Shown one piece after another: positions 1 to 64,000 of a stretch of 64,000 nucleotides of DNA (position 1 is the stretch's first letter; each line of letters opens with the position of its first letter). This DNA comes from Sphingobacteriales bacterium (lineage in GTDB: Bacteria > Bacteroidota > Bacteroidia > Chitinophagales > LD1), in contig JADFDM010000003.1 in assembly GCA_018262795.1 (NCBI GenBank), forward strand, positions 248,001-312,000, given 5' to 3'. A model generated the notes under the pieces. That model made no database searches. It worked only from the letters and a program-made list of their open reading frames with translations, and was not told the DNA's origin. The position numbers and the translations under genes are program-made.

Positions 1-2
1 CG

Positions 3-353
3 AAGGTGGCCATAGCCCTTGAGTCTAATGAAGAAGATACGCTACAGGACCTGCCTTATTTGGTACTCAATGATTCTATTCGCAATCTTTATTGTATTGA
101 CCCCAAGGGCTCCTTCTCTATCAAGATGGGGGACTTAAATTCTGAACGCCAACTGAAAGAGATGGCCGAGCAGATAAACCATGAGTTAGACCGCGAGGTG
201 ATGGTGCAGATGATTAGCGATGCCAAAGATACCAGCTACTTGGTTTTTGTAGGAATTTTTTACAAGGAAGACGAGGCCAAAGATTTTCTGGAATCTATTG
301 AGAACTACTACCCCAAAGCAGAAGTCACTGAGTTGACCACTGCCTCGCTTTAG
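3..353 (+). CDS. C-terminal part of an unrecognised protein (5' end outside window)
   Basis: The reading frame is open to the first base of the window and ends at TAG 351-353, so the gene probably begins upstream; a GTG at 6 is only the first possible start seen here. The visible 115-116 residues are acidic, with no signal peptide or membrane segment. The last 45 residues alternate strand-like and helix-like stretches (a YLVFVGIF strand followed by a KEDEAKDFLESI helix), which is compatible with a small alpha/beta C-terminal domain resembling SPOR-type folds, but I do not recognise the family. It is followed by a repeat-rich spacer rather than an operon partner. Confidence 0.6.
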   Translation, partial: KVAIALESNEEDTLQDLPYLVLNDSIRNLYCIDPKGSFSIKMGDLNSERQLKEMAEQINHELDREVMVQMISDAKDTSYLVFVGIFYKEDEAKDFLESIENYYPKAEVTELTTASL

Positions 354-383
354 CTAATTTTTATTTCTTCTCCGCTCGCGTCC

Positions 384-505
384 AATGTCATTAAGTTAAG
401 TGTAGTTTTTGTGTTCGACTCCGAAGGAGTCGGATGTTTATAGCACGCAATGCCCTATAAACATCCGACCGCATCGCGGTCGCACTTCCTTAACTTAATG
501 ACATT
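384..505. repeat. 122-bp nested inverted repeat (REP/MITE-like)
   Basis: Perfect 17-bp terminal inverted repeats (384-400, AATGTCATTAAGTTAAG, and 489-505) enclose three further palindromes: GACTCC-GAA-GGAGTC at 417-431, a 14-bp inverted pair at 430-443 and 455-468, and CGACCGC-ATC-GCGGTCG at 466-482. No coding frame is present. The whole element could fold as a long cruciform or RNA hairpin. Such nested palindromes resemble REP doublets or MITEs mobilised in trans by RAYT/IS200-type transposases; no transposase is visible here, so that link is inference. Confidence 0.8.
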
Positions 506-506
506 G

Positions 507-593
507 CGCCCGCATCAGCGCCCCACAGCCGCGCCTCATACTGAAAAATGTCTGTGAAGGCACAGACATTGGTATTAGACACAGTCATTGGCG
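507..593. repeat. Dispersed hairpin element, copy 1 (degenerate)
   Basis: First of three related elements (also at 1324-1398 and 1483-1572). All begin CGCCCGC, carry the shared core CTCATACTGAAAAATGTCTGTGA (split here by small differences) and end near ACATTGGCG. In this copy the left arm of the hairpin is decayed, and the element abuts the right terminus of the 122-bp inverted repeat. Confidence 0.75.
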
Positions 594-716
594 TTAAAAA
601 GAGATTCGGAGAGTTTTTACTTATTTCACCACTAGTTCAAGAATGCAGCCCGGCAATAGAGCGGAGGGTTCTTGGACCTAAAAAGCTCTGTAAGAAAAGA
701 AAGTAATAGCGATGGA

Positions 717-1313
717 ATGAAACTAAAACTGACAACATACATTTTAGCGACCTTGTTTTTACTGACCGCAAAGTTTGGACAAGCTCAAGTGACGGTTGAC
801 ACCATGACCGTTTATCCCAATCCGTTTAGCTCGGTAGCGACAATTCATTTCGATATAGTGAACAACGACTCCGTAACGTTGACGGTTTTAAATATGACCG
901 GGCAGACAATACAGATATATTTCGCCAATACACTTTTGCCTTCTGGTTCTTACAACATAATCTTGCAGGGAGACACATTGCTTAACGGAATGTATTTTGT
1001 TCGTTTGCAACTTGGGGCAAACCGCATAATCACCATCAGGGCACTAAAATTGGGTTCAGTAACATCAATACAAAACGTTCCGCCTGCTGGCAACATTATT
1101 TTATTCCCCAATCCGGCAACCGAGCTTTTAAATATTCCAATTGACGGACAGAAAAATATTGTAATAGTCAACTACAACGGAGAAATTTGTAAGTCAGTAA
1201 AGACTTCCATGCAAACAATTTCGCTTGCGGACTTGCGGGCAGGTTTTTATTTGGTTAGTGTTTTCGATTCAGAAAACAAACTATTGACGACAACGAAACT
1301 TATAAAAGAATAG
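717..1313 (+). CDS. Small secreted protein with two type IX sorting-like domains
   Basis: The frame is open from a TTG at 672, but ATG 717 places a good signal peptide at the N terminus (Lys-rich start, hydrophobic ILATLFLLTA core, cleavage after FGQA), so 717 is preferred. The mature protein of about 175 residues contains two tandem beta-sandwich modules, each opening with the type IX secretion tail motif: VYPNPF near residue 33 and LFPNPA near residue 130. The final module ends in a Lys-rich KLIKE tail as in T9SS type A sorting domains. The protein is therefore little more than two sorting domains, which is unusual because they normally follow a large cargo. It lies between repeat clusters; function unknown. 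Confidence 0.75.
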   Translation: MKLKLTTYILATLFLLTAKFGQAQVTVDTMTVYPNPFSSVATIHFDIVNNDSVTLTVLNMTGQTIQIYFANTLLPSGSYNIILQGDTLLNGMYFVRLQLGANRIITIRALKLGSVTSIQNVPPAGNIILFPNPATELLNIPIDGQKNIVIVNYNGEICKSVKTSMQTISLADLRAGFYLVSVFDSENKLLTTTKLIKE

Positions 1314-1323
1314 TGAAAATTCA

Positions 1324-1398
1324 CCGCCCGCGTCTGCGTCCTCACAGCCGCGCCTCATAACTGAAAAATATCTGTGAGGACACAGACATTGGCGTTGG
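1324..1398. repeat. Dispersed hairpin element, copy 2
   Basis: Second copy of the approx. 80-bp element. The arms GTCTGCGTCCTCACAG and CTGTGAGGACACAGAC can pair over 16 positions with one mismatch, separated by a loop of about 24 bases. It begins 10 bases after the stop codon of the preceding gene, so it could also stabilise or end that transcript. Confidence 0.8.
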
Positions 1399-1422
1399 AA
1401 TGGCGCGATTGTTCAGAGGTTC

Positions 1423-1455
1423 AGACCTTATAGGTTTTCAAAACCTATAAGGTCT
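1423..1455. repeat. 33-bp near-perfect palindrome
   Basis: Bases 1423-1438 (AGACCTTATAGGTTTT) and 1440-1455 are exact inverse complements around a single C at 1439. No U-tract follows, so it is not a typical intrinsic terminator. It sits between copies 2 and 3 of the hairpin element and appears to be a separate palindromic repeat family. Confidence 0.85.
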
Positions 1456-1482
1456 TCGTTCAATAAAATAGAACTACCCCTT

Positions 1483-1572
1483 CCGCCCGCGTCTGTGCCC
1501 TCACAGCCGCTCCTCATACTGAAAAATGTCTGTGAGGACACAGACATTGGCGTTGGACACAGACATTGGCGG
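1483..1572. repeat. Dispersed hairpin element, copy 3
   Basis: Best conserved of the three copies. The arms at 1491-1506 (GTCTGTGCCCTCACAG) and 1530-1545 pair over 16 positions with one mismatch; the right arm also contains an alternative short hairpin (TCTGTG-AGGA-CACAGA). The 3' end repeats GACACAGACATTGGCG twice in tandem. Confidence 0.8.
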
Positions 1573-1661
1573 AAAAGTTCGAGAAGCGCTATGAAACAGT
1601 TTTAGTAACAATCAGTCAGGATGCTAAGCGAGAGAAAGTAAACCCCAACAATTAACCGAAC

Positions 1662-2738
1662 ATGCGATCCAAGATAATTTACACCTTATTTATCGTCCTA
1701 TTTACATTGGTCAGTTTTGAAATTATCCTCAGGTTATTCAAAACTAACATTACCTGGTCTGAAAAAACCGGTCATGGATACGAGAGCTATTACAACAAAA
1801 CAACGAAAAGTTGGTTCCACACTTGGGAGCCCAACTCCGAATTTGACTTAGACAATGGCGATTTTATCTGCCATTATAAAACCAACAGCTTAGGGTTAAG
1901 AGAAAAGGAAGTAGTGTTTCAAGATTCACTTTTGCACCGTATAATTTGTATTGGCGATTCATACACCGAAGGCGTTGGCGCTCCTTATGATAGCAGCTAC
2001 CCAAGATTTTTGAGTAGATACTTGAATCAGGCAGGCTTTAAAAATGAAGTGTATAATGCCGGGGTTGCCGCCAGCGATCCCTTTTATGAGTATGAGCTCT
2101 TGAAAGAAAAACTGCTTCACTATGAACCGCAGTATTTGCTGCTCGATATTAATTCAAGCGATATTACCGATTACATTGAGCGCGGTGGCTTTGATAGATT
2201 CAAATCCAATGGCACAGCAGTATATAATAAAGGCCCTTGGTTCGAGCCTTATTACAAAAACTTTTATGTAGTCAGGTTTGTGCTCCATAAAATATTGGGC
2301 TATACCATGGGTAATCTATTTCTTACTAAACACGAATTTTATGATGAATATGCCCCAAGAGCGGTACAAGAAATTTCGAGTGCAGTAGATTCTTTTAGTG
2401 TGCTTGCAAAACACCATCACTTTAAACTATTGGTGATTCTACAGCCCAATGCCTCAGATGTGGCGTATAAAAGTGAGTATAATTCCTTTTTAAAGAACCT
2501 TTATTCAGATTTTGGAATAGTCTTGAAAAATAGAGGAATCATGGCAATCAATCTCTTTGAACCCATGAAGGAGAGAATCAATACAGACAATATGGATCAA
2601 TATTCCTACATGAACGATGCGCATTACAAACCGGCCGGGTACGATCTTTTTACGCAGGTATTATTAGCAACTACAAAAAAAGAATATCCGAATTTTTGGG
2701 CAGATTCCTCCTCTGACTCAAGGCAGCCAAGCAATTGA
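1662..2738 (+). CDS. SGNH/GDSL-type hydrolase, membrane anchored
   Basis: A 358-residue protein with one N-terminal hydrophobic segment (residues 6-24) acting as signal anchor, followed by an SGNH hydrolase fold. Block I is visible as CIGDSYTEGVG with the nucleophile Ser100. The Asn-bearing block III is plausible at DINSSD, and the Asp-His pair occurs in NDAHYKPAGY near residues 318-323. The family includes esterases and acyl- or acetyl-hydrolases acting on polysaccharides, and the anchor suggests periplasmic action. It is a single gene between a repeat-rich region and a convergent permease gene. The substrate cannot be read from sequence. Confidence 0.85.
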   Translation: MRSKIIYTLFIVLFTLVSFEIILRLFKTNITWSEKTGHGYESYYNKTTKSWFHTWEPNSEFDLDNGDFICHYKTNSLGLREKEVVFQDSLLHRIICIGDSYTEGVGAPYDSSYPRFLSRYLNQAGFKNEVYNAGVAASDPFYEYELLKEKLLHYEPQYLLLDINSSDITDYIERGGFDRFKSNGTAVYNKGPWFEPYYKNFYVVRFVLHKILGYTMGNLFLTKHEFYDEYAPRAVQEISSAVDSFSVLAKHHHFKLLVILQPNASDVAYKSEYNSFLKNLYSDFGIVLKNRGIMAINLFEPMKERINTDNMDQYSYMNDAHYKPAGYDLFTQVLLATTKKEYPNFWADSSSDSRQPSN

Positions 2739-2981
2739 GCAGTGAGTTCTCGCGCCAGTGGATACTCCTGAACAGTGGAATTTTGGCTAAAGCCGAACTG
2801 ATTTCTATTTCATTGCCGTTGTGTAAGCACCCCATTTTTAGGATAGGGTTGCATTAGACTTTAGCGGGTTAAGTGAATGCGAATGATGAGATCAAAAATT
2901 TTCGTTTGATGAAAAAATGCGCTACCGCACGAACGCCCGTTGGAGAGTGGTGTGCTCGAGAAGGCCGCAGTAAGGCGCCAA

Positions 2982-4208
2982 CTATTTAAAATTCATTTCG
3001 CTTTGCCCGGCTTTGCGCGAAGGGAAGTAGGCTGCGAGCAGGCTCACGAGCAGGATGATGGAGGCGGCCACCAAGGGGTCGGCCCATTGGAGAGAAACGG
3101 GGTAGTAGTCTATCACAAAACTGGAGCCACCGCCACCGCTCAGTTTTAGAAAGTGAAATTTCATTTGCAGCAGGCAGATGCCGTAGCCGAGCAATAGGCC
3201 CACAGCCGCTCCGAACAGGGAAGCCAAGAGGCCGTTGAGCAGGTAGATGCGGCTGATGAGGCGCGAATCGGCTCCCATGGCTTTGAGGATGGAGATGTCG
3301 CGCGATTTTTCGAGCACGAGCATAGTAAGCGAGCCGATGATGTTGAAGGAGATAATGAGAATGATAAAGCCGAGAATGGCAGTGGTGACCCATCGCTCAA
3401 TGAGCATAACGCGATACATCTCGGCCTTTTGCTCTATGCGCGTTTTTACCTGAAAGTCTTTCCCGGTGAGCGCGGCTATTTGCTGTTGGGCATCTTTGGG
3501 ATCGGTGCCGGGGTTTAGCTTTATTTCGTAAGCAGATATGCGATTTTCATCTCCTAATAGTTCTTTGGCAAAGGCAAGGCTCACGAATACATACTTTGAG
3601 TCAAACTCTTGCTGAATTGAAAAAATGCCGGAGGGCATGGCCTGTAAAGTAATAAAAGCATCTTCGGGAATAAAGGCGCTTTTTACCCCTTTGCGCGGCA
3701 CGGTGAGGCGCAGGGGTTCCAGGCCGCGCTCAATGTTCACGTTCATGGGGATGGCTAAGTTGGCCCCAATTACGGCATAGTTCATGGCGCTGTCGCGCAA
3801 CAGAAAGCGACCTTGGCGCACGTAATCTTTCACGGTGGTTACGTCATTGTAATGCGCATCTACTCCCTTTACGGTGCCGAGAGCGGCCTGATCGCCATAC
3901 TCTAAGTACACATTTTCTTCGAGCGTTTGCGAAACAGCTTGCACGCTGTGCAGGTGTACCACCTTTTGGTACCATTCGGGATTTTGCTCAAAGGTTTTTC
4001 CTTTGGCAGCAATAATTTCAATGTCGGGGTAAAAGGAATTGTAAAGTGACAGCACCAAGCCCTCAAAGCCGTTGAACACACTGAGCACCACAATAAGCGC
4101 CATAGCGCCTACGGCCATCCCCAACATGCTCACCCACGAAATAATGTTGATGGCATTGGTAGATTTTTTTGAAAACAGATAGCGCAGCGCGATGCGGAAA
4201 GCCAGCAT
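2982..4208 (-). CDS. FtsX/LolC-type ABC transporter permease
   Basis: 408 residues with the layout of the LolC/LolE and MacB permease family: one N-terminal membrane helix (about residues 20-45, within INIISWVSMLGMAVGAMALI), a large periplasmic domain (about 50-270), and three C-terminal helices (about 275-300, 320-345, 370-395) carrying the FtsX-like domain with a KSRDISILKAMG motif. LolCE-type permeases work with a LolD ATPase to extract lipoproteins from the inner membrane; no such ATPase gene is adjacent. It starts 4 bp after rbfA ends, so the two are co-transcribed. The exact substrate is an inference from the family. Confidence 0.85.
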   Translation of the reverse strand: MLAFRIALRYLFSKKSTNAINIISWVSMLGMAVGAMALIVVLSVFNGFEGLVLSLYNSFYPDIEIIAAKGKTFEQNPEWYQKVVHLHSVQAVSQTLEENVYLEYGDQAALGTVKGVDAHYNDVTTVKDYVRQGRFLLRDSAMNYAVIGANLAIPMNVNIERGLEPLRLTVPRKGVKSAFIPEDAFITLQAMPSGIFSIQQEFDSKYVFVSLAFAKELLGDENRISAYEIKLNPGTDPKDAQQQIAALTGKDFQVKTRIEQKAEMYRVMLIERWVTTAILGFIILIISFNIIGSLTMLVLEKSRDISILKAMGADSRLISRIYLLNGLLASLFGAAVGLLLGYGICLLQMKFHFLKLSGGGGSSFVIDYYPVSLQWADPLVAASIILLVSLLAAYFPSRKAGQSEMNFK

Positions 4209-4212
4209 GAGC

Positions 4213-4839
4213 TTATTTAGGGTTGCGGGTTTTAGTTTGGGTAAAAGCGGCCTTTTTGCTCTTTGCGGGTAGCTCTTTTTTGGTAGCCACCGCTTTCTTA
4301 GCTTTTGGCTCTTGAGTTTTGCCTTTTGTTTCTTGGCTCTTGTTTCTTGTTTCTTGGCTCTTGGCTCTTGTTTCTTGGCTCTTGTTTCTTGGCTCTTGTT
4401 TCTTAGCTCTTGTTTCTTGGCTCTTGGCTCTTGGCTCTTGTTTCTTAGCTCTTGTTTCTTTTTCCAGCAAGATCTCTTTCAAATCTTCGTCTTCGGCTTT
4501 GATGCGGCTAAATACTTCCTCTAAATGAAACACATAGTCCATGGTCTCATCTTTAAAAAATTCTATTTCGGGTATTCTGCGCACGAGGTGGCGCACCTTT
4601 TCGGCTAAGGCGTGTTTCAGTTCTCCTTTATGCGCATTGAAGTTCTCAATGATTTCATCGGCCATCGGGTTGTTGTAAATGCTCAGATAGAACCGCGCCA
4701 GCGTGAGGTCTGAGTTTACTTTTACATTGCTGAGTGTTACAAAAGCATTTCCGTAAAATTTTCTTCCTTCCTTTATCAGCACTTCTGTAAAGGCTTCTTT
4801 AATCAGGGAGGCTACTTTCAATTGTCTTCGCGAATCCAT
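4213..4839 (-). CDS. rbfA: Ribosome-binding factor A with repetitive basic tail
   Basis: Residues 1-110 match RbfA, the KH-like 30S maturation factor: opening DSRRQLKVASLIKEAFTEVL, then LTLARFYLSIY and the basic LVRRIPEIEFFKDET segment. RbfA is usually about 110-135 residues; this one has 208. The extra C terminus is built from seven 7-residue units of the type K-S/K-Q-E-T/P-R-A (about residues 132-180), encoded by a 21-bp tandem repeat, then a Lys-rich end. The core should bind the 30S helix 44/45 region in late assembly; the tail has no known role. It is first in an operon with the permease gene and has a perfect -7 box just upstream. Confidence 0.93.
   Translation of the reverse strand: MDSRRQLKVASLIKEAFTEVLIKEGRKFYGNAFVTLSNVKVNSDLTLARFYLSIYNNPMADEIIENFNAHKGELKHALAEKVRHLVRRIPEIEFFKDETMDYVFHLEEVFSRIKAEDEDLKEILLEKETRAKKQEPRAKSQETRAKKQEPRNKSQETRAKSQETRNKSQETKGKTQEPKAKKAVATKKELPAKSKKAAFTQTKTRNPK
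4300..4461 (-). repeat. 21-bp tandem repeat inside rbfA
   Basis: About seven and a half copies of a 21-bp unit, read on the minus strand as AAGAGCCAAGAAACAAGAGCC and close variants. Since 21 is a multiple of three, copy number can change without breaking the frame. A related fragment (GAGAGCCAAGAGTCAAGAGA) appears alone at 11821-11840, between tadA and the next gene. Confidence 0.85.
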
Positions 4840-4856
4840 ACTTAAAAATTATAGGG

Positions 4857-4864
4857 CAAAGGTA
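4857..4864 (-). promoter_or_regulatory. -7 box of the rbfA promoter
   Basis: Minus-strand TACCTTTG is a perfect match to the Bacteroidota consensus TAnnTTTG and lies 17 bp before the rbfA ATG. No convincing -33 TTG is seen at the expected distance. Confidence 0.6.
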
Positions 4865-4922
4865 AAAATTAAAACAGGCGGGCTGCGTTAAGTGGGGCGA
4901 TGATGAATCCGTTGAAAGCTTA

Positions 4923-4954
4923 TTGCCAATAAGTAAGCGGTAATTATAATTTTG
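4923..4954 (+). promoter_or_regulatory. Promoter of the MsbA-like gene
   Basis: TTG at 4923-4925, a 21-bp spacer and TAATTTTG at 4947-4954 fit the Bacteroidota sigma factor consensus (TTG, 19-21 bp, TAnnTTTG). The ATG at 4962 is only 7 bp after the box, implying a leaderless or nearly leaderless mRNA. It is divergent from the rbfA promoter. Confidence 0.7.
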
Positions 4955-4961
4955 TTCGCAC

Positions 4962-6785
4962 ATGAAGAATCTTTGGCGCATCCTTTCCTACGTTCGCAAA
5001 TACAGTGGCTTTGCCGCTTTGAACGTGCTGTTCAACATCCTCACGGTTTTGTTTTCTCTGTTTTCGGTGGTCATGATTATTCCTTTTCTGCAATTGCTTT
5101 TCGGCAAAATACCGATGATGGTGGATCGCCCCATTTTTGCGTGGACGGCCGCTGCTATGTTGGATTACTTCAAATACATTCTCAGTACTCAAATCCACGA
5201 TTACGGACCGTTAACAGCTCTGGTGAAATTCTGCATTATGATTGCGGTGCTCTTCTTTTTCAAAAACCTGTTTCGCTTTTTGGCGCTGTATTTTCTTGCG
5301 CCTATCCGAAGCGGAGCCGTGCGCGATTTGAGGAGCGACATTTACCAAAAAATTCTTCAGTTGCCACTGGCGTATTATTCAAAAGAGCGCAAGGGCGACA
5401 TTATTGCCCGCATTACCGATGATGTGAAAGAAGTGGAGAACAGTATTATCAGCTTCATAGAAATTACCGTTCGCGAGCCATTGAATATCATCATCTACTT
5501 ATTGGCGCTGCTGATGCTAAGCCCGGAGTTGACGGGTTTTGTGTTTGTGATGTTGCTGATTACCGGAGCTATTATTGGTCGTGTGGGTAAAACGCTGAAA
5601 CGTCAAAGTACTGAAGCGCAAACCATCACCGGTCAGTTGATTTCTATTGCCGATGAAACTCTCAGTGGCCTGCGCATTGTACATGCTTTTAATGCGGAAG
5701 AATTTATGCGCAAGCAGTTTCACAAAATCAACCAACGCTTGTATGGCATTAACTGGCGGATGAATACTCGAAGAGAATTGTCTTCACCGCTCACCGAGTT
5801 TTTGGCTATTTGTGTAGTATGTGCCGTGCTGTATTTTGGCGGCAGGCTGGTGATCACCGGTCAGGGGTTGGAGGCAGAAACGTTTATCGGTTTCATGGTA
5901 TTGTTTTCGCAACTCATACCACCGGCCAAAAACTTTTCATCGGCTTCTTATAATATTCGCAAAGGCCTTGCCTCGGCTCAACGGATTTTTGAAGTGATGG
6001 ATGCCGAGGTTTCTATTACTGAAAAACCAAATGCTGTTTCCATTAAAGAGTTCAAGACTGAAATTGAATATCGGCAAGTAGGGTTTGCCTACAATAACTA
6101 TGACAACAAAAAGATTCTGGATAACATTCAACTGAAAATAGGGAAGGGCAAATTGGTCGCCTTGGTAGGGCAATCCGGAGCCGGTAAAACTACTATGGTG
6201 GATCTGCTTCCGCGATTTTATGATGTTAGCGAAGGGAGCATTCTGATTGATGGAACCGATATCCGAGAATATAAGTTAGCAGAACTGCGGGCTTTGTTCG
6301 GCATTGTGTCGCAGGAGTCTATCCTGTTTAACGATACCGTGTTCAACAATATCATTTTTGGTATTAAGGATGCCACCCGCGAGCAGGTAATAGAGGCGGC
6401 TAAGATTGCCAATGCGCATGACTTTATTTCGAAGTTGGATAATGGATATGACTCTATTATTGGAGATCGAGGCGGAAAACTAAGCGGAGGCGAAAGGCAA
6501 AGGCTTACTATTGCCCGCGCGGTTTTAAAAAACCCTCCAATTCTAATTTTAGACGAGGCCACCTCTTCGCTCGACTCTAAATCGGAGCGTTTAGTGCAGG
6601 ATGCGCTGACCAATTTGATGCGCGGGCGCACTACCATCGTTATTGCCCACCGGCTTTCCACCATTCAGTTTGCTGATGAAATAGTGGTGATGCAGGAAGG
6701 AAAAATCAGCGAACGAGGCAACCACATCGGCCTTTTGGCAAAAAATGGCATCTATAAGAAATTGGTGGATCTTCAGGCCTTCTGA
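4962..6785 (+). CDS. MsbA-like ABC exporter (fused permease and ATPase)
   Basis: 607 residues: a type I exporter membrane domain (about residues 15-330, six predicted helices) followed by one nucleotide-binding domain. Walker A GQSGAGKTT is near residue 404, the signature LSGGERQR near 507, Walker B ILILDEATSS near 527, and the switch His in IAHRLS near 562. The closest characterised relatives are MsbA-type lipid A core flippases, which act as homodimers in the inner membrane. Substrate assignment to lipid A or another lipid is by family only. It is monocistronic and divergent from rbfA. Confidence 0.9.
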   Translation: MKNLWRILSYVRKYSGFAALNVLFNILTVLFSLFSVVMIIPFLQLLFGKIPMMVDRPIFAWTAAAMLDYFKYILSTQIHDYGPLTALVKFCIMIAVLFFFKNLFRFLALYFLAPIRSGAVRDLRSDIYQKILQLPLAYYSKERKGDIIARITDDVKEVENSIISFIEITVREPLNIIIYLLALLMLSPELTGFVFVMLLITGAIIGRVGKTLKRQSTEAQTITGQLISIADETLSGLRIVHAFNAEEFMRKQFHKINQRLYGINWRMNTRRELSSPLTEFLAICVVCAVLYFGGRLVITGQGLEAETFIGFMVLFSQLIPPAKNFSSASYNIRKGLASAQRIFEVMDAEVSITEKPNAVSIKEFKTEIEYRQVGFAYNNYDNKKILDNIQLKIGKGKLVALVGQSGAGKTTMVDLLPRFYDVSEGSILIDGTDIREYKLAELRALFGIVSQESILFNDTVFNNIIFGIKDATREQVIEAAKIANAHDFISKLDNGYDSIIGDRGGKLSGGERQRLTIARAVLKNPPILILDEATSSLDSKSERLVQDALTNLMRGRTTIVIAHRLSTIQFADEIVVMQEGKISERGNHIGLLAKNGIYKKLVDLQAF

Positions 6786-6859
6786 GTCATACCTTTGATT
6801 CTTCGTTTTTTTAACAACATTTTTCCAATTTTTTCCACACCTGTTCGTTTACCTTAACG

Positions 6860-6867
6860 TATATTTG
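6860..6867 (+). promoter_or_regulatory. -7 box TATATTTG upstream of the regulatory-domain protein
   Basis: A perfect TAnnTTTG match that predicts an untranslated leader of about 115 bases before the ATG at 6990. That leader holds a GC-containing stem (TTCGC near 6877 with GCGAA near 6898) and a 22-codon upstream ORF. No good -33 element is seen. Confidence 0.5.
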
Positions 6868-6910
6868 CTGCGAAAATTCGCTAAAGCTCTCGTTTTCGCG
6901 AACAGCGGAC

Positions 6911-6979
6911 ATGCAGAAAGTGGACAATTCGAGTAGTAATCAATTCATTATCAATATTTTATTTAACCCTTTAATTTAG
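6911..6979 (+). CDS. Possible 22-codon upstream ORF
   Basis: ATG 6911 to TAG 6977-6979 encodes a 22-residue peptide (MQKVDNSSS start, LFNPLI end). Its stop codon overlaps the Shine-Dalgarno sequence of the next gene (TAGGAGGT, 6977-6984). This arrangement would suit translational coupling, but a chance ORF of this length is also easy to explain. Confidence 0.3.
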   Translation: MQKVDNSSSNQFIINILFNPLI

Positions 6980-6984
6980 GAGGT
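6978..6984 (+). promoter_or_regulatory. Unusually strong Shine-Dalgarno site
   Basis: AGGAGGT lies 5 bp before ATG 6990. Almost no other gene in the window has a recognisable Shine-Dalgarno sequence, as expected for Bacteroidota, so a perfect one here stands out. Confidence 0.7.
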
Positions 6985-6989
6985 CGGCT

Positions 6990-7490
6990 ATGAAAACAAA
7001 ATTTTCTCTCTCGTTGGGCTTAGGCTTCCTGTTGGCCATAGTGTGTGGAAATCTTTCCGCCCAAAACACATCAACAACAGGCAATTCTTCTTTAACCACT
7101 GATCCGCAGTCGGTCGCTAACTATGTAGTGACAAACCCAAATGTGCTTGTAGTAACGGGTAAGATTATGGATGCGCAGACCAAGAAGCCTATTTCCAATG
7201 CAAAAATCAATTTCGACAAATTTGGCTCAGAGTTGCTGCAGGCCTCTATTGACGAGAAAGGAAATTATGCGCTGGCTCTGAATAAAGAAGAATTGGGAGA
7301 TCCGATTCGCGTAATATTTAAGGTGGCAGGCTATAAAAAATATATCGTAAAGAGCGTGAACAAAAACACCAATTATGTGGATGTAGATGTTTACTTACAG
7401 CCTTTTGAAAGCGATGAAAAGAGCAATGGCAACGTTACTTATAAAATGGATGATAGTCCGTTTAACCCGCTAGTGATTAAGATGCAATAA
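6990..7490 (+). CDS. Secreted protein with carboxypeptidase-regulatory-like domain
   Basis: 166 residues with a clear signal peptide (MKTKFSLSLGLGFLLAIVCG, cleavage near LSAQ). From about residue 50, VTGKIMDAQTKKPISNAKI and the following DEKGNYALAL match the transthyretin-like carboxypeptidase regulatory/CNA-B fold often found in Bacteroidota exported proteins. No enzymatic domain follows. It is a single gene with its own promoter, long leader, strong ribosome site and terminator, which suggests abundant, individually regulated expression. Function unknown. Confidence 0.8.
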   Translation: MKTKFSLSLGLGFLLAIVCGNLSAQNTSTTGNSSLTTDPQSVANYVVTNPNVLVVTGKIMDAQTKKPISNAKINFDKFGSELLQASIDEKGNYALALNKEELGDPIRVIFKVAGYKKYIVKSVNKNTNYVDVDVYLQPFESDEKSNGNVTYKMDDSPFNPLVIKMQ

Positions 7491-7510
7491 AGATTGTTCT
7501 GGTTAACATA

Positions 7511-7549
7511 AAAACCCCGCTCCAAAAGTTCCGGAGCGGGTTTTTTATT
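7511..7549 (+). terminator. Intrinsic terminator
   Basis: The stem CCCGCTCC (7516-7523) pairs with GGAGCGGG (7533-7540) and is followed by TTTTTTATTT. It lies 20 bp after the stop of the preceding gene. Confidence 0.9.
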
Positions 7550-7576
7550 TTTTGAAAAGATGCGCTTGCTTATTGC

Positions 7577-7584
7577 TACCTTTA
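7577..7584 (+). promoter_or_regulatory. Probable -7 box of the GNAT gene
   Basis: TACCTTTA has one mismatch to TAnnTTTG; a TTG lies 22 bp upstream at 7552-7554. The start codon at 7595 is 10 bp downstream. Confidence 0.4.
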
Positions 7585-7594
7585 GTGCCCCGTT

Positions 7595-8137
7595 ATGATG
7601 ACTGCTGCTGAAAAATTTCTTGTATGCGATGCCATTCCTTCTGATGCCACTGGAATAGCGCAGGTAAATTTTACCGCTTGGAGAGAAACTTACTGCGGAT
7701 TAATAGAAGATAAATTTTTGAACAGCATTAACGTTGAGCGCTATACGGAGCGCTGGCATTTGATATTAAATACCCAAAGCGAAAGCGATTTTGTGTTGGT
7801 CGCCAAAAACAGCGAGGGAAAGATAGTCGGGTATTGCTCCGGAGGAAAGGCAAGAGATAGTTTTCATCAGTTGGAAGGAGAAATTTATGCCTTATACCTG
7901 CTAAAAGGTTTTCACGGAAACGGCTTAGGAAAAAAACTATTCACAGAGGGAATCAAAAAACTGAAGGAGGCCGGCCACAGCTCCTTCTATTTATTTGTGT
8001 TGCACAATAACCCCACCATAAATTTTTATCGGCATTACCAACCTGATCTCGAAGCACCGGCTTTAGTTAGAATAGGTGATCACACCTACCAAGACATCGG
8101 GATGGGATGGATTGATTTCTCGAAGTTTTCTCTGTGA
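7595..8137 (+). CDS. GNAT family N-acetyltransferase
   Basis: 180 residues forming a complete GNAT fold. The acetyl-CoA pyrophosphate loop is visible as GFHGNGLGKKLF (about residues 106-117), preceded by the strand EIYALYLL and followed by FYLFVLHNNPTINFYRHY, the usual motif B. GNAT enzymes transfer acetyl from acetyl-CoA to an amine; the substrate could be a small molecule, peptide or protein terminus. It lies alone between two terminators, so context gives no hint. The start is ATGATG at 7595; either Met could be used. Confidence 0.88.
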   Translation: MMTAAEKFLVCDAIPSDATGIAQVNFTAWRETYCGLIEDKFLNSINVERYTERWHLILNTQSESDFVLVAKNSEGKIVGYCSGGKARDSFHQLEGEIYALYLLKGFHGNGLGKKLFTEGIKKLKEAGHSSFYLFVLHNNPTINFYRHYQPDLEAPALVRIGDHTYQDIGMGWIDFSKFSL

Positions 8138-8173
8138 TTGATTGGTAGAAGTGTTGCGCGAAACCGTACACAA

Positions 8174-8208
8174 AAACTCCCGATCAATAACTATCGGGAG
8201 TTTCTTAG
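8174..8208. terminator. Bidirectional terminator
   Basis: AAACTCCCGAT (8174-8184) pairs with ATCGGGAGTTT (8193-8203) and is flanked by A- and T-rich tracts on the two sides. It separates the convergent GNAT and KamA-like genes. Confidence 0.85.
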
Positions 8209-8212
8209 TTTA

Positions 8213-9565
8213 TCAACTCGCTAGCTGATTCAAATCCTCTAAGCGATGGCCGTGATAGAATTGGTCTTCCTGTTCAAAAAAGAATTTCTCTTCTCCAAAG
8301 GCGGGTTGTAGGTCCGTTAGCCAGATAGCTTCAGGATCAAATTTTGCAAAGAAAGGGCGATGCACCCATTCAGGATTTCTGCCTTGAATAAAGCGCAGTA
8401 CAAACACCTTCTCATCGCCTGCCATGGCAGTTCCCAACACTTGAATTTTTCCCGGATCGGCCGACATGCTGGGGCCGCGTGCCGTGCGTGCTATGCCACT
8501 CACAGACTGATACGCCTTTTTAAAAATCTGCCAAGCGCGGAATAGCGGTACTGAGAAATAATGTTGCGCCCCGGTGTCGCGAGCTAAAAACATGTAGTAA
8601 GGAATACAACCCAGCTTTACTTGTAGCTTCCACATCTTCGACCATGCCCGTGGGTTATCGTTAATATTTCGCATCAGTGGCGACTGTGTTCTTATTTCCG
8701 CTCCGGTATTTCTAATTCGCTCAATGGCTTTTTTTACCACCTCCGTTTTCAATTCGTTGTAATGATTAAAGTGCGCCATAATTGCTAAATGCTTGCCCGA
8801 AGCCACAATTTTTTCAAACAAGCGCAACAATTCATCGGCATCTTTATCATCGGTGAAGCGGAAGGGCCAGTAGCTGAGTGATTTGGTGCCGATGCGGATC
8901 GTTTGCAAATGGGAAAGCTCCGGATCTAACAAAGGTTCGATGTATTCTTTCAAGTGTTTGGTGGACATTACCATCGGGTCGCCACCCGTAAATAAAATAT
9001 CGCTTACCTCGGTATGCTGGCGGATATATTCTTTCAGCAACTCGGTTTCGCGCATGGCAAATTTCATTTCACTTTCGCCTACAAACTGCGGCCAGCGAAA
9101 ACAGAAAGTACAATAAGCATGGCAGGTTTGCCCATGCGCAGGAAAGAATAGCACCGTTTCGCGGTATTTGTGTTGTAGCCCGGTCAGTTTTACTCCATCC
9201 AATTCAGGAACGTTGTGTTCCATCTGTCCTGCGGGATGCGGGTTCAGTTCTAAGCGAATGTGGTGTAGCAATTCTTTTAGCTCGGCCTTGGGCATCTCAT
9301 TTTTAAGTGCTTGATCTACCGCTTCGAAATGCTGTGGTTGCAACATCTCCTTTTGCGGGAAAGTGAGCGTAAAAATCGGATCGTTTGGCACCTTGCTCCA
9401 GTCTATCAGTTCATTAATCACATACTCGTTTACTTTAAAAGGAAGCACGGTGCCCACTACGCGAATACTATTTTGCTGCTCTGCGGTGAGGTACTGCTGT
9501 ACCTGTGGTATGTTTAAGTAGTTGCCAATGTTATACGCCTTAAATCTAATTTGTTGCATGTTCAA
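8213..9565 (-). CDS. KamA family radical SAM protein (lysine 2,3-aminomutase-like)
   Basis: 450 residues. The radical SAM cluster motif CHAYCTFC (Cys148, Cys152, Cys155) has the CxxxCxxC spacing that binds the 4Fe-4S cluster and S-adenosylmethionine. It is followed by ILFTGGDPMV, the family's GGD motif, and a C-terminal region typical of KamA/EpmB relatives. Characterised members move the amino group of lysine (PLP-dependent) or beta-lysylate elongation factor P. I see no epmA-like neighbour, and the long N terminus differs from short EpmB, so the true substrate is open. The gene stands alone. Confidence 0.85.
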   Translation of the reverse strand: MNMQQIRFKAYNIGNYLNIPQVQQYLTAEQQNSIRVVGTVLPFKVNEYVINELIDWSKVPNDPIFTLTFPQKEMLQPQHFEAVDQALKNEMPKAELKELLHHIRLELNPHPAGQMEHNVPELDGVKLTGLQHKYRETVLFFPAHGQTCHAYCTFCFRWPQFVGESEMKFAMRETELLKEYIRQHTEVSDILFTGGDPMVMSTKHLKEYIEPLLDPELSHLQTIRIGTKSLSYWPFRFTDDKDADELLRLFEKIVASGKHLAIMAHFNHYNELKTEVVKKAIERIRNTGAEIRTQSPLMRNINDNPRAWSKMWKLQVKLGCIPYYMFLARDTGAQHYFSVPLFRAWQIFKKAYQSVSGIARTARGPSMSADPGKIQVLGTAMAGDEKVFVLRFIQGRNPEWVHRPFFAKFDPEAIWLTDLQPAFGEEKFFFEQEDQFYHGHRLEDLNQLAS

Positions 9566-9806
9566 ACCGGTTTAGTTAACAATAATAAAATGCTCGTTGT
9601 GAGCCGATAAATGAAAAACTGATGAGCATCTATCCTAAAGTGCCTATGAAAAGGCGATAATGCTATTCATTGCGTTAGCCTCGCGAATATAGTAAAAATT
9701 TCGAGGCGAAACAGAGGAAATTGAAAATAATGCAGGATACAAAATTGTAATTATTGTGTGCTTCAACAGCCGTGAATTTTCGACAGCAGAAATAATTACT
9801 CAGCGA

Positions 9807-10367
9807 TCACTTTACTCTGGTGGGATTTTGTTTGATAAAATCATTCCACCCCGATACCTTTTTCCCATCGGTGGTTCCTGCTGTTTTATTCTGAAAGTGA
9901 TGACACATAGCGGCTGCCAGTCCATCGGTGGCATCCAAAAATTTGGGTTGTATTTCAAAAGCAATGAGCCGTTGGAGCATGGCCGCTACCTGTTCTTTCG
10001 AGGCATTTCCATTTCCCGTGACCGATTGTTTTATCTTTTTAGGAGAGTACTCAAACACCGCTACATTTTTAGTGAGAGCCGAAGCGATGGCCACTCCTTG
10101 CGCACGACCTAACTTGAGCATGCTCTGAACATTTTTTCCGTAGAATGGAGTTTCGATAGCGCACACAGTCGGCTGGTAATTTTCTATTAAGCCCTGAACT
10201 TTCTCAAAAATCACTTTCAGTTTTACAAGCGGGTCTTCATATTTGGAGAGATGGATAACCCCCATGCTCAATAATTTTATCTTGGATTTTTCTATTTCAA
10301 TAATGCCATAGCCCAAAACAATAGTGCCCGGATCAATACCAAGAATGATTGAATTTTGTTTTTTCAC
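9807..10367 (-). CDS. ruvC: Holliday junction resolvase RuvC
   Basis: 186 residues with the RNase H-like RuvC fold. The four acidic catalytic residues are in place: Asp12 in LGIDPGT, Glu72 in AIETPFYGKN, and Asp145/Asp148 in LDATDGLAAAMCHH. RuvC nicks four-way junctions after RuvAB branch migration; ruvA is at 58113-58709 in this window. The length is the usual one. The N terminus overlaps the upstream frame of the divergent gene but not its preferred start. Confidence 0.95.
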   Translation of the reverse strand: MKKQNSIILGIDPGTIVLGYGIIEIEKSKIKLLSMGVIHLSKYEDPLVKLKVIFEKVQGLIENYQPTVCAIETPFYGKNVQSMLKLGRAQGVAIASALTKNVAVFEYSPKKIKQSVTGNGNASKEQVAAMLQRLIAFEIQPKFLDATDGLAAAMCHHFQNKTAGTTDGKKVSGWNDFIKQNPTRVK

Positions 10368-10429
10368 TTCAGCAAATTAAACCATTTCAAGTATGCCGCA
10401 ACGCATTAGTTTTAACGGCTAACAGAATC

Positions 10430-11365
10430 ATGATAAATTTTTTCAGCCGACATTTTTTCTTGAATGCCTTTAAGGCTTTGGTGTTTGTGTTGATGCTCGG
10501 CTTTATCGTTCAAGCGCTTTTTTTGCAGAACAACTTTACACAACAAGTCACTTTATTCCGCAATAATATGCAGGCCGATAAAACATGGCTTTTGATAGCA
10601 GCTATTGTGTTGATGCCCTTCAACTGGCTGGTGGAAACCTACAAATGGAAAATACTTTTTGGGGAAAAGTCCTCCCGATTTCTTCCGCTTTTAAATGGGG
10701 TGTTAGCGGGCATTACTTTTGGATTTATTACGCCCGCACGAAGTGGAGAATTTTTTGGTAGAGCCATGTATGCCGATCAAAGCAACCGTGCCGGAGCCTT
10801 CTATCTTAGCACTATTGGCGGCTTGGCTCAAACCGCGGTGACATTGATGGCCGGCATTTATTTTATCGGTTATTGGAAACAAGATTCTTTCGTGTCCGGT
10901 ATTGCCATTGGGGTTTGCTGTATTTTTTTGTTACTGTATTTTCGGTTCGATTGGCTACAGCGATTACTTCAGTCGGTGCCAGTTCTCCGAAGAAAGCAAT
11001 GGATTATCCGGGAGGAGGAATTGCCGGGCATTGAACAGCAAAGTATAGTGCTGTTGCTCTCCCTCTTCCGCTACGGAATTTATCTATTTCAATATTGCCT
11101 CATTTTCCGATTCTTCGGAGTGGCTGAAAATTTTTTGTCGCTCGTAGTGCATAGTGGCGTGCTGCTGTTGGTGCAATCGTTCTCGCCTTTGATGCCCTTG
11201 TTAGACCTCAGTTATAGAGGGGGTAGCGCAATCTATGTGTTCAAAGATGTAACGAACAATCACTTTGCGGTGGTGGTCGCATCGCTCACGGTTTGGTTTA
11301 TTAATCTGGCGGTGCCCGCTTTGATAGGCTATTTGGTAATTTTCCGCAAAACCAATTTTAAATGA
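10430..11365 (+). CDS. Lysylphosphatidylglycerol synthase-like membrane protein (flippase-like)
   Basis: The frame is open from 10349, but that would overlap the start of ruvC; ATG 10430 gives an N terminus with a normal signal-anchor profile. About 311 residues with six to eight hydrophobic segments and the family landmarks NWLVETYKW, GITFGFITPARSGEFFGR (polar residues in a helix) and SFSPLMPLLDLSYRGG. It belongs to the LPG synthase membrane-region superfamily (AglD/MprF-like flippase domain) without a catalytic synthase domain. It overlaps tadA by 4 bp, indicating translational coupling. Function is unassigned. Confidence 0.75.
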   Translation: MINFFSRHFFLNAFKALVFVLMLGFIVQALFLQNNFTQQVTLFRNNMQADKTWLLIAAIVLMPFNWLVETYKWKILFGEKSSRFLPLLNGVLAGITFGFITPARSGEFFGRAMYADQSNRAGAFYLSTIGGLAQTAVTLMAGIYFIGYWKQDSFVSGIAIGVCCIFLLLYFRFDWLQRLLQSVPVLRRKQWIIREEELPGIEQQSIVLLLSLFRYGIYLFQYCLIFRFFGVAENFLSLVVHSGVLLLVQSFSPLMPLLDLSYRGGSAIYVFKDVTNNHFAVVVASLTVWFINLAVPALIGYLVIFRKTNFK

Positions 11366-11811
11366 TTTTTGATGATGCCTATTTTATGAAGCTGGCTTTG
11401 AAGGAGGCCTCGTATGCTTTTGAAGAAAATGAAGTGCCGGTGGGAGCTATTGTGGTGTGCAATCGGCAAATTATCGGGAAGGGGTATAATCAAACAGAGA
11501 GATTGAAGGACGTGACAGCTCATGCCGAAATGATAGCTATTACAGCAGCCGCTAATTATTTAGGCAGCAAATATCTGGAGGATTGCACGCTGTATGTGAC
11601 CTTAGAGCCCTGCCTGATGTGCGCTTCGGCTTTGCGATGGGCGCGCATTGCAAAACTGATTTACGGAGCCGCTGACATAAAAGCCGGATACAGTTTAATT
11701 TCCCAGCCGGTGTTACATCCTAAAACAGAAGTAGTGCAAGGGGTTTTAGAACTTGAAAGCGCAACCCTGCTCCAAGAGTTTTTCCGGCAGCGGAGGGATT
11801 CGGGAAAGTGA
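11362..11811 (+). CDS. tadA: tRNA adenosine(34) deaminase-like nucleoside deaminase
   Basis: 149 residues, the typical TadA length. The zinc site is complete: His54-Ala-Glu56 (HAE) and Cys84-x-x-Cys87 within EPCLMCASALRW; Glu56 is the proton shuttle. TadA converts A34 to inosine in tRNA-Arg(ACG); close paralogues deaminate guanine or cytosine, and this cannot be fully excluded by eye. Its ATG overlaps the stop of the upstream membrane protein. Confidence 0.88.
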   Translation: MIFDDAYFMKLALKEASYAFEENEVPVGAIVVCNRQIIGKGYNQTERLKDVTAHAEMIAITAAANYLGSKYLEDCTLYVTLEPCLMCASALRWARIAKLIYGAADIKAGYSLISQPVLHPKTEVVQGVLELESATLLQEFFRQRRDSGK

Positions 11812-11891
11812 GGCATAGAAGAGAGCCAAGAGTCAAGAGATAAAATACTGACAGCGGCATACGGGCGGAGGCTGCGATGATGACGCGAAAA

Positions 11892-12242
11892 CTAAAAAGT
11901 AATTTTTGTTCCTATGCCAATACTTGCATGTGTATTAAAGCCTGACAGTTGTAAAGATGGCATACTCATATAGGCCTGTCCTCTGTATTGCTGCGCTTGT
12001 GTTTTATGCTTCTTGCTATGTATAATCGTTATCGGTGCTAAAGCTGTAAGTATTGTACCGCACACGGCTAAGGCACTACCGCAAGCAATATTTATAACAG
12101 CGCTTGTAGTAGGCGAGCTATTCTTTGATATACTATATTCTCCTATACCTAACCCGAGTAACACTGCTCCAGAAACAACTATAACGGATCCCGTAACAGC
12201 ACAAACTATACCCAAGGTTTTTTCAACACGACTTAGCTTCAT
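11892..12242 (-). CDS. C-terminal membrane half of the frameshifted protein
   Basis: 116 residues from ATG 12242, with two hydrophobic, Gly/Ala-rich helices (about 9-33 and 46-74) and a polar tail with GFNTHASIGIGTKITF at the end. The frame continues open upstream of the ATG to the A7 run, which argues that this is the downstream half of a longer protein rather than an independent gene. Confidence 0.6.
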   Translation of the reverse strand: MKLSRVEKTLGIVCAVTGSVIVVSGAVLLGLGIGEYSISKNSSPTTSAVINIACGSALAVCGTILTALAPITIIHSKKHKTQAQQYRGQAYMSMPSLQLSGFNTHASIGIGTKITF

Positions 12243-12289
12243 AAGTGAATCGTATTTGTTGCTATTAGGAATTGGTTCAGTTGCTGCAA

Positions 12290-12571
12290 TTACTTTTTTT
12301 CTTCCTTCCCAACCGGAGTTATTTCTTTTGTCTGTTCAGTGGTGCCAAAGAAATCGCTTTTACCGGTGCCATACTTTACTTTAAAAACTTCAGATTTGGG
12401 GATGTTATAGATGGGACCGTCAAGGTTATCCTCCGATTTATACTTTATGGTTGTCTCCGTCAACTCTACAACTTTTGCTTTCAACTCGTCTCCATTACTT
12501 TTAATAATTACATCTTGAGAAAAAATTTGTCCGCCTGAAAGCAGTAGAAGAAATGTGATAATCTTTTTCAT
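12290..12571 (-). CDS. N-terminal secreted half of the frameshifted protein
   Basis: ATG 12571 is preferred over an upstream start because it begins a clean signal peptide (MKKIITFLLLLSGGQIFS, then QDV). The mature part is a small beta-rich domain of about 75 residues ending in a Lys/Glu tail encoded by the slippery A run. If no frameshifting occurs, this would be a small secreted protein lacking its usual membrane partner segment. Confidence 0.65.
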   Translation of the reverse strand: MKKIITFLLLLSGGQIFSQDVIIKSNGDELKAKVVELTETTIKYKSEDNLDGPIYNIPKSEVFKVKYGTGKSDFFGTTEQTKEITPVGKEEKK

Positions 12572-12872
12572 GGTGCGTAGGTTCGTTGTTGTCAAAGATT
12601 GACTTCTCTCTATGTGATTGCAAAACAAATAATTACTTCAATTCGCTTTGTAAACCCGGAACTAAACTCATAGGCATCTTATTGAAAGACTTTTGGCTCT
12701 TTCGGAACTCTGAGAATTTAGGATCTCTTGGTCAATTTGTACGTATTAATTATAAAGTGTTATAGGGTCGCGAACCATCCTGCATGGGTTTAAAATCAAG
12801 CATTCAGAGAAGTATGCACAAGTGTATCCGTAGTATTCTCAAGTGACTCCCGGAATATTCCGAAATAAATTA

Positions 12873-14525
12873 TTACACCCTACGATGACCTACCCACACA
12901 AAACGCTTGTTGAGATATTCCGGATTGGTGAAGGAGGCATTGCCAGCGGGGTTGCCGCCTGTTACGTGAAAATCGCTGAAGCCCGCGTGTTGGTTCACCC
13001 AAATCATGCCGGTGAGGTTGAGCGATACCGGGGCAAACACACTTTCCAGTTCATCGAAAATCATGTTGGCAGTATCTTCATCAGTGGTGTAGGCACTAAA
13101 GGTGATGGCACCATGTTTTTCAGCCATCTGACGAGCTATTTCAACCGATTGGTTGGTGTCTTTTGTTTTTACAATCAAAATAATTGGCCCAAATAATTCA
13201 TTTTCATACACCCCCACATCGTGTGCACCTACTTCCAACACAATGGGGGAGCAGGTTCTCGCCTCCGGAAATTCAGGGTTGGCCACAGCTTTAGGTTCCA
13301 ATAGCACGGTAACATCTACCTCCTTCATACTGTTTACTCGCTTTAAAGTCGTTTCGCTTTGAATAGCGCCCAAAGTGCCGGGGCCCATTTGTGCGTGTCC
13401 GGCTATTCCGGCAATCGCATCTACCAACGCTTTCTTCACTTCTTCGTAAGGAATCACCGTGTCGCCCTGCTTCACGCCACCGGCAGGGATAAAGAAATTC
13501 TGCGGAGCAGTACACATTTGTCCGCTGTATAAGGAAACCGCAAAGGCCAAGTTCTGCACCACCGGCTTCAACTCATTTACTGAATCAATAATCACCGAGT
13601 TCACTCCGGCTTTCTCAGTAAAGGTAACTTTGCCGGGCAGGCTTTCTACATAATTGCCAAAGGCAGAACCTCCGGTGTAATCAATCAGTTTTACTAAAGG
13701 ATGTTCGGCTAATTGCTTGGTGATAAGTTGTGTGCTGCTGTCCACCGCTAACTGGCATACGTTTGAGTCGAACCCCTTCGCCTTCAAGGCCGCTTGAATT
13801 TCGGCCACCACAATCGCAATCGGATACACCGATTTAGGATGTGGCTTTACAATAGCGGTGTTGCCGGTGATTAAAGAGGCAAATAAGCCGGGTACCGAAT
13901 TCCAAGTAGGGAAAGTAGAACAGCCGATTACCAAGCCAACTCCTTTGGGAATTGCTTTAAATTGCTTTTGCAACACCACGGTTGTTTTGCCCATTGATTT
14001 CTCCCAAGTAACCGCAGAGGGGAAACGATTTATTTCTTCGTACCCTAACGCTAAGGTTTCTAAAGCGCGGTCGCTGGCATGAGGGCCGCTCGCCTGAAAA
14101 CTCATTACAAAACTTTGCCCGGTGGTATGTTGTGTGGCATAAGCCATTTCAAAGAAACGGTTCTTCACTCTTTCTAAAGCATCTACCAATACTTCGGCTC
14201 GGTCTTCTACACTCACTTTTTTCCACTCACCAAAAGCACGACCCGCCCGTACTATTAGCGTGTCCACTTCAAACGAAGGGTAGGTAATGCCAAGCGGTTT
14301 CCCCGTGTATGGCGAAATTTCTTCACCAATCCAAGCAACGGGGTTTTGCTGTAATAGTCCGATGAACGGCTTCCCTAATTGTTCGTTGTAGGTTTCTAAC
14401 CCTTTGGCGGGAGCTTCCTCGCCATAGGCTTTTGGATGTTCGGGGTATTGAGCGTAAAAATTGCGTTCGTGAATGGCTTTGATGGCCTTCTCTATAATCT
14501 CTTTATAAGCTGCGCTGAGTGCCAT
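12873..14525 (-). CDS. paaN: Phenylacetic acid degradation protein PaaN (aldehyde dehydrogenase superfamily)
   Basis: 550 residues, the usual length of the PaaN aldehyde dehydrogenase-type proteins. The catalytic Cys lies in SGQMCTAPQNFF, cofactor-binding elements are seen in GCSTFPTWNSV and AIVKPHPKSVYP, and an EKAG glutamate segment is present. PaaN acts in the aerobic phenylacetyl-CoA pathway after ring opening. No other paa gene occurs in this window, so the pathway must be completed elsewhere or the enzyme has another aldehyde substrate. It is a single gene on the minus strand, with TATCTTCG (one mismatch to the -7 consensus) about 35 bp upstream. Confidence 0.85.
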   Translation of the reverse strand: MALSAAYKEIIEKAIKAIHERNFYAQYPEHPKAYGEEAPAKGLETYNEQLGKPFIGLLQQNPVAWIGEEISPYTGKPLGITYPSFEVDTLIVRAGRAFGEWKKVSVEDRAEVLVDALERVKNRFFEMAYATQHTTGQSFVMSFQASGPHASDRALETLALGYEEINRFPSAVTWEKSMGKTTVVLQKQFKAIPKGVGLVIGCSTFPTWNSVPGLFASLITGNTAIVKPHPKSVYPIAIVVAEIQAALKAKGFDSNVCQLAVDSSTQLITKQLAEHPLVKLIDYTGGSAFGNYVESLPGKVTFTEKAGVNSVIIDSVNELKPVVQNLAFAVSLYSGQMCTAPQNFFIPAGGVKQGDTVIPYEEVKKALVDAIAGIAGHAQMGPGTLGAIQSETTLKRVNSMKEVDVTVLLEPKAVANPEFPEARTCSPIVLEVGAHDVGVYENELFGPIILIVKTKDTNQSVEIARQMAEKHGAITFSAYTTDEDTANMIFDELESVFAPVSLNLTGMIWVNQHAGFSDFHVTGGNPAGNASFTNPEYLNKRFVWVGHRRV

Positions 14526-14615
14526 AAAATGTTTGTTTAGGAATTTAGAATGAGGATCGAAGATAGAAAAACGGGGACAATGAAAAATTGATTTGAGCGG
14601 GGAAGATGCGCACCG

Positions 14616-15266
14616 CTACTCTCGCTGAGTTTTAAACAGCATCAGGTTATCGCCATCGCCTGCCAAGGTAAGGGTGTTGCCGGCTACTTTATAGGTCTTC
14701 ATGCGGTCAAACATATTGGCCACAATCCCCTCCAGTATATTTCCCTTGCAAGCCATTCGGGTAAAAGCTACGGCAGTGATTGAAATGTGATTCCCCTCAG
14801 TGTGCAGCACTCCCCGAAAGTTGTTGCAAACGCCTTTGCCGCTCACTGATTTATCGGCTAAGTTTACTTGCATAAAAACCGTAGTAGTATCCATCAGGCG
14901 GATAAAGTTACTGTCGTCATGGAGCATATATAAGAACCACTTCTTTTTATCCATCCGCTCTGCCGGGTTGTATTCCGTCTTCTTCTTTTTTAAAACCTTT
15001 TTCAGGATAAAGCCTTTGGCAGAAGAACCGCTCACCAACAATTTATACTCAAAGCCTTCTTCGTAAATAAAGCCTTCAATCTTATCTGAAAAATTCTGCC
15101 ACTCCTCCTTCGGTTTGTTTTTCACCAACATGCAATCGCTGATTTTTTTATCGCCACACTCAATCAGTCGGTCGGCTATGTATATTTTCTGTGTGTTGCC
15201 GGCTTTTGCGTTTATCGAATGAAGCAGAAGGCCAAAAAGAAAGGAATAGAGAAGCGGTTGTTTCAT
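14616..15266 (-). CDS. Exported DUF4377-META domain protein
   Basis: 216 residues with a signal peptide (MKQPLLYSFLFGLLLHS, cleavage near NAKA). Residues about 25-95 match DUF4377 (KIYIADRLIECGDKKISDCMLV fold with IEGFIYEEGFEY). Residues about 105-215 form a META/HslJ-like domain with the typical CNNFRG and MACKGNILE elements. HslJ-type proteins are linked to heat and antibiotic tolerance, but the function of this pairing is unknown. It is a single gene between paaN and lysA. Confidence 0.75.
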   Translation of the reverse strand: MKQPLLYSFLFGLLLHSINAKAGNTQKIYIADRLIECGDKKISDCMLVKNKPKEEWQNFSDKIEGFIYEEGFEYKLLVSGSSAKGFILKKVLKKKKTEYNPAERMDKKKWFLYMLHDDSNFIRLMDTTTVFMQVNLADKSVSGKGVCNNFRGVLHTEGNHISITAVAFTRMACKGNILEGIVANMFDRMKTYKVAGNTLTLAGDGDNLMLFKTQRE

Positions 15267-15275
15267 GGGAGCAAA

Positions 15276-16517
15276 TTAAGTAAGTTCAGGAATTTCAATT
15301 TGGTTGCGCAGCAGGTCATCCATGTTTTCTCGCTGGCGGATGAGGTAGTCTTTGCCCTTATGTATCATCACTTCAGCCGGTCGAAAGCGCGAATTGTAAT
15401 TTGAAGCCATCGTAAAACCATACGCTCCGGCATTGTGGAAGGCAATCACATCTCCTTCGCGCACTTCGGCTAATTTGCGATCCCATCCAAAGGTGTCGGT
15501 TTCGCAGATGTAGCCCACCACCGTATAAATTCGCTGCGTGCCGTTGGGGTTTGAAATATTGGTGATGTGATGATAAGAATTATAGAACATCGGGCGAATA
15601 AGGTGATTCATACCGGAGTCTATTCCGATAAAAACGGTGGCAGTGGTTTGCTTAATCACATTCACCTTGGCAAAAAAAGTTCCGCTTTGGCTCACTAAAA
15701 ATTTTCCCGGCTCAAACCACAACTCTAATTCGCGGCCATAACTTTTGCAGAACTCACCGAACTTCTTACTCAGCTTTTCGCCTACTTCTTTAATATCCGT
15801 GTAGTAGTCATCAGACTTATAAGGCACCTTGAATCCACTTCCGAAATCAATAAACTCTAACTCAGGGAAATGTTCGGTAGTTTCAAATAAAATATCGGCT
15901 GCGCGCATAAACACGTCCACATCCAGAATGTCGGAACCGGTGTGCATGTGCAAGCCGTTCACGTGGATTTTTTCACTTTTAATCACCCGCTCTACATGGC
16001 GCATTTGATAAATAGAAATACCGAACTTAGAATCAATGTGCCCCACCGAAATATTGCTGTTGCCCCCCGCCATAATGTGCGGATTGATACGGAGGCACAC
16101 CGGAACAGTAGAGCCGTACTTATTGCCAAACTGCTCTAAAATAGAGAGGTTGTCAATGTTTATCTGCACTCCTTCTTTCACCGCCAAGTCTATCTCTTCC
16201 ATCGAAACACAGTTGGGCGTATAGATAATGTCCTTGGGGTCAAAGCCCGCTTTGATGCCGGTCCACACTTCTTGTATAGAAACCGTATCGAGACCCGAAC
16301 CGATATTTTTGAAAAAGCGCATCACGTTGATGTTGTTCAATGCTTTGCAGGCAAATTTTATTTTGATGTTTGTTCCTACAAAAGAATTTTTCAGCAGGTT
16401 GTACTGACTTTCCATTGTGCCGGTGTCGTACACATACAAAGGAGTATCGTATTTAGCGCATAAGTCCTCCACCGGAATTCCGCCAATGGTATAATGCCCC
16501 TTTTCTAACTTTAGCAT
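15276..16517 (-). CDS. lysA: Diaminopimelate decarboxylase
   Basis: ATG 16517 is chosen over an upstream in-frame codon because the conserved N terminus begins there. About 413 residues. The PLP lysine is Lys58 in IKFACKALNN; other family sites are HMHTGSD, GSGFKVPY, WFEPGKFLV and the active-site Cys in CETDTFG. It removes the carboxyl of meso-diaminopimelate to give lysine, the last step of the pathway. TATCTTCG at 16554-16561 on the minus strand is a near-consensus -7 box. The gene is divergent from a secreted-protein gene. Confidence 0.93.
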   Translation of the reverse strand: MLKLEKGHYTIGGIPVEDLCAKYDTPLYVYDTGTMESQYNLLKNSFVGTNIKIKFACKALNNINVMRFFKNIGSGLDTVSIQEVWTGIKAGFDPKDIIYTPNCVSMEEIDLAVKEGVQINIDNLSILEQFGNKYGSTVPVCLRINPHIMAGGNSNISVGHIDSKFGISIYQMRHVERVIKSEKIHVNGLHMHTGSDILDVDVFMRAADILFETTEHFPELEFIDFGSGFKVPYKSDDYYTDIKEVGEKLSKKFGEFCKSYGRELELWFEPGKFLVSQSGTFFAKVNVIKQTTATVFIGIDSGMNHLIRPMFYNSYHHITNISNPNGTQRIYTVVGYICETDTFGWDRKLAEVREGDVIAFHNAGAYGFTMASNYNSRFRPAEVMIHKGKDYLIRQRENMDDLLRNQIEIPELT

Positions 16518-16717
16518 AGTTTGTTTTTTTATTCGCTTTTGTAAAACGAGGGGGCGAAGATAAACGCTCACGCTCAATCTGTAAATAAACCTTTAGATAT
16601 TTTGGGACAGCCGTCTCTACCCATTTGAGGCATTTCTTTATTATCCCCCCATCAGGGGATTCCAAACAAGGGCGTTCAGCCGCACTTTTGCTTCATCAAA
16701 AAAATAAAACAAAGGCC

Positions 16718-17410
16718 ATGAAAAAAATGATCAGCCAAAACAGAATAATCAAAGCAGCAGCTATATATGCAGGTATCTTCTGCTCGTTGTTTCAAACACT
16801 GACTGCTCAAAGCGAATTGCCTTTTAATCAAGCTACCCAAAAGGTGACGTATCATTTCACTTTACCTACTAACGGGAAGGCTTCTCCTGAATCGGCAATA
16901 ACAATGCTTAAAAGCAGTATCCAACAGAATCCTGATTTGTTTACCCGAGCCAATGGAATGTTTGCTTCCAATGTTTCGGGAAAAACTTTCAATGAGTTGG
17001 AAACCGAGTTTGACAATTCGCATCCCGTGCAGTCGGTAGATCCGCAGTCAGATAGAATGGCGGTGCGCGTAATGGTTAAATATTGCAGCGGAAAAGAAAG
17101 CAAATGCTTGCAGATGATGTATGTGCAATACTACTTAGTGTTTACTGCTACTGCGAAGGGAATTGATGTAGAGGTGAAGGATATTCGTTACAATCACTTT
17201 AATCGTAAATCAGGCGAACTGCAAAGAATATTCAGTTGGAGCGACTATAACAGTTGCGATGCTATCAGCACGATTGAATACTTAGTAAAGAATGAAAACT
17301 GCCACGCTGATTTCTCCACTTTTGCCACTTTCTTTAACAGCGATGTGGCCAAACTTAAATCGCAGTTGAACTCTTTTGTAGAGAACAGCGCCAGCCTGAC
17401 CATGAATTAA
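16718..17410 (+). CDS. Exported protein, possibly DUF4468-like
   Basis: An upstream frame extends to 16625, but ATG 16718 starts a normal signal peptide (positive start, AAAIYAGIFCSLFQ, cleavage at LTAQ). The 230-residue protein has a beta-alpha-beta layout with YHFTLPTNGKA near the mature N terminus and a second half with VEVKDIRYNHF, resembling the DUF4468 (TBP-like fold) family of exported Bacteroidota proteins. The mature part contains several Cys residues. Function unknown; no operon partner. Confidence 0.65.
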   Translation: MKKMISQNRIIKAAAIYAGIFCSLFQTLTAQSELPFNQATQKVTYHFTLPTNGKASPESAITMLKSSIQQNPDLFTRANGMFASNVSGKTFNELETEFDNSHPVQSVDPQSDRMAVRVMVKYCSGKESKCLQMMYVQYYLVFTATAKGIDVEVKDIRYNHFNRKSGELQRIFSWSDYNSCDAISTIEYLVKNENCHADFSTFATFFNSDVAKLKSQLNSFVENSASLTMN

Positions 17411-17610
17411 TTGGCGAGGAATTATCTTCTACACTTCACCAAGAGAAGCCGAGTAGCTATATGATACTATGAGGCATCAATGAAATAGAAGATAGAAAGT
17501 TCCATAGGTAGCAGTATATTTTTCATCCAGGCTACATTTTTATCTCTGAAATATAGGGAGAATCATAGCGCCTCTTTACAACTTTATGATTTTGGAAAAG
17601 TGTGCAGTGC

Positions 17611-18315
17611 TCAATCCTCCACACAGCGGATAGCTTGTCCGGCATTCCGTGGGCGTTCGGTATAAAAAGCCTCCGCTCCGTACACTACCGCACCATAGCT
17701 CATGGCCGTAATGGTATCATTCACCGGTTCTGGATCAGAAGTCCAGTAAACCGCCCATTGACCTAATAAGCGAAACTCTGCTGTAGGTGGGGTGGTTGGG
17801 TACCGATAGCCGGAAGCATAGGCAGAAAAACCACTACTGTTAGTCGCTCCAACATTGGGAGAATCCCAGTATTCGTTAGCTTTCATGGCTCCTCCGGCCA
17901 AATCTTTACCCCCTAAATCTTTAAATAATTGTATCGCTTCGTCCGAGCTTGGCACATGCCAACCGGTAGGGCAAACTCCTCGGGGGTCAATCACTACATT
18001 CCAGTTGTAAAGCTTCCCATATATCTCTCCAATGGAATCGTCATTATTGTAATTGCACCAGCGAGAGGTTTTTACACTATCCCGCCATTCGTAAGTGGAG
18101 GATGTTTCTGTAATTGCATTTCCGGTTCTAAAGTGCGAAGTAGTCAGATTAGCTGCCATCCAACATTTGTCGCCAATAGGCACCACCGGATAAATGTTGC
18201 CATCTATATCCGTAACCGTAACAGAACATTTTGAAGCGGAGTTCTTTACTTTTGTACAAGAACTAATTGCGATAAGCAAACTTGCGGAGCAAATAAAGAA
18301 GAATGCGTTTTTCAT
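17611..18315 (-). CDS. FISUMP-domain lipoprotein
   Basis: 234 residues with a lipoprotein signal (LLIAISSC, Cys20). The rest is one Fibrobacter succinogenes major paralogous (FISUMP) domain, recognised by VVPIGDKCWMAANL, WCNYNNDDS, LYNWNVV and CPTGWHVPSSDEAI. These domains are C-type-lectin-like surface modules, and their ligands are mostly unknown. It is a single gene between two short intergenic regions, convergent with the upstream exported-protein gene. Confidence 0.85.
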   Translation of the reverse strand: MKNAFFFICSASLLIAISSCTKVKNSASKCSVTVTDIDGNIYPVVPIGDKCWMAANLTTSHFRTGNAITETSSTYEWRDSVKTSRWCNYNNDDSIGEIYGKLYNWNVVIDPRGVCPTGWHVPSSDEAIQLFKDLGGKDLAGGAMKANEYWDSPNVGATNSSGFSAYASGYRYPTTPPTAEFRLLGQWAVYWTSDPEPVNDTITAMSYGAVVYGAEAFYTERPRNAGQAIRCVED

Positions 18316-18421
18316 TTCTCAATTATTTTAATATCCTAAATATAGAGAAATATATAAAGTCACAAAGTTCGTTGGAAGATTTAAAAACATAGGTGTTTTC
18401 AAAAAGTGGAAGCCTTTGTTC

Positions 18422-19222
18422 TTAATGCCTTATCGCTTCTAACCACATTTCGGCATGGAGGTTCAACCCGGTATCGTTGAAGTGGCAATTATCGTAGCGA
18501 AACTCATTTCCCAAAATATCCGTATTGGGACCATTGAAAATGCCGAGTGAGTCATTGGCGAGGTTTCTTTGTGCTTGCTCCAGCGCGTAGTCGGGATCAC
18601 CGGCACAACGGGTAGCTATAGCCGGATACATGGGAGCCGATACCCCCAACCCTCTCATAAACTGCCACAGCAAATGAAAATTATCGGTATAGTTCAAAGC
18701 ATTCTGCGCGGCACTTAAACCACCCGATAGCGCGACATGATTGCTTTCGCCCTGATGCCATAAAATGTAGCTCACTTTTAAACCTGTGGTATCAAGGGAG
18801 GAAACCGTTTCAGAAATCAGGTGATTCAAATCTCCACCGGGTATCCATTGTTCTATTCTTGTTCCTCCCACTGCGCAAGGGGCTACTATGACGGTATGCG
18901 CAAAATTCTGCTCCATCATTTTATCGGCCAAGCGGCTCCATACACTACCGCCCGCTCCGTTCGCGCCTTTCAAAGGGTCGTGCAGGGGGTAAAGTTTTCC
19001 GTTATAGAAATTGAACGTGTTATCGCAATGCGAGAAGTAAAGCGTCTGCCCCGAATTAGCTGCGTTACTTTGTCCCATTACTAACAGCACCACCGTGTCG
19101 TGAAGTGCTGTGCCGGAATTGCAGAATTTAGTTTCAGAAACAGGCGACAGAGGTGCATCTGTTTTGCAGGATAGCAAAACCGACAACAAAAGCACACTAA
19201 AGGTTGGAAAGATGAATTTCAT
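18422..19222 (-). CDS. Sialate O-acetylesterase-type (SGNH) lipoprotein
   Basis: ATG 19222 is preferred: it gives a lipoprotein signal (LLSVLLSC, Cys19). The remaining 248 residues are an SGNH/SASA esterase domain with nucleophile Ser52 in VMGQSNAANSG, WHQGESNH as the block with oxyanion-hole residues, and a C-terminal D-x-x-H-like NDTGLNLHAEMW. The family removes O-acetyl groups from sialic acids or xylans. Surface anchoring fits polysaccharide scavenging; the actual ester is unknown. Confidence 0.8.
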   Translation of the reverse strand: MKFIFPTFSVLLLSVLLSCKTDAPLSPVSETKFCNSGTALHDTVVLLVMGQSNAANSGQTLYFSHCDNTFNFYNGKLYPLHDPLKGANGAGGSVWSRLADKMMEQNFAHTVIVAPCAVGGTRIEQWIPGGDLNHLISETVSSLDTTGLKVSYILWHQGESNHVALSGGLSAAQNALNYTDNFHLLWQFMRGLGVSAPMYPAIATRCAGDPDYALEQAQRNLANDSLGIFNGPNTDILGNEFRYDNCHFNDTGLNLHAEMWLEAIRH

Positions 19223-19318
19223 GGGGAGATAAAAATAGCTAAACTGAACATTTTGCACTTAAAGAAATAGAAGCGCACAGGTACTCATAACTCAACTCTT
19301 GTGCTTACATTTACCTTC

Positions 19319-20338
19319 ATGCACCTAAACAACAACCGACTTAAACAAACCATTTTCATTATCGCGCTATTTATCTTAGGCGGTTTTCTGCTTTGGTTGT
19401 TAAAGGGATTTATCAGTGCCTTCTTGGGAGCTATTGTGTTTTATATTCTGCTTCGCAAGCCCATGTTTTATTTGACTGAAGAAATAAAAAGGAAATGGAA
19501 CAAAACGCTCACCATCGTTCTGCTCATGTTTTCCTCTTTCGTTATCATGGTGCTTCCGGTGTTGCTGGTGTCGGTAATGCTCTCCGGTAAAATTAGTTAC
19601 CTCGTTGATCACTACGAAGATATTTTGCACTTGGCGGAGGAATGGAGTTCTAAAGCACAGACTTATTTAGGCGTTGAATTGATTTCGAACGATACCGTAA
19701 CCAAACTCACCGGCCTCGCCACCACGGTGATTCCCAGATTTTTGAGTGCTACTCTAAGTGCGGTTGCCGATATTTTTGTGCTTTACTTCCTGCTGTATTT
19801 TATGCTGGCGTATGCGCGCACCTTCGAAAAAGAAGTGCGCTATTATCTCCCTTTCAAAGAAGAAAATGACCGGCTATTACTGCGTGAACTAAAGAGCCAA
19901 ACTATCTCTAACGCCATCGGCATTCCGATTTTGGCCCTTCTACAGGCGCTCACCGCTTTTCTGGGTTATTTGATACTGGGAGTAGATCAACCTTTCTTTT
20001 GGGCAGCTATTACCGGCATTATGAGCGTGTTGCCGGTAGTAGGCACGGCAGTAGTTTGGATTCCACTATCCGTTTTTCTGTATGTGGGCGGCTACCACTG
20101 GCAAGGCATTGCCTTGCTGATATACGGAGGAGCCATCATCACCAATATTGACAATGTATTTCGCTTTGTGGTGCAGAAAAAGATTGGCGACATCCATCCA
20201 CTCATCACTTTTTTCGGAGTCATTATCGGGCTTAATATCTTTGGTCTTGTGGGATTAATATTCGGCCCTCTGTTGATTTCCTATTTTCTCTTGCTCCTCA
20301 AAATTTATCACAACGAGTACATGGACGAAATTCCTTAA
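19319..20338 (+). CDS. AI-2E family transporter
   Basis: A GTG at 19301 is in frame, but ATG 19319 starts immediately before the first charged segment and is preferred. About 339 residues with seven to eight membrane helices and the family layout: two N-terminal helices, a soluble amphipathic middle (about residues 85-140), then the PF01594 signature around GVDQPFFWAAITGIMSVLPVVG. Named after TqsA, but family members also act as Na+/H+ antiporters; the substrate is not predictable. It ends at a shared terminator. Confidence 0.88.
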   Translation: MHLNNNRLKQTIFIIALFILGGFLLWLLKGFISAFLGAIVFYILLRKPMFYLTEEIKRKWNKTLTIVLLMFSSFVIMVLPVLLVSVMLSGKISYLVDHYEDILHLAEEWSSKAQTYLGVELISNDTVTKLTGLATTVIPRFLSATLSAVADIFVLYFLLYFMLAYARTFEKEVRYYLPFKEENDRLLLRELKSQTISNAIGIPILALLQALTAFLGYLILGVDQPFFWAAITGIMSVLPVVGTAVVWIPLSVFLYVGGYHWQGIALLIYGGAIITNIDNVFRFVVQKKIGDIHPLITFFGVIIGLNIFGLVGLIFGPLLISYFLLLLKIYHNEYMDEIP

Positions 20339-20343
20339 AACAA

Positions 20344-20382
20344 AACAGTCCCGAAATAAATTCCGGGACTGTTGATGTTTTT
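20344..20382. terminator. Bidirectional terminator
   Basis: AACAGTCCCG (20344-20353) pairs with CGGGACTGTT (20364-20373), followed by a T-rich tract (GATGTTTTT). It separates the convergent transporter and surface-protein genes. Confidence 0.8.
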
Positions 20383-20395
20383 AGAAAGCAATTTT

Positions 20396-23359
20396 TTAGT
20401 TCAACACAATTTTGCGGCTGGCCACTCCTTGCGCAGTAGTAATTTTCAGATTGTAAACTCCTTTAGCCAAAGCCGATAAATCGAAAGATTGATTGACCGA
20501 TGTAGTGGAACCAAGTCTGCTTTCAGCTATTAAGGCACCTCTTACATCAACGATGCTTAGGTGTACCTCTGAGGCTTGTGCCAGTATCAGGTTCACACTC
20601 AGCATTCCGGTAGTAGGATTTGGGAATACGCTGATCGCAGAAATGCCGGCCACTGTTTCTTTAATGCCCGATGTAAATTGCACTTCACAATTAGCGGTAG
20701 AGGTGCAGTTGTTGGCATCGGTTACCGTTACATTGATAATTCCCGCTGGAAGATTATACGCGGTATCAATAGAGGCTCCGCTGCTCCAGTTGTAGCTGTA
20801 AGGCGAGGTGCCTCCACTTACACTAGCATTAGCACTCCCTACAGACTGTCCGAGAATGGTAGGATTGCAATCGGCATTTAGGATAAGTGCAGTAGGTTCG
20901 GTAATAGCGGTAGAAGCAGTAGCAGTGCAATTGTTCCCATCGGTAATGGTAACAGTGTATGCCCCTGCAGTGAGAGAACTGTTATTAGCACTCGAACCAC
21001 TATTGCTCCAAGAATAAGTAAAAGAGCCGGTACCGCCCGAAGCAGCCACCAATGCACTTCCATTATTCCCTCCATTACAACTTACATTGGTAGGAGTAAT
21101 GCTACCTGTTACTTGTGTTGGATTGGCAATGGCTTGGCAAGCGGAAACTGAGCAGTTATTGGCATCGGTAACGGTGACACAGTAATTACCTGCCGGCAAT
21201 GGTGAGACAGACGATGAAGCGGAACCGTTGCTCCAAATGTAGTTCAGACCTCCGGTGCCGCCCGAAGCGTTACAGGTAACCGAGCCGTCATTACCGTTAA
21301 AGCAACTCACCGGAGTCGTATTAACGGAGGATGAAATAGCCGTAGGTTCTGAAACGGTAGCGATAGCGGTTACCACGCAACTCGTGTTGTCAGTAATAGT
21401 AACTGTGTAAGTACCCGCAGTAAGGTTGCTGATAGCAGAGCCGTTTCCACTATTGCTCCAACTGTAAGAGTAAGGAGTTGTTCCACCGCTTACGCTCACA
21501 CTGGCCGAACCGTTGTTACCTCCATTGCAGGATACATTGTTAGCCGATGGAGTAGCCGAAGGGCCTCCACTGCTGGAAACAAATGTTGTGGAAGAAGCAG
21601 AGCAGGTGCCATCGCTAACCGTGACGGAGTAGCTGCCTGCTGCAAGATTGGAGATAGAAGAAACGTTACCTGCCGAATTGCTCCATGAATAAGTATAAGG
21701 GCCTCCACCGCCATTCACCGAAGTGGAAACACTGCCGTTGGTAGAGCCACAAGAAGCTGCGGTAGGAGTTAAAGAAATAGACGGCTGAGTACCCGTGTTA
21801 GAAAGCACCACCGAAGCAGTAGCGGAGCAACCACCGGCACTCACGGTTACCGAATAGTTACCGGCTGCCACATTGGTGAGCGAAGAAGATGATGAGCCGT
21901 TACTCCAAGTATAGGAAGGAGTGCCGTTTGCTCCGGTCACATTTAAAGCTGCAGAGCCGTTGCTCAAGCCACAGGTAGTTCCCGTAGGGGAAGCAGAAGC
22001 CGCAAGCGTACAATTCAATTTGGTATTGACCCAAATAAGGAAAGAGCCGGGGAAGCCCGCATCTTCAATCAAATTCCAAGTAGTAAAGGGAGTTACTGCA
22101 TACATGGCATTTCCGGCAATATAGTTTTCAGTAGTTTGAGCCAATCCGAAATTTTTAGCACTGATTTGCTTCATGGCAATATAGTAAGTGCCGGGCGAAA
22201 CACTGAAGTTAGGGTTAAACACAAAAGGAAGCATTACTCCACCTGTATCGGCCACCGTAAACACATGGATGGGGCTGGAAGCGGCAATGGTGGTAGGTTG
22301 TCCACCTGAAGTATTGTAAATGACAGACTGAACGGAGTCTCCTACATTCGCAAGCGGAATTACAAAGTACCCAAATACGGTATCAATGGAGGTGGCCGTG
22401 GCAAATTGATACTTCTGACCCATAATTGCCGGAACTGTATTTACACCAAGCACATTATCAATAGTGCCAAAAAGTATGGCGGCATCTTCTGCCAGTAAGG
22501 AAGTATCCACAATTACATAGCGGAATGCAGTATCGTTTAAGTGATTGGCATCCGTTTGTGTCATGTGGCTGATGTAACGGAACTCATACACGGCAGTCAC
22601 TGCGGGAGCAGAATAAGCAGTTCCTGGTACATTAGCTGATGCTCCTGATGCTAAAGAGGAGGGTCCAGTAAGAGTTTGAGTGCTTACCACCGTTGCAGTG
22701 GTCAAGTTGCGAATCCGCACGTCAACAGTTACGTTACTCGCAGCAGCACCACCAATGTTTTTTACTCGCGCTCCCACGTTGAAAGGCGTAGTTAACTGCT
22801 GCACCGCAATAGAGGTGTACAGGGAAGGTAGATACGCTGAATCCAAGGAAATATCGTTGCTGGGCGGTGCCGTTATCGTAATAGCAAAATCGTACGCATT
22901 ATTTACTCCGTCTGCTACACAATTATTGGTACCTCCCGCATCCCATTCCGTCAGATATAAAAAGAATGTTCCGGCAGATGGAGCAGTCCAAGTGCCTACC
23001 GGAGGGCCAAAGCCGTTCGGCACAACATTCGTACAGCCATCATCTATATACTGAAGGGATGTAGCGCTGGCTGAATTAGCCGTTAATATGCTGATAGCGC
23101 CATCGTTGGTGCCGTCAGCTACCGTACCCGGATTGGTGCCGCATCCGTCAATCAGGTACTGCGTGTTGGCAGATGCACAGTTGATCTGGATCACATTTCC
23201 CGTAGGCATGTTTGTAAAGGTTACCGTTCCACTGCTAGCGTTCACGGTACCGAACACCGGGCGAACACTGGTAGGAATACAAGGTGACTGTGCAGTGATG
23301 TCTGACACAAAGGCCATACAAAAGACCGCAGTCATTAGTTGAGTAATTTTTTTCATCAT
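20396..23359 (-). CDS. SprB-repeat surface protein exported by type IX secretion
   Basis: 987 residues: signal peptide (cleavage near DITAQ), a pre-peptidase-like/CUB-like N-terminal region with many Cys and Gly residues, a CARDB-like segment (about 185-290), then six SprB-type repeats of about 80 residues. Each repeat opens with a form of CNGGNNGSA and contains the Y-x-W-S-N-G and LTAGTYTVTITD elements. The last about 80 residues form a type A sorting domain (VFPNPTTGML, DLSALAKGVYNLKI, final RKIVLN). It should be secreted by SprA-type translocon and attached to the surface as an adhesin-like protein. SprB itself, the gliding adhesin, is far larger. Confidence 0.88.
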   Translation of the reverse strand: MMKKITQLMTAVFCMAFVSDITAQSPCIPTSVRPVFGTVNASSGTVTFTNMPTGNVIQINCASANTQYLIDGCGTNPGTVADGTNDGAISILTANSASATSLQYIDDGCTNVVPNGFGPPVGTWTAPSAGTFFLYLTEWDAGGTNNCVADGVNNAYDFAITITAPPSNDISLDSAYLPSLYTSIAVQQLTTPFNVGARVKNIGGAAASNVTVDVRIRNLTTATVVSTQTLTGPSSLASGASANVPGTAYSAPAVTAVYEFRYISHMTQTDANHLNDTAFRYVIVDTSLLAEDAAILFGTIDNVLGVNTVPAIMGQKYQFATATSIDTVFGYFVIPLANVGDSVQSVIYNTSGGQPTTIAASSPIHVFTVADTGGVMLPFVFNPNFSVSPGTYYIAMKQISAKNFGLAQTTENYIAGNAMYAVTPFTTWNLIEDAGFPGSFLIWVNTKLNCTLAASASPTGTTCGLSNGSAALNVTGANGTPSYTWSNGSSSSSLTNVAAGNYSVTVSAGGCSATASVVLSNTGTQPSISLTPTAASCGSTNGSVSTSVNGGGGPYTYSWSNSAGNVSSISNLAAGSYSVTVSDGTCSASSTTFVSSSGGPSATPSANNVSCNGGNNGSASVSVSGGTTPYSYSWSNSGNGSAISNLTAGTYTVTITDNTSCVVTAIATVSEPTAISSSVNTTPVSCFNGNDGSVTCNASGGTGGLNYIWSNGSASSSVSPLPAGNYCVTVTDANNCSVSACQAIANPTQVTGSITPTNVSCNGGNNGSALVAASGGTGSFTYSWSNSGSSANNSSLTAGAYTVTITDGNNCTATASTAITEPTALILNADCNPTILGQSVGSANASVSGGTSPYSYNWSSGASIDTAYNLPAGIINVTVTDANNCTSTANCEVQFTSGIKETVAGISAISVFPNPTTGMLSVNLILAQASEVHLSIVDVRGALIAESRLGSTTSVNQSFDLSALAKGVYNLKITTAQGVASRKIVLN

Positions 23360-23473
23360 ACAAATTGTTTCCTGCGAATATATTTATTGCTAACCAAAAA
23401 AGTGAGTTTAGTACGTCTTAATTTTTTAGCACAGTGAATATCATTCAAATAGCCTTTGTCTTAAACCGATTTC

Positions 23474-25093
23474 CTATAAAGTAGCTTCCAGCAAATAGAG
23501 CTTTTCACAACTCTGCTCGCGGGTGGTGGGGTTCAGGAATTTCCAGTTAAGCCTCGCCACTTTGTATGCCGAGCGCACTTCAATGATTCGATAATTGAGT
23601 GGTGCCTCCTTTATTTCTGCCAGCCCCTGCTCGGTGCTTATGAGCAAAAGTTGTTTGTTAGAATTTAAAGCTGCTTTTAAATCATCTACAGCCCAAATAG
23701 TAGGTGGTGGAATTTGCCGGGCATAAAAAACCAGTGAATAATTAACGATAAACTTGTAGGATAGAAAAGCGGTGCCGGCATTGGTGTGAGCAGCAGCATA
23801 TCTTCCAAAATCATTTTCGGGCTGATATTTCAACAAAGCCGGGAAGAAAAAAGCGCTGAGATAAAAGTTGAAAAGCAACATGCCTGCTACTGAAATCAAT
23901 AGAATATCTTTGTTCCAAAACAGAATAGCTACACAAAAAATAAAGAAAGCAACTAAACTGGCTATGGCTAAGATGTTGTGCTGCGAGAAAGCATAACACA
24001 AAAAAATCGCGACCGCAAAAAGTAAAATTACCAGCAGTGCATGAAGAATGAAAACAGTTTTCCAAATTTTCCCTACCTGTGGTAATTCATCAAAAGATTT
24101 AGCTGCTATCACACAAGCTAAAGGCAATACCACAAAAATATAATGCGGCAGTTGGTACTTTGAAAGCGACAAGGCTATGAGTACCAACGTAAAACCGCTA
24201 AGGGTGATAAACTCTATTCGGCTCCACGAAACGAAGCGCATTTTTATAAGGTCGTAGATGCCCTTGAGCCATCCCCAGAAAAAGAAAAGCGTCCACGGCA
24301 GAATAGCCCAGGCAGTGGTGTGTACTAAGAAGAAAGTATCGGGATGATTGTTCCATTCGCTTTCTCCGGTGATGCGACCAAAGCTCTGCGTCCAGAAATA
24401 AAATTTCAATCCTTCCACCCCAAATTGCCGGTAAAGTCCGATGCACATCGGCAACAACAAAAGAGCTACAAGGATGAAAACGGTGAGGATTCGAATATCG
24501 AAAAATACTTTCAGTTTGCGTTTCCACAAAACATGCGGCCCTATGGCGGCTACAGTGGCAATTAAGCCAATAGGCCCTTTAGCGAGTAGTGCCAGCCCTA
24601 AACCTATGCTTCCCCACACAACGTGTTTCCATTTCGGATGTTCGGTGAATGCCGCCCATTGCCAGATTGAAAACATGACGGCTCCCATCAGCAGGGTATC
24701 GGTGCGCACATCGTTGGTAATTAAAAAGACCGCTTGTGTGGTCGCCAGCATCAGCGCAGATAGGCGAGCTACTTTTTCATCGTAATACAATCGGGCAAAA
24801 CGATAGGTTGAAAAAACAGCCAGCGCAGCAAAGAGCAGCGAAGGCAGCTTGTAAGTGAAATTGCCAATGCCGAAAACAGAGAAACTTAAAGAGCTTAACC
24901 AAAAGAGAAGAGGGGGTTTATCTAAATAGTCGCGTCCTAAGTTGTGCAGTTGAAGATAGCTGTGAGTGGTGAGCATTTCCCAACTCATCTCGGCATACTG
25001 CGCGGCATCCACTTCCATCACATCCACTCGCATACCGATTAGTGCAACTAAAAGGGAACAAAAAAGAAGGCCGTAAAATGTTTTGTGGTTCAC
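23474..25093 (-). CDS. GT39/ArnT-like membrane glycosyltransferase
   Basis: 539 residues with about 11-12 hydrophobic segments. The first periplasmic loop carries the family's acidic site (VDAAQYAEMSWEM) and LDKPPLLFWLSS, typical of ArnT and protein O-mannosyltransferases of the GT-C fold. Such enzymes transfer a sugar from a polyprenyl-phosphate donor to lipid A or protein in the periplasm. It is last in a three-gene operon; its ATG overlaps the upstream DUF456 gene by 4 bp. The acceptor is unknown. Confidence 0.85.
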   Translation of the reverse strand: MNHKTFYGLLFCSLLVALIGMRVDVMEVDAAQYAEMSWEMLTTHSYLQLHNLGRDYLDKPPLLFWLSSLSFSVFGIGNFTYKLPSLLFAALAVFSTYRFARLYYDEKVARLSALMLATTQAVFLITNDVRTDTLLMGAVMFSIWQWAAFTEHPKWKHVVWGSIGLGLALLAKGPIGLIATVAAIGPHVLWKRKLKVFFDIRILTVFILVALLLLPMCIGLYRQFGVEGLKFYFWTQSFGRITGESEWNNHPDTFFLVHTTAWAILPWTLFFFWGWLKGIYDLIKMRFVSWSRIEFITLSGFTLVLIALSLSKYQLPHYIFVVLPLACVIAAKSFDELPQVGKIWKTVFILHALLVILLFAVAIFLCYAFSQHNILAIASLVAFFIFCVAILFWNKDILLISVAGMLLFNFYLSAFFFPALLKYQPENDFGRYAAAHTNAGTAFLSYKFIVNYSLVFYARQIPPPTIWAVDDLKAALNSNKQLLLISTEQGLAEIKEAPLNYRIIEVRSAYKVARLNWKFLNPTTREQSCEKLYLLEATL

Positions 25094-25593
25094 CCTGCGA
25101 ATGAAGTAACTATTTCCTTCACAAAGTAAAAGGTCATTACAAAACAGACGGTCAGTTTAAGCCCTGTGCTGAGCACAAAGCCAATAAAGGCTCCTATCGC
25201 TGATTTTAATGCGAGGGTAAGATCGTTGCGATTGGCTATTAACTCTCCCACAAAAGCTCCAATGATGGGGCCTACAAAAATGCCGAAAGGAGAAAATAAG
25301 ATAATGCCCAGCACTAAGCCGATGGCCGATCCCCACATCCCGGCTTTTGTGCCTCCGAATTTTTTAGCCCCCCACACCGGAATGAGATATTCAATCAAGG
25401 TAACCGCTATCACTACGGTAGCCCATAGTAAAAGAAAAGCGGGCGTGAATTGTATAGCAGATGTAAAGTGCGCCATCAGCAAACCCACATAGCACAATGG
25501 TGGGCCGGGAATAAAGGGAACTACACAGCCAATAATACCCGCTAACATTAGCAGGCTGCCCAGCACCAATAAAATAATATCTACCGTCATCAA
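25090..25593 (-). CDS. DUF456 family membrane protein
   Basis: 167 residues, three to four hydrophobic segments rich in glycine. The pattern GPPLCYVGLL and the inverted-repeat-like glycine segments (GLVLGIILFSPFGIFVGPIIGAFVGEL) identify DUF456, a small integral membrane family without known function. It overlaps the genes on both sides by 4 bp, so its translation is coupled to the phosphatase upstream and the glycosyltransferase downstream. Confidence 0.85.
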   Translation of the reverse strand: MMTVDIILLVLGSLLMLAGIIGCVVPFIPGPPLCYVGLLMAHFTSAIQFTPAFLLLWATVVIAVTLIEYLIPVWGAKKFGGTKAGMWGSAIGLVLGIILFSPFGIFVGPIIGAFVGELIANRNDLTLALKSAIGAFIGFVLSTGLKLTVCFVMTFYFVKEIVTSFAG

Positions 25594-26162
25594 TGATGGT
25601 TTTGTTGTGCTTTCAAATACTCATATACCTTTTCCCATTCGCGGCTGTCTAAAGCAATGAAAGGTTTTAGTTCCTCTTGCGAGCCAATCACTTCATCCAT
25701 TCCCAAACCGCGACCATCATTCAACCAAATACATTTGCTACCCAAGTTCTGTGCGAGTTTTACATCGGTGATTCTATCGCCAATGACAAAAGAGTTTTTC
25801 AAATCGTAAGAGCCGTTCATGTAGTTAGTCAACATGCCCGTGCCGGGTTTGCGAGTGGGCAGGTTTTCGTGTGGATAGGATTTATCAATAAACACGTTGC
25901 CAAAAACAATACCTTCTCCCTCAAAAGTCTTTACAATAAAATTCTGCACCTGCCAAAAGTCTTCTTCGGGAAAGTCGGGAGTGCCCAGCCCATCTTGATT
26001 AGTGACCATCACCAATTCATAATCTAACTCGCGCACTATTTTTCCGAGCCAGTAAAACACCTGCGGATAAAAGAGCAACTTTTCAAAAGTTTCGATTTTG
26101 AAGTTGTCTGTTTCCAAAATCAAGGTGCCGTCCCGGTCAATAAACAAAGCTCTTTTTTGCAT
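25590..26162 (-). CDS. Stand-alone HisB-N type histidinol-phosphatase (HAD superfamily)
   Basis: 190 residues of HAD-IIIA phosphatase. Motif I FIDRDGTL gives the Asp nucleophile and acid (Asp9, Asp11), motif II is MVTNQDG, motif III the Lys in TRKPGTGML, motif IV VIGDRITDV. The zinc-loop cysteines of GmhB-like enzymes are absent. It matches the N-terminal half of bifunctional HisB, but ends about where the imidazoleglycerol-phosphate dehydratase half would begin. It may dephosphorylate histidinol phosphate or a sugar phosphate; the operon with DUF456 and a glycosyltransferase makes the second reading worth considering. Confidence 0.75.
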   Translation of the reverse strand: MQKRALFIDRDGTLILETDNFKIETFEKLLFYPQVFYWLGKIVRELDYELVMVTNQDGLGTPDFPEEDFWQVQNFIVKTFEGEGIVFGNVFIDKSYPHENLPTRKPGTGMLTNYMNGSYDLKNSFVIGDRITDVKLAQNLGSKCIWLNDGRGLGMDEVIGSQEELKPFIALDSREWEKVYEYLKAQQNHH

Positions 26163-26208
26163 GGCGCAAATTTCAGAATAAAAATGAGGGAAGGAATAAG
26201 GGTTTCAA

Positions 26209-26238
26209 TTGTTTAAGCCGAAAAGGGTTTTAATTTCG
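26209..26238 (+). promoter_or_regulatory. Promoter of the YeeE/YedE operon leader
   Basis: TTG at 26209-26211, a 19-bp spacer and TAATTTCG at 26231-26238 (one mismatch to TAnnTTTG) form a good Bacteroidota promoter. Transcription would start around 26243-26245, which is exactly the ATG of the small ORF below, about 100 bp before the first transporter gene. Confidence 0.6.
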
Positions 26239-26242
26239 CTGC

Positions 26243-26281
26243 ATGAAGGAGATTTTTCGATCCCATTCCTGTTGTTGCTGA
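26243..26281 (+). CDS. Putative leaderless cysteine leader peptide (12 codons)
   Basis: ATG 26243 to TGA 26279-26281 encodes MKEIFRSHSCCC. Three consecutive Cys codons (TGT TGT TGC) come immediately before the stop. The ATG coincides with the predicted transcription start, so it would be translated without a leader. The next genes are YeeE/YedE-type sulfur-compound transporters. By analogy with polycysteine leader ORFs of mycobacteria, ribosome stalling when Cys-tRNA is low could control the genes downstream. The role is inference; the ORF and its composition are directly visible. Confidence 0.5.
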   Translation: MKEIFRSHSCCC

Positions 26282-26347
26282 CGCTATCTAAGCCTGCTTG
26301 TACGGGAGCAAAGCATTGATTTCTAAATATTTTAAACCTAATTTTTT

Positions 26348-26911
26348 ATGATAGATATGTTGCGTCACCCCTGGCACTGGAGTATTGCCGGTATTTTAAT
26401 CGGCCTTACGGTGCCTATTCTTTATGTAATTGGCAATAAGCCTTTCGGCATTTCTTCCTCATTTCGGCATGTATGTGCTGCTTGCATTCCTTCAGGGGCG
26501 GCTTATTTTAGTTACAACTGGAGGCACGAAATCTGGAATTTGTTTTTTATAGCGGGTATTATCATAGGCGGCTACATCGGTGCTACGGCTCTCAAAAATC
26601 CGGAACCGATAAAGATAGAAGCGAGCACTCAACAACAATTACAAAATTCGGGAGTTACAGACTTCGGCCAATTAGTGCCTACCGATATTTTCAGTTGGCA
26701 AGGGCTGATGACGGAGCGGGGATTTATCCTAATAGTTGTCGGAGGTTTCTTGGTGGGCTTTGGCACTCGCTATGCCGGAGGTTGCACTTCGGGGCATTCT
26801 ATTACCGGCCTTTCCAATTTGCAATTGTCGTCATTGGTGGCTACCATCTGTTTTATGGCCGGTGGCTTTCTGATGACCTGGCTGATTCTTCCAATTATTT
26901 TAAAACTGTAA
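26348..26911 (+). CDS. YeeE/YedE family transporter, first half
   Basis: 187 residues with four to five hydrophobic helices. The signature GTRYAGGCTSGHSITGLSNL carries the conserved Cys of YeeE (thiosulfate uptake) proteins; a second Cys pair lies at HVCAACIPSG. With the following gene it makes up the two halves found as one protein in thiosulfate transporter TsuA/YeeE. The likely role is import of thiosulfate or another sulfane-sulfur compound. It is first in a two-gene operon, with the cysteine leader ORF ending 66 bp upstream. Confidence 0.85.
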   Translation: MIDMLRHPWHWSIAGILIGLTVPILYVIGNKPFGISSSFRHVCAACIPSGAAYFSYNWRHEIWNLFFIAGIIIGGYIGATALKNPEPIKIEASTQQQLQNSGVTDFGQLVPTDIFSWQGLMTERGFILIVVGGFLVGFGTRYAGGCTSGHSITGLSNLQLSSLVATICFMAGGFLMTWLILPIILKL

Positions 26912-26921
26912 TCCAAAACTT

Positions 26922-27389
26922 ATGAAAAATATAAATGAAGAAGAAGGAGCCAATCACCAGAAAACGGGCGAGAGTTTTATTGCTAACCTGAAGTATGTTT
27001 TGGTAGGCGTGTTTTTCGGAATCGTATTTGTGAAAGCGGAGATTATTTCGTGGTTCCGTATTCAGGAAATGTTTCGACTCACTTCCTTTCACATGTACGG
27101 AGTGATTGGAACCGCTGTGGTAGTAGCCACCCTTTCTACCCTGCTGATGAAGAAGTTTAAGGTGAAAACATTACAAGGGGAAGAGGTGATTTACAGTGTG
27201 CGTCCTTTAGATAAAGGCAATGTGATTGGCGGTTTGCTTTTCGGTCTCGGCTGGGCTATGACCGGTGCCTGTCCGGGGCCTCTTTACGGATTAGTGGGAA
27301 GTGGCTTTCCGGTTTTCTTGGCAGCTATTGCTTCTGCCATTGCCGGTACTTATGCCTATGGTTTGTTGCGCGACAAGTTGCCACATTAG
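26922..27389 (+). CDS. YeeE/YedE family transporter, second half (DUF6691-like)
   Basis: 155 residues: a charged N terminus, then four helices with the family motif LGWAMTGACPGPLYGLVGSG, whose Cys is the conserved substrate-relay position. It starts 10 bp after the first half ends, and pairs of this type are usually expressed together. The stop codon overlaps by 4 bp the end of the convergent DUF5686 gene. Confidence 0.85.
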   Translation: MKNINEEEGANHQKTGESFIANLKYVLVGVFFGIVFVKAEIISWFRIQEMFRLTSFHMYGVIGTAVVVATLSTLLMKKFKVKTLQGEEVIYSVRPLDKGNVIGGLLFGLGWAMTGACPGPLYGLVGSGFPVFLAAIASAIAGTYAYGLLRDKLPH

Positions 27390-29932
27390 AACTGCAACTG
27401 CAAGCCGGCTCTTACGCCAAAGTTTCCATAGCGGAAACTAAAAGCATTGCCGCGCGGATCTTTATGCGTGACTCGCCAAAAAACATCTACGCGGAGCACC
27501 CGCAAAATATTTTCGATACCCACGCTCAGTTCAATCAAAGGCATTTTATCGGCTGTTTGCAGTTTCACTAAACCCGTGTTGGAGGGATTTTCTTTCAAGT
27601 TGCCGAAGTTAGCAGCGCGGTTAGCGGCACTCAAATCGCCCCACCACATCCGCGCACTCCATACTTCGCGCAGTTTCAGTTTGCGAATACCCGGAATACG
27701 ATTAAAGAGAATCCCTCCGAGATGATGATCGAGTACAATTTTGACATAGCGATCTGCTATAAACTGATAATCGCGGATGGTGTTCATTCCATCCCAGTTG
27801 TACACATAGCTTTCATCGGCATCGGGCATGTTCAGATATAGAAAGGGTAAGGTACCCCAAGTGCGGCCTACTTCAACGTTCCACCAGAGTTTGCCGAGCG
27901 GACCGAGTTTTTGATTGTCGCTGGCACCAAACACGAGGCGGTGATATTCAAAGTCAGAATTCATCAGTCCGCGAATACCATAGCCGTATTGCAGAAACAC
28001 GATCGGATATTTACTGCCTAAGCTGAATCGGTTAAATTCTCCACTTAAAAATTTCTCCTGCCAAGCAAAACGTTGCGTAATGGTGAACTCGCTGATGTTT
28101 CCATTTTTGATTGTGGTATTGGGGCGGCCATCCTCGTTCTGTGTGTGATAGGCGAGATGAAATTTGCCCAAAGGTTCTAACCTGCGGTTCACAAAACCAA
28201 TATCGAAGGAATAGCCAAAGTTGAACTCATAGTAATAATCGGCCTTCAACTCTTTTACGCCCACCAGCTTCATGGGAATATATTTTCCCTCTTCCACCCT
28301 GCGCACACCAAAGTTGGCGAGTAGCCCGGCATTTCCGTAAAATAAATTGTAGTTAGAGGTGGAAGAAATATCGTTGCGATAACTCAACCCGATAGATTGC
28401 CTCGGATTTTTTTTCAGCAGCCATAAAAAGGAGCCTCCATATTTCACTCGCCTATCGCGGAGGCCGTAAGCAGCGTATCCTTCCAGCATCACATATTTGC
28501 TGAACTTATTACTGGTTTGCATGCCGTACTTGAATCGCCAACCTTCGACATCATTGTAGGAGATAAAGGAAAAGATGTTGCCGATAGAAACAGGGCCGAT
28601 ATCCTTATAGCCGAGATAAATGGTTTGGAGAAGATTTAAGTAAGTTTTCACAATGGGCAAATTGCGCAGCGTGTCAATCATGTGGTACACTCGTTGCTCA
28701 TTGATAGATAGCGTATCGTGTCGCGCTTTCTGCCAGTAACTATCGTCTCGGAGGTTAGATGAGTCGAGCACCACCACATCGCCTTTTTGTTTTACAAAGA
28801 GTGAATCCATTTCGTGTTCGGGAATATCCACCCGATAATCTTTGTAGGAAGAAGTTTTTCGCCCTATCAAACCCGGCCCCTTTTTGGGCTTAATGAAATT
28901 CACTACTAGCTTTTCTTTTTTCAGCATCCAAATGCTATCCTTCACGGGTACAAAATCATTGTAAAGGCTCATGCGCTTCACAAAATTCACATCGGCATCA
29001 CTGCTCATCTTCATACTAATCTGCTTTAGCGCAAATACCGAGTCGGCAATCCACATATCGCCATCAAAGGTGAGTCCGCCTTTGAATTTGGGCATAAACT
29101 GAATTTTGTAACACCAGAAATTATCAATCATTTGGCTATCCACTAAGTAGTAGTGATAGGAGTTCATGCCCACGGTGCTCAGAGGCGAAACAAACTGCCG
29201 TTGCAGCAGGTAAATCCAATCCTCATACACATCTATCTCCACATACATATTGCCGAGAAATTGCGTGAGGCTTATATCGTTGACTCCCGACACCTTAGAG
29301 GCTTTGATAATTTCCCGTTTGTCCACCGGGGTTTTTCGATAGTAGAAATCTGAAACCGTTTCCGTCATAAAGAAGGGGAGAAAAGGATGCTTCTCTGAAA
29401 CACTGTCAATGTTGTTGAATACAAATTTGAAGGGCTGAAAAATCTTTCGGTTCTTGAACTTATCTGTGAGGTCATCTAAGTCTATTTCAATTTTGTTGTA
29501 CGCCTCATAGCCGTATGAGTCGAGGTTTTTCTTGTTGTGGATCGGCTTGTTTTCAATGGTGTTTCGCACAATGCGCAAGGCGGGATTTTCTCCGGGCACA
29601 ATGACTACTTCTTGTAAGTTAAACTCTGCGCGCTCCAGTTGAAAGTTGATAACCTGCTCCTTTGCTCCGGAAATTTTTCGAGCTACTTTCACATAACCCA
29701 CCGAAGAGGCTTCTAAGGAATCGGCAGGCAGATTAATTTCTAACTGGTACTTGCCGTCAAAGTCGGTTTGCACCCCGTAAGTAGTTCCCTTTATCACCAC
29801 ATTAGCAAAGGGCACGGCTTCTTCCGTTTGCTTGTCGCTTACTTTGCCGTGCACTACTACCTTCTGCGAAAAGGCAGCGGTGAAAACAAATACACTAAAA
29901 ATAACTGCCGCACCGATTCTGTTCACTGGCAA
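27386..29932 (-). CDS. DUF5686 outer-membrane protein with N-terminal regulatory-like domain
   Basis: 848 residues. Signal peptide, then a carboxypeptidase-regulatory-like domain (about residues 24-110: VHGKVSDKQTEEAVPFANV, TDFDGKYQLEI), a central DUF5686 region (ALRIVRNTIENKPIHN onward), and a C-terminal half of alternating strands ending in FGVRAGLQLQF with terminal Phe, as in outer-membrane barrels. The family is widespread in Bacteroidota, and its function is not established. It is a single gene. Confidence 0.88.
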   Translation of the reverse strand: MPVNRIGAAVIFSVFVFTAAFSQKVVVHGKVSDKQTEEAVPFANVVIKGTTYGVQTDFDGKYQLEINLPADSLEASSVGYVKVARKISGAKEQVINFQLERAEFNLQEVVIVPGENPALRIVRNTIENKPIHNKKNLDSYGYEAYNKIEIDLDDLTDKFKNRKIFQPFKFVFNNIDSVSEKHPFLPFFMTETVSDFYYRKTPVDKREIIKASKVSGVNDISLTQFLGNMYVEIDVYEDWIYLLQRQFVSPLSTVGMNSYHYYLVDSQMIDNFWCYKIQFMPKFKGGLTFDGDMWIADSVFALKQISMKMSSDADVNFVKRMSLYNDFVPVKDSIWMLKKEKLVVNFIKPKKGPGLIGRKTSSYKDYRVDIPEHEMDSLFVKQKGDVVVLDSSNLRDDSYWQKARHDTLSINEQRVYHMIDTLRNLPIVKTYLNLLQTIYLGYKDIGPVSIGNIFSFISYNDVEGWRFKYGMQTSNKFSKYVMLEGYAAYGLRDRRVKYGGSFLWLLKKNPRQSIGLSYRNDISSTSNYNLFYGNAGLLANFGVRRVEEGKYIPMKLVGVKELKADYYYEFNFGYSFDIGFVNRRLEPLGKFHLAYHTQNEDGRPNTTIKNGNISEFTITQRFAWQEKFLSGEFNRFSLGSKYPIVFLQYGYGIRGLMNSDFEYHRLVFGASDNQKLGPLGKLWWNVEVGRTWGTLPFLYLNMPDADESYVYNWDGMNTIRDYQFIADRYVKIVLDHHLGGILFNRIPGIRKLKLREVWSARMWWGDLSAANRAANFGNLKENPSNTGLVKLQTADKMPLIELSVGIENILRVLRVDVFWRVTHKDPRGNAFSFRYGNFGVRAGLQLQF

Positions 29933-29959
29933 TAGTAACTACTGGTTTGCTTGAATGAT

Positions 29960-29967
29960 TATTTTTG
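29960..29967 (+). promoter_or_regulatory. -7 box of the exonuclease III gene
   Basis: TATTTTTG, a perfect TAnnTTTG match, lies 22 bp before ATG 29990. It supports choosing that start over the upstream in-frame ATG at 29954 or codon at 29951, which would precede the transcript start. Confidence 0.5.
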
Positions 29968-29989
29968 GGAGCCACCGAAAATAGAGATT

Positions 29990-30763
29990 ATGCGCGAATT
30001 AAAAATTATCTCGTACAATGTAAATGGAATACGTGCGGCTGTTACAAAAGGATTTGTGCAATGGCTGCAAGAGGCTGCTCCCGATGTGATTTGCTTGCAG
30101 GAAACCAAAGTGCACAAAGATGATTTTGACCCCAAGCCTTTTGAAGCGCTGGGCTATCACTGCTATTTGTTTGATGCAGCTAAAAAAGGATATAGCGGAG
30201 TGGCCGTATTCAGCAAAATAAAACCCGATAACATCGTTTATGGCACCGGCAACTCTACCTACGATAGCGAAGGCCGCAACCTGCGCATAGATATTGGTGA
30301 CCTGAGTATCATGAGCGCTTATTTCCCCAGTGGTACTACGGGCGATGAAAGACAGGCGGTGAAGATGGCGTACCTCGATTTCTTTTTTAATTACATCCAT
30401 GAGGTGGAGCAGCAGCGCAGCAAGCTCTTAGTGTGTGGCGATTACAACATTTGCCACCGCGAAATTGATATTCATAATCCGATTTCGAATAAAGATTCAT
30501 CGGGCTTTAAGCCTGAAGAGCGAGCTTGGATGGAGAAATTTTTTGCCTCGGGGTTTATTGACACCTTCCGCTACTTTCATCAGGAAGCGCATCAGTATAG
30601 TTGGTGGAGTTTTCGCGCTAATGCCAGAGCGAATAACAAAGGCTGGCGAATAGATTACATTTCGGCTACTAAAAACTTGGAAAAGAACTTGGTGGAATCG
30701 CAGCTATTTCAGCAGGTAAAGCACAGCGATCACTGTCCGGTGTATTGTAAAATCAAGATTTGA
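29990..30763 (+). CDS. xth: Exodeoxyribonuclease III
   Basis: 257 residues from ATG 29990, the usual length. Metal and catalytic motifs of the exonuclease III/AP endonuclease family are all present: ISYNVNGIRAA (Asn), CLQETK (metal Glu), YSGVAVFSK, CGDYNICH (Asp-x-Asn) and the final SDHCPV (Asp-His). It cleaves at abasic sites and removes 3' blocking groups in base-excision repair. The stop TGA overlaps a TTG that could start the next gene, so the two are probably co-transcribed. Confidence 0.95.
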   Translation: MRELKIISYNVNGIRAAVTKGFVQWLQEAAPDVICLQETKVHKDDFDPKPFEALGYHCYLFDAAKKGYSGVAVFSKIKPDNIVYGTGNSTYDSEGRNLRIDIGDLSIMSAYFPSGTTGDERQAVKMAYLDFFFNYIHEVEQQRSKLLVCGDYNICHREIDIHNPISNKDSSGFKPEERAWMEKFFASGFIDTFRYFHQEAHQYSWWSFRANARANNKGWRIDYISATKNLEKNLVESQLFQQVKHSDHCPVYCKIKI

Positions 30764-30771
30764 ATTCTGCT

Positions 30772-31584
30772 ATGAAAGACGAAACGAACTCTCGCAACTC
30801 GGCCGTTTTTATAATTCCGTTATTGGTAGCTGTTTCTTCTTTCTCACTGTTTATACTGGCGGTTATCAACGGATGGATGGGACCGGCTCAAAATGTTGGA
30901 GGCGATTTTTGCGAAGGCCCTTATGATGGACTTATTAAGCAGCCGGTGAACACTTGGAGCAATTTCGGTTTTATCACCGCAGGTCTTTTGGTTGCCTGGC
31001 AATTGATGAAAGGCACTTACCGGCAGCAGCGCAACATGCTGACGCAAAATGATTTCTCGGCTATTTTCTTTTCATCGCTGGTGGTGCTGCTTGGTCCGGG
31101 CTCTATGGCGATGCATGCTACCCTTACTCCTATCGGTGGCGAGTTGGATATGCTTTCGATGTATTTGATCTGTGCTTTTATGGTGGCTTATGCTACGCAG
31201 CGCTATTACCGCTGGGGAGCGCCACAGTTTGTAGTGGTGTTTATCTCCGTGATCGTTATTTGCGAAGTGGTGGGTCTGTATCATCCCCATTTGCCAATTA
31301 TTGATTATGCGGGTAATGCCATCTTCGGAGGGTTCATCATTACTGCCATTATCTTTGAAATGTTGAACAGTTTTGTGCGCAAAGCGCAGCACGAAAAGAA
31401 GTGGGGGGCGTTTGGATTGATTTCTCTGATCGCGGCCTTTGCCATCTGGAATTTTTGGAAAAATGATAGTCCGCTGTGCGACCCACACTCTCTTATTCAG
31501 GGTCACGCCATTTGGCATTTGTTAGATGCGCTGGCGGTGTACTTTTTGTTCCGCTACTATGTGAGCGAGCATAGGGAGGAATAG
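30772..31584 (+). CDS. Ceramidase-like CREST superfamily membrane protein
   Basis: About 270 residues with seven hydrophobic segments. Key residues, numbered from the ATG: Ser111, His115 and Asp126 in GPGSMAMHATLTPIGGELD, then His245 and His249 in QGHAIWHLLDA. Spacing S-x3-H-x10-D and H-x3-H is that of alkaline ceramidases (Ser77, His81, Asp92, His217, His221 in human ACER3), which bind zinc. The N-terminal DFCEGPYDG with NTWSN resembles their calcium site. It probably hydrolyses a membrane amide, plausibly ceramide since many Bacteroidota make sphingolipids. TTG 30760 is an alternative start. Confidence 0.8.
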   Translation: MKDETNSRNSAVFIIPLLVAVSSFSLFILAVINGWMGPAQNVGGDFCEGPYDGLIKQPVNTWSNFGFITAGLLVAWQLMKGTYRQQRNMLTQNDFSAIFFSSLVVLLGPGSMAMHATLTPIGGELDMLSMYLICAFMVAYATQRYYRWGAPQFVVVFISVIVICEVVGLYHPHLPIIDYAGNAIFGGFIITAIIFEMLNSFVRKAQHEKKWGAFGLISLIAAFAIWNFWKNDSPLCDPHSLIQGHAIWHLLDALAVYFLFRYYVSEHREE

Positions 31585-31756
31585 GTGATTGGCGAATCGT
31601 TTCTCATTAGTCAGATGGAGAACTCCACCACTATAACCCGTGTGGCGTTCACCGGTTAGAATTTAAGCATCATAGGAAGTTTGGCGGCTTCGCAACTTAT
31701 TGGTACTACTACACTTAATCCCTTTTTGCTCAAGCCTGACAATGGCATCAAACGCC

Positions 31757-33598
31757 TCAACGAGCAGCCGGAAGAGTAAATACAAATGCCGTTCCGCCCA
31801 ACTCACTGTCTTCGATCCCGATGCGACCGCCTGTTTGGCCGATTATCTTTTTGCAGATAGAAAGCCCGATGCCGGTACCCGAATACTGTTCCTTGTGATG
31901 TAGCCGTTTAAAAAGATCAAACACCTTCTCCCGATGTTGCAGGGGTATCCCAATTCCGTTATCAGCTATGGTAATCTGATACATTTTCGGGTCCGAATCA
32001 GTGGTCACCGCCACTCTCACTTTTACTATTTCCTTATCGTTGTACTTCACCGCATTAGCTATCAGGTTTTGAAACACCTGCACCATTTGATGAGAGTCGG
32101 CCAACACATAAGGAAGGTCATCTGCATCCATATCTACCGGGCGCGAGCTGCTGCCCATAACAGTTCTACTGACTTCATCCAGCACATCGTTCAAGTCCAC
32201 TTCCTGAAGAGCCGTATCTACCGTAGCCCTGGAGAAAAGTAGCAGCGAATCAATGAGTGAATACATTCGCTTAGCACCATCCGAAGCAAAACGCATATAA
32301 GCCGCCTGATCTTCATTTAGATTCCCGGCTAAACTTTTCTCCAGCAACTGCATATAATTACTCACCATCCGCAGCGGCTCCTTTAAATCGTGCGAAGCCA
32401 CATACGCAAACTGATTAAGCTCTGCATTTGACTGTTGCAGTCGCTCATTAAAAAGTTCAATCTCAATATTTTTCTTTTTCAGCAATTCCGATTCTTTCTC
32501 TTTCTTTTCCAGCTCGAAACGCAGCTTGGCTTCCGCTACTGCTGCGTGACGGTCAAACCCAATTCGCTCCGTTACTTGATCCACAAAATTCAGCAGTTTG
32601 CTATACGCCCCTTCATAATCTCCTATATCGGCCAAGGTAGTTGCCCAACCTTTATACACTACATTTAGAAATACTTTTGCGTTTGCTTTTAAAAGTATTT
32701 CTTCTGATTGCCGCAAATAGTCCAATGCCGCTTCATTGTTCCCTCTCATGCGTTCCGCTTCTGCCAGTTGGTGTAAAAGGAAGCCGAGCATCGGAGCATT
32801 GTCTAATTTTTTCAGCATTTCATAGCCCTGTAGCATCAGCGGAATTCCTTTTTCAAAATTCTTTAGATGGCAATGAGCAAAGCCCACATTTGTTAAACAG
32901 GAAGCGCAACCCGTTAAGTCCTCCCCCTTTTCAAAGTGCTTTAATGCTTCTTCAAAGAGGGCCAATCGCTCTTCCATAGGGGCATCGTTCGGTAGCAGTG
33001 TAGCCTTTAAATTCCACACTCTTGCTTGTCCTGTACTATCACCAATGGAGGCAAATAATTTATCGGCTTTAGCCAAATATTCAAAATGTTCCTCTCCTAC
33101 ATCTATCTGTACAAATAGTTTGCTGAGATTATAGAAGGCATTGGCGAGGGTAGAGATTCCTCTCGGTGTAATGTTTTTGTACGCTTCCAGCAGGCCAATA
33201 GCCAGCAGATAATAATCGCGCGATGCGATATAGTTTCCGATGATGTCGTTTTTTACCCCCAAGCTGTTCCATGCTTGTGCAGTCGCTTCGGGGTATTCCT
33301 CTTTGTCCACCACTTCCAGCAGTTCCTCCGCAATTTTAGCGGCCCCCTCATAGTCAGAAAGTACACTAAAAGAATAGCTGAGCCGCTCTCTAAAGCTATC
33401 AATTAGCAAGGGTACATTTTTCGCTTTTCGCGCGAGTTCGTAGGCTTTCTCCGCAAACTTTAAACCTTCCGGGTTTCGTTTCTTCCTAAATTCTCTGGCG
33501 GTGCGAAGCAGATCTTCAATTTCATTGTGCATATCATTTGGGTTTTGCGTTCGGTACGTTTTATAGGCACTTACTTTCAATTTATCACTAAAGTTCAT
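31757..33598 (-). CDS. Soluble TPR-containing sensor histidine kinase
   Basis: About 613 residues, with no signal peptide or membrane helix. Residues about 25-370 are tetratricopeptide-like helical repeats. A short coiled coil follows (EKKEKESELLKKK), then a HisKA domain with the phospho-accepting His in ASHDLKEPLRM near residue 401, and a HATPase domain with N box NLIANAVKYND, G1 DNGIGIP and G2 GTGIGLSIC. It should autophosphorylate in response to a protein-protein signal sensed by the TPRs. No response regulator gene is adjacent. The start is uncertain: ATG 33532 begins at the first TPR-like helix and is a good alternative. Confidence 0.85.
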   Translation of the reverse strand: MNFSDKLKVSAYKTYRTQNPNDMHNEIEDLLRTAREFRKKRNPEGLKFAEKAYELARKAKNVPLLIDSFRERLSYSFSVLSDYEGAAKIAEELLEVVDKEEYPEATAQAWNSLGVKNDIIGNYIASRDYYLLAIGLLEAYKNITPRGISTLANAFYNLSKLFVQIDVGEEHFEYLAKADKLFASIGDSTGQARVWNLKATLLPNDAPMEERLALFEEALKHFEKGEDLTGCASCLTNVGFAHCHLKNFEKGIPLMLQGYEMLKKLDNAPMLGFLLHQLAEAERMRGNNEAALDYLRQSEEILLKANAKVFLNVVYKGWATTLADIGDYEGAYSKLLNFVDQVTERIGFDRHAAVAEAKLRFELEKKEKESELLKKKNIEIELFNERLQQSNAELNQFAYVASHDLKEPLRMVSNYMQLLEKSLAGNLNEDQAAYMRFASDGAKRMYSLIDSLLLFSRATVDTALQEVDLNDVLDEVSRTVMGSSSRPVDMDADDLPYVLADSHQMVQVFQNLIANAVKYNDKEIVKVRVAVTTDSDPKMYQITIADNGIGIPLQHREKVFDLFKRLHHKEQYSGTGIGLSICKKIIGQTGGRIGIEDSELGGTAFVFTLPAAR

Positions 33599-33694
33599 TA
33601 GGAACACAAGGCTTTAAGTTTACACGTCAGCCCACTTGAAGTAAAACTGTGTTGTGCGAATACTCTACTTGCTCCATGAAGTCATATCCTTTCA

Positions 33695-34255
33695 TTAAAG
33701 TAGTTTCTTCTGTTTAGAGTATAGCAGCTTTAAATTTTTTTCTGAAATTCTGAAACCTGTCCCGTGATTTCTCACTGCTCCGCTTTCTTTCAAGTGCATT
33801 CGCAAGTCAAGAAGCATTTCACTTTTGCCAAACGCTTCAAGAAATTGTTCTGGTGTCGGATGTTCCAGTAAAATTGCTTCTGTAAAATGAAAGTGTTCTT
33901 TCCCGTCAATCTCTTTCGTATCCGCGAAACCTAAAATGATTCTGTCCATTTTTGTCATGAACTTACCGGCCAAAACATAAGTGCTCCACTCTGCAAAATT
34001 GAAATCAGAATCTTTCTGTTTCATCATCCAAACCGCACGGTTGAAAGTAAAAAGCGTAATCAAGGAGTTTGCTTTTTTTCTTGTGCCTTTTAATTCTACT
34101 CGCCCTCCAACATCTGGAATTGGAATATTTGATTCACTTGCGCCAAGTTCTTGTTCAAAGCAATGACCAACGCCAGTTGGGCCTTTTCTTGGAGTTGGAA
34201 TGAACCCTTTTGTTTTAAGTTTTTGTAGTCGGTTGACGATTTCTTTTAGTTGCAT
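33695..34255 (-). CDS. MvaI/BcnI family type II restriction endonuclease
   Basis: 186 residues. The active site fits D-x(n)-E-x-K: Asp48, Glu54, Lys56 within IPDVGGRVELKGTRK, followed by SLITLFTFNR as in MvaI. Near the C terminus NHGTGFRI (164-170) matches the conserved HGTAFRI of this family, and GFIPTPRKGPTGVGHCFE matches its N terminus. MvaI cuts CCWGG and BcnI CCSGG as monomers that nick each strand in turn; the actual site here is unknown. It starts one base after the methyltransferase stop. The protein is shorter than MvaI (about 246 residues) but has all core motifs. Confidence 0.85.
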   Translation of the reverse strand: MQLKEIVNRLQKLKTKGFIPTPRKGPTGVGHCFEQELGASESNIPIPDVGGRVELKGTRKKANSLITLFTFNRAVWMMKQKDSDFNFAEWSTYVLAGKFMTKMDRIILGFADTKEIDGKEHFHFTEAILLEHPTPEQFLEAFGKSEMLLDLRMHLKESGAVRNHGTGFRISEKNLKLLYSKQKKLL

Positions 34256-34256
34256 A

Positions 34257-35640
34257 TTAGTTTTTTTGGCACATCACAATGTATTCATTCTTCATGGTGG
34301 AAGCCGTTTCACCGGCAATATTTGAAGGACTGTTTTTAGATGGCATTCTTTTGTTTGGAATGTTTCTAACGATAGTTTCAATGTGAGTGAAATTATTTTC
34401 TTCAAAGAGTTGTGTAGTGATTTCGTCTGTCGGAATGTTCACGCCTTTGACCATGCGGTTGCCAACAACATAGCAAGCGTAGCCTCCTTTTTAGAGTAGT
34501 AGCAACATGATTGATTGATTGTTCATAGTCTTCGTAAAAAGAAATTACATCACGAACTCTTTCCTTATCTTCTTTTTGAATCGTTGAAATCACATCGTTC
34601 AAAACATCACTCTTGAAAAAATGAATGTGCTTTCTCTTTTTCCCTCCCATGAGTTTGTTGTCAATTTGATTTGCTTGCGGATAGCCAAGCCACTCATTTG
34701 CAAGTCGTGAGTATTGCCCATAAGCAACAGTTGTCCGTGAGTCACCATAAGGTGGAGATGTAACAACAATGTCAACAGAATTCTCTTTCAAAATTTCTTT
34801 CGGAATATTTTCAACTGTGTTGAAATTGTAAATAGAAGTTAGCGAGCCCTTCTTGCAAGATTTTTCAAACTCAATCAACCCTGTTTTGTTTCTTGAAAGT
34901 TTTGCAATCATCACTCCAAACACATCGGGGTCTATTCTCTCTTCAAAATCCTTTCTGCGAACAAGTTTGAACTCTCTTTGTTTTTGGTTTGAAACTTCTC
35001 TGACTGTTTCGCTAAATGCAACTTTGAAAAAGTTTTTAATGGAAACATCGTTGATGTTTTCAATGTAGCCACGCAACACACCAAGTTTTTTCTGAACTGA
35101 TTTCGTAAACCAAAAGTCAATGTTTTTGATTTCGGGGATGAGGACGGATTTTATTTTGTCAACCTGAAAGTTGATTGAGAAAAAATAATTCATGAAGTCA
35201 TGAAGAAACAAATCCAAAACTTGAATGTCAGCTTTTGTTGTCTTTGCTGTTGCAATCAATCGTGCAAGTGGATTGATGTCTGTTCCGATTGCGTTCTTCC
35301 CTTCTAAATTTGCTTCCACAAGCGAAGTTCCAGTACCGCAATACGGGTCAAATAAAATTTTTGATTTACTCCCGTAAGTGCTAAGAATTCGTCTTGCGAG
35401 TTGCGGAATCATCATGGCAGGATAGGAGTGAAAACAGTGAGTGAATTCTTTTGTGTTTGCTTTGCGAAAGTCCCAACTCTCATCAACGGTCTTGTTTGTC
35501 CGTTGAACGAAGTTGCGATATTCAACTTCAGGTTCGCTAATAAGATTTGAATGACATTTGCTATTCAAAGTTCTTTTTGTTGGCTTTGTTTTCTGTCGGC
35601 TGATTTTCTTTTTGGGAGTTTTTTGTTTTGATTTTACCAT
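34257..35640 (-). pseudogene. DNA methyltransferase of the R-M module, +1 frameshift near its 3' end
   Basis: The frame from ATG 35640 encodes an SAM-dependent DNA methyltransferase: basic N terminus, SAM motif FDPYCGTGTSLVEA (near 98-104), catalytic TSPPYGDS (near 294-302), so an N4-cytosine or N6-adenine enzyme. At TTTTT 34488-34492 (A5 on the coding strand) the frame changes: the original one runs into an arginine-rich nonsense end (stop 34402), while the shifted one reads KGGYACYVVGNRMVKG and continues to 34257, the typical family C terminus. Removing one A restores a protein of about 459 residues. It could be a real mutation, recoding or a sequence error. Confidence 0.75.
34402..35640 (-). 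CDS. Methyltransferase as read without correction (412 residues)
   Basis: This is the uncorrected reading frame of the methyltransferase described above. Residues 1 to about 383 contain both catalytic motifs; the last about 29 residues (rich in Arg, Cys, His) are out of frame and do not resemble the family. The missing part, which contains the final strand of the Rossmann-like fold, would probably make the product unstable or inactive. Confidence 0.7.
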   Translation of the reverse strand: MVKSKQKTPKKKISRQKTKPTKRTLNSKCHSNLISEPEVEYRNFVQRTNKTVDESWDFRKANTKEFTHCFHSYPAMMIPQLARRILSTYGSKSKILFDPYCGTGTSLVEANLEGKNAIGTDINPLARLIATAKTTKADIQVLDLFLHDFMNYFFSINFQVDKIKSVLIPEIKNIDFWFTKSVQKKLGVLRGYIENINDVSIKNFFKVAFSETVREVSNQKQREFKLVRRKDFEERIDPDVFGVMIAKLSRNKTGLIEFEKSCKKGSLTSIYNFNTVENIPKEILKENSVDIVVTSPPYGDSRTTVAYGQYSRLANEWLGYPQANQIDNKLMGGKKRKHIHFFKSDVLNDVISTIQKEDKERVRDVISFYEDYEQSINHVATTLKRRLRLLCCWQPHGQRREHSDRRNHYTTL

Positions 35641-35941
35641 GCCTAAAGATTTCGATTTTCTTGTTCTTGTCAGTCAAAAATTAGTCAAATTTTTCAAAAG
35701 TCTGCTTGTTCAATGCTCGGTCGGTTGATGCAGGCACAGTCGTCAAAGAGTTTTGTATATCATCTGTATATGTGTATTGCTGTCAAATGTAAGTTAGAAA
35801 ATAGAGTAAAACGGTTTAATTGTTCCCTTATATAACAGGCGGGGGGGGGCAGGTGTACTGATAGCTGTCCATTTAGTGAAATGTGGATTCTTTCTACCAA
35901 AGGAATGATTCAATTTGCCTACCATTAATATTCAAAACCAC
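35641..35941 (+). other. Intergenic region with a G9 tract
   Basis: About 300 bp between the divergent methyltransferase and sugar-transporter genes. It is A+T-rich except for GGCGGGGGGGGGC (35838-35850), with nine consecutive G at 35841-35849. TCAATTTG at 35909-35916 is a weak -7 candidate for the transporter. No ORF, tRNA or stable hairpin was seen. The G tract is the only long one in the window and could vary in length. Confidence 0.6.
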
Positions 35942-37363
35942 ATGTGTATGCAAAAACGTTCCACCTTTTATGCAGTAGTTTCCATTTTCTTTTTCTGGGG
36001 ATTCTTAGCGGCCAGCAATGGTATTTTTATACCGTTCTGCAAAGAGCATTTTCAGTTGTCGCAGTTTCAGTCGCAACTGATTGATTCCACTTTTTATGGC
36101 GGATATTTTATCGGCTCTTTGCTATTGTTTCTCTACACCTTTATTCGCAAGCGTGATTTTGTAAACGAACACGGCTATGCAAAATCCTTTTCTATCGGGT
36201 TGACCATTTCGGCTTTTGGAGCCTTGTGTATGATTCCCTCCCTGCATATCGGTAGCTACGGACTTATCCTTTCTTCTTTTTTCATTATTGCACTCGGCTT
36301 TTGCCTGCAACAAACTGCGGCTAATCCGTTTGTGATTCTTCTGGGAGATGAGCGCACGGGAGCACATCGGTTGAATTTAGCCGGAGGAGTAAATTCCTTT
36401 GGCACCACTATCGGCCCATTGATTGTGGCGTATTTTTTATTCGGTGGCTTTTTTGCTACCGGAGGTTCCAATACCGAGGTTCAACTGAAAAGTGTGGACA
36501 GCCTTTATATCCTCCTGATCGTACTTTTTCTTTCCCTCGCCTTTGTATTGCGCTCCATGAATATTGAAGAGAAAGAAAAAGAAGGAGAGAAAAATTTTTC
36601 ATTCGATGCACTTCGCCATCCGCAATTAGTATTGGGAATGATCGCTATCTTTTTGTATGTGGGCGTAGAGGTAACTCTACAAAGTAACATGGGTGCTTTG
36701 CTTAAAACACCTGAATACGGGAGCTTTGACAGCAATCTTATTTTCCCTTTTATTTCGCTTTACTGGGGCAGCCTTATGATGGGGCGCTGGGCCGGTTCAG
36801 CCGAAGCGATCTCTGAAAACAAAAGCACCCGGAAAATTTTATTGGCGGTGTTGCCTTTTTTGGCTTTTGCGGTAGTGTATGCGGTAAACTATTTCAAGGC
36901 GCGCAATATTCCCGAGTTAAATATTAACGAAGTATTTTTACCCTATTTAGGTTTTGTGTTACTGATGGTAGCGGTTACTTTTTTCACGATTGAAAATTCA
37001 GCGCGAATGTTGATGACCTTTGCATTGGCGGCTATGCTCAGTATGGCTGGCGGATTAATGACTACCGGACATCTTTCGCTGCTGTTGTTTCTGAGTGGGG
37101 GGCTTTGGTGCTCTGTGATGTGGCCCTGCATTTTTGCGCAGGCTGTAAAAAACTTGGGAGAGTACACTTCGCAAGGTTCTGCCTTTCTTATTATGATGAT
37201 CTTGGGCGGTGCAGTCATTCCGCCTTTGCAGGGGTGGATAGCCGATATGACCAGTATTAAAACTTCATACCTTGTGGCTCCGCTCTGTTTTGCGTACTTA
37301 GCATTTTATGGCTGGTGGGCTTTGAATAATAACAAAGGAGAAGAAGTGAAAGTGAACCATTAA
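35942..37363 (+). CDS. FucP-type sugar MFS transporter
   Basis: A frame from TTG 35915 exists, but ATG 35942 (or 35948) directly precedes the first helix. About 473 residues, 12 helices. Family hallmarks: FFFWGFLAASNGIFIPF in helix 1, QTAANPFVILLG in helix 4 and LNLAGGVNSFGTTIGP in helix 5, as in the FucP/GluP proton symporters for fucose, glucose or galactose. The next gene, 26 bp downstream, is a GH92 mannosidase, so uptake of mannose or a related hexose released outside is likely. Substrate is inferred from context only. Confidence 0.85.
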   Translation: MCMQKRSTFYAVVSIFFFWGFLAASNGIFIPFCKEHFQLSQFQSQLIDSTFYGGYFIGSLLLFLYTFIRKRDFVNEHGYAKSFSIGLTISAFGALCMIPSLHIGSYGLILSSFFIIALGFCLQQTAANPFVILLGDERTGAHRLNLAGGVNSFGTTIGPLIVAYFLFGGFFATGGSNTEVQLKSVDSLYILLIVLFLSLAFVLRSMNIEEKEKEGEKNFSFDALRHPQLVLGMIAIFLYVGVEVTLQSNMGALLKTPEYGSFDSNLIFPFISLYWGSLMMGRWAGSAEAISENKSTRKILLAVLPFLAFAVVYAVNYFKARNIPELNINEVFLPYLGFVLLMVAVTFFTIENSARMLMTFALAAMLSMAGGLMTTGHLSLLLFLSGGLWCSVMWPCIFAQAVKNLGEYTSQGSAFLIMMILGGAVIPPLQGWIADMTSIKTSYLVAPLCFAYLAFYGWWALNNNKGEEVKVNH

Positions 37364-37389
37364 CCTTTACCAGAGAAGAAATATACGGT

Positions 37390-39657
37390 ATGAAAAAGTG
37401 CTTATTCCTGCTGTTGCTTCCGCTACAGATTTTTGCGCAATCGGACTTTATCCAATATGTCAATCCCTTTGTGGGTACCGGTGGTCACGGCCATACTTTC
37501 CCGGGGGCAACAGTTCCTTTTGGTATGGTGCAGTTAAGTCCCGATACGCGCTTGAAAGGATGGGACGGCTGCTCGGGCTATCATTATTCTGATAAAATAG
37601 TTTACGGATTCAGCCATACACACCTCAGCGGTACCGGAGGTTTCGATTACGGAGATGTGTTGCTGATGCCGACCACCGGGAAAGTAAAACTGAATCGAAA
37701 GAAATACGCTTCTTCTTTCAAAAAGGAAAATGAAAAAGCGAGTGCCGGTTATTACGCGGTTTATTTAGACCAGCCAAAAGTGAAAGTGGAGTTGACTGCT
37801 ACTACTCGAACAGGATTGCAGAAATACACCTTTCCCCAATCAACCACCGCTAACGTTATTCTAGATTTAACGCACCGCGATCGAGTAAAGCAAGGGGTAA
37901 TCAACATCACAGGCGATCATGAAATATCCGGTTATCGGGTGAGTGCTTCTTGGGCATCGAACCAAATGCTGTATTTCGTCATTCAGTTTTCAAAACCGTT
38001 TAAAGAATCGGGTATTGCGAAAGCCGGTGTTCTTTCAAAAAAATCAAAACACAAAACCGGAACGCGGCTAAAGGCTTATGTGCAATTTGAAACAGCCGAA
38101 GGGGAGGTGATTTATGCAAGAGTAGGAATTTCGGGAGTGAGTATTGACGGAGCACGCAAAAATTTAGAGGCGGAACAACCGGATTTTAATTTTGAAAAAG
38201 TAAAGCACAAGGCCGAAGCAAACTGGAATAAAGAACTGGGCAAAATTGAAATAGAATCATCGAACTTACCGAGCAAGCGCATTTTTTATACGGCACTTTA
38301 CCATTGCATGATAGCCCCCAATGTGTACCAAGATGTGGATGGCAAATACCGGGGCAGAGATTTTAAAATTCACGAAACGCATGATTTTACCTATCACACC
38401 GTTTTCTCTTTATGGGATACTTACCGAGCGCTTCACCCGTTGCTCACCCTGATAGATCGCAAACGAACCGGTGATTTTGTAAATACCTTTATTACCGAAT
38501 ATCAGCAAGGTGGATTATTGCCGGTTTGGGAATTATCTTCTAACGAAACCTTTTGTATGATTGGTTATCACGCTGTGCCGGTAATCGCAGATGCTTATTT
38601 GAAAGGGGTTCGAACCTTTGATGCCGGCAAAGCATTAGAAGCGATGGTGGGCAGTGCCGCACAGAATAAGAAGGAAATGAAATTACATAAACATCCCGGA
38701 GGCTTTTTGAATAACATTTTGTTTTTTGCTTATGCTGTCGGTTGGGATGATTACAGCAAGTTCGGCTATATCAAGCAACGATTATTCCGACAGAGTGTTT
38801 CTAAAACATTGGAATATTCTTTTGATGATTGGTGTATTTCACAGATGGCAAAGAGGATGGGCGAAACAACTACTTACGATAAGTTCATTCATCGTGCAGT
38901 GAATTATCGGAATTTGTTTGATTCCACTACCGGTTTTATGCGACCAAGACGCAGTAATTTTATGTCGCCATTTGATCCTTACAAAGTAGATTTTAACTAC
39001 ACCGAAGGGAACGCATGGCAATACAGTTTTTATGTGCCGCAGGATATGAGTGGCTATATAAAACTGTTAGGAGGGAAAGAAAAGTTAGCGATATTTTTAG
39101 ATACTCTTTTTACTACTTCTTCAAAACTTACGGGTCATAAACAGGCAGACATCAGCGGAATGATAGGCCAATATGTGCATGGCAATGAACCCAGCCACCA
39201 AATTGCTTATGAATACGACTATGCCGGCCAACCCTGGAAAACGCAAGCTATGATTCGCAGAATAATGAAGGAGATGTACACCGATCAACCGGATGGGCTT
39301 TCAGGCAACGAAGACTGCGGACAAATGAGTGCTTGGTATGTTTTCAGCTCAATGGGCTTTTATCCGGTGTGTCCGGCCAGCGATCAATACGCCATCGGCT
39401 CTCCACTTTTTGATAAGGCCACTCTTCATTTTGAAAACGGGAAAACGTTTACTGTGCAGACAACTAACAACCACCTCGGAAACAGCTATATCCAAAGTGC
39501 CACATTGAATGGCAGCAGTTACCCGAACAGTTATCTGACCTACGATGATATTGTAAAAGGGGGCGTTCTTGAATTTAATATGGGAAGCAAACCCAATACT
39601 GCGTGGGGCAGCGGAGAAAATGAAGTGCCGGTAACGAAAGTAGAGGAAGCACCATAG
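37390..39657 (+). CDS. GH92 family glycoside hydrolase (alpha-mannosidase type)
   Basis: 755 residues with a signal peptide (LFLLLLPLQIFA, cleavage before QSD). The N-terminal domain has the GH92 opening VNPFVGTGGHGHTFPGA and SHTHLSGTG; the (alpha/alpha)6 catalytic domain contains NEPSHQIAYEYDYAGQPWKT and GNEDCGQMSAWYVFSSMGFYP, which hold the calcium-binding and catalytic acidic residues. GH92 enzymes are calcium-dependent exo-alpha-mannosidases, many specific for alpha-1,2 linkages on N-glycans. In an operon with the sugar transporter, it probably feeds released mannose into it. Confidence 0.93.
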   Translation: MKKCLFLLLLPLQIFAQSDFIQYVNPFVGTGGHGHTFPGATVPFGMVQLSPDTRLKGWDGCSGYHYSDKIVYGFSHTHLSGTGGFDYGDVLLMPTTGKVKLNRKKYASSFKKENEKASAGYYAVYLDQPKVKVELTATTRTGLQKYTFPQSTTANVILDLTHRDRVKQGVINITGDHEISGYRVSASWASNQMLYFVIQFSKPFKESGIAKAGVLSKKSKHKTGTRLKAYVQFETAEGEVIYARVGISGVSIDGARKNLEAEQPDFNFEKVKHKAEANWNKELGKIEIESSNLPSKRIFYTALYHCMIAPNVYQDVDGKYRGRDFKIHETHDFTYHTVFSLWDTYRALHPLLTLIDRKRTGDFVNTFITEYQQGGLLPVWELSSNETFCMIGYHAVPVIADAYLKGVRTFDAGKALEAMVGSAAQNKKEMKLHKHPGGFLNNILFFAYAVGWDDYSKFGYIKQRLFRQSVSKTLEYSFDDWCISQMAKRMGETTTYDKFIHRAVNYRNLFDSTTGFMRPRRSNFMSPFDPYKVDFNYTEGNAWQYSFYVPQDMSGYIKLLGGKEKLAIFLDTLFTTSSKLTGHKQADISGMIGQYVHGNEPSHQIAYEYDYAGQPWKTQAMIRRIMKEMYTDQPDGLSGNEDCGQMSAWYVFSSMGFYPVCPASDQYAIGSPLFDKATLHFENGKTFTVQTTNNHLGNSYIQSATLNGSSYPNSYLTYDDIVKGGVLEFNMGSKPNTAWGSGENEVPVTKVEEAP

Positions 39658-39817
39658 CTTACGCCTGAGATAATTTTGAAATCGCTTTGCCATCGGCTAA
39701 GCAGTAAAGTTTTCCTTTGCAGGCAGTCAAACAAAAAATTGGTTCAACTAAACTTCCACAGCTAACCAAACGACATACAATGCTTACAGTGGTTCACTCA
39801 TAAGCCGTTTGAACTTC

Positions 39818-39825
39818 TATCTTTG
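39818..39825 (+). promoter_or_regulatory. -7 box of the cystathionine gamma-synthase gene
   Basis: TATCTTTG, a perfect TAnnTTTG match, lies 16 bp before ATG 39842. It supports that start over an in-frame codon at 39809, which would lie before the transcript. No -33 TTG is found at the usual distance. Confidence 0.6.
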
Positions 39826-39841
39826 TCCGCAAAAGAGCAAT

Positions 39842-40981
39842 ATGAAATTCGGAACAAAAACAATTCATGCGGGCTTAGAACCCGACCCTTCTACAGGAGC
39901 GATTATGACTCCCATTTTCCAAACCTCTACATACGTGCAGGAAAGTCCCGGTACGAATAAAGGCTATGCTTACGCTCGCGGGAAAAACCCTACGCGAGTT
40001 GCTTTAGAGAAAAACATTGCGGCATTGGAAGAAGGAAAACACGGCTTGTGTTTCAGCAGTGGCATGGGTGCTATTGATGCTGTGATAAAACTACTTAGCC
40101 CCGGTGATGAGGTGATTACAGGCGATGATTTATATGGTGGTAGCTATCGTATGTTCACTAAAGTATTTGCCAAGTACGGAATAAAATTCCATTTCATCAA
40201 TCTGGCGAATGCCGAAAATATCCGCAGCTACGTGAATGAAAAAACGAAACTGATTTGGGCAGAAACTCCGACCAATCCGACCATGCAGATTATTGATATA
40301 GCCGCTTGCTCAAAAATTGCCAAAGAGAAAAATCTGATACTGGCAGTGGACAATACCTTCGCGTCTCCTTATTTGCAAAATCCTTTGTTGCTGGGAGCCG
40401 ACATTGTGATGCACTCCGTTACAAAATATCTGGGCGGCCATAGTGATGTAGTAATGGGAGCACTCATTACGAATGATGACAAGCTGCATGAGCAGCTTGC
40501 ATTCATTCTAAATTCCTGCGGAGCGAACCCCGGCCCTATGGATTCATTCTTAGTGTTGCGAGGCATTAAAACACTTCATCTTCGGATGGAACGCCACTGT
40601 TACAACGGGAAGAAAGTAGCAGAATTTTTAAAGAATCATCCCCGGATGGAAAAAGTGTATTGGCCGGGATTTGAAGATCATCCCAATCATGCCATTGCAA
40701 AAAAACAGATGAAGGATTTTGGCGGCATGATTTCAATCGTGCTAAAAGGAGCCACTATTGAAGACACTTTTCGCATCGCCTCTTCCTTCAAGATTTTCTC
40801 TTTAGCCGAATCGTTGGGCGGAGTAGAGTCACTCATTAACCATCCGGCTACCATGACGCATGCCTCTATACCAAAAGAAGAACGCGAGCGAGTGGGCGTA
40901 GTTGATAATTTACTTCGACTAAGCGTAGGAGTAGAAGATGTGGAAGATTTGATAGAAGATTTGAAGCAAGCCTTCAACTGA
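39842..40981 (+). CDS. Cystathionine gamma-synthase/lyase family PLP enzyme
   Basis: 379 residues. The PLP lysine is in HSVTKYLGGHSDVVMG, and phosphate-binding and ring-stacking residues appear in FSSGMGAIDAV and DDLYGGSYRMF; YAYARGKNPTR is the N-terminal substrate loop. The family includes cystathionine gamma-synthase (methionine synthesis), gamma-lyase and methionine gamma-lyase; the sequence alone does not separate the first two firmly, and I favour synthase or bifunctional use. It is monocistronic, with its own promoter and a strong terminator. Confidence 0.88.
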   Translation: MKFGTKTIHAGLEPDPSTGAIMTPIFQTSTYVQESPGTNKGYAYARGKNPTRVALEKNIAALEEGKHGLCFSSGMGAIDAVIKLLSPGDEVITGDDLYGGSYRMFTKVFAKYGIKFHFINLANAENIRSYVNEKTKLIWAETPTNPTMQIIDIAACSKIAKEKNLILAVDNTFASPYLQNPLLLGADIVMHSVTKYLGGHSDVVMGALITNDDKLHEQLAFILNSCGANPGPMDSFLVLRGIKTLHLRMERHCYNGKKVAEFLKNHPRMEKVYWPGFEDHPNHAIAKKQMKDFGGMISIVLKGATIEDTFRIASSFKIFSLAESLGGVESLINHPATMTHASIPKEERERVGVVDNLLRLSVGVEDVEDLIEDLKQAFN

Positions 40982-40984
40982 AAT

Positions 40985-41017
40985 AAAAACGCCCCGAAAA
41001 TTTCGGGGCGTTTTTAT
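40985..41017. terminator. Strong bidirectional terminator
   Basis: AAAAACGCCCCGAAA and its complement TTTCGGGGCGTTTTT (to 41015) form a near-perfect palindrome with A and T tracts on either side. It serves both the cystathionine enzyme gene and the convergent TPR gene. Confidence 0.92.
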
Positions 41018-42375
41018 TATAGGATTACATCCTTTGTTTTGATGTCTGTTTTTTGCTTTACGATAGCCAAGTTATCCTTGTTTAAGATATTTCTAACAGC
41101 GCCAAACTTCAAGAAAGCTATCTTTACATATTTCTTCAAATTGTCATTGTCTAGTTTAGCAAAGTTGGCCGATACGTCATACACATTTTTGATAATTTGG
41201 TCGCGGATAGACTTCGTGCTATAATAATCTTCCACCATCTTCTGGTCGCTTGGAGAAGGGGTGCTGATCCCCGTAAGGCTATCTGTTATCAAACTCACAA
41301 AAGGAGCTCCTTTCATCACCTGATCCATTTCATCATTTAAGTCTTTCAATACCGTCAGCACTTTGATGTTGTCATCAATCATCTTCTCTCCTTCTACATC
41401 GGCAGAACTGTTGAACAGGCTCTTGGCTTCTTCTAAACGAAATCCTATCAATGCATCGTAAGCGCGACATTTATCTGCCATCGCCACATTCCCCGCCTTG
41501 TCGTATATTTTGGCCGATAGTCCGTAGCTTCCCTTCCCTTGTACTTCTTTAGCTAATTTTTCCAACTCGTCATCCTTCTTTTTCTCTGCCAGTTTCTCTG
41601 CCAGTTGCACAATTAGGTTATCGGCCTCTTCATCCCGGTGCTCGGCATACAGATAATTTGCATATTTCTTTACTCCTTCGGCTACTCCGCCTTCGGTATA
41701 TGCATCAATGGCCTTTTGGTATTCCTTGCGGGCATAATAAATATCACCGCCTTTTTGATATCCTTCCGGAGTCTTTAATTTCAAAAAAGCCTCTGCTGCT
41801 TTCACTTCATTGTCTCCGCCTTTATCTTTGTAAGCCGCAGCAATTTGCTCCACTTTTACAGTAGCCTCTCCGGCTATATAATAGTCCAGCGCTTTATCAT
41901 AACTGTCAAATCCCTGCTCGTAGTAGCGATCTCCAATCAGCCGCGCTCCTTCTTTCTCATCGCCCGATTTGCCAAACAACTGCATCGCCTTCTTTAGATT
42001 TTTCTCTCTTGCTTTTTCATCATCTCCGGCAAAAGCCTGATCTACATAAGCCTCTGCTACTTTTTTGAGTCCTATTTTCTTGTCTTCTTTGGTGGCAGCA
42101 CTGTAGGTGTTGGCCGCGTTTATTAAATCTCCTTTATCTAAGTAGGCATCTCCCACCAATACACTCACCTCCTGCGACTTTAATCCTCCTTTCATAAACT
42201 GCTCTCGTGCTTTGCTTATCAGTTCTTGTCGTTTATAAGCATCGGTCTGGGTCATCGCTTTTTTAAGCATTTCGTTTCCTTTGTCCACATCCTTATTTTG
42301 CGCTTCGGCTTGTAGGGCAATTCCGGCTACCAGCAACAGGAACATCATTGTTCTTTTAATTTTTCTATTTTTCAT
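41017..42375 (-). CDS. Exported TPR-like repeat protein
   Basis: ATG 42375 gives a good signal peptide (KRTMMFLLLVAGIALQAEAQ, cleavage before NKD) and is preferred over the upstream frame. About 452 residues, nearly all alpha-helical, with repeats of about 33 residues that carry TPR spacing (AYLDKGDLINAANTYSAA; YYARKEYQKAIDAYTEGG). It contains many Asp/Glu-Lys pairs. Probably a periplasmic scaffold; no partner can be inferred because it is monocistronic. TATCTTTA on the minus strand at about 42403-42410 is a near-consensus -7 box. Confidence 0.75.
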   Translation of the reverse strand: MKNRKIKRTMMFLLLVAGIALQAEAQNKDVDKGNEMLKKAMTQTDAYKRQELISKAREQFMKGGLKSQEVSVLVGDAYLDKGDLINAANTYSAATKEDKKIGLKKVAEAYVDQAFAGDDEKAREKNLKKAMQLFGKSGDEKEGARLIGDRYYEQGFDSYDKALDYYIAGEATVKVEQIAAAYKDKGGDNEVKAAEAFLKLKTPEGYQKGGDIYYARKEYQKAIDAYTEGGVAEGVKKYANYLYAEHRDEEADNLIVQLAEKLAEKKKDDELEKLAKEVQGKGSYGLSAKIYDKAGNVAMADKCRAYDALIGFRLEEAKSLFNSSADVEGEKMIDDNIKVLTVLKDLNDEMDQVMKGAPFVSLITDSLTGISTPSPSDQKMVEDYYSTKSIRDQIIKNVYDVSANFAKLDNDNLKKYVKIAFLKFGAVRNILNKDNLAIVKQKTDIKTKDVIL

Positions 42376-42453
42376 ACACTTTAATTTAGTAATGGCAGGA
42401 CTAAAGATAAAATAACTTCCGGCTCGTAAACACAATTTTAACCCGATTTTTTT

Positions 42454-43188
42454 ATGAATTCTACTCTTTTCTTGCTGGCTCTTGCCTTTGCTCCCGGAAT
42501 TTATCTGGCTATCGTCATTTATGGCAAAGATAAATACGACCGTGAGCCTAAAATGATTTTGCTAAAGGCGTTCCTATTAGGGTGCTTTAGTATTGTACCC
42601 GCTGCAGCCATAGAGTTATTTTTAGATAATTTACTTCACTTTGAGAATATAGGGATTTGGAATATAGTGATAAAAGCCTTTGTGATAGCCGGGCTTACTG
42701 AGGAGCTTTGCAAATTTGCGATGTTGCGCTTTCACGCCTACCGTCTGCCCGAATTTAATGAACCCTTTGACGGAATTGTGTATGCTGTATTTGTAGGGCT
42801 TGGTTTTGCCACTGCTGAGAATGTAATGTATGTGCTCGATGGTGGCGTGGGAATAGGAATTCTACGCATGTTCACTGCCGTGCCCGCTCATTATGCGTTT
42901 GCAGTCATTATGGGGTATTACGTGGGTAAAGCAAAATTTGAACCTAAGAACCGAATGTTGAATATGACTCGCGGAGTTTTTTATGCCACTTTTATACATG
43001 GAGCGTACGACTTCTTTTTGATGCAAAAGGATTTTCCCGCGTTGGCGATTCTCACTGTGGGTGTTTTAATAATGGCCATAAGAATTTCAAAAAGATCTAT
43101 CGCTGAACTGCAAGCCGATTCCATTTTTCGTTTTAATAAACGCTTGTTCATAAAAGATAGTGCCCCGCATGAAAGCACTACAGCATGA
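42454..43188 (+). CDS. PrsW family intramembrane metalloprotease
   Basis: 244 residues, seven to eight helices. The putative zinc-site motifs of the PrsW/CAAX-protease superfamily are visible: TEELCKFAM (Glu-Glu), AHYAFAVIMGYYVG and FIHGAYDF (His). PrsW of Bacillus cleaves an anti-sigma factor within the membrane; the Bacteroidota substrate is unknown. It is the first gene of a six-gene run with overlaps or very short gaps; the next gene starts 20 bp before this one ends. Confidence 0.85.
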   Translation: MNSTLFLLALAFAPGIYLAIVIYGKDKYDREPKMILLKAFLLGCFSIVPAAAIELFLDNLLHFENIGIWNIVIKAFVIAGLTEELCKFAMLRFHAYRLPEFNEPFDGIVYAVFVGLGFATAENVMYVLDGGVGIGILRMFTAVPAHYAFAVIMGYYVGKAKFEPKNRMLNMTRGVFYATFIHGAYDFFLMQKDFPALAILTVGVLIMAIRISKRSIAELQADSIFRFNKRLFIKDSAPHESTTA

Positions 43189-43954
43189 AGCTATCTATCA
43201 CCTCTTAGAAGCAAAGTATAAAGAGTTCAATACTTTGGCCTTTATTCCCGATGATCCGATTGGGGTGGTGCATCAGTTTCGGCAGAAACAGGATATAGAG
43301 ATCGCAGCATTTTTTACCGCAACTATTGCTTGGGGAAATAGAAAATCAATTATCACTTCCGCTAAGAGATTCGTAAACCTGATGGATAATGCCCCGCATG
43401 ATTTCATTCTGAATCACCAAGAAAAAGATTTGAAGCGATTTCTTGATTTTAAGCACCGAACGTTTAATGCCACCGATGCACTTTACTTTATTGAATTCTT
43501 TAAACAGCATTATAAGAAACATGAATCGCTCGAAGCAGCATTTTTTCAATCTGAAACCAAAGATTCGCAATTCGAAATTCTCTCCAACTTTCATCATTAC
43601 TTTTTCTCTTTTGAAGACGCGCCTTTCCGAACTCGAAAACATGTAGCCACTCCTCAGCGCGGCAGTACTTGCAAGCGCCTCAATATGTTTCTTCGATGGA
43701 TGGTGCGCAAGGACAAAAGCGGAGTAGATTTTGGTGTATGGAAGAAGATAAGGCCGGCTCAGCTTCTAATTCCGCTCGATGTGCATGTGGACAGAACCGC
43801 GCGCAAACTCGGCCTAATTAAACGGAAACAAACGGATTGGAAAGCAGTGGTTGAACTCACTGAAAATTTAAAGCAATTTGACCCAATAGATCCGGTGAAA
43901 TATGATTTTGCTTTGTTCGGATTGAGTGTTTTGGATAAAATGCAGATACCTTAG
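43169..43954 (+). CDS. TIGR02757/DUF2400 family protein
   Basis: About 261 residues from ATG 43169. Motifs of the family: FIPDDPIGVVHQF, TIAWGNRKSI, GSTCKRLNMFLRWMVRKD and PLDVHVDRTARKLGL near the C terminus. The fold is thought to be helix-hairpin-helix DNA glycosylase-like, but no activity is established. It overlaps PrsW by 20 bp. A role in DNA metabolism is an inference from fold resemblance. Confidence 0.88.
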   Translation: MKALQHEAIYHLLEAKYKEFNTLAFIPDDPIGVVHQFRQKQDIEIAAFFTATIAWGNRKSIITSAKRFVNLMDNAPHDFILNHQEKDLKRFLDFKHRTFNATDALYFIEFFKQHYKKHESLEAAFFQSETKDSQFEILSNFHHYFFSFEDAPFRTRKHVATPQRGSTCKRLNMFLRWMVRKDKSGVDFGVWKKIRPAQLLIPLDVHVDRTARKLGLIKRKQTDWKAVVELTENLKQFDPIDPVKYDFALFGLSVLDKMQIP

Positions 43955-43961
43955 TGGCTAA

Positions 43962-44288
43962 ATGGATATTCAGAAATCACTGTTAGCTGCTTTTGAGATT
44001 GACGAACAGTTTCTGCCGGTTACTACCCATCAAGATGAAAAGTTACGAGCTGTTCGCGAATTATTAATCCGCAGAATTGATGAGTTAATGCGCACCGACT
44101 TGGATAAATTGAAATGGATTTTATACCGCATTGATGTAAGTGAGAAAAAATTGAGTGAGCAACTGAGAATCTCAGAAGCAGATGCTGCCACGGTTATGGC
44201 AGATATGATTATTCAACGCCAACTTGAAAAAGCAGAAAGCCGTAAAAAATTTGGTGGTAACGAAAATGATTGGAATTTTGACGTATGA
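43962..44288 (+). CDS. Conserved-looking small protein of unknown function
   Basis: 108 residues, highly charged and helical, with no signal peptide or membrane segment. It begins 7 bp after the TIGR02757 gene and overlaps fumarylacetoacetase by 4 bp (ATGA), so it is a real translated gene. The middle (LDKLKWILYRIDVSEKKL, SEADAATVMADMIIQRQLEK) suggests two or three helices that could form a small coiled dimer. I do not recognise the family. Confidence 0.75.
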   Translation: MDIQKSLLAAFEIDEQFLPVTTHQDEKLRAVRELLIRRIDELMRTDLDKLKWILYRIDVSEKKLSEQLRISEADAATVMADMIIQRQLEKAESRKKFGGNENDWNFDV

Positions 44289-45562
44289 GCAAAGCAAATA
44301 ATCCCTCTTTAAAAAGTTGGGTAGAAGTAAAACCCGAAAGCGATTTCCCGATTCAAAATCTCCCGTTTGGAATTTTCAAAACGGCAGACAGCACTCCCCG
44401 GGTAGGAGTTGCCATAGGTGAATACATTCTCGATTTAAGTGTTTTAGCAAAGGCAAAACTATTCGATAAAGCGCCTTGGCCATTTGATATAACAGTGTTT
44501 GAGCAAAGGGAATTGAATCCGTTTATCTCTTTGGGGAAACCAATTACTACTGCCGTTCGCGAAATAATTTCAGATTTACTTCAAGCAGAAAATGCTGAAT
44601 TGCGCGACCATGCTGAATTAAAAACTGCGGCATTGATAAAACAGAACGAAGCGGAAATGCTCCTCCCGGTTCATATTCCCAACTACACCGATTTTTATTC
44701 CAGCCAAGAACATGCTACCAATGTGGGTATTATGTTTCGCGACCCGGCCAATGCCCTGCTGCCTAACTGGAAACACTTACCAGTGGGCTATCACGGTCGC
44801 GCTTCTTCGATTGTAGTTTCCGGCACTCCCATACATAGACCCAACGGGCAAACAAAAGCAAATGAAGCTCTATTTCCATCATTCGGCCCGTGTAGGCTTT
44901 TAGATTTTGAGTTGGAAATGGCATTCATCACCGGCCGGGCTACTGAATTAGGCACAAGCATTTCAACTGCGAAAGCCGATGAGTATATTTTTGGCTTAGT
45001 GCTGTTTAATGACTGGAGTGCTCGCGATATTCAAAAATGGGAATACGTTCCACTCGGTCCTTTTTTAGGAAAAAATTTCGGCTCCACCATTTCCCCCTGG
45101 ATAGTTACCCTCGAAGCACTCGAACCTTTCCGTGTTGACTCTCCTATGCAAGAACCGGAGGTGCTTCCTTACTTAAAATCTGAAGGCAAAAAAAATTACG
45201 ACATACAATTAGAGGTGGAGATTATTCCTGAAAATGGAAAGAGCAAAGTTGTGTCGCAGAGTAATTTTAAATACATGTATTGGAATATGGCGCAGCAACT
45301 GGCTCATCACACCGTAAACGGCTGCAATATCTGCGTAGGCGATTTATATGCCAGTGGCACTATTAGCGGACCCACCCCCGATAGTTACGGCTCTATGTTA
45401 GAAATTAGCTGGCAGGGCAAAAGACCCATTACTATGCCCGATGGAACAGAGCGGAAATTTATCTTAGATAATGATACCGTTGTGATGCGCGGACATTGTG
45501 AGAAAGATGGCGTGCGTATTGGTTTTGGAGAATGTTCAGGGAAAATTTTACCGGCTATATGA
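44285..45562 (+). CDS. fahA: Fumarylacetoacetase
   Basis: 425 residues, standard length. Active-site features: YTDFYSSQEHATNVG (metal Asp and catalytic His), FELEMAF (metal Glu pair), FNDWSARDIQKWEYVPLGPFLGKNF (metal Asp and Lys) and SGTISGPTPDSYGS. It hydrolyses fumarylacetoacetate to fumarate and acetoacetate, the last step of tyrosine/homogentisate breakdown. It overlaps its neighbours on both sides by 4 bp. The remaining pathway genes are not in this window. Confidence 0.94.
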   Translation: MSKANNPSLKSWVEVKPESDFPIQNLPFGIFKTADSTPRVGVAIGEYILDLSVLAKAKLFDKAPWPFDITVFEQRELNPFISLGKPITTAVREIISDLLQAENAELRDHAELKTAALIKQNEAEMLLPVHIPNYTDFYSSQEHATNVGIMFRDPANALLPNWKHLPVGYHGRASSIVVSGTPIHRPNGQTKANEALFPSFGPCRLLDFELEMAFITGRATELGTSISTAKADEYIFGLVLFNDWSARDIQKWEYVPLGPFLGKNFGSTISPWIVTLEALEPFRVDSPMQEPEVLPYLKSEGKKNYDIQLEVEIIPENGKSKVVSQSNFKYMYWNMAQQLAHHTVNGCNICVGDLYASGTISGPTPDSYGSMLEISWQGKRPITMPDGTERKFILDNDTVVMRGHCEKDGVRIGFGECSGKILPAI

Positions 45563-45840
45563 AACTATACTTACTGCTACTTCTCTTCCTCATTATGGCT
45601 GCCGGTGCATTCAGCATGTTTGAAATAGCTCATCACGCCTTAGGGTACGAGCATGACTTTGCCCCCGACAGCGCTACCACTCGATTAATCGCTGTAACCG
45701 TTTGGTTATTATTAATGATGATAATGGATGTGCTCTTACTCAACTACCGAGAAATTCCGTATCGAATTCTATGGATTACCTTCCTTACGCTGGGCATTTT
45801 AGCTCCCATTATATTTCTATATTTTACCTATGCGCTTTAA
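45559..45840 (+). CDS. Small three-helix membrane protein, unknown function
   Basis: 93 residues from ATG 45559, which overlaps the fahA stop (ATGA). Three hydrophobic helices (about residues 2-22, 43-64, 70-92) separated by a polar loop HHALGYEHDFAPDSATTR with several His and acidic residues. It overlaps the following flavin reductase by 11 bp. The family was not recognised; the tight coupling suggests a true gene of the operon. Confidence 0.7.
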   Translation: MKLYLLLLLFLIMAAGAFSMFEIAHHALGYEHDFAPDSATTRLIAVTVWLLLMMIMDVLLLNYREIPYRILWITFLTLGILAPIIFLYFTYAL

Positions 45841-46756
45841 ATCTTTAAATCCCTCAGAACTTACAATCCCTGTACTGCATGAGTATTTGCTGCATGCCAT
45901 AGCCCCTCGCCCCATTGCATTTGTTTCTACTGTTGATAAAGACGGAACCGTGAATCTGGCTCCGTTTTCCTTCTTTAATTGTTTTGGCTCCAATCCGCCC
46001 ACCTTAGTTTACTCCCCGGCAAGAAGTGGGAAAACGGGAGCTACTAAAAACACTCACGACAATGTGTTGGACGTGCCCGAATGTGTGGTGAATATTGCGC
46101 ATTATGGGATGCTATATCAAATGAATTTAGCCGCTCACATGTATGAAAAGGGAGTGAATGAATTTCTTAAATCGGGATTAACTCCGGTTGATTCCGTTAT
46201 GGTAAAGCCACCGCGTGTGGCAGAATGTTTTGTGCAATTTGAATGTGCTGTGAAGCAAGTGATAGAAACCGGTTCGGGAGGAGCTGCCGGCAACTTGGTG
46301 ATTTGTGAAGTGAAGATGATCCATGTAAACGAAAAGGTGTTGAACGAAAACGGAAGTATTGACCCTTTTAAAATGGATTACATCGCCCGCATGGGAAAGC
46401 AATACTGGTGCCGCGTAGGGAAGGAGAATATTATTTCTATTCCGGGTTTTAAAATGAGAAATGAAGTCGGTGTCGGATGGGATCAATTACCCGAAGGCAT
46501 CCGCCACTCAAAATATCTTTCAGGGAATGATATTGCACAAATTGCGGCTTGCCACTCGTTCCCTTCAAAGGAGGAATTGGAAGAAGTAGAGAAAGCCGAT
46601 TTCTACCTCGAACTCCTAAGAGAAAATAATTCGGATTTCACCTCGCTTGAAAAAGCAATTCACTTGCGAGCACAAACAGAAATTGAACGCGGCAGTTTGT
46701 CTTTAGCATTTCAGTTACTCATGTTGCTCGAACAAAAACGAGTCGCTATTCCATAG
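45830..46756 (+). CDS. Flavin reductase family protein
   Basis: 308 residues. The N-terminal two thirds match the FMN-binding split-barrel flavin reductase-like domain: AIAPRPIAFVSTVDKDG, NLAPFSFFNCFGSNPPTL, YSPARSGKTGATKNTHDN. The last about 60 residues are an extra helical extension (EELEEVEKADFYLELLREN). Members reduce or bind FMN for oxygenases; in Bacteroidota they often sit with aromatic amino-acid degradation genes, as here. It is last in the operon. Confidence 0.85.
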   Translation: MRFKSLNPSELTIPVLHEYLLHAIAPRPIAFVSTVDKDGTVNLAPFSFFNCFGSNPPTLVYSPARSGKTGATKNTHDNVLDVPECVVNIAHYGMLYQMNLAAHMYEKGVNEFLKSGLTPVDSVMVKPPRVAECFVQFECAVKQVIETGSGGAAGNLVICEVKMIHVNEKVLNENGSIDPFKMDYIARMGKQYWCRVGKENIISIPGFKMRNEVGVGWDQLPEGIRHSKYLSGNDIAQIAACHSFPSKEELEEVEKADFYLELLRENNSDFTSLEKAIHLRAQTEIERGSLSLAFQLLMLLEQKRVAIP

Positions 46757-47405
46757 AAATTCATTTCTGGTATTTGTCTGCTATCTCTCCTTTAGAATGA
46801 AAAATGTACTCTTTACGAAAGGAGCAATTGATATTTGGGAGCATCTCTATTTTAAGGAGTAACTACGGTTTAATGTGGAACTCATCTCTAGCCTTTTCTA
46901 TAAACCCCGAACCAAACCCGGCTAAGCCGGCATCGGTGTATAGGATACAGACCACATCGTGTGTGCACAGTTGTTCTTTTATCTGTCACTGATCAGCAGT
47001 GGTTCCTTTTGAAGAATTAAAATGCTCGAAGTAATACCAAAAGTGAACCTTGGAAAAGACTACCGGAGCTATATAATTATACATTTCAAAAAAGTAGTTG
47101 TCTGCAATAGTTAACAGCGATAGTTGAACCTTCCCATACCAAGCAATGGAATAAAATGGATAAGTAAGCGTATCACAAAAAAATTCAGTAATTAAATTTA
47201 GTCCATCTCCCGCATCGTAACCGCGACCGCGAGGATGAGAAGAAAACTGAATGGAATCAAGTGCCAAATCGGGCAGATCTTTCGCAGGGTTGCCTCCGCA
47301 GATCCCGCGAGGGAAGCAGTACTCGGCCGCAGATTCCTTTACCCCTCATAAAAAGAGAACTTGCGAACATGAAGGTATGGTAAGTCCATTCAAAGAGGGG
47401 AAATA
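46757..47405 (-). pseudogene. Gene-poor stretch with a possible decayed minus-strand ORF
   Basis: No intact gene is convincing in these 650 bp. On the minus strand one frame is open from about 47344 (no start codon until CTT/ATG-poor DNA; first possible start at 47267) to TGA 46986-46988. It then continues in the same frame for another about 38 codons to a TAG near 46862. The reading contains aromatic and serine-rich segments (YGKVQLSLLTIADNYFFEM) that could be the remnant of an exported protein. It may equally be chance; no family was recognised. Confidence 0.25.
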
Positions 47406-47708
47406 CTATACTTCTTTCAGCAAGGTGCGGAAAGCCTGAAATTTTCCGGGAAATAGATCCATGCCTTCTTTCTGTAATCGGGCAGCGTGATGTTCCTTGT
47501 AGTTAAAATAGTCGCTCATGCTGTTGGCAAAATACTGTATAGCATACGAAATGCCATCGCTCGTATCTTCTTCCAATAGACGATAGATTTTGCAGTCGGT
47601 GAAGCAGCCCGTTTCAAGTACTCGCTGAATATGTTCTTCCTGCAACCACTTCAGCCATAGGTCGTGAAATTCAAGATCCACCTTTACTGTTACGTTGTAT
47701 ATAATCAT
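47406..47708 (-). CDS. DUF4286 family protein
   Basis: 100 residues, cytoplasmic, ferredoxin-like layout: first strand MIIYNVTVKVD, helix HDLWLKWLQEEHI, strand FTDCKIYRLLEE and a second half YFNYKEHHAARLQKEGMDLFPGKFQAFRTLL. This matches DUF4286, a dimeric alpha+beta-barrel-like family restricted mainly to Bacteroidota, of unknown function. It starts 3 bp after the TPR gene, so it is co-transcribed with it. Confidence 0.88.
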   Translation of the reverse strand: MIIYNVTVKVDLEFHDLWLKWLQEEHIQRVLETGCFTDCKIYRLLEEDTSDGISYAIQYFANSMSDYFNYKEHHAARLQKEGMDLFPGKFQAFRTLLKEV

Positions 47709-47711
47709 GGG

Positions 47712-49529
47712 CTACTCGGCAATTTTATCACCTCTCAAAATCCGGTATCGCTTTCGGGCTTCAATCACTAACAGCGAACTATCGTAATCGGTAATAATGG
47801 TTTTGTAAAGTTCCATTGCCTTTTCTTTATCGTGAAGATGATCTTCATTGATCTGTGCCAAGAGGAAGGTAGCATCGTCTCCCTTCAAATCTTCCTTGTA
47901 GTTTTTCATGATGTCCTCCAGCAAAGGGATCGCCTTCTCAAAATCTTTGCGCTTTACGTAAATCTGTGCTTTGGTATATTCAATATCGTCAGAAAGTGCA
48001 TGACCCGGGAAAAGACGGAGAATAGAATCTAAAGTGCCGAGTGCTTCATCATCTCTATTTTGAAACAGCAGCAGTTCAGCTCTGGCATACATGGCCATTG
48101 CATCGGCAGAAGTATCTAAGCCGAGATTATCAATGATAAAAACAGAAAGATCAATCGCATCATTGCTGATCAGCTCGCTGGTAGAACCTTTCAATGCATC
48201 TAACTGCGTTTGTGCCCACTCAAAATCACCTCGGTAATAGGCTAATTTGGCATTGCGGAAACGCGCCTCCTCCCCCAAGGGAGAATCCTTTTCGTCTTTA
48301 TCCACCTGCGAATACAACAAAGTGCTTTCCCACACATCGCCATCTATCAGGTAAAAATCACCCAACGAAAGTTTGGTTTGGTTTTTCAGTGGTTGTGGCA
48401 CTCCGGGCATATTAATAATTTGCAAGCACAGTGTTTCCGCTTCCTTTAAATCGTGCAGATAAAAACCTTCGAGGTCAGCTAATTCTTTCATGCTTTGTGC
48501 TGTGCGAAAACTTCCTCCGTTGTCGTTGATAAAAGAGAGATAATCATTTTTTAACCCCAGCAAATCTTCTTTTGTATAGTTCAGATTTTTTGAAATTTTT
48601 TCTTTGCGACAATTCAATAGTTCGGTGCGCGCCTGAAAATAAAGTTCGCCATCTTTACCTTTCGCAACCACATATTCATATCCTGAAATTGCATCATCGT
48701 AATACCCCTCCGTCAGTGCCATGCGCGCAATGTTCAGCACCCGATAGCCGTTCTCCCCCTTGCGCTTATCCAATGCTTTCATCTGCACCAAGGCTCCTTC
48801 AAAATCTTTGTTCTGAATATAAATCCAAGTGAGCAGGTCAATATAATCTTCGTTGTTGGGAGCGCGCTGCACTTTGCCATACAGTTGCGTTTCCATCTCT
48901 GCCAATAGTTTCTCCTCATTGGCAGAACTTTGAATAATGTTTTTGACGGATTGCACTTTCTGCGGATACATGTCGAGATAGCCGAGAAAATACTTTACAC
49001 TGTTGGAAATATCGCCCTTGTTCATATAGGCATTGGCCAATTCTAAATTGAAGTACGAATTGCCCGGCAGCGCTTTATTCCCTTTTTCGTACACGGCAAT
49101 CACATAGTCGTATAAGCGGTAAGTTTCAAAAGCTCCGGCTAAACTACGGATAGAAATTTCGTTGGGCTTTAACTCTTTCAGCGCTTTTTCGTACTGGTCT
49201 TTAGCTTTATTTAAATCCGGAACTTGTGAATACGCATAGCCGAGGTCAATGATATATTGCGGTAGTCCGTCCGATTTTTTGATTTGCTTTTTGACTACTT
49301 TTTCTAAGTCATCAAACTTCTTCAGCGTGAGCAGGCATTTATACAATGGAGTATAAAACTTTGGGTCAAAATTATTTTTCTCCCAAAGGCTCTGAAACAA
49401 ATCGGCTGCCTTGTCAAACTCTCCATTCTTGAGATAGCTATCTGCCAAGGTTTCATCTCGACCCGGCTGCGCATGTAGCGCAGGGAGAGCAGAAAAGAAG
49501 GTGACCAAAAGAATAAGTAGCCGTTTCAT
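47712..49529 (-). CDS. Exported tetratricopeptide repeat protein
   Basis: 605 residues with a signal peptide (LLILLVTFFSALPALHA, cleavage before QPG). The rest is a continuous TPR array; clear repeats include ADSYLKNGEFDKAADLFQSL, NAYMNKGDISNSVKYFLGYL and AQIYVKRKDFEKAIPLLEDI. The C-terminal part resembles YbgF/CpoB-type repeats (DDATFLLAQINEDHLHDKEKAMELY). It probably acts as a periplasmic scaffold. It lies downstream of the sprA-gcvH-vanZ block and upstream of DUF4286, with 40- and 3-bp gaps. Confidence 0.85.
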   Translation of the reverse strand: MKRLLILLVTFFSALPALHAQPGRDETLADSYLKNGEFDKAADLFQSLWEKNNFDPKFYTPLYKCLLTLKKFDDLEKVVKKQIKKSDGLPQYIIDLGYAYSQVPDLNKAKDQYEKALKELKPNEISIRSLAGAFETYRLYDYVIAVYEKGNKALPGNSYFNLELANAYMNKGDISNSVKYFLGYLDMYPQKVQSVKNIIQSSANEEKLLAEMETQLYGKVQRAPNNEDYIDLLTWIYIQNKDFEGALVQMKALDKRKGENGYRVLNIARMALTEGYYDDAISGYEYVVAKGKDGELYFQARTELLNCRKEKISKNLNYTKEDLLGLKNDYLSFINDNGGSFRTAQSMKELADLEGFYLHDLKEAETLCLQIINMPGVPQPLKNQTKLSLGDFYLIDGDVWESTLLYSQVDKDEKDSPLGEEARFRNAKLAYYRGDFEWAQTQLDALKGSTSELISNDAIDLSVFIIDNLGLDTSADAMAMYARAELLLFQNRDDEALGTLDSILRLFPGHALSDDIEYTKAQIYVKRKDFEKAIPLLEDIMKNYKEDLKGDDATFLLAQINEDHLHDKEKAMELYKTIITDYDSSLLVIEARKRYRILRGDKIAE

Positions 49530-49569
49530 GGAAAGTGAAAATAGATGAACTTGCGGAAATAGGATGCCA

Positions 49570-49938
49570 TTAAGGGAATAGTTTCACACTAATTAGACAG
49601 GCGGCCACTGCCCCACCGGTATTGGTTAGTGCATCCAATAAATCAAATTGACGATCGGCTGTTAGTGTGCCCTGTAAAACTTCAATGAGCAAACCGTACA
49701 CCGCAGCTATCATAATAATTTTGAGCGCGCTGTGCAAATGCAGGGAAGCAAAGCGGCTTTGCCGCTTCCATCCCAAATACATCAGGATGGCAAGAATGAA
49801 ATAGAACGTGAAATGTACTATTTTGTCAAAATGCGGAATGACAATTCCCGGAAGGTCGCTGCCAGGTATCAGGCACAATATCAAAATAAAAGCCGCCCAC
49901 AAAAGGGACGGCCAGTTATATTTCAGAAAATTATTCAC
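49570..49938 (-). CDS. VanZ family membrane protein
   Basis: 122 residues with four helices. The family motif is seen as PHFDKIVHFTFYFILAILMY and YGLLIEVLQGTLTADRQFDLLDALTNTGGAVAA (DxxDxxxNxxG-type end). VanZ proteins are small membrane proteins, one of which confers teicoplanin resistance; most have unknown roles. The gene follows gcvH by 33 bp, a gene order seen repeatedly in Bacteroidota next to sprA. Confidence 0.9.
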   Translation of the reverse strand: MNNFLKYNWPSLLWAAFILILCLIPGSDLPGIVIPHFDKIVHFTFYFILAILMYLGWKRQSRFASLHLHSALKIIMIAAVYGLLIEVLQGTLTADRQFDLLDALTNTGGAVAACLISVKLFP

Positions 49939-49971
49939 GTATCCATCTTCCCTTTGAGGACAGGGTGCTGA

Positions 49972-50352
49972 CTATTGACCGACAAGCGCTTTATATGCCT
50001 CTGCATCCATCAGCGTATCTAACTCCGAAGGATCCGTCAACTCTACTTTAATCATCCATCCGGTGCCATAAGGATCGGTATTTACCGATTCGGGAGCATC
50101 GTTTAAGGCTTCATTTTTGCCGGAGACTTTTGCGCTCACCGGCATAAACAAATCGCTCACCGTCTTCACTGCTTCTACCGTTCCGAAAACAGCATCTTTA
50201 GCAATCGTTTGACCTACCGTTTCAATTTCTACATACACAATATCACCCAATTCTTTTTGCGCAAACTCGGTGATACCGATCGTGGCGGTGTTCCCTTCAA
50301 CCCGAATCCATTCGTGCTCTTTACTGTACTTTAAATCTGATGGAAAATTCAT
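49972..50352 (-). CDS. gcvH: Glycine cleavage system H protein
   Basis: 126 residues, standard length. The lipoylated lysine is Lys63 in [18 protein letters not shown], and the N terminus [12 protein letters not shown] is the family signature. It shuttles the aminomethyl group between the P, T and L proteins of glycine cleavage; none of their genes is nearby. It is located directly after sprA, the usual arrangement in Bacteroidota, which reflects conserved synteny more than shared function. CGAAAGTA at 50373-50380 (minus-strand TACTTTCG) is a possible internal -7 box. Confidence 0.96.
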
Positions 50353-50418
50353 GTTTGTTTTGTTTAGTGAAGCGAAAGTAATTTTTCATTCCTCATTGCA
50401 CAATGAACTTTGCTGTTT

Positions 50419-53400
50419 TTAATCGGCTAATGAGAACCGCAAGGTAATTCCTCCTTTGGTATTGGTAGTAGGGAACCCTGTAGAAATTTTCGGAATGGTG
50501 CGCGTCTGATCAAAGAACAGACGAATGCTCAGTCGCTTGCTGATGATGTAATCAATGCTCGGTTGTATGGCAATGGTTTTAGCGCCTTGCGTAATCTGCG
50601 GTTGCGATTCATCAATCCGGTGGTTCACCGTAATATTATCGCGATAGCTAAAATCAAAGCGGAAACTCAGGTCATTGTCCAAGCGTATTTTTCGACCTTT
50701 AATTTTGATAGGTAGTTTTAGTCCGCGAATTTTATAGCCGGCACCAATCGTAAATTGCTCCGACTTCATTTCTACCATCTGATAGTCGGCAAAGTTCATG
50801 GTTAGCGTTCGGCTTTTCTTGTAATCAAACTTGGCGGTGATGTTGTTTTTGAAAGTCATATCCACGCCAATCAGCGGAGAAAGTTGCTCGTTCAGTACAA
50901 TGCTCGGCATGTTATAAAGCTGATAGTAGTTGCCGTTCAGCGTATCTTTTTTACTGGAATTAAATGGTGTGCCATCTCCTTTATAATCCAAATTTGTTTG
51001 GAAACTATTTACCGTTAAGGTAGAGTTATAGCCGTGTGTAATAGTAAAGTTGGTAAATATCTTTTGCGCCCATTTAAACTTCGTGAGACCATTGTAAGAA
51101 ATACGCCAGTTGGGCAAAGGGAAAGCCTTAAACGGATTCAGTCCCACTTTATTCGGGTCAGAGTTAGTGTATGCCGCTAAGAATGCCGGAATGAGCACAT
51201 CCTGCGATTTGGGGCCGTAGCCATCGGCATAAGCAGCATTGTAGGTAGTGTCGCTTGGATTAAAATACGGAGAGCCATCATTGTTATTCGGATTTGCCAA
51301 GCCTAATCGCTTAGAAATAATCGAACGGTTCGCCTCAAAGTTTTTATAGGTTTCTGAATATCCTTTCGCATCAATCTTTTTGAAGAGTGTTTTTATTGGC
51401 AAATAAGAAATACTGTACGAACCCGCATCTACCGGATTAAGGTGTGCAAAACCATAATTGCCATTATCGTCTGCTACATACTTAAAGAACTGCGAGTGGT
51501 TGGTACTCTTATCCATGAAAAAGTTCAAATCAATTTTCAAGTCGGTCCAAGGTTCTACGGTGGCGGTCACATCTAATCGCTGCGAACGAGTTTGCATAAA
51601 TTTTTGATTGAGCAAAGTGTCGTTGCTTATCCAACCTTTGGTGGCAGCTTCATCTAACCAATGGTCACGGGTAATAGCATCCACTCCATTCCAGAATCTA
51701 TCACCGGGTTGCCAACCAAAACCGAAGTCATAGCCGGGGGCATTCTTTAGGCTTTTGTGCTTTGTAAAATTATTGCTGTACACCTGATTCCCTATAATTT
51801 GCGAATAGCCTTCAAAGCCCGGCAAGGTGGTGGACTTATTCTCCTTATACTCTACCGAAACTCGTTTCAGTGCCAGCAGTGGACGCAACAGTATAGAGAT
51901 ACCCGGATTAGAAGGTGCTTGCTTATTGGCAAAATCCCGCTTCTTCAGTTTCAACATTTTTCGGTTGTTCTTCAGCTCTTTTTTCAGGCGCACTACTTCT
52001 GCATCTTGTTTGGCTTTCTTCAGATTATCGTGCAGCGTCTTTCCTTTTTGCACTAAAGCATTCTCCTCCTCCTTCGCTTTCTTCTTATTTTCTTTGCTAT
52101 CCGCTTTTGCCTTTTCCTTCTTCTTATCTCCAATCAGGCCTTTATTTTTTGTTATTTCTCCTTTGGCTCGCGCTATGCCTGCTTCCTTTTTGTGCTGGTA
52201 AACGGTATCGGTTTTCGCTTGTTCTTTCGCTGCCTTCAATTGCTCTTTTAACTGCGCTCGCTTTTCTTTCAGTTTATCCATTTCACCTTGTATGCGCTCT
52301 CTCGCTTTTTTAACCGCGTCTCGTTTGTTGTCGTTAGCTTTTTTATCACCGGCACTTGGGTTTGGAGAATCATACGTTCGAAGGAAAGGCACTTTTTGGT
52401 ACAATTTCTTGAAGTTGAAATCTACCTTGGCGCGGTCGTTCTGTGTGTTGTTGATAATGTTGCCCAATGTGTTTTGACGCAAGGTAGTGCTTCCCGAATC
52501 GAGCTGCCAAGGCAAGGCCGTCCAAGAATAGGAGGACGCATAACCCACGTTTGCACTGATGAAATCGAATATCGGTAATTTGTTGATCGGGATATTGTAG
52601 TTCACAGCAAGGCTCTGGTTATAGTTGGTATTGCGACCGCCTTGCCACACATTTCCCCACACTTCTTGCTTCTTCGCCTTTGTATCTATGTGCCCATCAG
52701 GCTCATCTATCCGCGAATTGTTAGTGGCATTGTAATCAATACTAAGCGATCGGAAAGGGTTATACTTAAACGCGTACGTTCGTGTCCATCTAAAGTTTTT
52801 ACTGTAAGTAGTGGGAAGGTTAAAGTCCACATCTCCCAAGGGTCTCAACTTTATTTCTGTAAACTCCCGATTCCATTCGGAGGTAAAGGCCAAGGTGGAT
52901 GGATATGGATTAAAACTGAAGTCTTTGATAATATCTAACCATTTTGTTTTGGCCTTTATCAATTTCTTAAACGGTGCAAAGTCTTTGGTTTGCGGAGCAA
53001 AACTCCAGCCTACTAATCCGAGCCAGTTTTTCTTTGAGTTCTTTTCAATGAAAGGATCGGTGAACAATACTTCGTTGTACGAATAGGTGAAATTGAAATT
53101 ACCCGGATCATAAATATGCGGTCGCTTTGCCTTGGTTTGTGGCACAATTCGCACGTTGGAGAAATTGTACCCTCTTCGGGTATTGATGGTCTGTATTTGC
53201 CGCAGATATACTCTGGAGGAGTCTTTGCCTTCCGTAGTGCGCAAGCCTTGAACCATTTCTTTGGTAGGAATATCGAATTGGTATGGGTCAAACTCCGGGG
53301 TACTGAAATCCTGCGAATAGGCTCCATAAAACGGAATGCGAATACCGGCTTTTTCGGGCAGAAATTTCCCCAGTTCAATATTAGAGGAGAAATCATACTG

Positions 53401-56400
53401 GTACATATCGTCCTTGTACCGCTGATCAATTTTCTGCTCTATCTGTCCGAATCCGTGCGTGTGCATCCCCGCTCCGAAATTGATATTGCCGAGGTCGGCT
53501 AATTTTATGCTTACATTCCCTACGGCTGCCACTCCTCCCGCTTCCTCAAATCCGGAAACGCGCAGTTCATTAAACCAAACCTCAATACATTTTGGAGAAC
53601 CATCATCATCACTCAAAGGATTATTGGGATCGTACTTCGATGGGTTTTTAACTCCCAGCATCACGGTTCCCACCGAGCCGATATCCGGATTTCCGACAAT
53701 GGTTAGCAGCCTTCCCTTGCTGTCGGTTCCGGTATATGGTACGTTATGCGGATAGCCGGTAGTAGCATTTCGCTTTAGTTTCAAATCAATGAAATCGCGC
53801 AACACAATATCCATCGCATTGCTGTCCGGCCATACTTCCTCCCGATCGGAAGTGATATCGTTGCTGTAAGAGCCATCCGGTGTAACTTTTAAGGGCACTT
53901 CGTATTGGTAATAGTTTTCTTTAAAGTCAGAGCCGATTCGGATAAAAGCATCCACCTCGTTATCATGTACAGGAATACTGCCTTCTACTCTATTGGCATG
54001 TATGAACATTTTGAGGTCCTTGTATCTTCTCAAATCCAGCGGAATATTTTTGAAGACCGCTTTGGTTTGGCAATCCTTAAGGTTGCAGATAGTCATAGAT
54101 AGAGCCTGCTCGTTTTGCTGAACAAACTGATTGGTTTGCTGCCCTACTGCTTGCTCGCGTTCAATGTTGGGCGGCAACACATAGTTCACCGGTTTTTTAG
54201 CGCTGTTTTCTTCAATGCTCGCAGAGGCCACATTCAAGAAAGGCTGGTCATTTTCTGTAGATAAGCCTTCACAAGGATCATCTAAGGATAAGTTATAGGT
54301 TCTCCATTGATTGCGCACTAACTCCAGTGTTCCGAAACGCAACACCACACTGTCCTGCCAGCCTGTTAGATACATCCGCATAAACTGAATAGACTTGAAG
54401 TCGGGGATGTTTCCCACCCGATCGGTGTACTGCTTGATGGGAATACGAAACTGCAGCCATCGGCTGGGGATATTATTATTGTCGGCTCCGGTGCCTTCTA
54501 CTTTAGAAACGATGTATGGGTTATTTCCCACATCCATGCCCGGCTTCATATCCACCTGGTATTCGAAATATTCTTCGTTTTCGTTGAGCGTATTATCTCG
54601 GTTCAAGTCTTCTTTATCGGGCAGGTTGGTTTGTGCAGTAGTTTGCACACTATTTTCTTGCACCGGTGAATTGCCTTCGCTACCGCAGAAGTCTTTGTAA
54701 CGAGTGAGGATGTCACCGGTACTGCCGTAAACATTTTCATCTCTGAAATATTTGTAGTTATCGCTGGAAGGGTCGCTATTCAGCTTGTCTTTTGCCGCCT
54801 GATCCATCCATTGAATATTATTGAGGAAATCAGCTTTCCGTTGCCTTTCCTGATCATCGCTTAACTCATCAAATCCAACATCCTGAATAGGTCGCAGGTT
54901 GGGGTCATTATCAAATCCATCAACCAGAGGCGGTAGTCGCGGAACACGCCCCCAGCCGGTGCTATCCATCGTTCCATCATCGGTACTGATTCCGTTCTCA
55001 TAACTCATTCGAGAGTCGCGCAGAATATCCTCCGAAATATTTCCCAACTGAAAATAAAGTTTACCTCCCGGAGAAGTGGTGTTATATAAAAACGGATCGA
55101 GTACCCAAAATTCGATGTACTCCACGTTGCTGGCTTCCAAGTCGTTGTTTTCGATACTCCTCATAATACCGCCCCATCGGGTTTCAGGCGATTTCAACGA
55201 GCCGTTTGCATTCACCCCCGCAGAAATTCCCGGAGTGGGACTGCTGCTGAACTCGTAGTTATACGGCCCCCGCTCTTTCGGATAATAAGCCATGTCGAAG
55301 GTGTACAAGTTCTGGTCAATAGTTTGATTAGGACGATTCGGGAAAACTTCCTGTGTAGGAATCAATCGGACATAATGATTTTGCCAGTTGGCCGGAGTGT
55401 TGTACACCACTCCCGGAGAAGTTTGCTGATTGAAAAAGGAATTATCTATCCGGTACCAGGCAATTTTTGCGCGGTTGTAACCGTAGCGGTCGTCTCCAAT
55501 CAGGTTGGCCTCCGGAAATTTATGGGAGCCCGGCTCATATCGCGGAGTGGATGCGAGTTTCCAGTTAATGGAGGGGTTTTTTAAATCGTAGCCGCTGCTG
55601 GTTCCTTCAAAGTCATCAATATATACTTGGCCTTGTTTGTCTTGGTTATTGATCGCCTTGGAGTGACCGGGTTTCAGATATGCCACCTCCCCATAAGTCG
55701 AAATGGTGGACATTTCTTTGGTAGAATAAAATGGAATGCGGTCTAAGCCTTTCGTGAGCCAAGGCAGGTTCGTCTCATATTTCAAATCCATCCCCATAAT
55801 GGTATTGCGAATGGGGTCTTCTCCAATATTTACTTTTTGGGTGTAAGGCCTTTCGCTCAACTGCATTACTGTAGCACCAATATTGAACTTACTGTTTACG
55901 CGATAGTCGAGGCGAGTGCCAAAGAGAGTACGCACCTGCGTGGCAAACAGGTTATTGTTTTCGTAATCTACTTTTATCTGTTGGCCACTATTCAGTACTC
56001 CCTGGTTGATGATGGACAGTCGTCCGAGATTATAGTCCACCGTGTAATCCTGCCCTTCTACTAATTTTTGCCCACCGGCTGTGACCACCACTGAACCTTT
56101 CGGAATGTTTCCCGCACCGAGTGAAATATCCTGATTGTTAGTGCCCTTGTATTGCCCTTTAATCACAAAGCGGTTATACTCCGGGTACTGTTGCGCCACA
56201 AATTTGGTAGAGTCATACAACTGGTCGTACACGTAATTAGAAGCGATACTACCACTGCCGCAACCATCATAGGCTTTTCGTAGGTTGTCGCCAAAAGGTT
56301 CCTTTACCGGAAAAATCAAACGACCATTTTGGGTGAGAATAGTAATACCCGGCACAAAGTCGAAGAGGCCATCGGGCTGCGGATCGTTGTTCATGTTCAG

Positions 56401-58104
56401 GTGATCTAAGTTGAGGATGCGCAGCAATTGGGTTCCCTCCACACAACCCTTTGGCATATACCTTTTTAAGCCACCGCCCGGATCATTGTAATACACATCC
56501 AAGCGGAAATCTTCATTGCTCACATTGTAAGCCCCCAGGGAGTAGATGTTTTTCATCATCAAGTTCCAGATGGGCAAGTTGGGGCGCACCGAAGTTCCTT
56601 TGAGCATTTTCAGATACAGCACCTTTGAGGTAGCGTTGGAATCGGGGGGTACCTGATTTCCAAATTCTCCCACCTGAAACACCTGACCATTGTATTCATA
56701 TTGAAAAGCCACTGCCAGTACTTCATTGGGGTTGAGTTGCGAATTGAGAGAGATATAACCCAACTGATTGTTGTAGGTATATTCTGTTTCATTCAGTTTG
56801 CGCGCATACGTTTTTTCAAAATCTTGCCCCTGGCTTAGGTGAAACGAAGGACCTATCATGGTGGCTACTACATTATCAACAAAACGATAGTTGGGGTTTG
56901 AGGTGAGTTTGCTGTACAAATCATTTGCTTCATTGCGCGGACGGGCATCGGTGCCTATCGGATGAATTTCGTTGGAATAAGGTTTTGATTCGCCCAAATC
57001 CATCAGACCGAGAATGTCGCGCACATTTTGAGTTGAACCGTTGCGGTTGGTCACCCACACTTCCATTCGAGTGATGTTAACTACTGACTTAATATTTGGT
57101 AAACTCGAGAGGGCATTGTCATACTGGTCGCGGAAATATTGAGAGAGGAAGAAGTGACGGTTTTCGTCATACTGATCGGCATGTACCTCAAAAGTTTGCT
57201 TTTGTGAGCCGCTCTCAATCATCAAGGTTTCCTTCTTGGCTTTTTGCTGAGAAATAACACTCGTCCAAGTCAATCTTCCAAACTGAAATTGTGTTTTTAA
57301 TCCAAACAGTGTTTGGCTACCGGTAATCAATCGGGTTTGTAAAGGCAGGTTTACGTTACCGGCTTCTATCACTTTGATGATGTCGTCCTCATCACCGGTA
57401 TAGCCCAACTTAATCTGATTGTCAAAATCGAAACCGCTCTGAGTGTTGTACTTTACTCCAAGCTGCAACTTATCGCCAATTTTACCAATCACATTCAAGT
57501 TGATATTCATGTCAAAATCAAACCCGCCTGTTTTGCGGTTGCGTATCGGAATATTGGGGTTGGCGGTTTTCTGGGTATTCCCGCCCAATGTCATTTCTAC
57601 ATTTCCCTGCGGACGAATTTCAATTTTGCTGCCTCCGAAAAGTTTATCAAAGAATTTCTTTTTTACCTGAATAGGTGGGATAAGGCTTTTATCTTCTACC
57701 AAATTAATGGCGTTCTGCCGTTCTTTCCAGTATTGCTCGCGCTCTTGCTTTTCAGTATAAGTCAGATATTCCTGATAGGTCATGTACTGAGGAGGGCGTA
57801 CGTTCTGCCCACCTACCGTTTCGGTGAGTACATACATCCCGGTTTCGGGATCGTATTCTACCTTTTGCTTTACAGCCGGTGGATCCTGTAAGTAAAACGG
57901 GTCGTTGGGTTTGTCGGAAATGAAATCCCCCTCTCTTTCCTTGATAGGATATTTGAGATCTACTTTTGGAGAGTCGGTGGGCAATTCAGCTACGGGGTGC
58001 AGTGGCTTGGCGCGAAGAGCCGTGTTGCCGGCAAAAGCCGCAAACAACATGCTGGCGCACGAAATCGCAATAGTACCGGTAAGCAGTTTTTTCCCTGACT
58101 TCAC
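50419..58104 (-). CDS. sprA: Type IX secretion outer-membrane translocon SprA (Sov)
   Basis: 2561 residues, slightly longer than Flavobacterium SprA (about 2400). Signal-anchor-like N terminus, then the characteristic periplasmic start (DPFYLQDPP, PIQVKKKFFDKLFGGSKIEIRPQGNVEMTLG) and repeated barrel strands up to the terminal FSLAD. SprA is a giant single-chain 36-strand outer-membrane barrel through which folded T9SS cargo passes; the two sorting-tail proteins in this window are candidate cargo. A Lys/Glu-rich, coiled-coil-like insert of about 145 residues lies at about 1920-2065. The gene starts 8 bp after ruvA and is followed by gcvH and vanZ. Confidence 0.97.
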   Translation of the reverse strand: MKSGKKLLTGTIAISCASMLFAAFAGNTALRAKPLHPVAELPTDSPKVDLKYPIKEREGDFISDKPNDPFYLQDPPAVKQKVEYDPETGMYVLTETVGGQNVRPPQYMTYQEYLTYTEKQEREQYWKERQNAINLVEDKSLIPPIQVKKKFFDKLFGGSKIEIRPQGNVEMTLGGNTQKTANPNIPIRNRKTGGFDFDMNINLNVIGKIGDKLQLGVKYNTQSGFDFDNQIKLGYTGDEDDIIKVIEAGNVNLPLQTRLITGSQTLFGLKTQFQFGRLTWTSVISQQKAKKETLMIESGSQKQTFEVHADQYDENRHFFLSQYFRDQYDNALSSLPNIKSVVNITRMEVWVTNRNGSTQNVRDILGLMDLGESKPYSNEIHPIGTDARPRNEANDLYSKLTSNPNYRFVDNVVATMIGPSFHLSQGQDFEKTYARKLNETEYTYNNQLGYISLNSQLNPNEVLAVAFQYEYNGQVFQVGEFGNQVPPDSNATSKVLYLKMLKGTSVRPNLPIWNLMMKNIYSLGAYNVSNEDFRLDVYYNDPGGGLKRYMPKGCVEGTQLLRILNLDHLNMNNDPQPDGLFDFVPGITILTQNGRLIFPVKEPFGDNLRKAYDGCGSGSIASNYVYDQLYDSTKFVAQQYPEYNRFVIKGQYKGTNNQDISLGAGNIPKGSVVVTAGGQKLVEGQDYTVDYNLGRLSIINQGVLNSGQQIKVDYENNNLFATQVRTLFGTRLDYRVNSKFNIGATVMQLSERPYTQKVNIGEDPIRNTIMGMDLKYETNLPWLTKGLDRIPFYSTKEMSTISTYGEVAYLKPGHSKAINNQDKQGQVYIDDFEGTSSGYDLKNPSINWKLASTPRYEPGSHKFPEANLIGDDRYGYNRAKIAWYRIDNSFFNQQTSPGVVYNTPANWQNHYVRLIPTQEVFPNRPNQTIDQNLYTFDMAYYPKERGPYNYEFSSSPTPGISAGVNANGSLKSPETRWGGIMRSIENNDLEASNVEYIEFWVLDPFLYNTTSPGGKLYFQLGNISEDILRDSRMSYENGISTDDGTMDSTGWGRVPRLPPLVDGFDNDPNLRPIQDVGFDELSDDQERQRKADFLNNIQWMDQAAKDKLNSDPSSDNYKYFRDENVYGSTGDILTRYKDFCGSEGNSPVQENSVQTTAQTNLPDKEDLNRDNTLNENEEYFEYQVDMKPGMDVGNNPYIVSKVEGTGADNNNIPSRWLQFRIPIKQYTDRVGNIPDFKSIQFMRMYLTGWQDSVVLRFGTLELVRNQWRTYNLSLDDPCEGLSTENDQPFLNVASASIEENSAKKPVNYVLPPNIEREQAVGQQTNQFVQQNEQALSMTICNLKDCQTKAVFKNIPLDLRRYKDLKMFIHANRVEGSIPVHDNEVDAFIRIGSDFKENYYQYEVPLKVTPDGSYSNDITSDREEVWPDSNAMDIVLRDFIDLKLKRNATTGYPHNVPYTGTDSKGRLLTIVGNPDIGSVGTVMLGVKNPSKYDPNNPLSDDDGSPKCIEVWFNELRVSGFEEAGGVAAVGNVSIKLADLGNINFGAGMHTHGFGQIEQKIDQRYKDDMYQYDFSSNIELGKFLPEKAGIRIPFYGAYSQDFSTPEFDPYQFDIPTKEMVQGLRTTEGKDSSRVYLRQIQTINTRRGYNFSNVRIVPQTKAKRPHIYDPGNFNFTYSYNEVLFTDPFIEKNSKKNWLGLVGWSFAPQTKDFAPFKKLIKAKTKWLDIIKDFSFNPYPSTLAFTSEWNREFTEIKLRPLGDVDFNLPTTYSKNFRWTRTYAFKYNPFRSLSIDYNATNNSRIDEPDGHIDTKAKKQEVWGNVWQGGRNTNYNQSLAVNYNIPINKLPIFDFISANVGYASSYSWTALPWQLDSGSTTLRQNTLGNIINNTQNDRAKVDFNFKKLYQKVPFLRTYDSPNPSAGDKKANDNKRDAVKKARERIQGEMDKLKEKRAQLKEQLKAAKEQAKTDTVYQHKKEAGIARAKGEITKNKGLIGDKKKEKAKADSKENKKKAKEEENALVQKGKTLHDNLKKAKQDAEVVRLKKELKNNRKMLKLKKRDFANKQAPSNPGISILLRPLLALKRVSVEYKENKSTTLPGFEGYSQIIGNQVYSNNFTKHKSLKNAPGYDFGFGWQPGDRFWNGVDAITRDHWLDEAATKGWISNDTLLNQKFMQTRSQRLDVTATVEPWTDLKIDLNFFMDKSTNHSQFFKYVADDNGNYGFAHLNPVDAGSYSISYLPIKTLFKKIDAKGYSETYKNFEANRSIISKRLGLANPNNNDGSPYFNPSDTTYNAAYADGYGPKSQDVLIPAFLAAYTNSDPNKVGLNPFKAFPLPNWRISYNGLTKFKWAQKIFTNFTITHGYNSTLTVNSFQTNLDYKGDGTPFNSSKKDTLNGNYYQLYNMPSIVLNEQLSPLIGVDMTFKNNITAKFDYKKSRTLTMNFADYQMVEMKSEQFTIGAGYKIRGLKLPIKIKGRKIRLDNDLSFRFDFSYRDNITVNHRIDESQPQITQGAKTIAIQPSIDYIISKRLSIRLFFDQTRTIPKISTGFPTTNTKGGITLRFSLAD

Positions 58105-58112
58105 TCCTTTTT

Positions 58113-58709
58113 TTATAATTGCTTTAATGCCTCTTTAATTAAGCCCTCTACCGACCATTCGTTTCCTGTACCCATCAATTTTATCAATACTTTTTCTCCT
58201 GCTTGTTTACTGAAGCCCAAAGCAACGAGTGCACTTAACGCTTCCTCTTTTAATGTATTGCCTTGTGTTACCTGCAAAATGTGCCCTGTCGCCAGTTTCC
58301 CCACTTTGTCTTTCAGTTCCAGTATGATGCGCTTGGCCGATTTGGGGCCTATGCCTTTGATGCTTTGTATCATGGCTTCGTTCTCAGAGAGAATAGCCTG
58401 CTTAATTTCATCGGGCCGAAAGGTGGAGAGCATCATGCGAGCAGTGGCCGCACCTACTCCCGATACTGAAATCAGTTTTTCAAAAAGTTCTTTCTCCGAT
58501 TCTTCAAAAAAACCATAGAGGTCGTAACCCGCGAGGTTCTGTCCATCATTTTTTACCACTAAAGAGGTATGAAGTGTGCACTGTTCTAACTCCTGAATAC
58601 TGGCATAGGTATTCAAGCTGATTTTAACCATAAAGCCCATCCCTCCCGTTTCTATAAAAACATGAGTTGGACTTTTAAATGTAATTTTCCCTTTCAGGTA
58701 TGCGATCAT
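58113..58709 (-). CDS. ruvA: Holliday junction branch migration protein RuvA
   Basis: 198 residues. The N-terminal OB fold opens MIAYLKGKITFKSPTHV with ETGGMGF; the helix-hairpin-helix pair is seen as ISVSGVGAATARMML and IKGIGPKSAKRIILELKDK; a short linker leads to the C-terminal RuvB-contacting domain (EEALSALVALGFSKQ). RuvA binds four-way junctions as a tetramer and loads the RuvB motor. It is first in the operon-like run that continues into sprA. RuvC is encoded elsewhere, at 9807-10367. Confidence 0.96.
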   Translation of the reverse strand: MIAYLKGKITFKSPTHVFIETGGMGFMVKISLNTYASIQELEQCTLHTSLVVKNDGQNLAGYDLYGFFEESEKELFEKLISVSGVGAATARMMLSTFRPDEIKQAILSENEAMIQSIKGIGPKSAKRIILELKDKVGKLATGHILQVTQGNTLKEEALSALVALGFSKQAGEKVLIKLMGTGNEWSVEGLIKEALKQL

Positions 58710-58795
58710 GCCCTACAGCCTTTTGTTGCTATTATTTTTTTGTAATACTAATGTGTAGAATTGGGCAATAGGCTGCGGCTTTTTCAGAGTAGAAC

Positions 58796-60265
58796 TTATT
58801 CAGTAAGGTTTGTTAGGGTGTCCGTTTTATCAGAGGCAATTTGCATTAGTTTATCCGAAAACGCAAGCAACTTACTTTCTTCAAATCTATCTGCCAATAA
58901 TTGAATGCCTATGGGCAGTCCCTCTTTATTGGTAGCTAAGGGCAACGAAATGGCGGGAATGCCTGTGAGATTTGCCAGCACGGTGTAGATGTCAGCTAAA
59001 TACATTTCTACCGGGTTTTCAGTTTTCTCTCCAAACTTAAATGCCACGGTAGGGCTGGTGGGCATCAGTATAAAATCGTAGTCTTTAAATAGGAGGCGCA
59101 GTTTCTCGGTGAGTATTCTCCTCACTTTTTGTGCCCGCGAATAATAAGCGTCATAATACCCCGAACTCAACACAAAGGTGCCGAGCATAATGCGGTTTTT
59201 CACTTCCTTACCAAAACCTTCGGTGCGCGATTTCTTGTAAACCGATTCTAATTCTATGGCATTGGGTGAGCGGTAGCCGTAATGCACCCCGTCAAACCGG
59301 GCAAGATTAGAGGAAGCCTCGGCAGTGGTTAACACATAGTAGGCGGCAATTAAATGGTCGAGCAGTTCAAAAGGCACTTCTTCTACCGCATTCCCTTCTG
59401 CTTTCAATGCCGCCATTAATGCTTCGCTGGCGGTGCGCACTTCTTCGTGCAATCCTTCGCTGCTCAGCGTGGAAGGGAAAACTGCCACACGGGCTTTTTT
59501 ATCGAAAGCGAGTTGCTGAGAGTACGCGGGAACTAAAGTGGAGGAAGTGGTAGCATCGTAATTATCCTTCCCTGAAATGACCTCCAACACAAGAGCGGCA
59601 TCTTCTACTGAACGAGCAAAGGGGCCTATCTGATCAAAGGAGGAAGCATAGGCTATTAATCCGTACCGCGACACTCTGCCATAAGTGGGCTTTAATCCCA
59701 CTATTCCGCAAAAGGAAGCGGGTTGGCGAATTGAGCCTCCGGTATCGGAACCGAGAGATACTTGGCAAAGCCCTGCCTGCACCGCTACTGCCGACCCTCC
59801 AGAGGATCCTCCCGGAACTCTTGTATTGTCCTGCGCATTCAGCACCCGCCCGTAAGCAGAGTTTTCATTGCTGGAGCCCATCGCAAATTCATCGCAGTTG
59901 GTGCGGCCTATAAGGATGGCATCTTCAGCTAATAGTCGCTCTACCACCGTAGCGTTATACAGGGACACAAATCCTTCTAAAATTTTGGAGCCTGCTGAAA
60001 GCTTGTGCTGGCGGTAGCAAATATTATCCTTGATGGCCACGACCACCCCGAACAGTTTGCCGAGCGGCTCATTGTTTTGTATTTTTTTATCAATACGCTT
60101 TGCCTGCGCGATCGCATCCTCCTGAAAAACTTCGAGAAAAGCGTTGAGGTGTCGGTTGGCTTCTATCCTCTGTAAATAAGCATGAACCAAGGTTTCGGCA
60201 GTGGTAGCACCGGCTTTGAGGTGCTGTTGTGTTTGTTGAATGCTTAAATACGATACTTCTGCCAC
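58796..60265 (-). CDS. gatA: Asp-tRNA(Asn)/Glu-tRNA(Gln) amidotransferase subunit A
   Basis: 489 residues. The amidase triad is complete and at the canonical positions: Lys79 (VAIKDNIC), Ser154 (GGSSGGS) and Ser178 (SDTGGSIRQP). GatA releases ammonia from glutamine or asparagine, which GatB uses to amidate misacylated tRNA; gatB and gatC are not in the window, as is common in this phylum. tatA lies 47 bp upstream and may share the transcript. Confidence 0.95.
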   Translation of the reverse strand: MAEVSYLSIQQTQQHLKAGATTAETLVHAYLQRIEANRHLNAFLEVFQEDAIAQAKRIDKKIQNNEPLGKLFGVVVAIKDNICYRQHKLSAGSKILEGFVSLYNATVVERLLAEDAILIGRTNCDEFAMGSSNENSAYGRVLNAQDNTRVPGGSSGGSAVAVQAGLCQVSLGSDTGGSIRQPASFCGIVGLKPTYGRVSRYGLIAYASSFDQIGPFARSVEDAALVLEVISGKDNYDATTSSTLVPAYSQQLAFDKKARVAVFPSTLSSEGLHEEVRTASEALMAALKAEGNAVEEVPFELLDHLIAAYYVLTTAEASSNLARFDGVHYGYRSPNAIELESVYKKSRTEGFGKEVKNRIMLGTFVLSSGYYDAYYSRAQKVRRILTEKLRLLFKDYDFILMPTSPTVAFKFGEKTENPVEMYLADIYTVLANLTGIPAISLPLATNKEGLPIGIQLLADRFEESKLLAFSDKLMQIASDKTDTLTNLTE

Positions 60266-60312
60266 TTCAATTTGTTTTGAAAATTGAATCCGGTGAGGAT
60301 ATTAAAACTGAA

Positions 60313-60549
60313 TTAATCTTTCTTTTCTTCAGCAGCGGAAGAGTCTTCCTTCTTAGCGGGCTTGTCCTTCATCCCATCTTCGATTTCCTGCTTAATGTTG
60401 GCTTTAGCCGCATTGAATTCGCGCACTCCCTGACCGAGACCGCGCATTAATTCAGGAATTTTTTTGCCCCCGAACAACAGTAACAGTGCGGCTATGATGA
60501 GGACGGTTTCTGATGTTCCTAAACCGAAAATGGCATATTGAACTTGCAT
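60313..60549 (-). CDS. tatA: Twin-arginine translocase subunit TatA
   Basis: A longer frame exists upstream, but ATG 60549 is the correct start: 78 residues with the short N-terminal helix of TatA ([24 protein letters not shown]), the FGxxKLPE-like hinge (FGGKKIPEL), an amphipathic helix ([14 protein letters not shown]) and an acidic/Lys-rich tail. TatA oligomerises in the inner membrane to pass folded twin-arginine proteins with TatC. The minus-strand box TAGTTTTG at 60568-60575 is a perfect -7 match 18 bp before the ATG. Confidence 0.94.
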
Positions 60550-60929
60550 AATAAAAATTTGGGAGAGCAAAACTAACCTAAAATGTGGAAGGGGCAAGGG
60601 ATTAGCGTTAAAAGCGAGAGACCCTAAACGCGGCTTTGAAAGCGGCCATTTCCGCACCAATATTTCTTCGACAGACAACCTTTCAAGGCTAAGAAAAACT
60701 GTGTAGAGAATATGATCTTCTCCCAACAAGCAGTTGCCTTCTCTGAACAAGCCGTTGCTGTATTTGGATTAAAAAACAGGATGCCCTTTGCTGAAAAAGG
60801 TTTCAGATAGCAAAATCTGATCAAAATAACCCTGTTTGGAGATTCCTACGCCCATATTCAGTTCAGAATGACCCCCAAAGGAATTTCTTAAGTCCATAAT
60901 CTGTACAGAATAATCCTGAAAGAAGAGTA
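60550..60929. other. Intergenic region, 380 bp
   Basis: Apart from the tatA -7 box, I see no gene, RNA or terminator here. The minus-strand frames that cross it (to 60750 and 60824) are rich in Cys and Arg, lack a family-like pattern and are probably chance. A short imperfect direct repeat (AACAAGCAGTTGC and AACAAGCCGTTGC) occurs around 60725-60760. Confidence 0.5.
60568..60575 (-). promoter_or_regulatory. -7 box of the tatA-gatA transcript
   Basis: Minus-strand TAGTTTTG matches TAnnTTTG exactly and predicts a short leader before ATG 60549. It also excludes the longer upstream ORF reading as the tatA start. Confidence 0.55.
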
Positions 60930-63452
60930 TTACTCCTGAAAGTACACTCGCTTTACTCTTGCAGAAATGCCGGTGAGTATTTCGTACGGAATCGTTTCAG
61001 CCGCTTCGGCCACCGTTTCAATACGCGGGTTTATGCCAAACACAATCACTTCATCTCCTTCTTTTGCCTCCATGCCCGTGATATCCAGCATGGTCATGTC
61101 CATACATATATTTCCAATAATCGGTGCGAGTGTTCCGTTCACCAGCATACTTCCCTTTTTGTTAGATAGCCTTCGGCTCAATCCATCTGCATAGCCAATG
61201 CCTACGGTGGCAATGGTTTTGTCCTTCGTCACTTTTCCCACTCGGCCATAGCCCACCGTTTCACCCTTTTTTACCTGTTTGATTTGCGAAATGGTAGTTC
61301 GCAGCGTGGAAACGTTCATCAGTTTACTTTGTATTTTCTCAGAACTATCAATACCGTACAGCCCTATGCCGAGGCGCACCATGTCAAATTGCGCGTTTGT
61401 GTGCCGGGTAATGCCGGTGCTGTTGAGAATATGGCGCAAGATGCGATAGTCAAAAGCGGTGCAAAGTTCGGTGCTCATGGTTTCAAACTTTTGAATCTGC
61501 TCTGCGGTGAAAGCATCATAGCTTTTATCTTCACTGGCCGCGAGGTGAGAGAACACCGAAGCAATCTCTAAGGGATGATTCAATTTGAGCCGTTCAATTA
61601 GAAGCGGCAATTCATCTTCAGAAAAACCGAGACGATTCATCCCGGTTTCTAACTCTATATGAACTTTATATTTCTCGTGCCCATTGGCGCGAAACAGTGC
61701 CAGCGTTTCGGCAAATTTTTCTAAAAGCGCAAAGCTGTATATATCGGGTTCCAGCCGGTATTGGATAATAGTTTCAAAACTTCGCTGTTCGGGATTCATG
61801 ACCATAATGGGTAGCGTGATACCGTTTTTGCGCAATTCCACTCCCTCATCGGCATAAGCCACTGCGAGATAATCGCAGCGATTAAACTGTAGCACGTTGG
61901 CAATTTCAAAACTGCCGCTTCCGTAGCTGAAAGCCTTTACCATTGCCATGATTTTTGTGGTGGGTGGCAGGAGCGACTGATACACCTTTAGGTTATGAGC
62001 AATAGCATTGAGATTAATTTCCAACACCGTTTCATGTGCCTTCTTCTCCAAAAATTTTCCGATTACTTCAAACCTAAATTGGCGGGCACCCTTTAGCAGA
62101 ATCACTTCGTGTTGAAAAGCGGACGAATCGAGATGCTCCAGAAACTCGTCTGTGGAGGCGTAGCATTGAAAAGTGAAGGCATCATTTTTATCAAACAATT
62201 TTTTCTGGCGACACACAGCCGGTCCTATCCCGATCAAATGCGTCACTTTATTCTGCTGCATTAACTCGGCCACCTCTGAATACAAGGCATATTCCCCTCT
62301 TCCGCTTTGCAGAATATCGGAAAGAATAACGGTTTTTCGGGGATGCTGATTCTGTTGTTTTAAAAAATCAAGCGCAATTTTCAGTGAGCCGATGTCGGAG
62401 TTGTAAGAGTCGTTGATCACCGAACAGTTGTTGATAGCATCTTTCATTTCTAGCCGCATGGCAATGCGAGTAAGATGCTTCAGTCGCTCTTGGATTACTC
62501 GCAGGTCTGATTTTAGATACAACATTATGCACACACAATGGATGGCATTTTCTACACTGGCGCGATCGCTGAAAGGCACTTCAAAATCCAGTTCGCGCTG
62601 GTTGTAAAGGCAATGAATAAAGGAGTGATTATTTTTTTGCAATACACTGGCCACATACACATCTGCCTCCGGTGAAAAGCTCCAGGTAAAGGTTTTTATT
62701 TTATCCTCGGTATCGTCACTGCCTTTCGAAAGTGCATTAATCTCGGCAATACTTTGATTAATGTCGGGATAGTCTTTGCAGTAAATCAATATCTCGGCAT
62801 TCACAAAGAGTTTGAGTTTCTCTTTGGTTTTATGGCGAATGTTTAGAAATCCTTCGCTATGTGCTTCGCCAATATTGGTGAAGATGCCAATGGTGGGCCG
62901 AATGATTTTTTCCAGCTTAATCATCTCATCCGATTCGGAAATGCCGGCTTCAAAAATTCCCAACTCATGGGTATCCTCCATCAGCCACAGCGACAGTGGA
63001 ACGCCAATTTGAGAGTTGTAGCTTTTAGGGCTGCGCACAATGTGGTAGTCTTCGTGCAGCAACTGATGCAGCCATTCTTTCACCACCGTTTTACCATTGC
63101 TGCCCGTGATGGCAATGACCGGGATATTCAGTTTGCTGCGATGATAGCCCGCTAGTTTTTGTAGCGCAGTAACGGCATCGCCCACCAAAATGAAATTGGC
63201 TTTCGGAAATTTTTCTGCAATCCCTTCTTTCGTAATCACGAAACAGCGCACTCCTTTTTGATATAGTTCTTCGAGATAGTTGTGTCCGTCTAACTTCTGT
63301 CCTCCTAAAGCGAAAAACAAAGTGGTTTCGGGATGAATCAGCTTGCGCGAATCCAACAATAAATCTTTTATAAGAACATCGGGAAGCGGCTGCTGTATCA
63401 ACTTTCCACCGGTGGCTTTGGCAATCTCTGCGATAGGGTAAGCTGCTTTCAT
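60930..63452 (-). CDS. murF-alr: MurF-alanine racemase fusion
   Basis: About 840 residues from ATG 63452, two enzymes in one chain. Residues 1 to about 455 are MurF: DSRKLIHPETTLFFAL, ATP loop ITGSNGKTVVKEW near 110, NDSYNS. Residues about 465-840 are alanine racemase: PLP lysine in MVKAFSYGSG near residue 506, ETGMNRLGF, and the second-base Tyr in VGYGRVGK. The fusion joins D-alanine supply with addition of D-Ala-D-Ala to UDP-MurNAc-tripeptide. This fusion is known in Bacteroidota. Ser replaces the usual second Tyr-adjacent residue in AFSYGSG, within family variation. Confidence 0.95.
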   Translation of the reverse strand: MKAAYPIAEIAKATGGKLIQQPLPDVLIKDLLLDSRKLIHPETTLFFALGGQKLDGHNYLEELYQKGVRCFVITKEGIAEKFPKANFILVGDAVTALQKLAGYHRSKLNIPVIAITGSNGKTVVKEWLHQLLHEDYHIVRSPKSYNSQIGVPLSLWLMEDTHELGIFEAGISESDEMIKLEKIIRPTIGIFTNIGEAHSEGFLNIRHKTKEKLKLFVNAEILIYCKDYPDINQSIAEINALSKGSDDTEDKIKTFTWSFSPEADVYVASVLQKNNHSFIHCLYNQRELDFEVPFSDRASVENAIHCVCIMLYLKSDLRVIQERLKHLTRIAMRLEMKDAINNCSVINDSYNSDIGSLKIALDFLKQQNQHPRKTVILSDILQSGRGEYALYSEVAELMQQNKVTHLIGIGPAVCRQKKLFDKNDAFTFQCYASTDEFLEHLDSSAFQHEVILLKGARQFRFEVIGKFLEKKAHETVLEINLNAIAHNLKVYQSLLPPTTKIMAMVKAFSYGSGSFEIANVLQFNRCDYLAVAYADEGVELRKNGITLPIMVMNPEQRSFETIIQYRLEPDIYSFALLEKFAETLALFRANGHEKYKVHIELETGMNRLGFSEDELPLLIERLKLNHPLEIASVFSHLAASEDKSYDAFTAEQIQKFETMSTELCTAFDYRILRHILNSTGITRHTNAQFDMVRLGIGLYGIDSSEKIQSKLMNVSTLRTTISQIKQVKKGETVGYGRVGKVTKDKTIATVGIGYADGLSRRLSNKKGSMLVNGTLAPIIGNICMDMTMLDITGMEAKEGDEVIVFGINPRIETVAEAAETIPYEILTGISARVKRVYFQE

Positions 63453-63586
63453 AAGGGATGGGTGCAAGGAAGTAAATTTATCTATTAAACGTATCTTCGT
63501 TTGCCTTCGGCATATTTAATAAGTTTTATTCACCGAATGATGTACCCGAGCGCAAAGAGAAACCATAAAAAGCAAAGCCACCGACC

Positions 63587-63919
63587 ATGAAAATATTTAT
63601 TCCTTTTCTCAGCATTTTGGCCATCACTGCGCTGTGCCATTGTCAAAAACCTACACAAGCTTGTTTTACTTACTCTCCCGATTCCATTGACACCACCACC
63701 CTTGTTACCTTCGATGCTTCTTGCTCCGATAACTCCATTTACTATACTTGGACTTTTGGAGATGGAACCCCCGACACTTCAGTGACAAGCGGCCCAATGG
63801 TAACGCATCAATATTTAAGTCCCGGCACCTACACCGTTACTCTAAACACTTCGCGAAAAGATGGTTTTGCTATCGGCATTAGCCGGCCGGTGGCTTCACA
63901 GGATTTGATAGTTCAGTAA
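63587..63919 (+). CDS. Small PKD-domain lipoprotein
   Basis: 110 residues. The signal sequence ends in AITALCHCQKP, giving Cys17 or Cys19 as the lipidation site. The mature part is a single PKD (Ig-like) domain recognised by TFDASCSDNSIYYTWTFGDGTPD and LSPGTYTVTLN. PKD domains serve as spacers or protein-binding modules on the cell surface. A TATCTTCG box at 63492-63499 could be its promoter. It is a single gene near the window end; after 63919 nothing further is recognised. Confidence 0.8.
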   Translation: MKIFIPFLSILAITALCHCQKPTQACFTYSPDSIDTTTLVTFDASCSDNSIYYTWTFGDGTPDTSVTSGPMVTHQYLSPGTYTVTLNTSRKDGFAIGISRPVASQDLIVQ

Positions 63920-64000
63920 AGCGAGGGGGTTTGATTTCTGAAAGCTGATTTTTAGAAATTGCTTAAAATGCCACATTGCCTGCTTTCAGTTTTTCAGTTT

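Follow-up and report, generated by a model that had tools for sequence, protein, structure and literature searches.

A predicted leaderless cysteine leader peptide before a YeeE/YedE-type sulfur-transport operon, with related leaders before cysteine-pathway genes of Bacteroidota

The window analysed here is the whole stretch of 64,000 nt from Sphingobacteriales bacterium GCA_018262795.1 (contig JADFDM010000003.1, positions 248,001 to 312,000, forward strand). A short ORF of 12 codons, M-K-E-I-F-R-S-H-S-C-C-C followed by TGA, lies upstream of two half-transporter genes, the first of which is called yeeE below. Both ORFs of the pair exceed the PF04143 gathering score. Judged by these family matches, the pair is probably a YeeE/YedE-type sulfur importer with thiosulfate as a putative substrate; YeeE of E. 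coli imports thiosulfate (PMC11073785). The features of the locus are as follows.

26209-26211, + strand: TTG where the -33 element is expected, read from the sequence (TTTG motif from PMC7366714); weak alone
26231-26238, + strand: -7 box TAATTTCG (consensus TAnnTTTG), with the 4-nt spacing kept in 4/4 yeeE leaders
26243-26281, + strand: leader ORF MKEIFRSHSCCC, predicted leaderless, stop TGA at 26279-26281; conserved in G001, G009 and G016, with a coding signature and the chance rates given below
26270-26278, + strand: Cys codons TGT TGT TGC, the presumed sensor; the run directly 5' of the stop is kept in 4/4 leaders (C-S-C in G016)
26279-26289, + strand: stop-proximal segment TGACGCTATCT, which by duplex prediction can pair with the yeeE start
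26282-26347, + strand: intercistronic stretch of 66 nt, without an intrinsic terminator in the terminator check
26348-26911, + strand: first half-transporter, Sulf_transp PF04143, 187 aa (73 bits, cut-off 27)
26353-26367, + strand: yeeE codons AGATA...GCGTCA, the hypothetical partner of TGACGCTATCT by duplex prediction
26922-27389, + strand: second half-transporter, Sulf_transp PF04143 / DUF6691, 155 aa (37.8 and 33.8 bits, cut-offs 27)

The gap between the TTG and the -7 box is 19 nt as read directly from the sequence. The box departs once from the consensus (C for T), and the four nucleotides CTGC separate it from the leader ATG at 26243. The -33 TTTG motif is known from Bacteroides promoters (PMC7366714), and the available part of a flavobacterial study places the -7 box TAnnTTTG at -12 to -5 (PMC9723704). 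With four bases between box and ATG, transcription is predicted to start at 26243, the A of the ATG itself. The promoter-like elements, the ATG, the Cys-ending ORF and its 66-nt distance from the YeeE/YedE pair are present as a sequence-only reading of this DNA had described them. Its proposal that the ATG coincides with the transcription start agrees with the flavobacterial -7 geometry, and its statement that no strong intrinsic terminator follows the ORF holds for 26282-26347.

The frequency of such an ORF by chance was estimated from the 185-nt intergenic stretch. Mononucleotide shuffling produced a short ATG ORF with CCC in 86 of 100,000 sequences, and first-order Markov simulation did so in 37 of 100,000. 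When a -7 box 3-7 nt ahead of the ATG was also required, the counts fell to 0 and 1 per 100,000, respectively. Searched on both strands, the 64-kb window contains four CCC-bearing ORFs that start with ATG and do not exceed 40 aa, and only the leader ORF has such a box.

A yeeE match was found in 34 of 60 relatives, and in 14 of 18 genomes within the genus when the own genome is counted. The 113 yeeE loci were reduced to 107 distinct ones (L001-L006 were dropped as repeats of L084, L086, L087 and L092). The Cys leader is present at 4/107 of them, all in the genus of the window: in the window itself (G000, MKEIFRSHSCCC) and before the same gene in three of the 17 other genus genomes (G001, MKEIYLSHSCCCC; G009, MKRINLIYSCCCC; G016, MKEIYISNSCSC). 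All four leaders carry TA-N2-TT(T/C)G, exactly 4 nt and then ATG, all four short ORFs hold the Cys run (C-S-C in G016), and their peptides have a similar MKEI/MKRI start and SC motif. The other 103 yeeE upstreams showed no CC-bearing short ORF beside a -7 box, with non-AUG starts allowed. In the 18 genus genomes, model R1 gave no strong match to the yeeE leader beyond the four, which scored 43-47 bits; the next match had 19 bits. Amino acids are conserved against random substitution with P = 5e-5 (G000/G001), 0.0051 (G000/G016) and 0.094 (G000/G009), and with P = 0.0061 (G001/G009), 0.0016 (G001/G016) and 0.074 (G009/G016). Codon change is therefore coding-like, where 5e-5 is the best of six pairs and 2/6 pairs are not significant alone. 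On the yeeE tree, G001, G009 and G016 fall in one clade and G000 branches apart, and the presence of the leader costs two changes. On the conservation of the ORF, the Cys run and the promoter, a point that the sequence-only reading had raised, the comparison supports that reading, as three further genomes of the genus keep all of them with coding-like change, with the qualification that the other 103 yeeE loci lack the leader.

In five genus genomes (G006, G010, G011, G012 and G013), a near-palindromic box, TCTACTAAATTGATAGA, occurs with 0-2 mismatches, starting 16-19 nt before the gene. From its form it looks like an operator-like box of a putative regulator. The four leader genomes contain nothing nearer to it than 7 mismatches, and G007 (5 mismatches), G008 and G003 (6 each) show neither leader nor box clearly. 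Before this operon, the leader peptide and the operator-like box appear to replace one another. Among the individual loci, TCTACTAAATTGATAGA was seen upstream of yeeE genes lacking the leaderless peptide at L086, L087, L090, L092, L093 and L007.

Beyond the locus, no other Cys leader was found in the own genome, where the stronger R3 matches were read, and by eye none precedes its cysteine synthase or its cysK/CBS-like genes. An own-genome R3 match that outscored the window leader, C16 (E 0.0015 against 0.013), was rejected as an ordinary Leu-rich signal-peptide start. No serine acetyltransferase of the own genome exceeds the family cut-off (best 43.7 against 210.65 bits), and no CysE match was obtained at E<=1e-40; a cysteine synthase is encoded despite this. 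The CysE of relatives likewise scores under the cut-off of 210.65 (152.8 bits). Rho is encoded in the own genome.

A weak R1 match in G017 revealed a distinct leader, MKFIQIICCCCCSPCKGE, before a serine acetyltransferase gene (best NCBIfam match cysE, 152.8 bits, under the cut-off of 210.65). Of the 30 cysE loci read, 22 carry a poly-Cys ORF that adjoins a -7 box or lies within a few bases of it. All 22 are within the 24 loci of the window's family, where the other two are L150, at a contig end, and L152; none of the 6 cysE loci from other families has a poly-Cys leader. L150 and L166 (run of N) were left out of the cysE analyses, and L156 and L157 out of alignment A4. An intrinsic terminator follows the leader in the 21 analysed cases. 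Each of these 21 leaders contains, within the ORF, an element that begins 6-20 nt past the Cys run and could base-pair with the 5' arm of the terminator; this pairing beats 95% of shuffles in 12/21. The arm varies by group (CCCTTCG, CCCTTCAG, CCCTGTG), and the pairing element varies along with it.

Model R2, built from the 21 cysE leaders, matched 95/298 genomes of the order at E<=0.01. It gave about 120 places, and the 90 rows read cover these apart from the 22 leaders of cysE and some ten weak ones. By rule, 51 of the 90 rows are Cys leaders (50/89 places, one place having been entered twice); 40 of the 51 start with ATG, and 18 of those are 4 nt from the box. Some uncounted rows hold Cys runs in an ORF without a placeable start (e.g. 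L224, L237, L251). The downstream genes are sulfite/nitrite-reductase-like (17 rows, 13 of them Cys leaders by rule), cysteine synthase (16), peroxiredoxin (9), homocysteine synthase/cystathionine synthase type (5) and PAPS reductase (3), where the names come from one or two representative fragments. Those for peroxiredoxin and PAPS reductase exceed their NCBIfam cut-offs, and several of the others fall short. The Cys leaders of the order are leaderless or near-leaderless by prediction and mostly have an intrinsic terminator. In the wider phylum, R2 matched 12/395 genomes at E<=0.001 with two clear Cys leaders, L320 before a peroxiredoxin and L326 before a cysteine-synthase-like gene; the other matches resemble Ile/Val or Trp leaders or are ambiguous. 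The reach of R2 outside its family is limited because it was trained on one family.

Several further observations were made among the R2 matches. At L202, L208, L222, L224 and L229, matches are paired in tandem before one gene, which suggests two attenuators in series. Cys leaders stand upstream of peroxiredoxin at L228, L230, L233, L236, L250, L278 and L320. At L239, L252, L269, L273 and L282, a Cys-run ORF follows the -7 box but no ATG stands where one would be expected, so a leaderless ATT, ATC or ATA start is possible there, as is a misplaced box. Leaders of the same build carry Tyr runs before phenylalanine 4-monooxygenase (L207, L210, L211 and L212, three of them in the window's genus), are Phe/Tyr-rich before prephenate dehydratase (L209, L245, L268, L279), or carry Trp runs before anthranilate synthase component I (L258, L286).

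Leaders more similar to that of the window came from R3, which matched 37/298 genomes at E<=5e-4. It yielded Cys-ending leaders such as MKIFYNTYCCCC, MKRIFNSCCC and MKKIFHTCCCSCCC, and the gene after them matches cysteine-tRNA ligase TIGR00435 (~100 bits from a 100-aa fragment). The cysS upstreams comprised 92 regions from one other family of the order, the gene being found in 124/127 genomes searched. An ORF with CC or C.C was present in 39/92 regions, and 25 passed the filter for a terminal-Cys leader, most of them without a terminator by eye. In these 25 leaders, the last Cys codons and the stop are predicted to pair with the bases right after them with a mean of -6.17 kcal/mol against -2.16 kcal/mol for shuffles (p<0.05 in 10/25). 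The same pairing gave -5.05 against -1.46 kcal/mol in the four yeeE leaders (p<0.05 in 3/4), and the window copy has no stop hairpin (pairing p 1.0). As controls, swapped partners gave a mean of -5.04 kcal/mol against -6.17 kcal/mol for the real cysS leaders, the next 22 nt gave -4.02 against -1.99 kcal/mol (p<0.05 in 7/25), and the ORF end of the cysE leaders gave -1.34 against -1.51 kcal/mol. A pairing tendency common to terminal-Cys leaders exists, and the hairpin controls are mixed. In many cysS regions (L361, L384, L445 and others, by eye), a second TAnnTTTG-like box lies 20-50 nt before the gene. Therefore, cysS may have a leader promoter plus a direct promoter.

The reading that we favour, at a probability of roughly 0.78, is that 26243-26281 is a leaderless cysteine leader-peptide gene that adjusts the YeeE/YedE-type operon to how much Cys-tRNA is available. 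This is the proposal of the sequence-only reading, and the related leaders before cysteine-pathway genes across the order support it. Stalling on the Cys codons is the natural reading because conservation falls on these codons and on their position at the predicted transcript start, and we infer with good support that cysteine is sensed through ribosome stalling. Ribosomes would begin on the 5'-terminal AUG. When Cys-tRNA is scarce, they would stall on the Cys codons just 5' of the stop and thereby shield the stop-proximal RNA. With ample Cys-tRNA, they would complete the ORF and dissociate, and the stop-proximal RNA, now exposed, would lead to the operon being turned down. The leader stands before a sulfur-import operon, and related bacteria have leaders of this kind before many genes of cysteine synthesis, so it probably gauges the cysteine supply before more sulfur is imported.

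The output step is the least certain part of the explanation. For this terminator-less type, we favour premature release of RNA polymerase after exposure of the stop region over blocked yeeE translation. The release would occur by way of Rho or of the weak hairpin of the Cys codons and stop with the following bases, predicted in 3/4 yeeE leaders with the window's excepted. An excess of C over G is typical of Rho sites. The C/G counts of the tail are 17/2 in G001 and 15/2 in G009, a strong skew reached by 2/103 control upstreams, and 10/5 in G016, a modest one; the window tail has no such skew (12/10). The window copy lacks both skew and stop hairpin, and thus the output seen in its relatives is not evident in it. 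Given a regulatory leader, a transcriptional output is tentatively placed ahead, at slightly less than an even chance; a translational output is possible and clearly less probable, and some other output takes the rest.

The other explanations differ in how much of this they would replace. Translational attenuation concerns the output step only: the freed TGACGCTATCT would pair with the yeeE start (AGATA...GCGTCA) and block translation, and a stalled ribosome would mask TGACGCTATCT and free yeeE. This mode is cited for mycobacteria in the available part of PMC13236596, and the terminal Cys codons without a terminator resemble the mycobacterial layout. The duplex in the window reaches -10.9 kcal/mol with a shuffle p of 0.0004, but the segment was picked after the pairing had been seen, and a test of the wider region gave p 0.083. 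Likewise, the leader against its own yeeE start region gave p 0.02 in G001 but 0.55 in G009 and 0.995 in G016. When masking by a stalled ribosome was simulated, the yeeE start was not predicted to become more accessible in any of the four leaders, and whole-leader folding showed no stable structure, none more stable than shuffles. We regard this output as unlikely.

A different objection is that the ORF is translated and conserved for the sake of its product, a short Cys-rich peptide that has a separate role (metal or redox) and does not act in cis. The similar MKEI/MKRI start and SC motif of the four leaders would fit such a peptide. However, the dissimilar Cys leaders before many cysteine-pathway genes share only the Cys run and the promoter spacing, and many are followed by a terminator whose pairing element lies in the ORF, so that this explanation appears very improbable. 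Even less credit is given to a chance ORF beside an ordinary promoter. The 103/107 yeeE loci without a leader are what it would predict, but four genomes, a fixed promoter spacing, the coding signature and shuffle rates below 0.1% speak against it. The leader-peptide gene responding to Cys-tRNA is retained as the preferred reading.

On a wider scale, we lean, by a small margin over even odds, towards leaderless leader peptides as a general amino-acid gauge here in Bacteroidota. Such a gauge would include a Cys regulon (cysE, cysteine synthase, PAPS reductase, sulfite reductase, homocysteine synthase, peroxiredoxin, cysS and sulfur import) and Tyr/Phe/Trp counterparts, and would come in two layouts. 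One combines a terminator with an antiterminator element that the ORF contains; the other has no terminator, and its switch would include the Cys codons and the stop. The window's operon would use the second where sister species have the operator-like box. The window leader looks like one member of an extensive attenuation system in these Bacteroidota that seems to have gone unreported. Flavobacteria are described in the available part of PMC9723704 as lacking Shine-Dalgarno sequences, with only a few percent of mRNAs leaderless. This raises the question of how translation-coupled attenuators operate in them, and leaderless leaders, found here before much of a cysteine regulon, are a simple answer. 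The finding supplies concrete candidate switches in relatives and would connect the cysteine supply to cysS and, through the peroxiredoxin leaders, to an oxidative-stress gene. The yeeE operon offers a natural case of apparent interchange between leader and operator-like box.

The sequence-only reading knew of no such attenuator in Bacteroidota, and this held in the literature searched, whose coverage excludes most subscription papers: no report of a Bacteroidota Cys leader was found. One source reports hints that leader peptides attenuate amino-acid operons in F. psychrophilum, a flavobacterium (PMC9723704), and another mentions leader-like short ORFs in B. thetaiotaomicron (PMC7366714). The cysS leader of Rhodobacterales, uORFC-8-2 (PMC8632094), likewise has Cys codons in a short ORF upstream of cysteine-tRNA ligase. 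As far as that source was available, it has two tandem Cys codons at positions 14-15 and a terminator, whereas the cysS leaders described here end in longer Cys runs. Terminator-less Cys leaders have been predicted in Actinobacteria, with Cys-codon runs near the stop, no conserved terminator and Rho as the suggested factor in the part available (PMC1262725); these features are shared with the window leader. The actinobacterial leaders precede cys operons and cbs, whereas that of the window precedes a sulfur transporter and is in Bacteroidota. Cys-rich leaderless ORFs of mycobacteria are given as candidates in the available part of PMC4633059.

With classical ribosome-mediated attenuators (Phe and Trp leaders; RF01859), the cysE-type relatives share the two-way pairing logic, and two of them match RF01859 weakly (35.7 and 34 bits, gathering 55). 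An Rfam search of 17 loci gave only a tRNA at gathering score. Unlike the classical attenuators, the Bacteroidota leaders are predicted to be leaderless, and the window copy has neither a terminator nor an Rfam match.

The leaderless polycysteine attenuators of mycobacteria, which Canestrari et al. 2020 reportedly tested, are also comparable. They differ from the window leader in phylum, promoter and an unrelated peptide. Most leaders of the Bacteroidota relatives (cysE, cysK and others) have an intrinsic terminator, whereas none is reported for mycobacteria in the available parts of the sources; in this respect the window copy agrees with the mycobacterial attenuators. It also shares with them the ATG at the transcript start (predicted here), the Cys cluster ending a short ORF, and sulfur or cysteine genes downstream.
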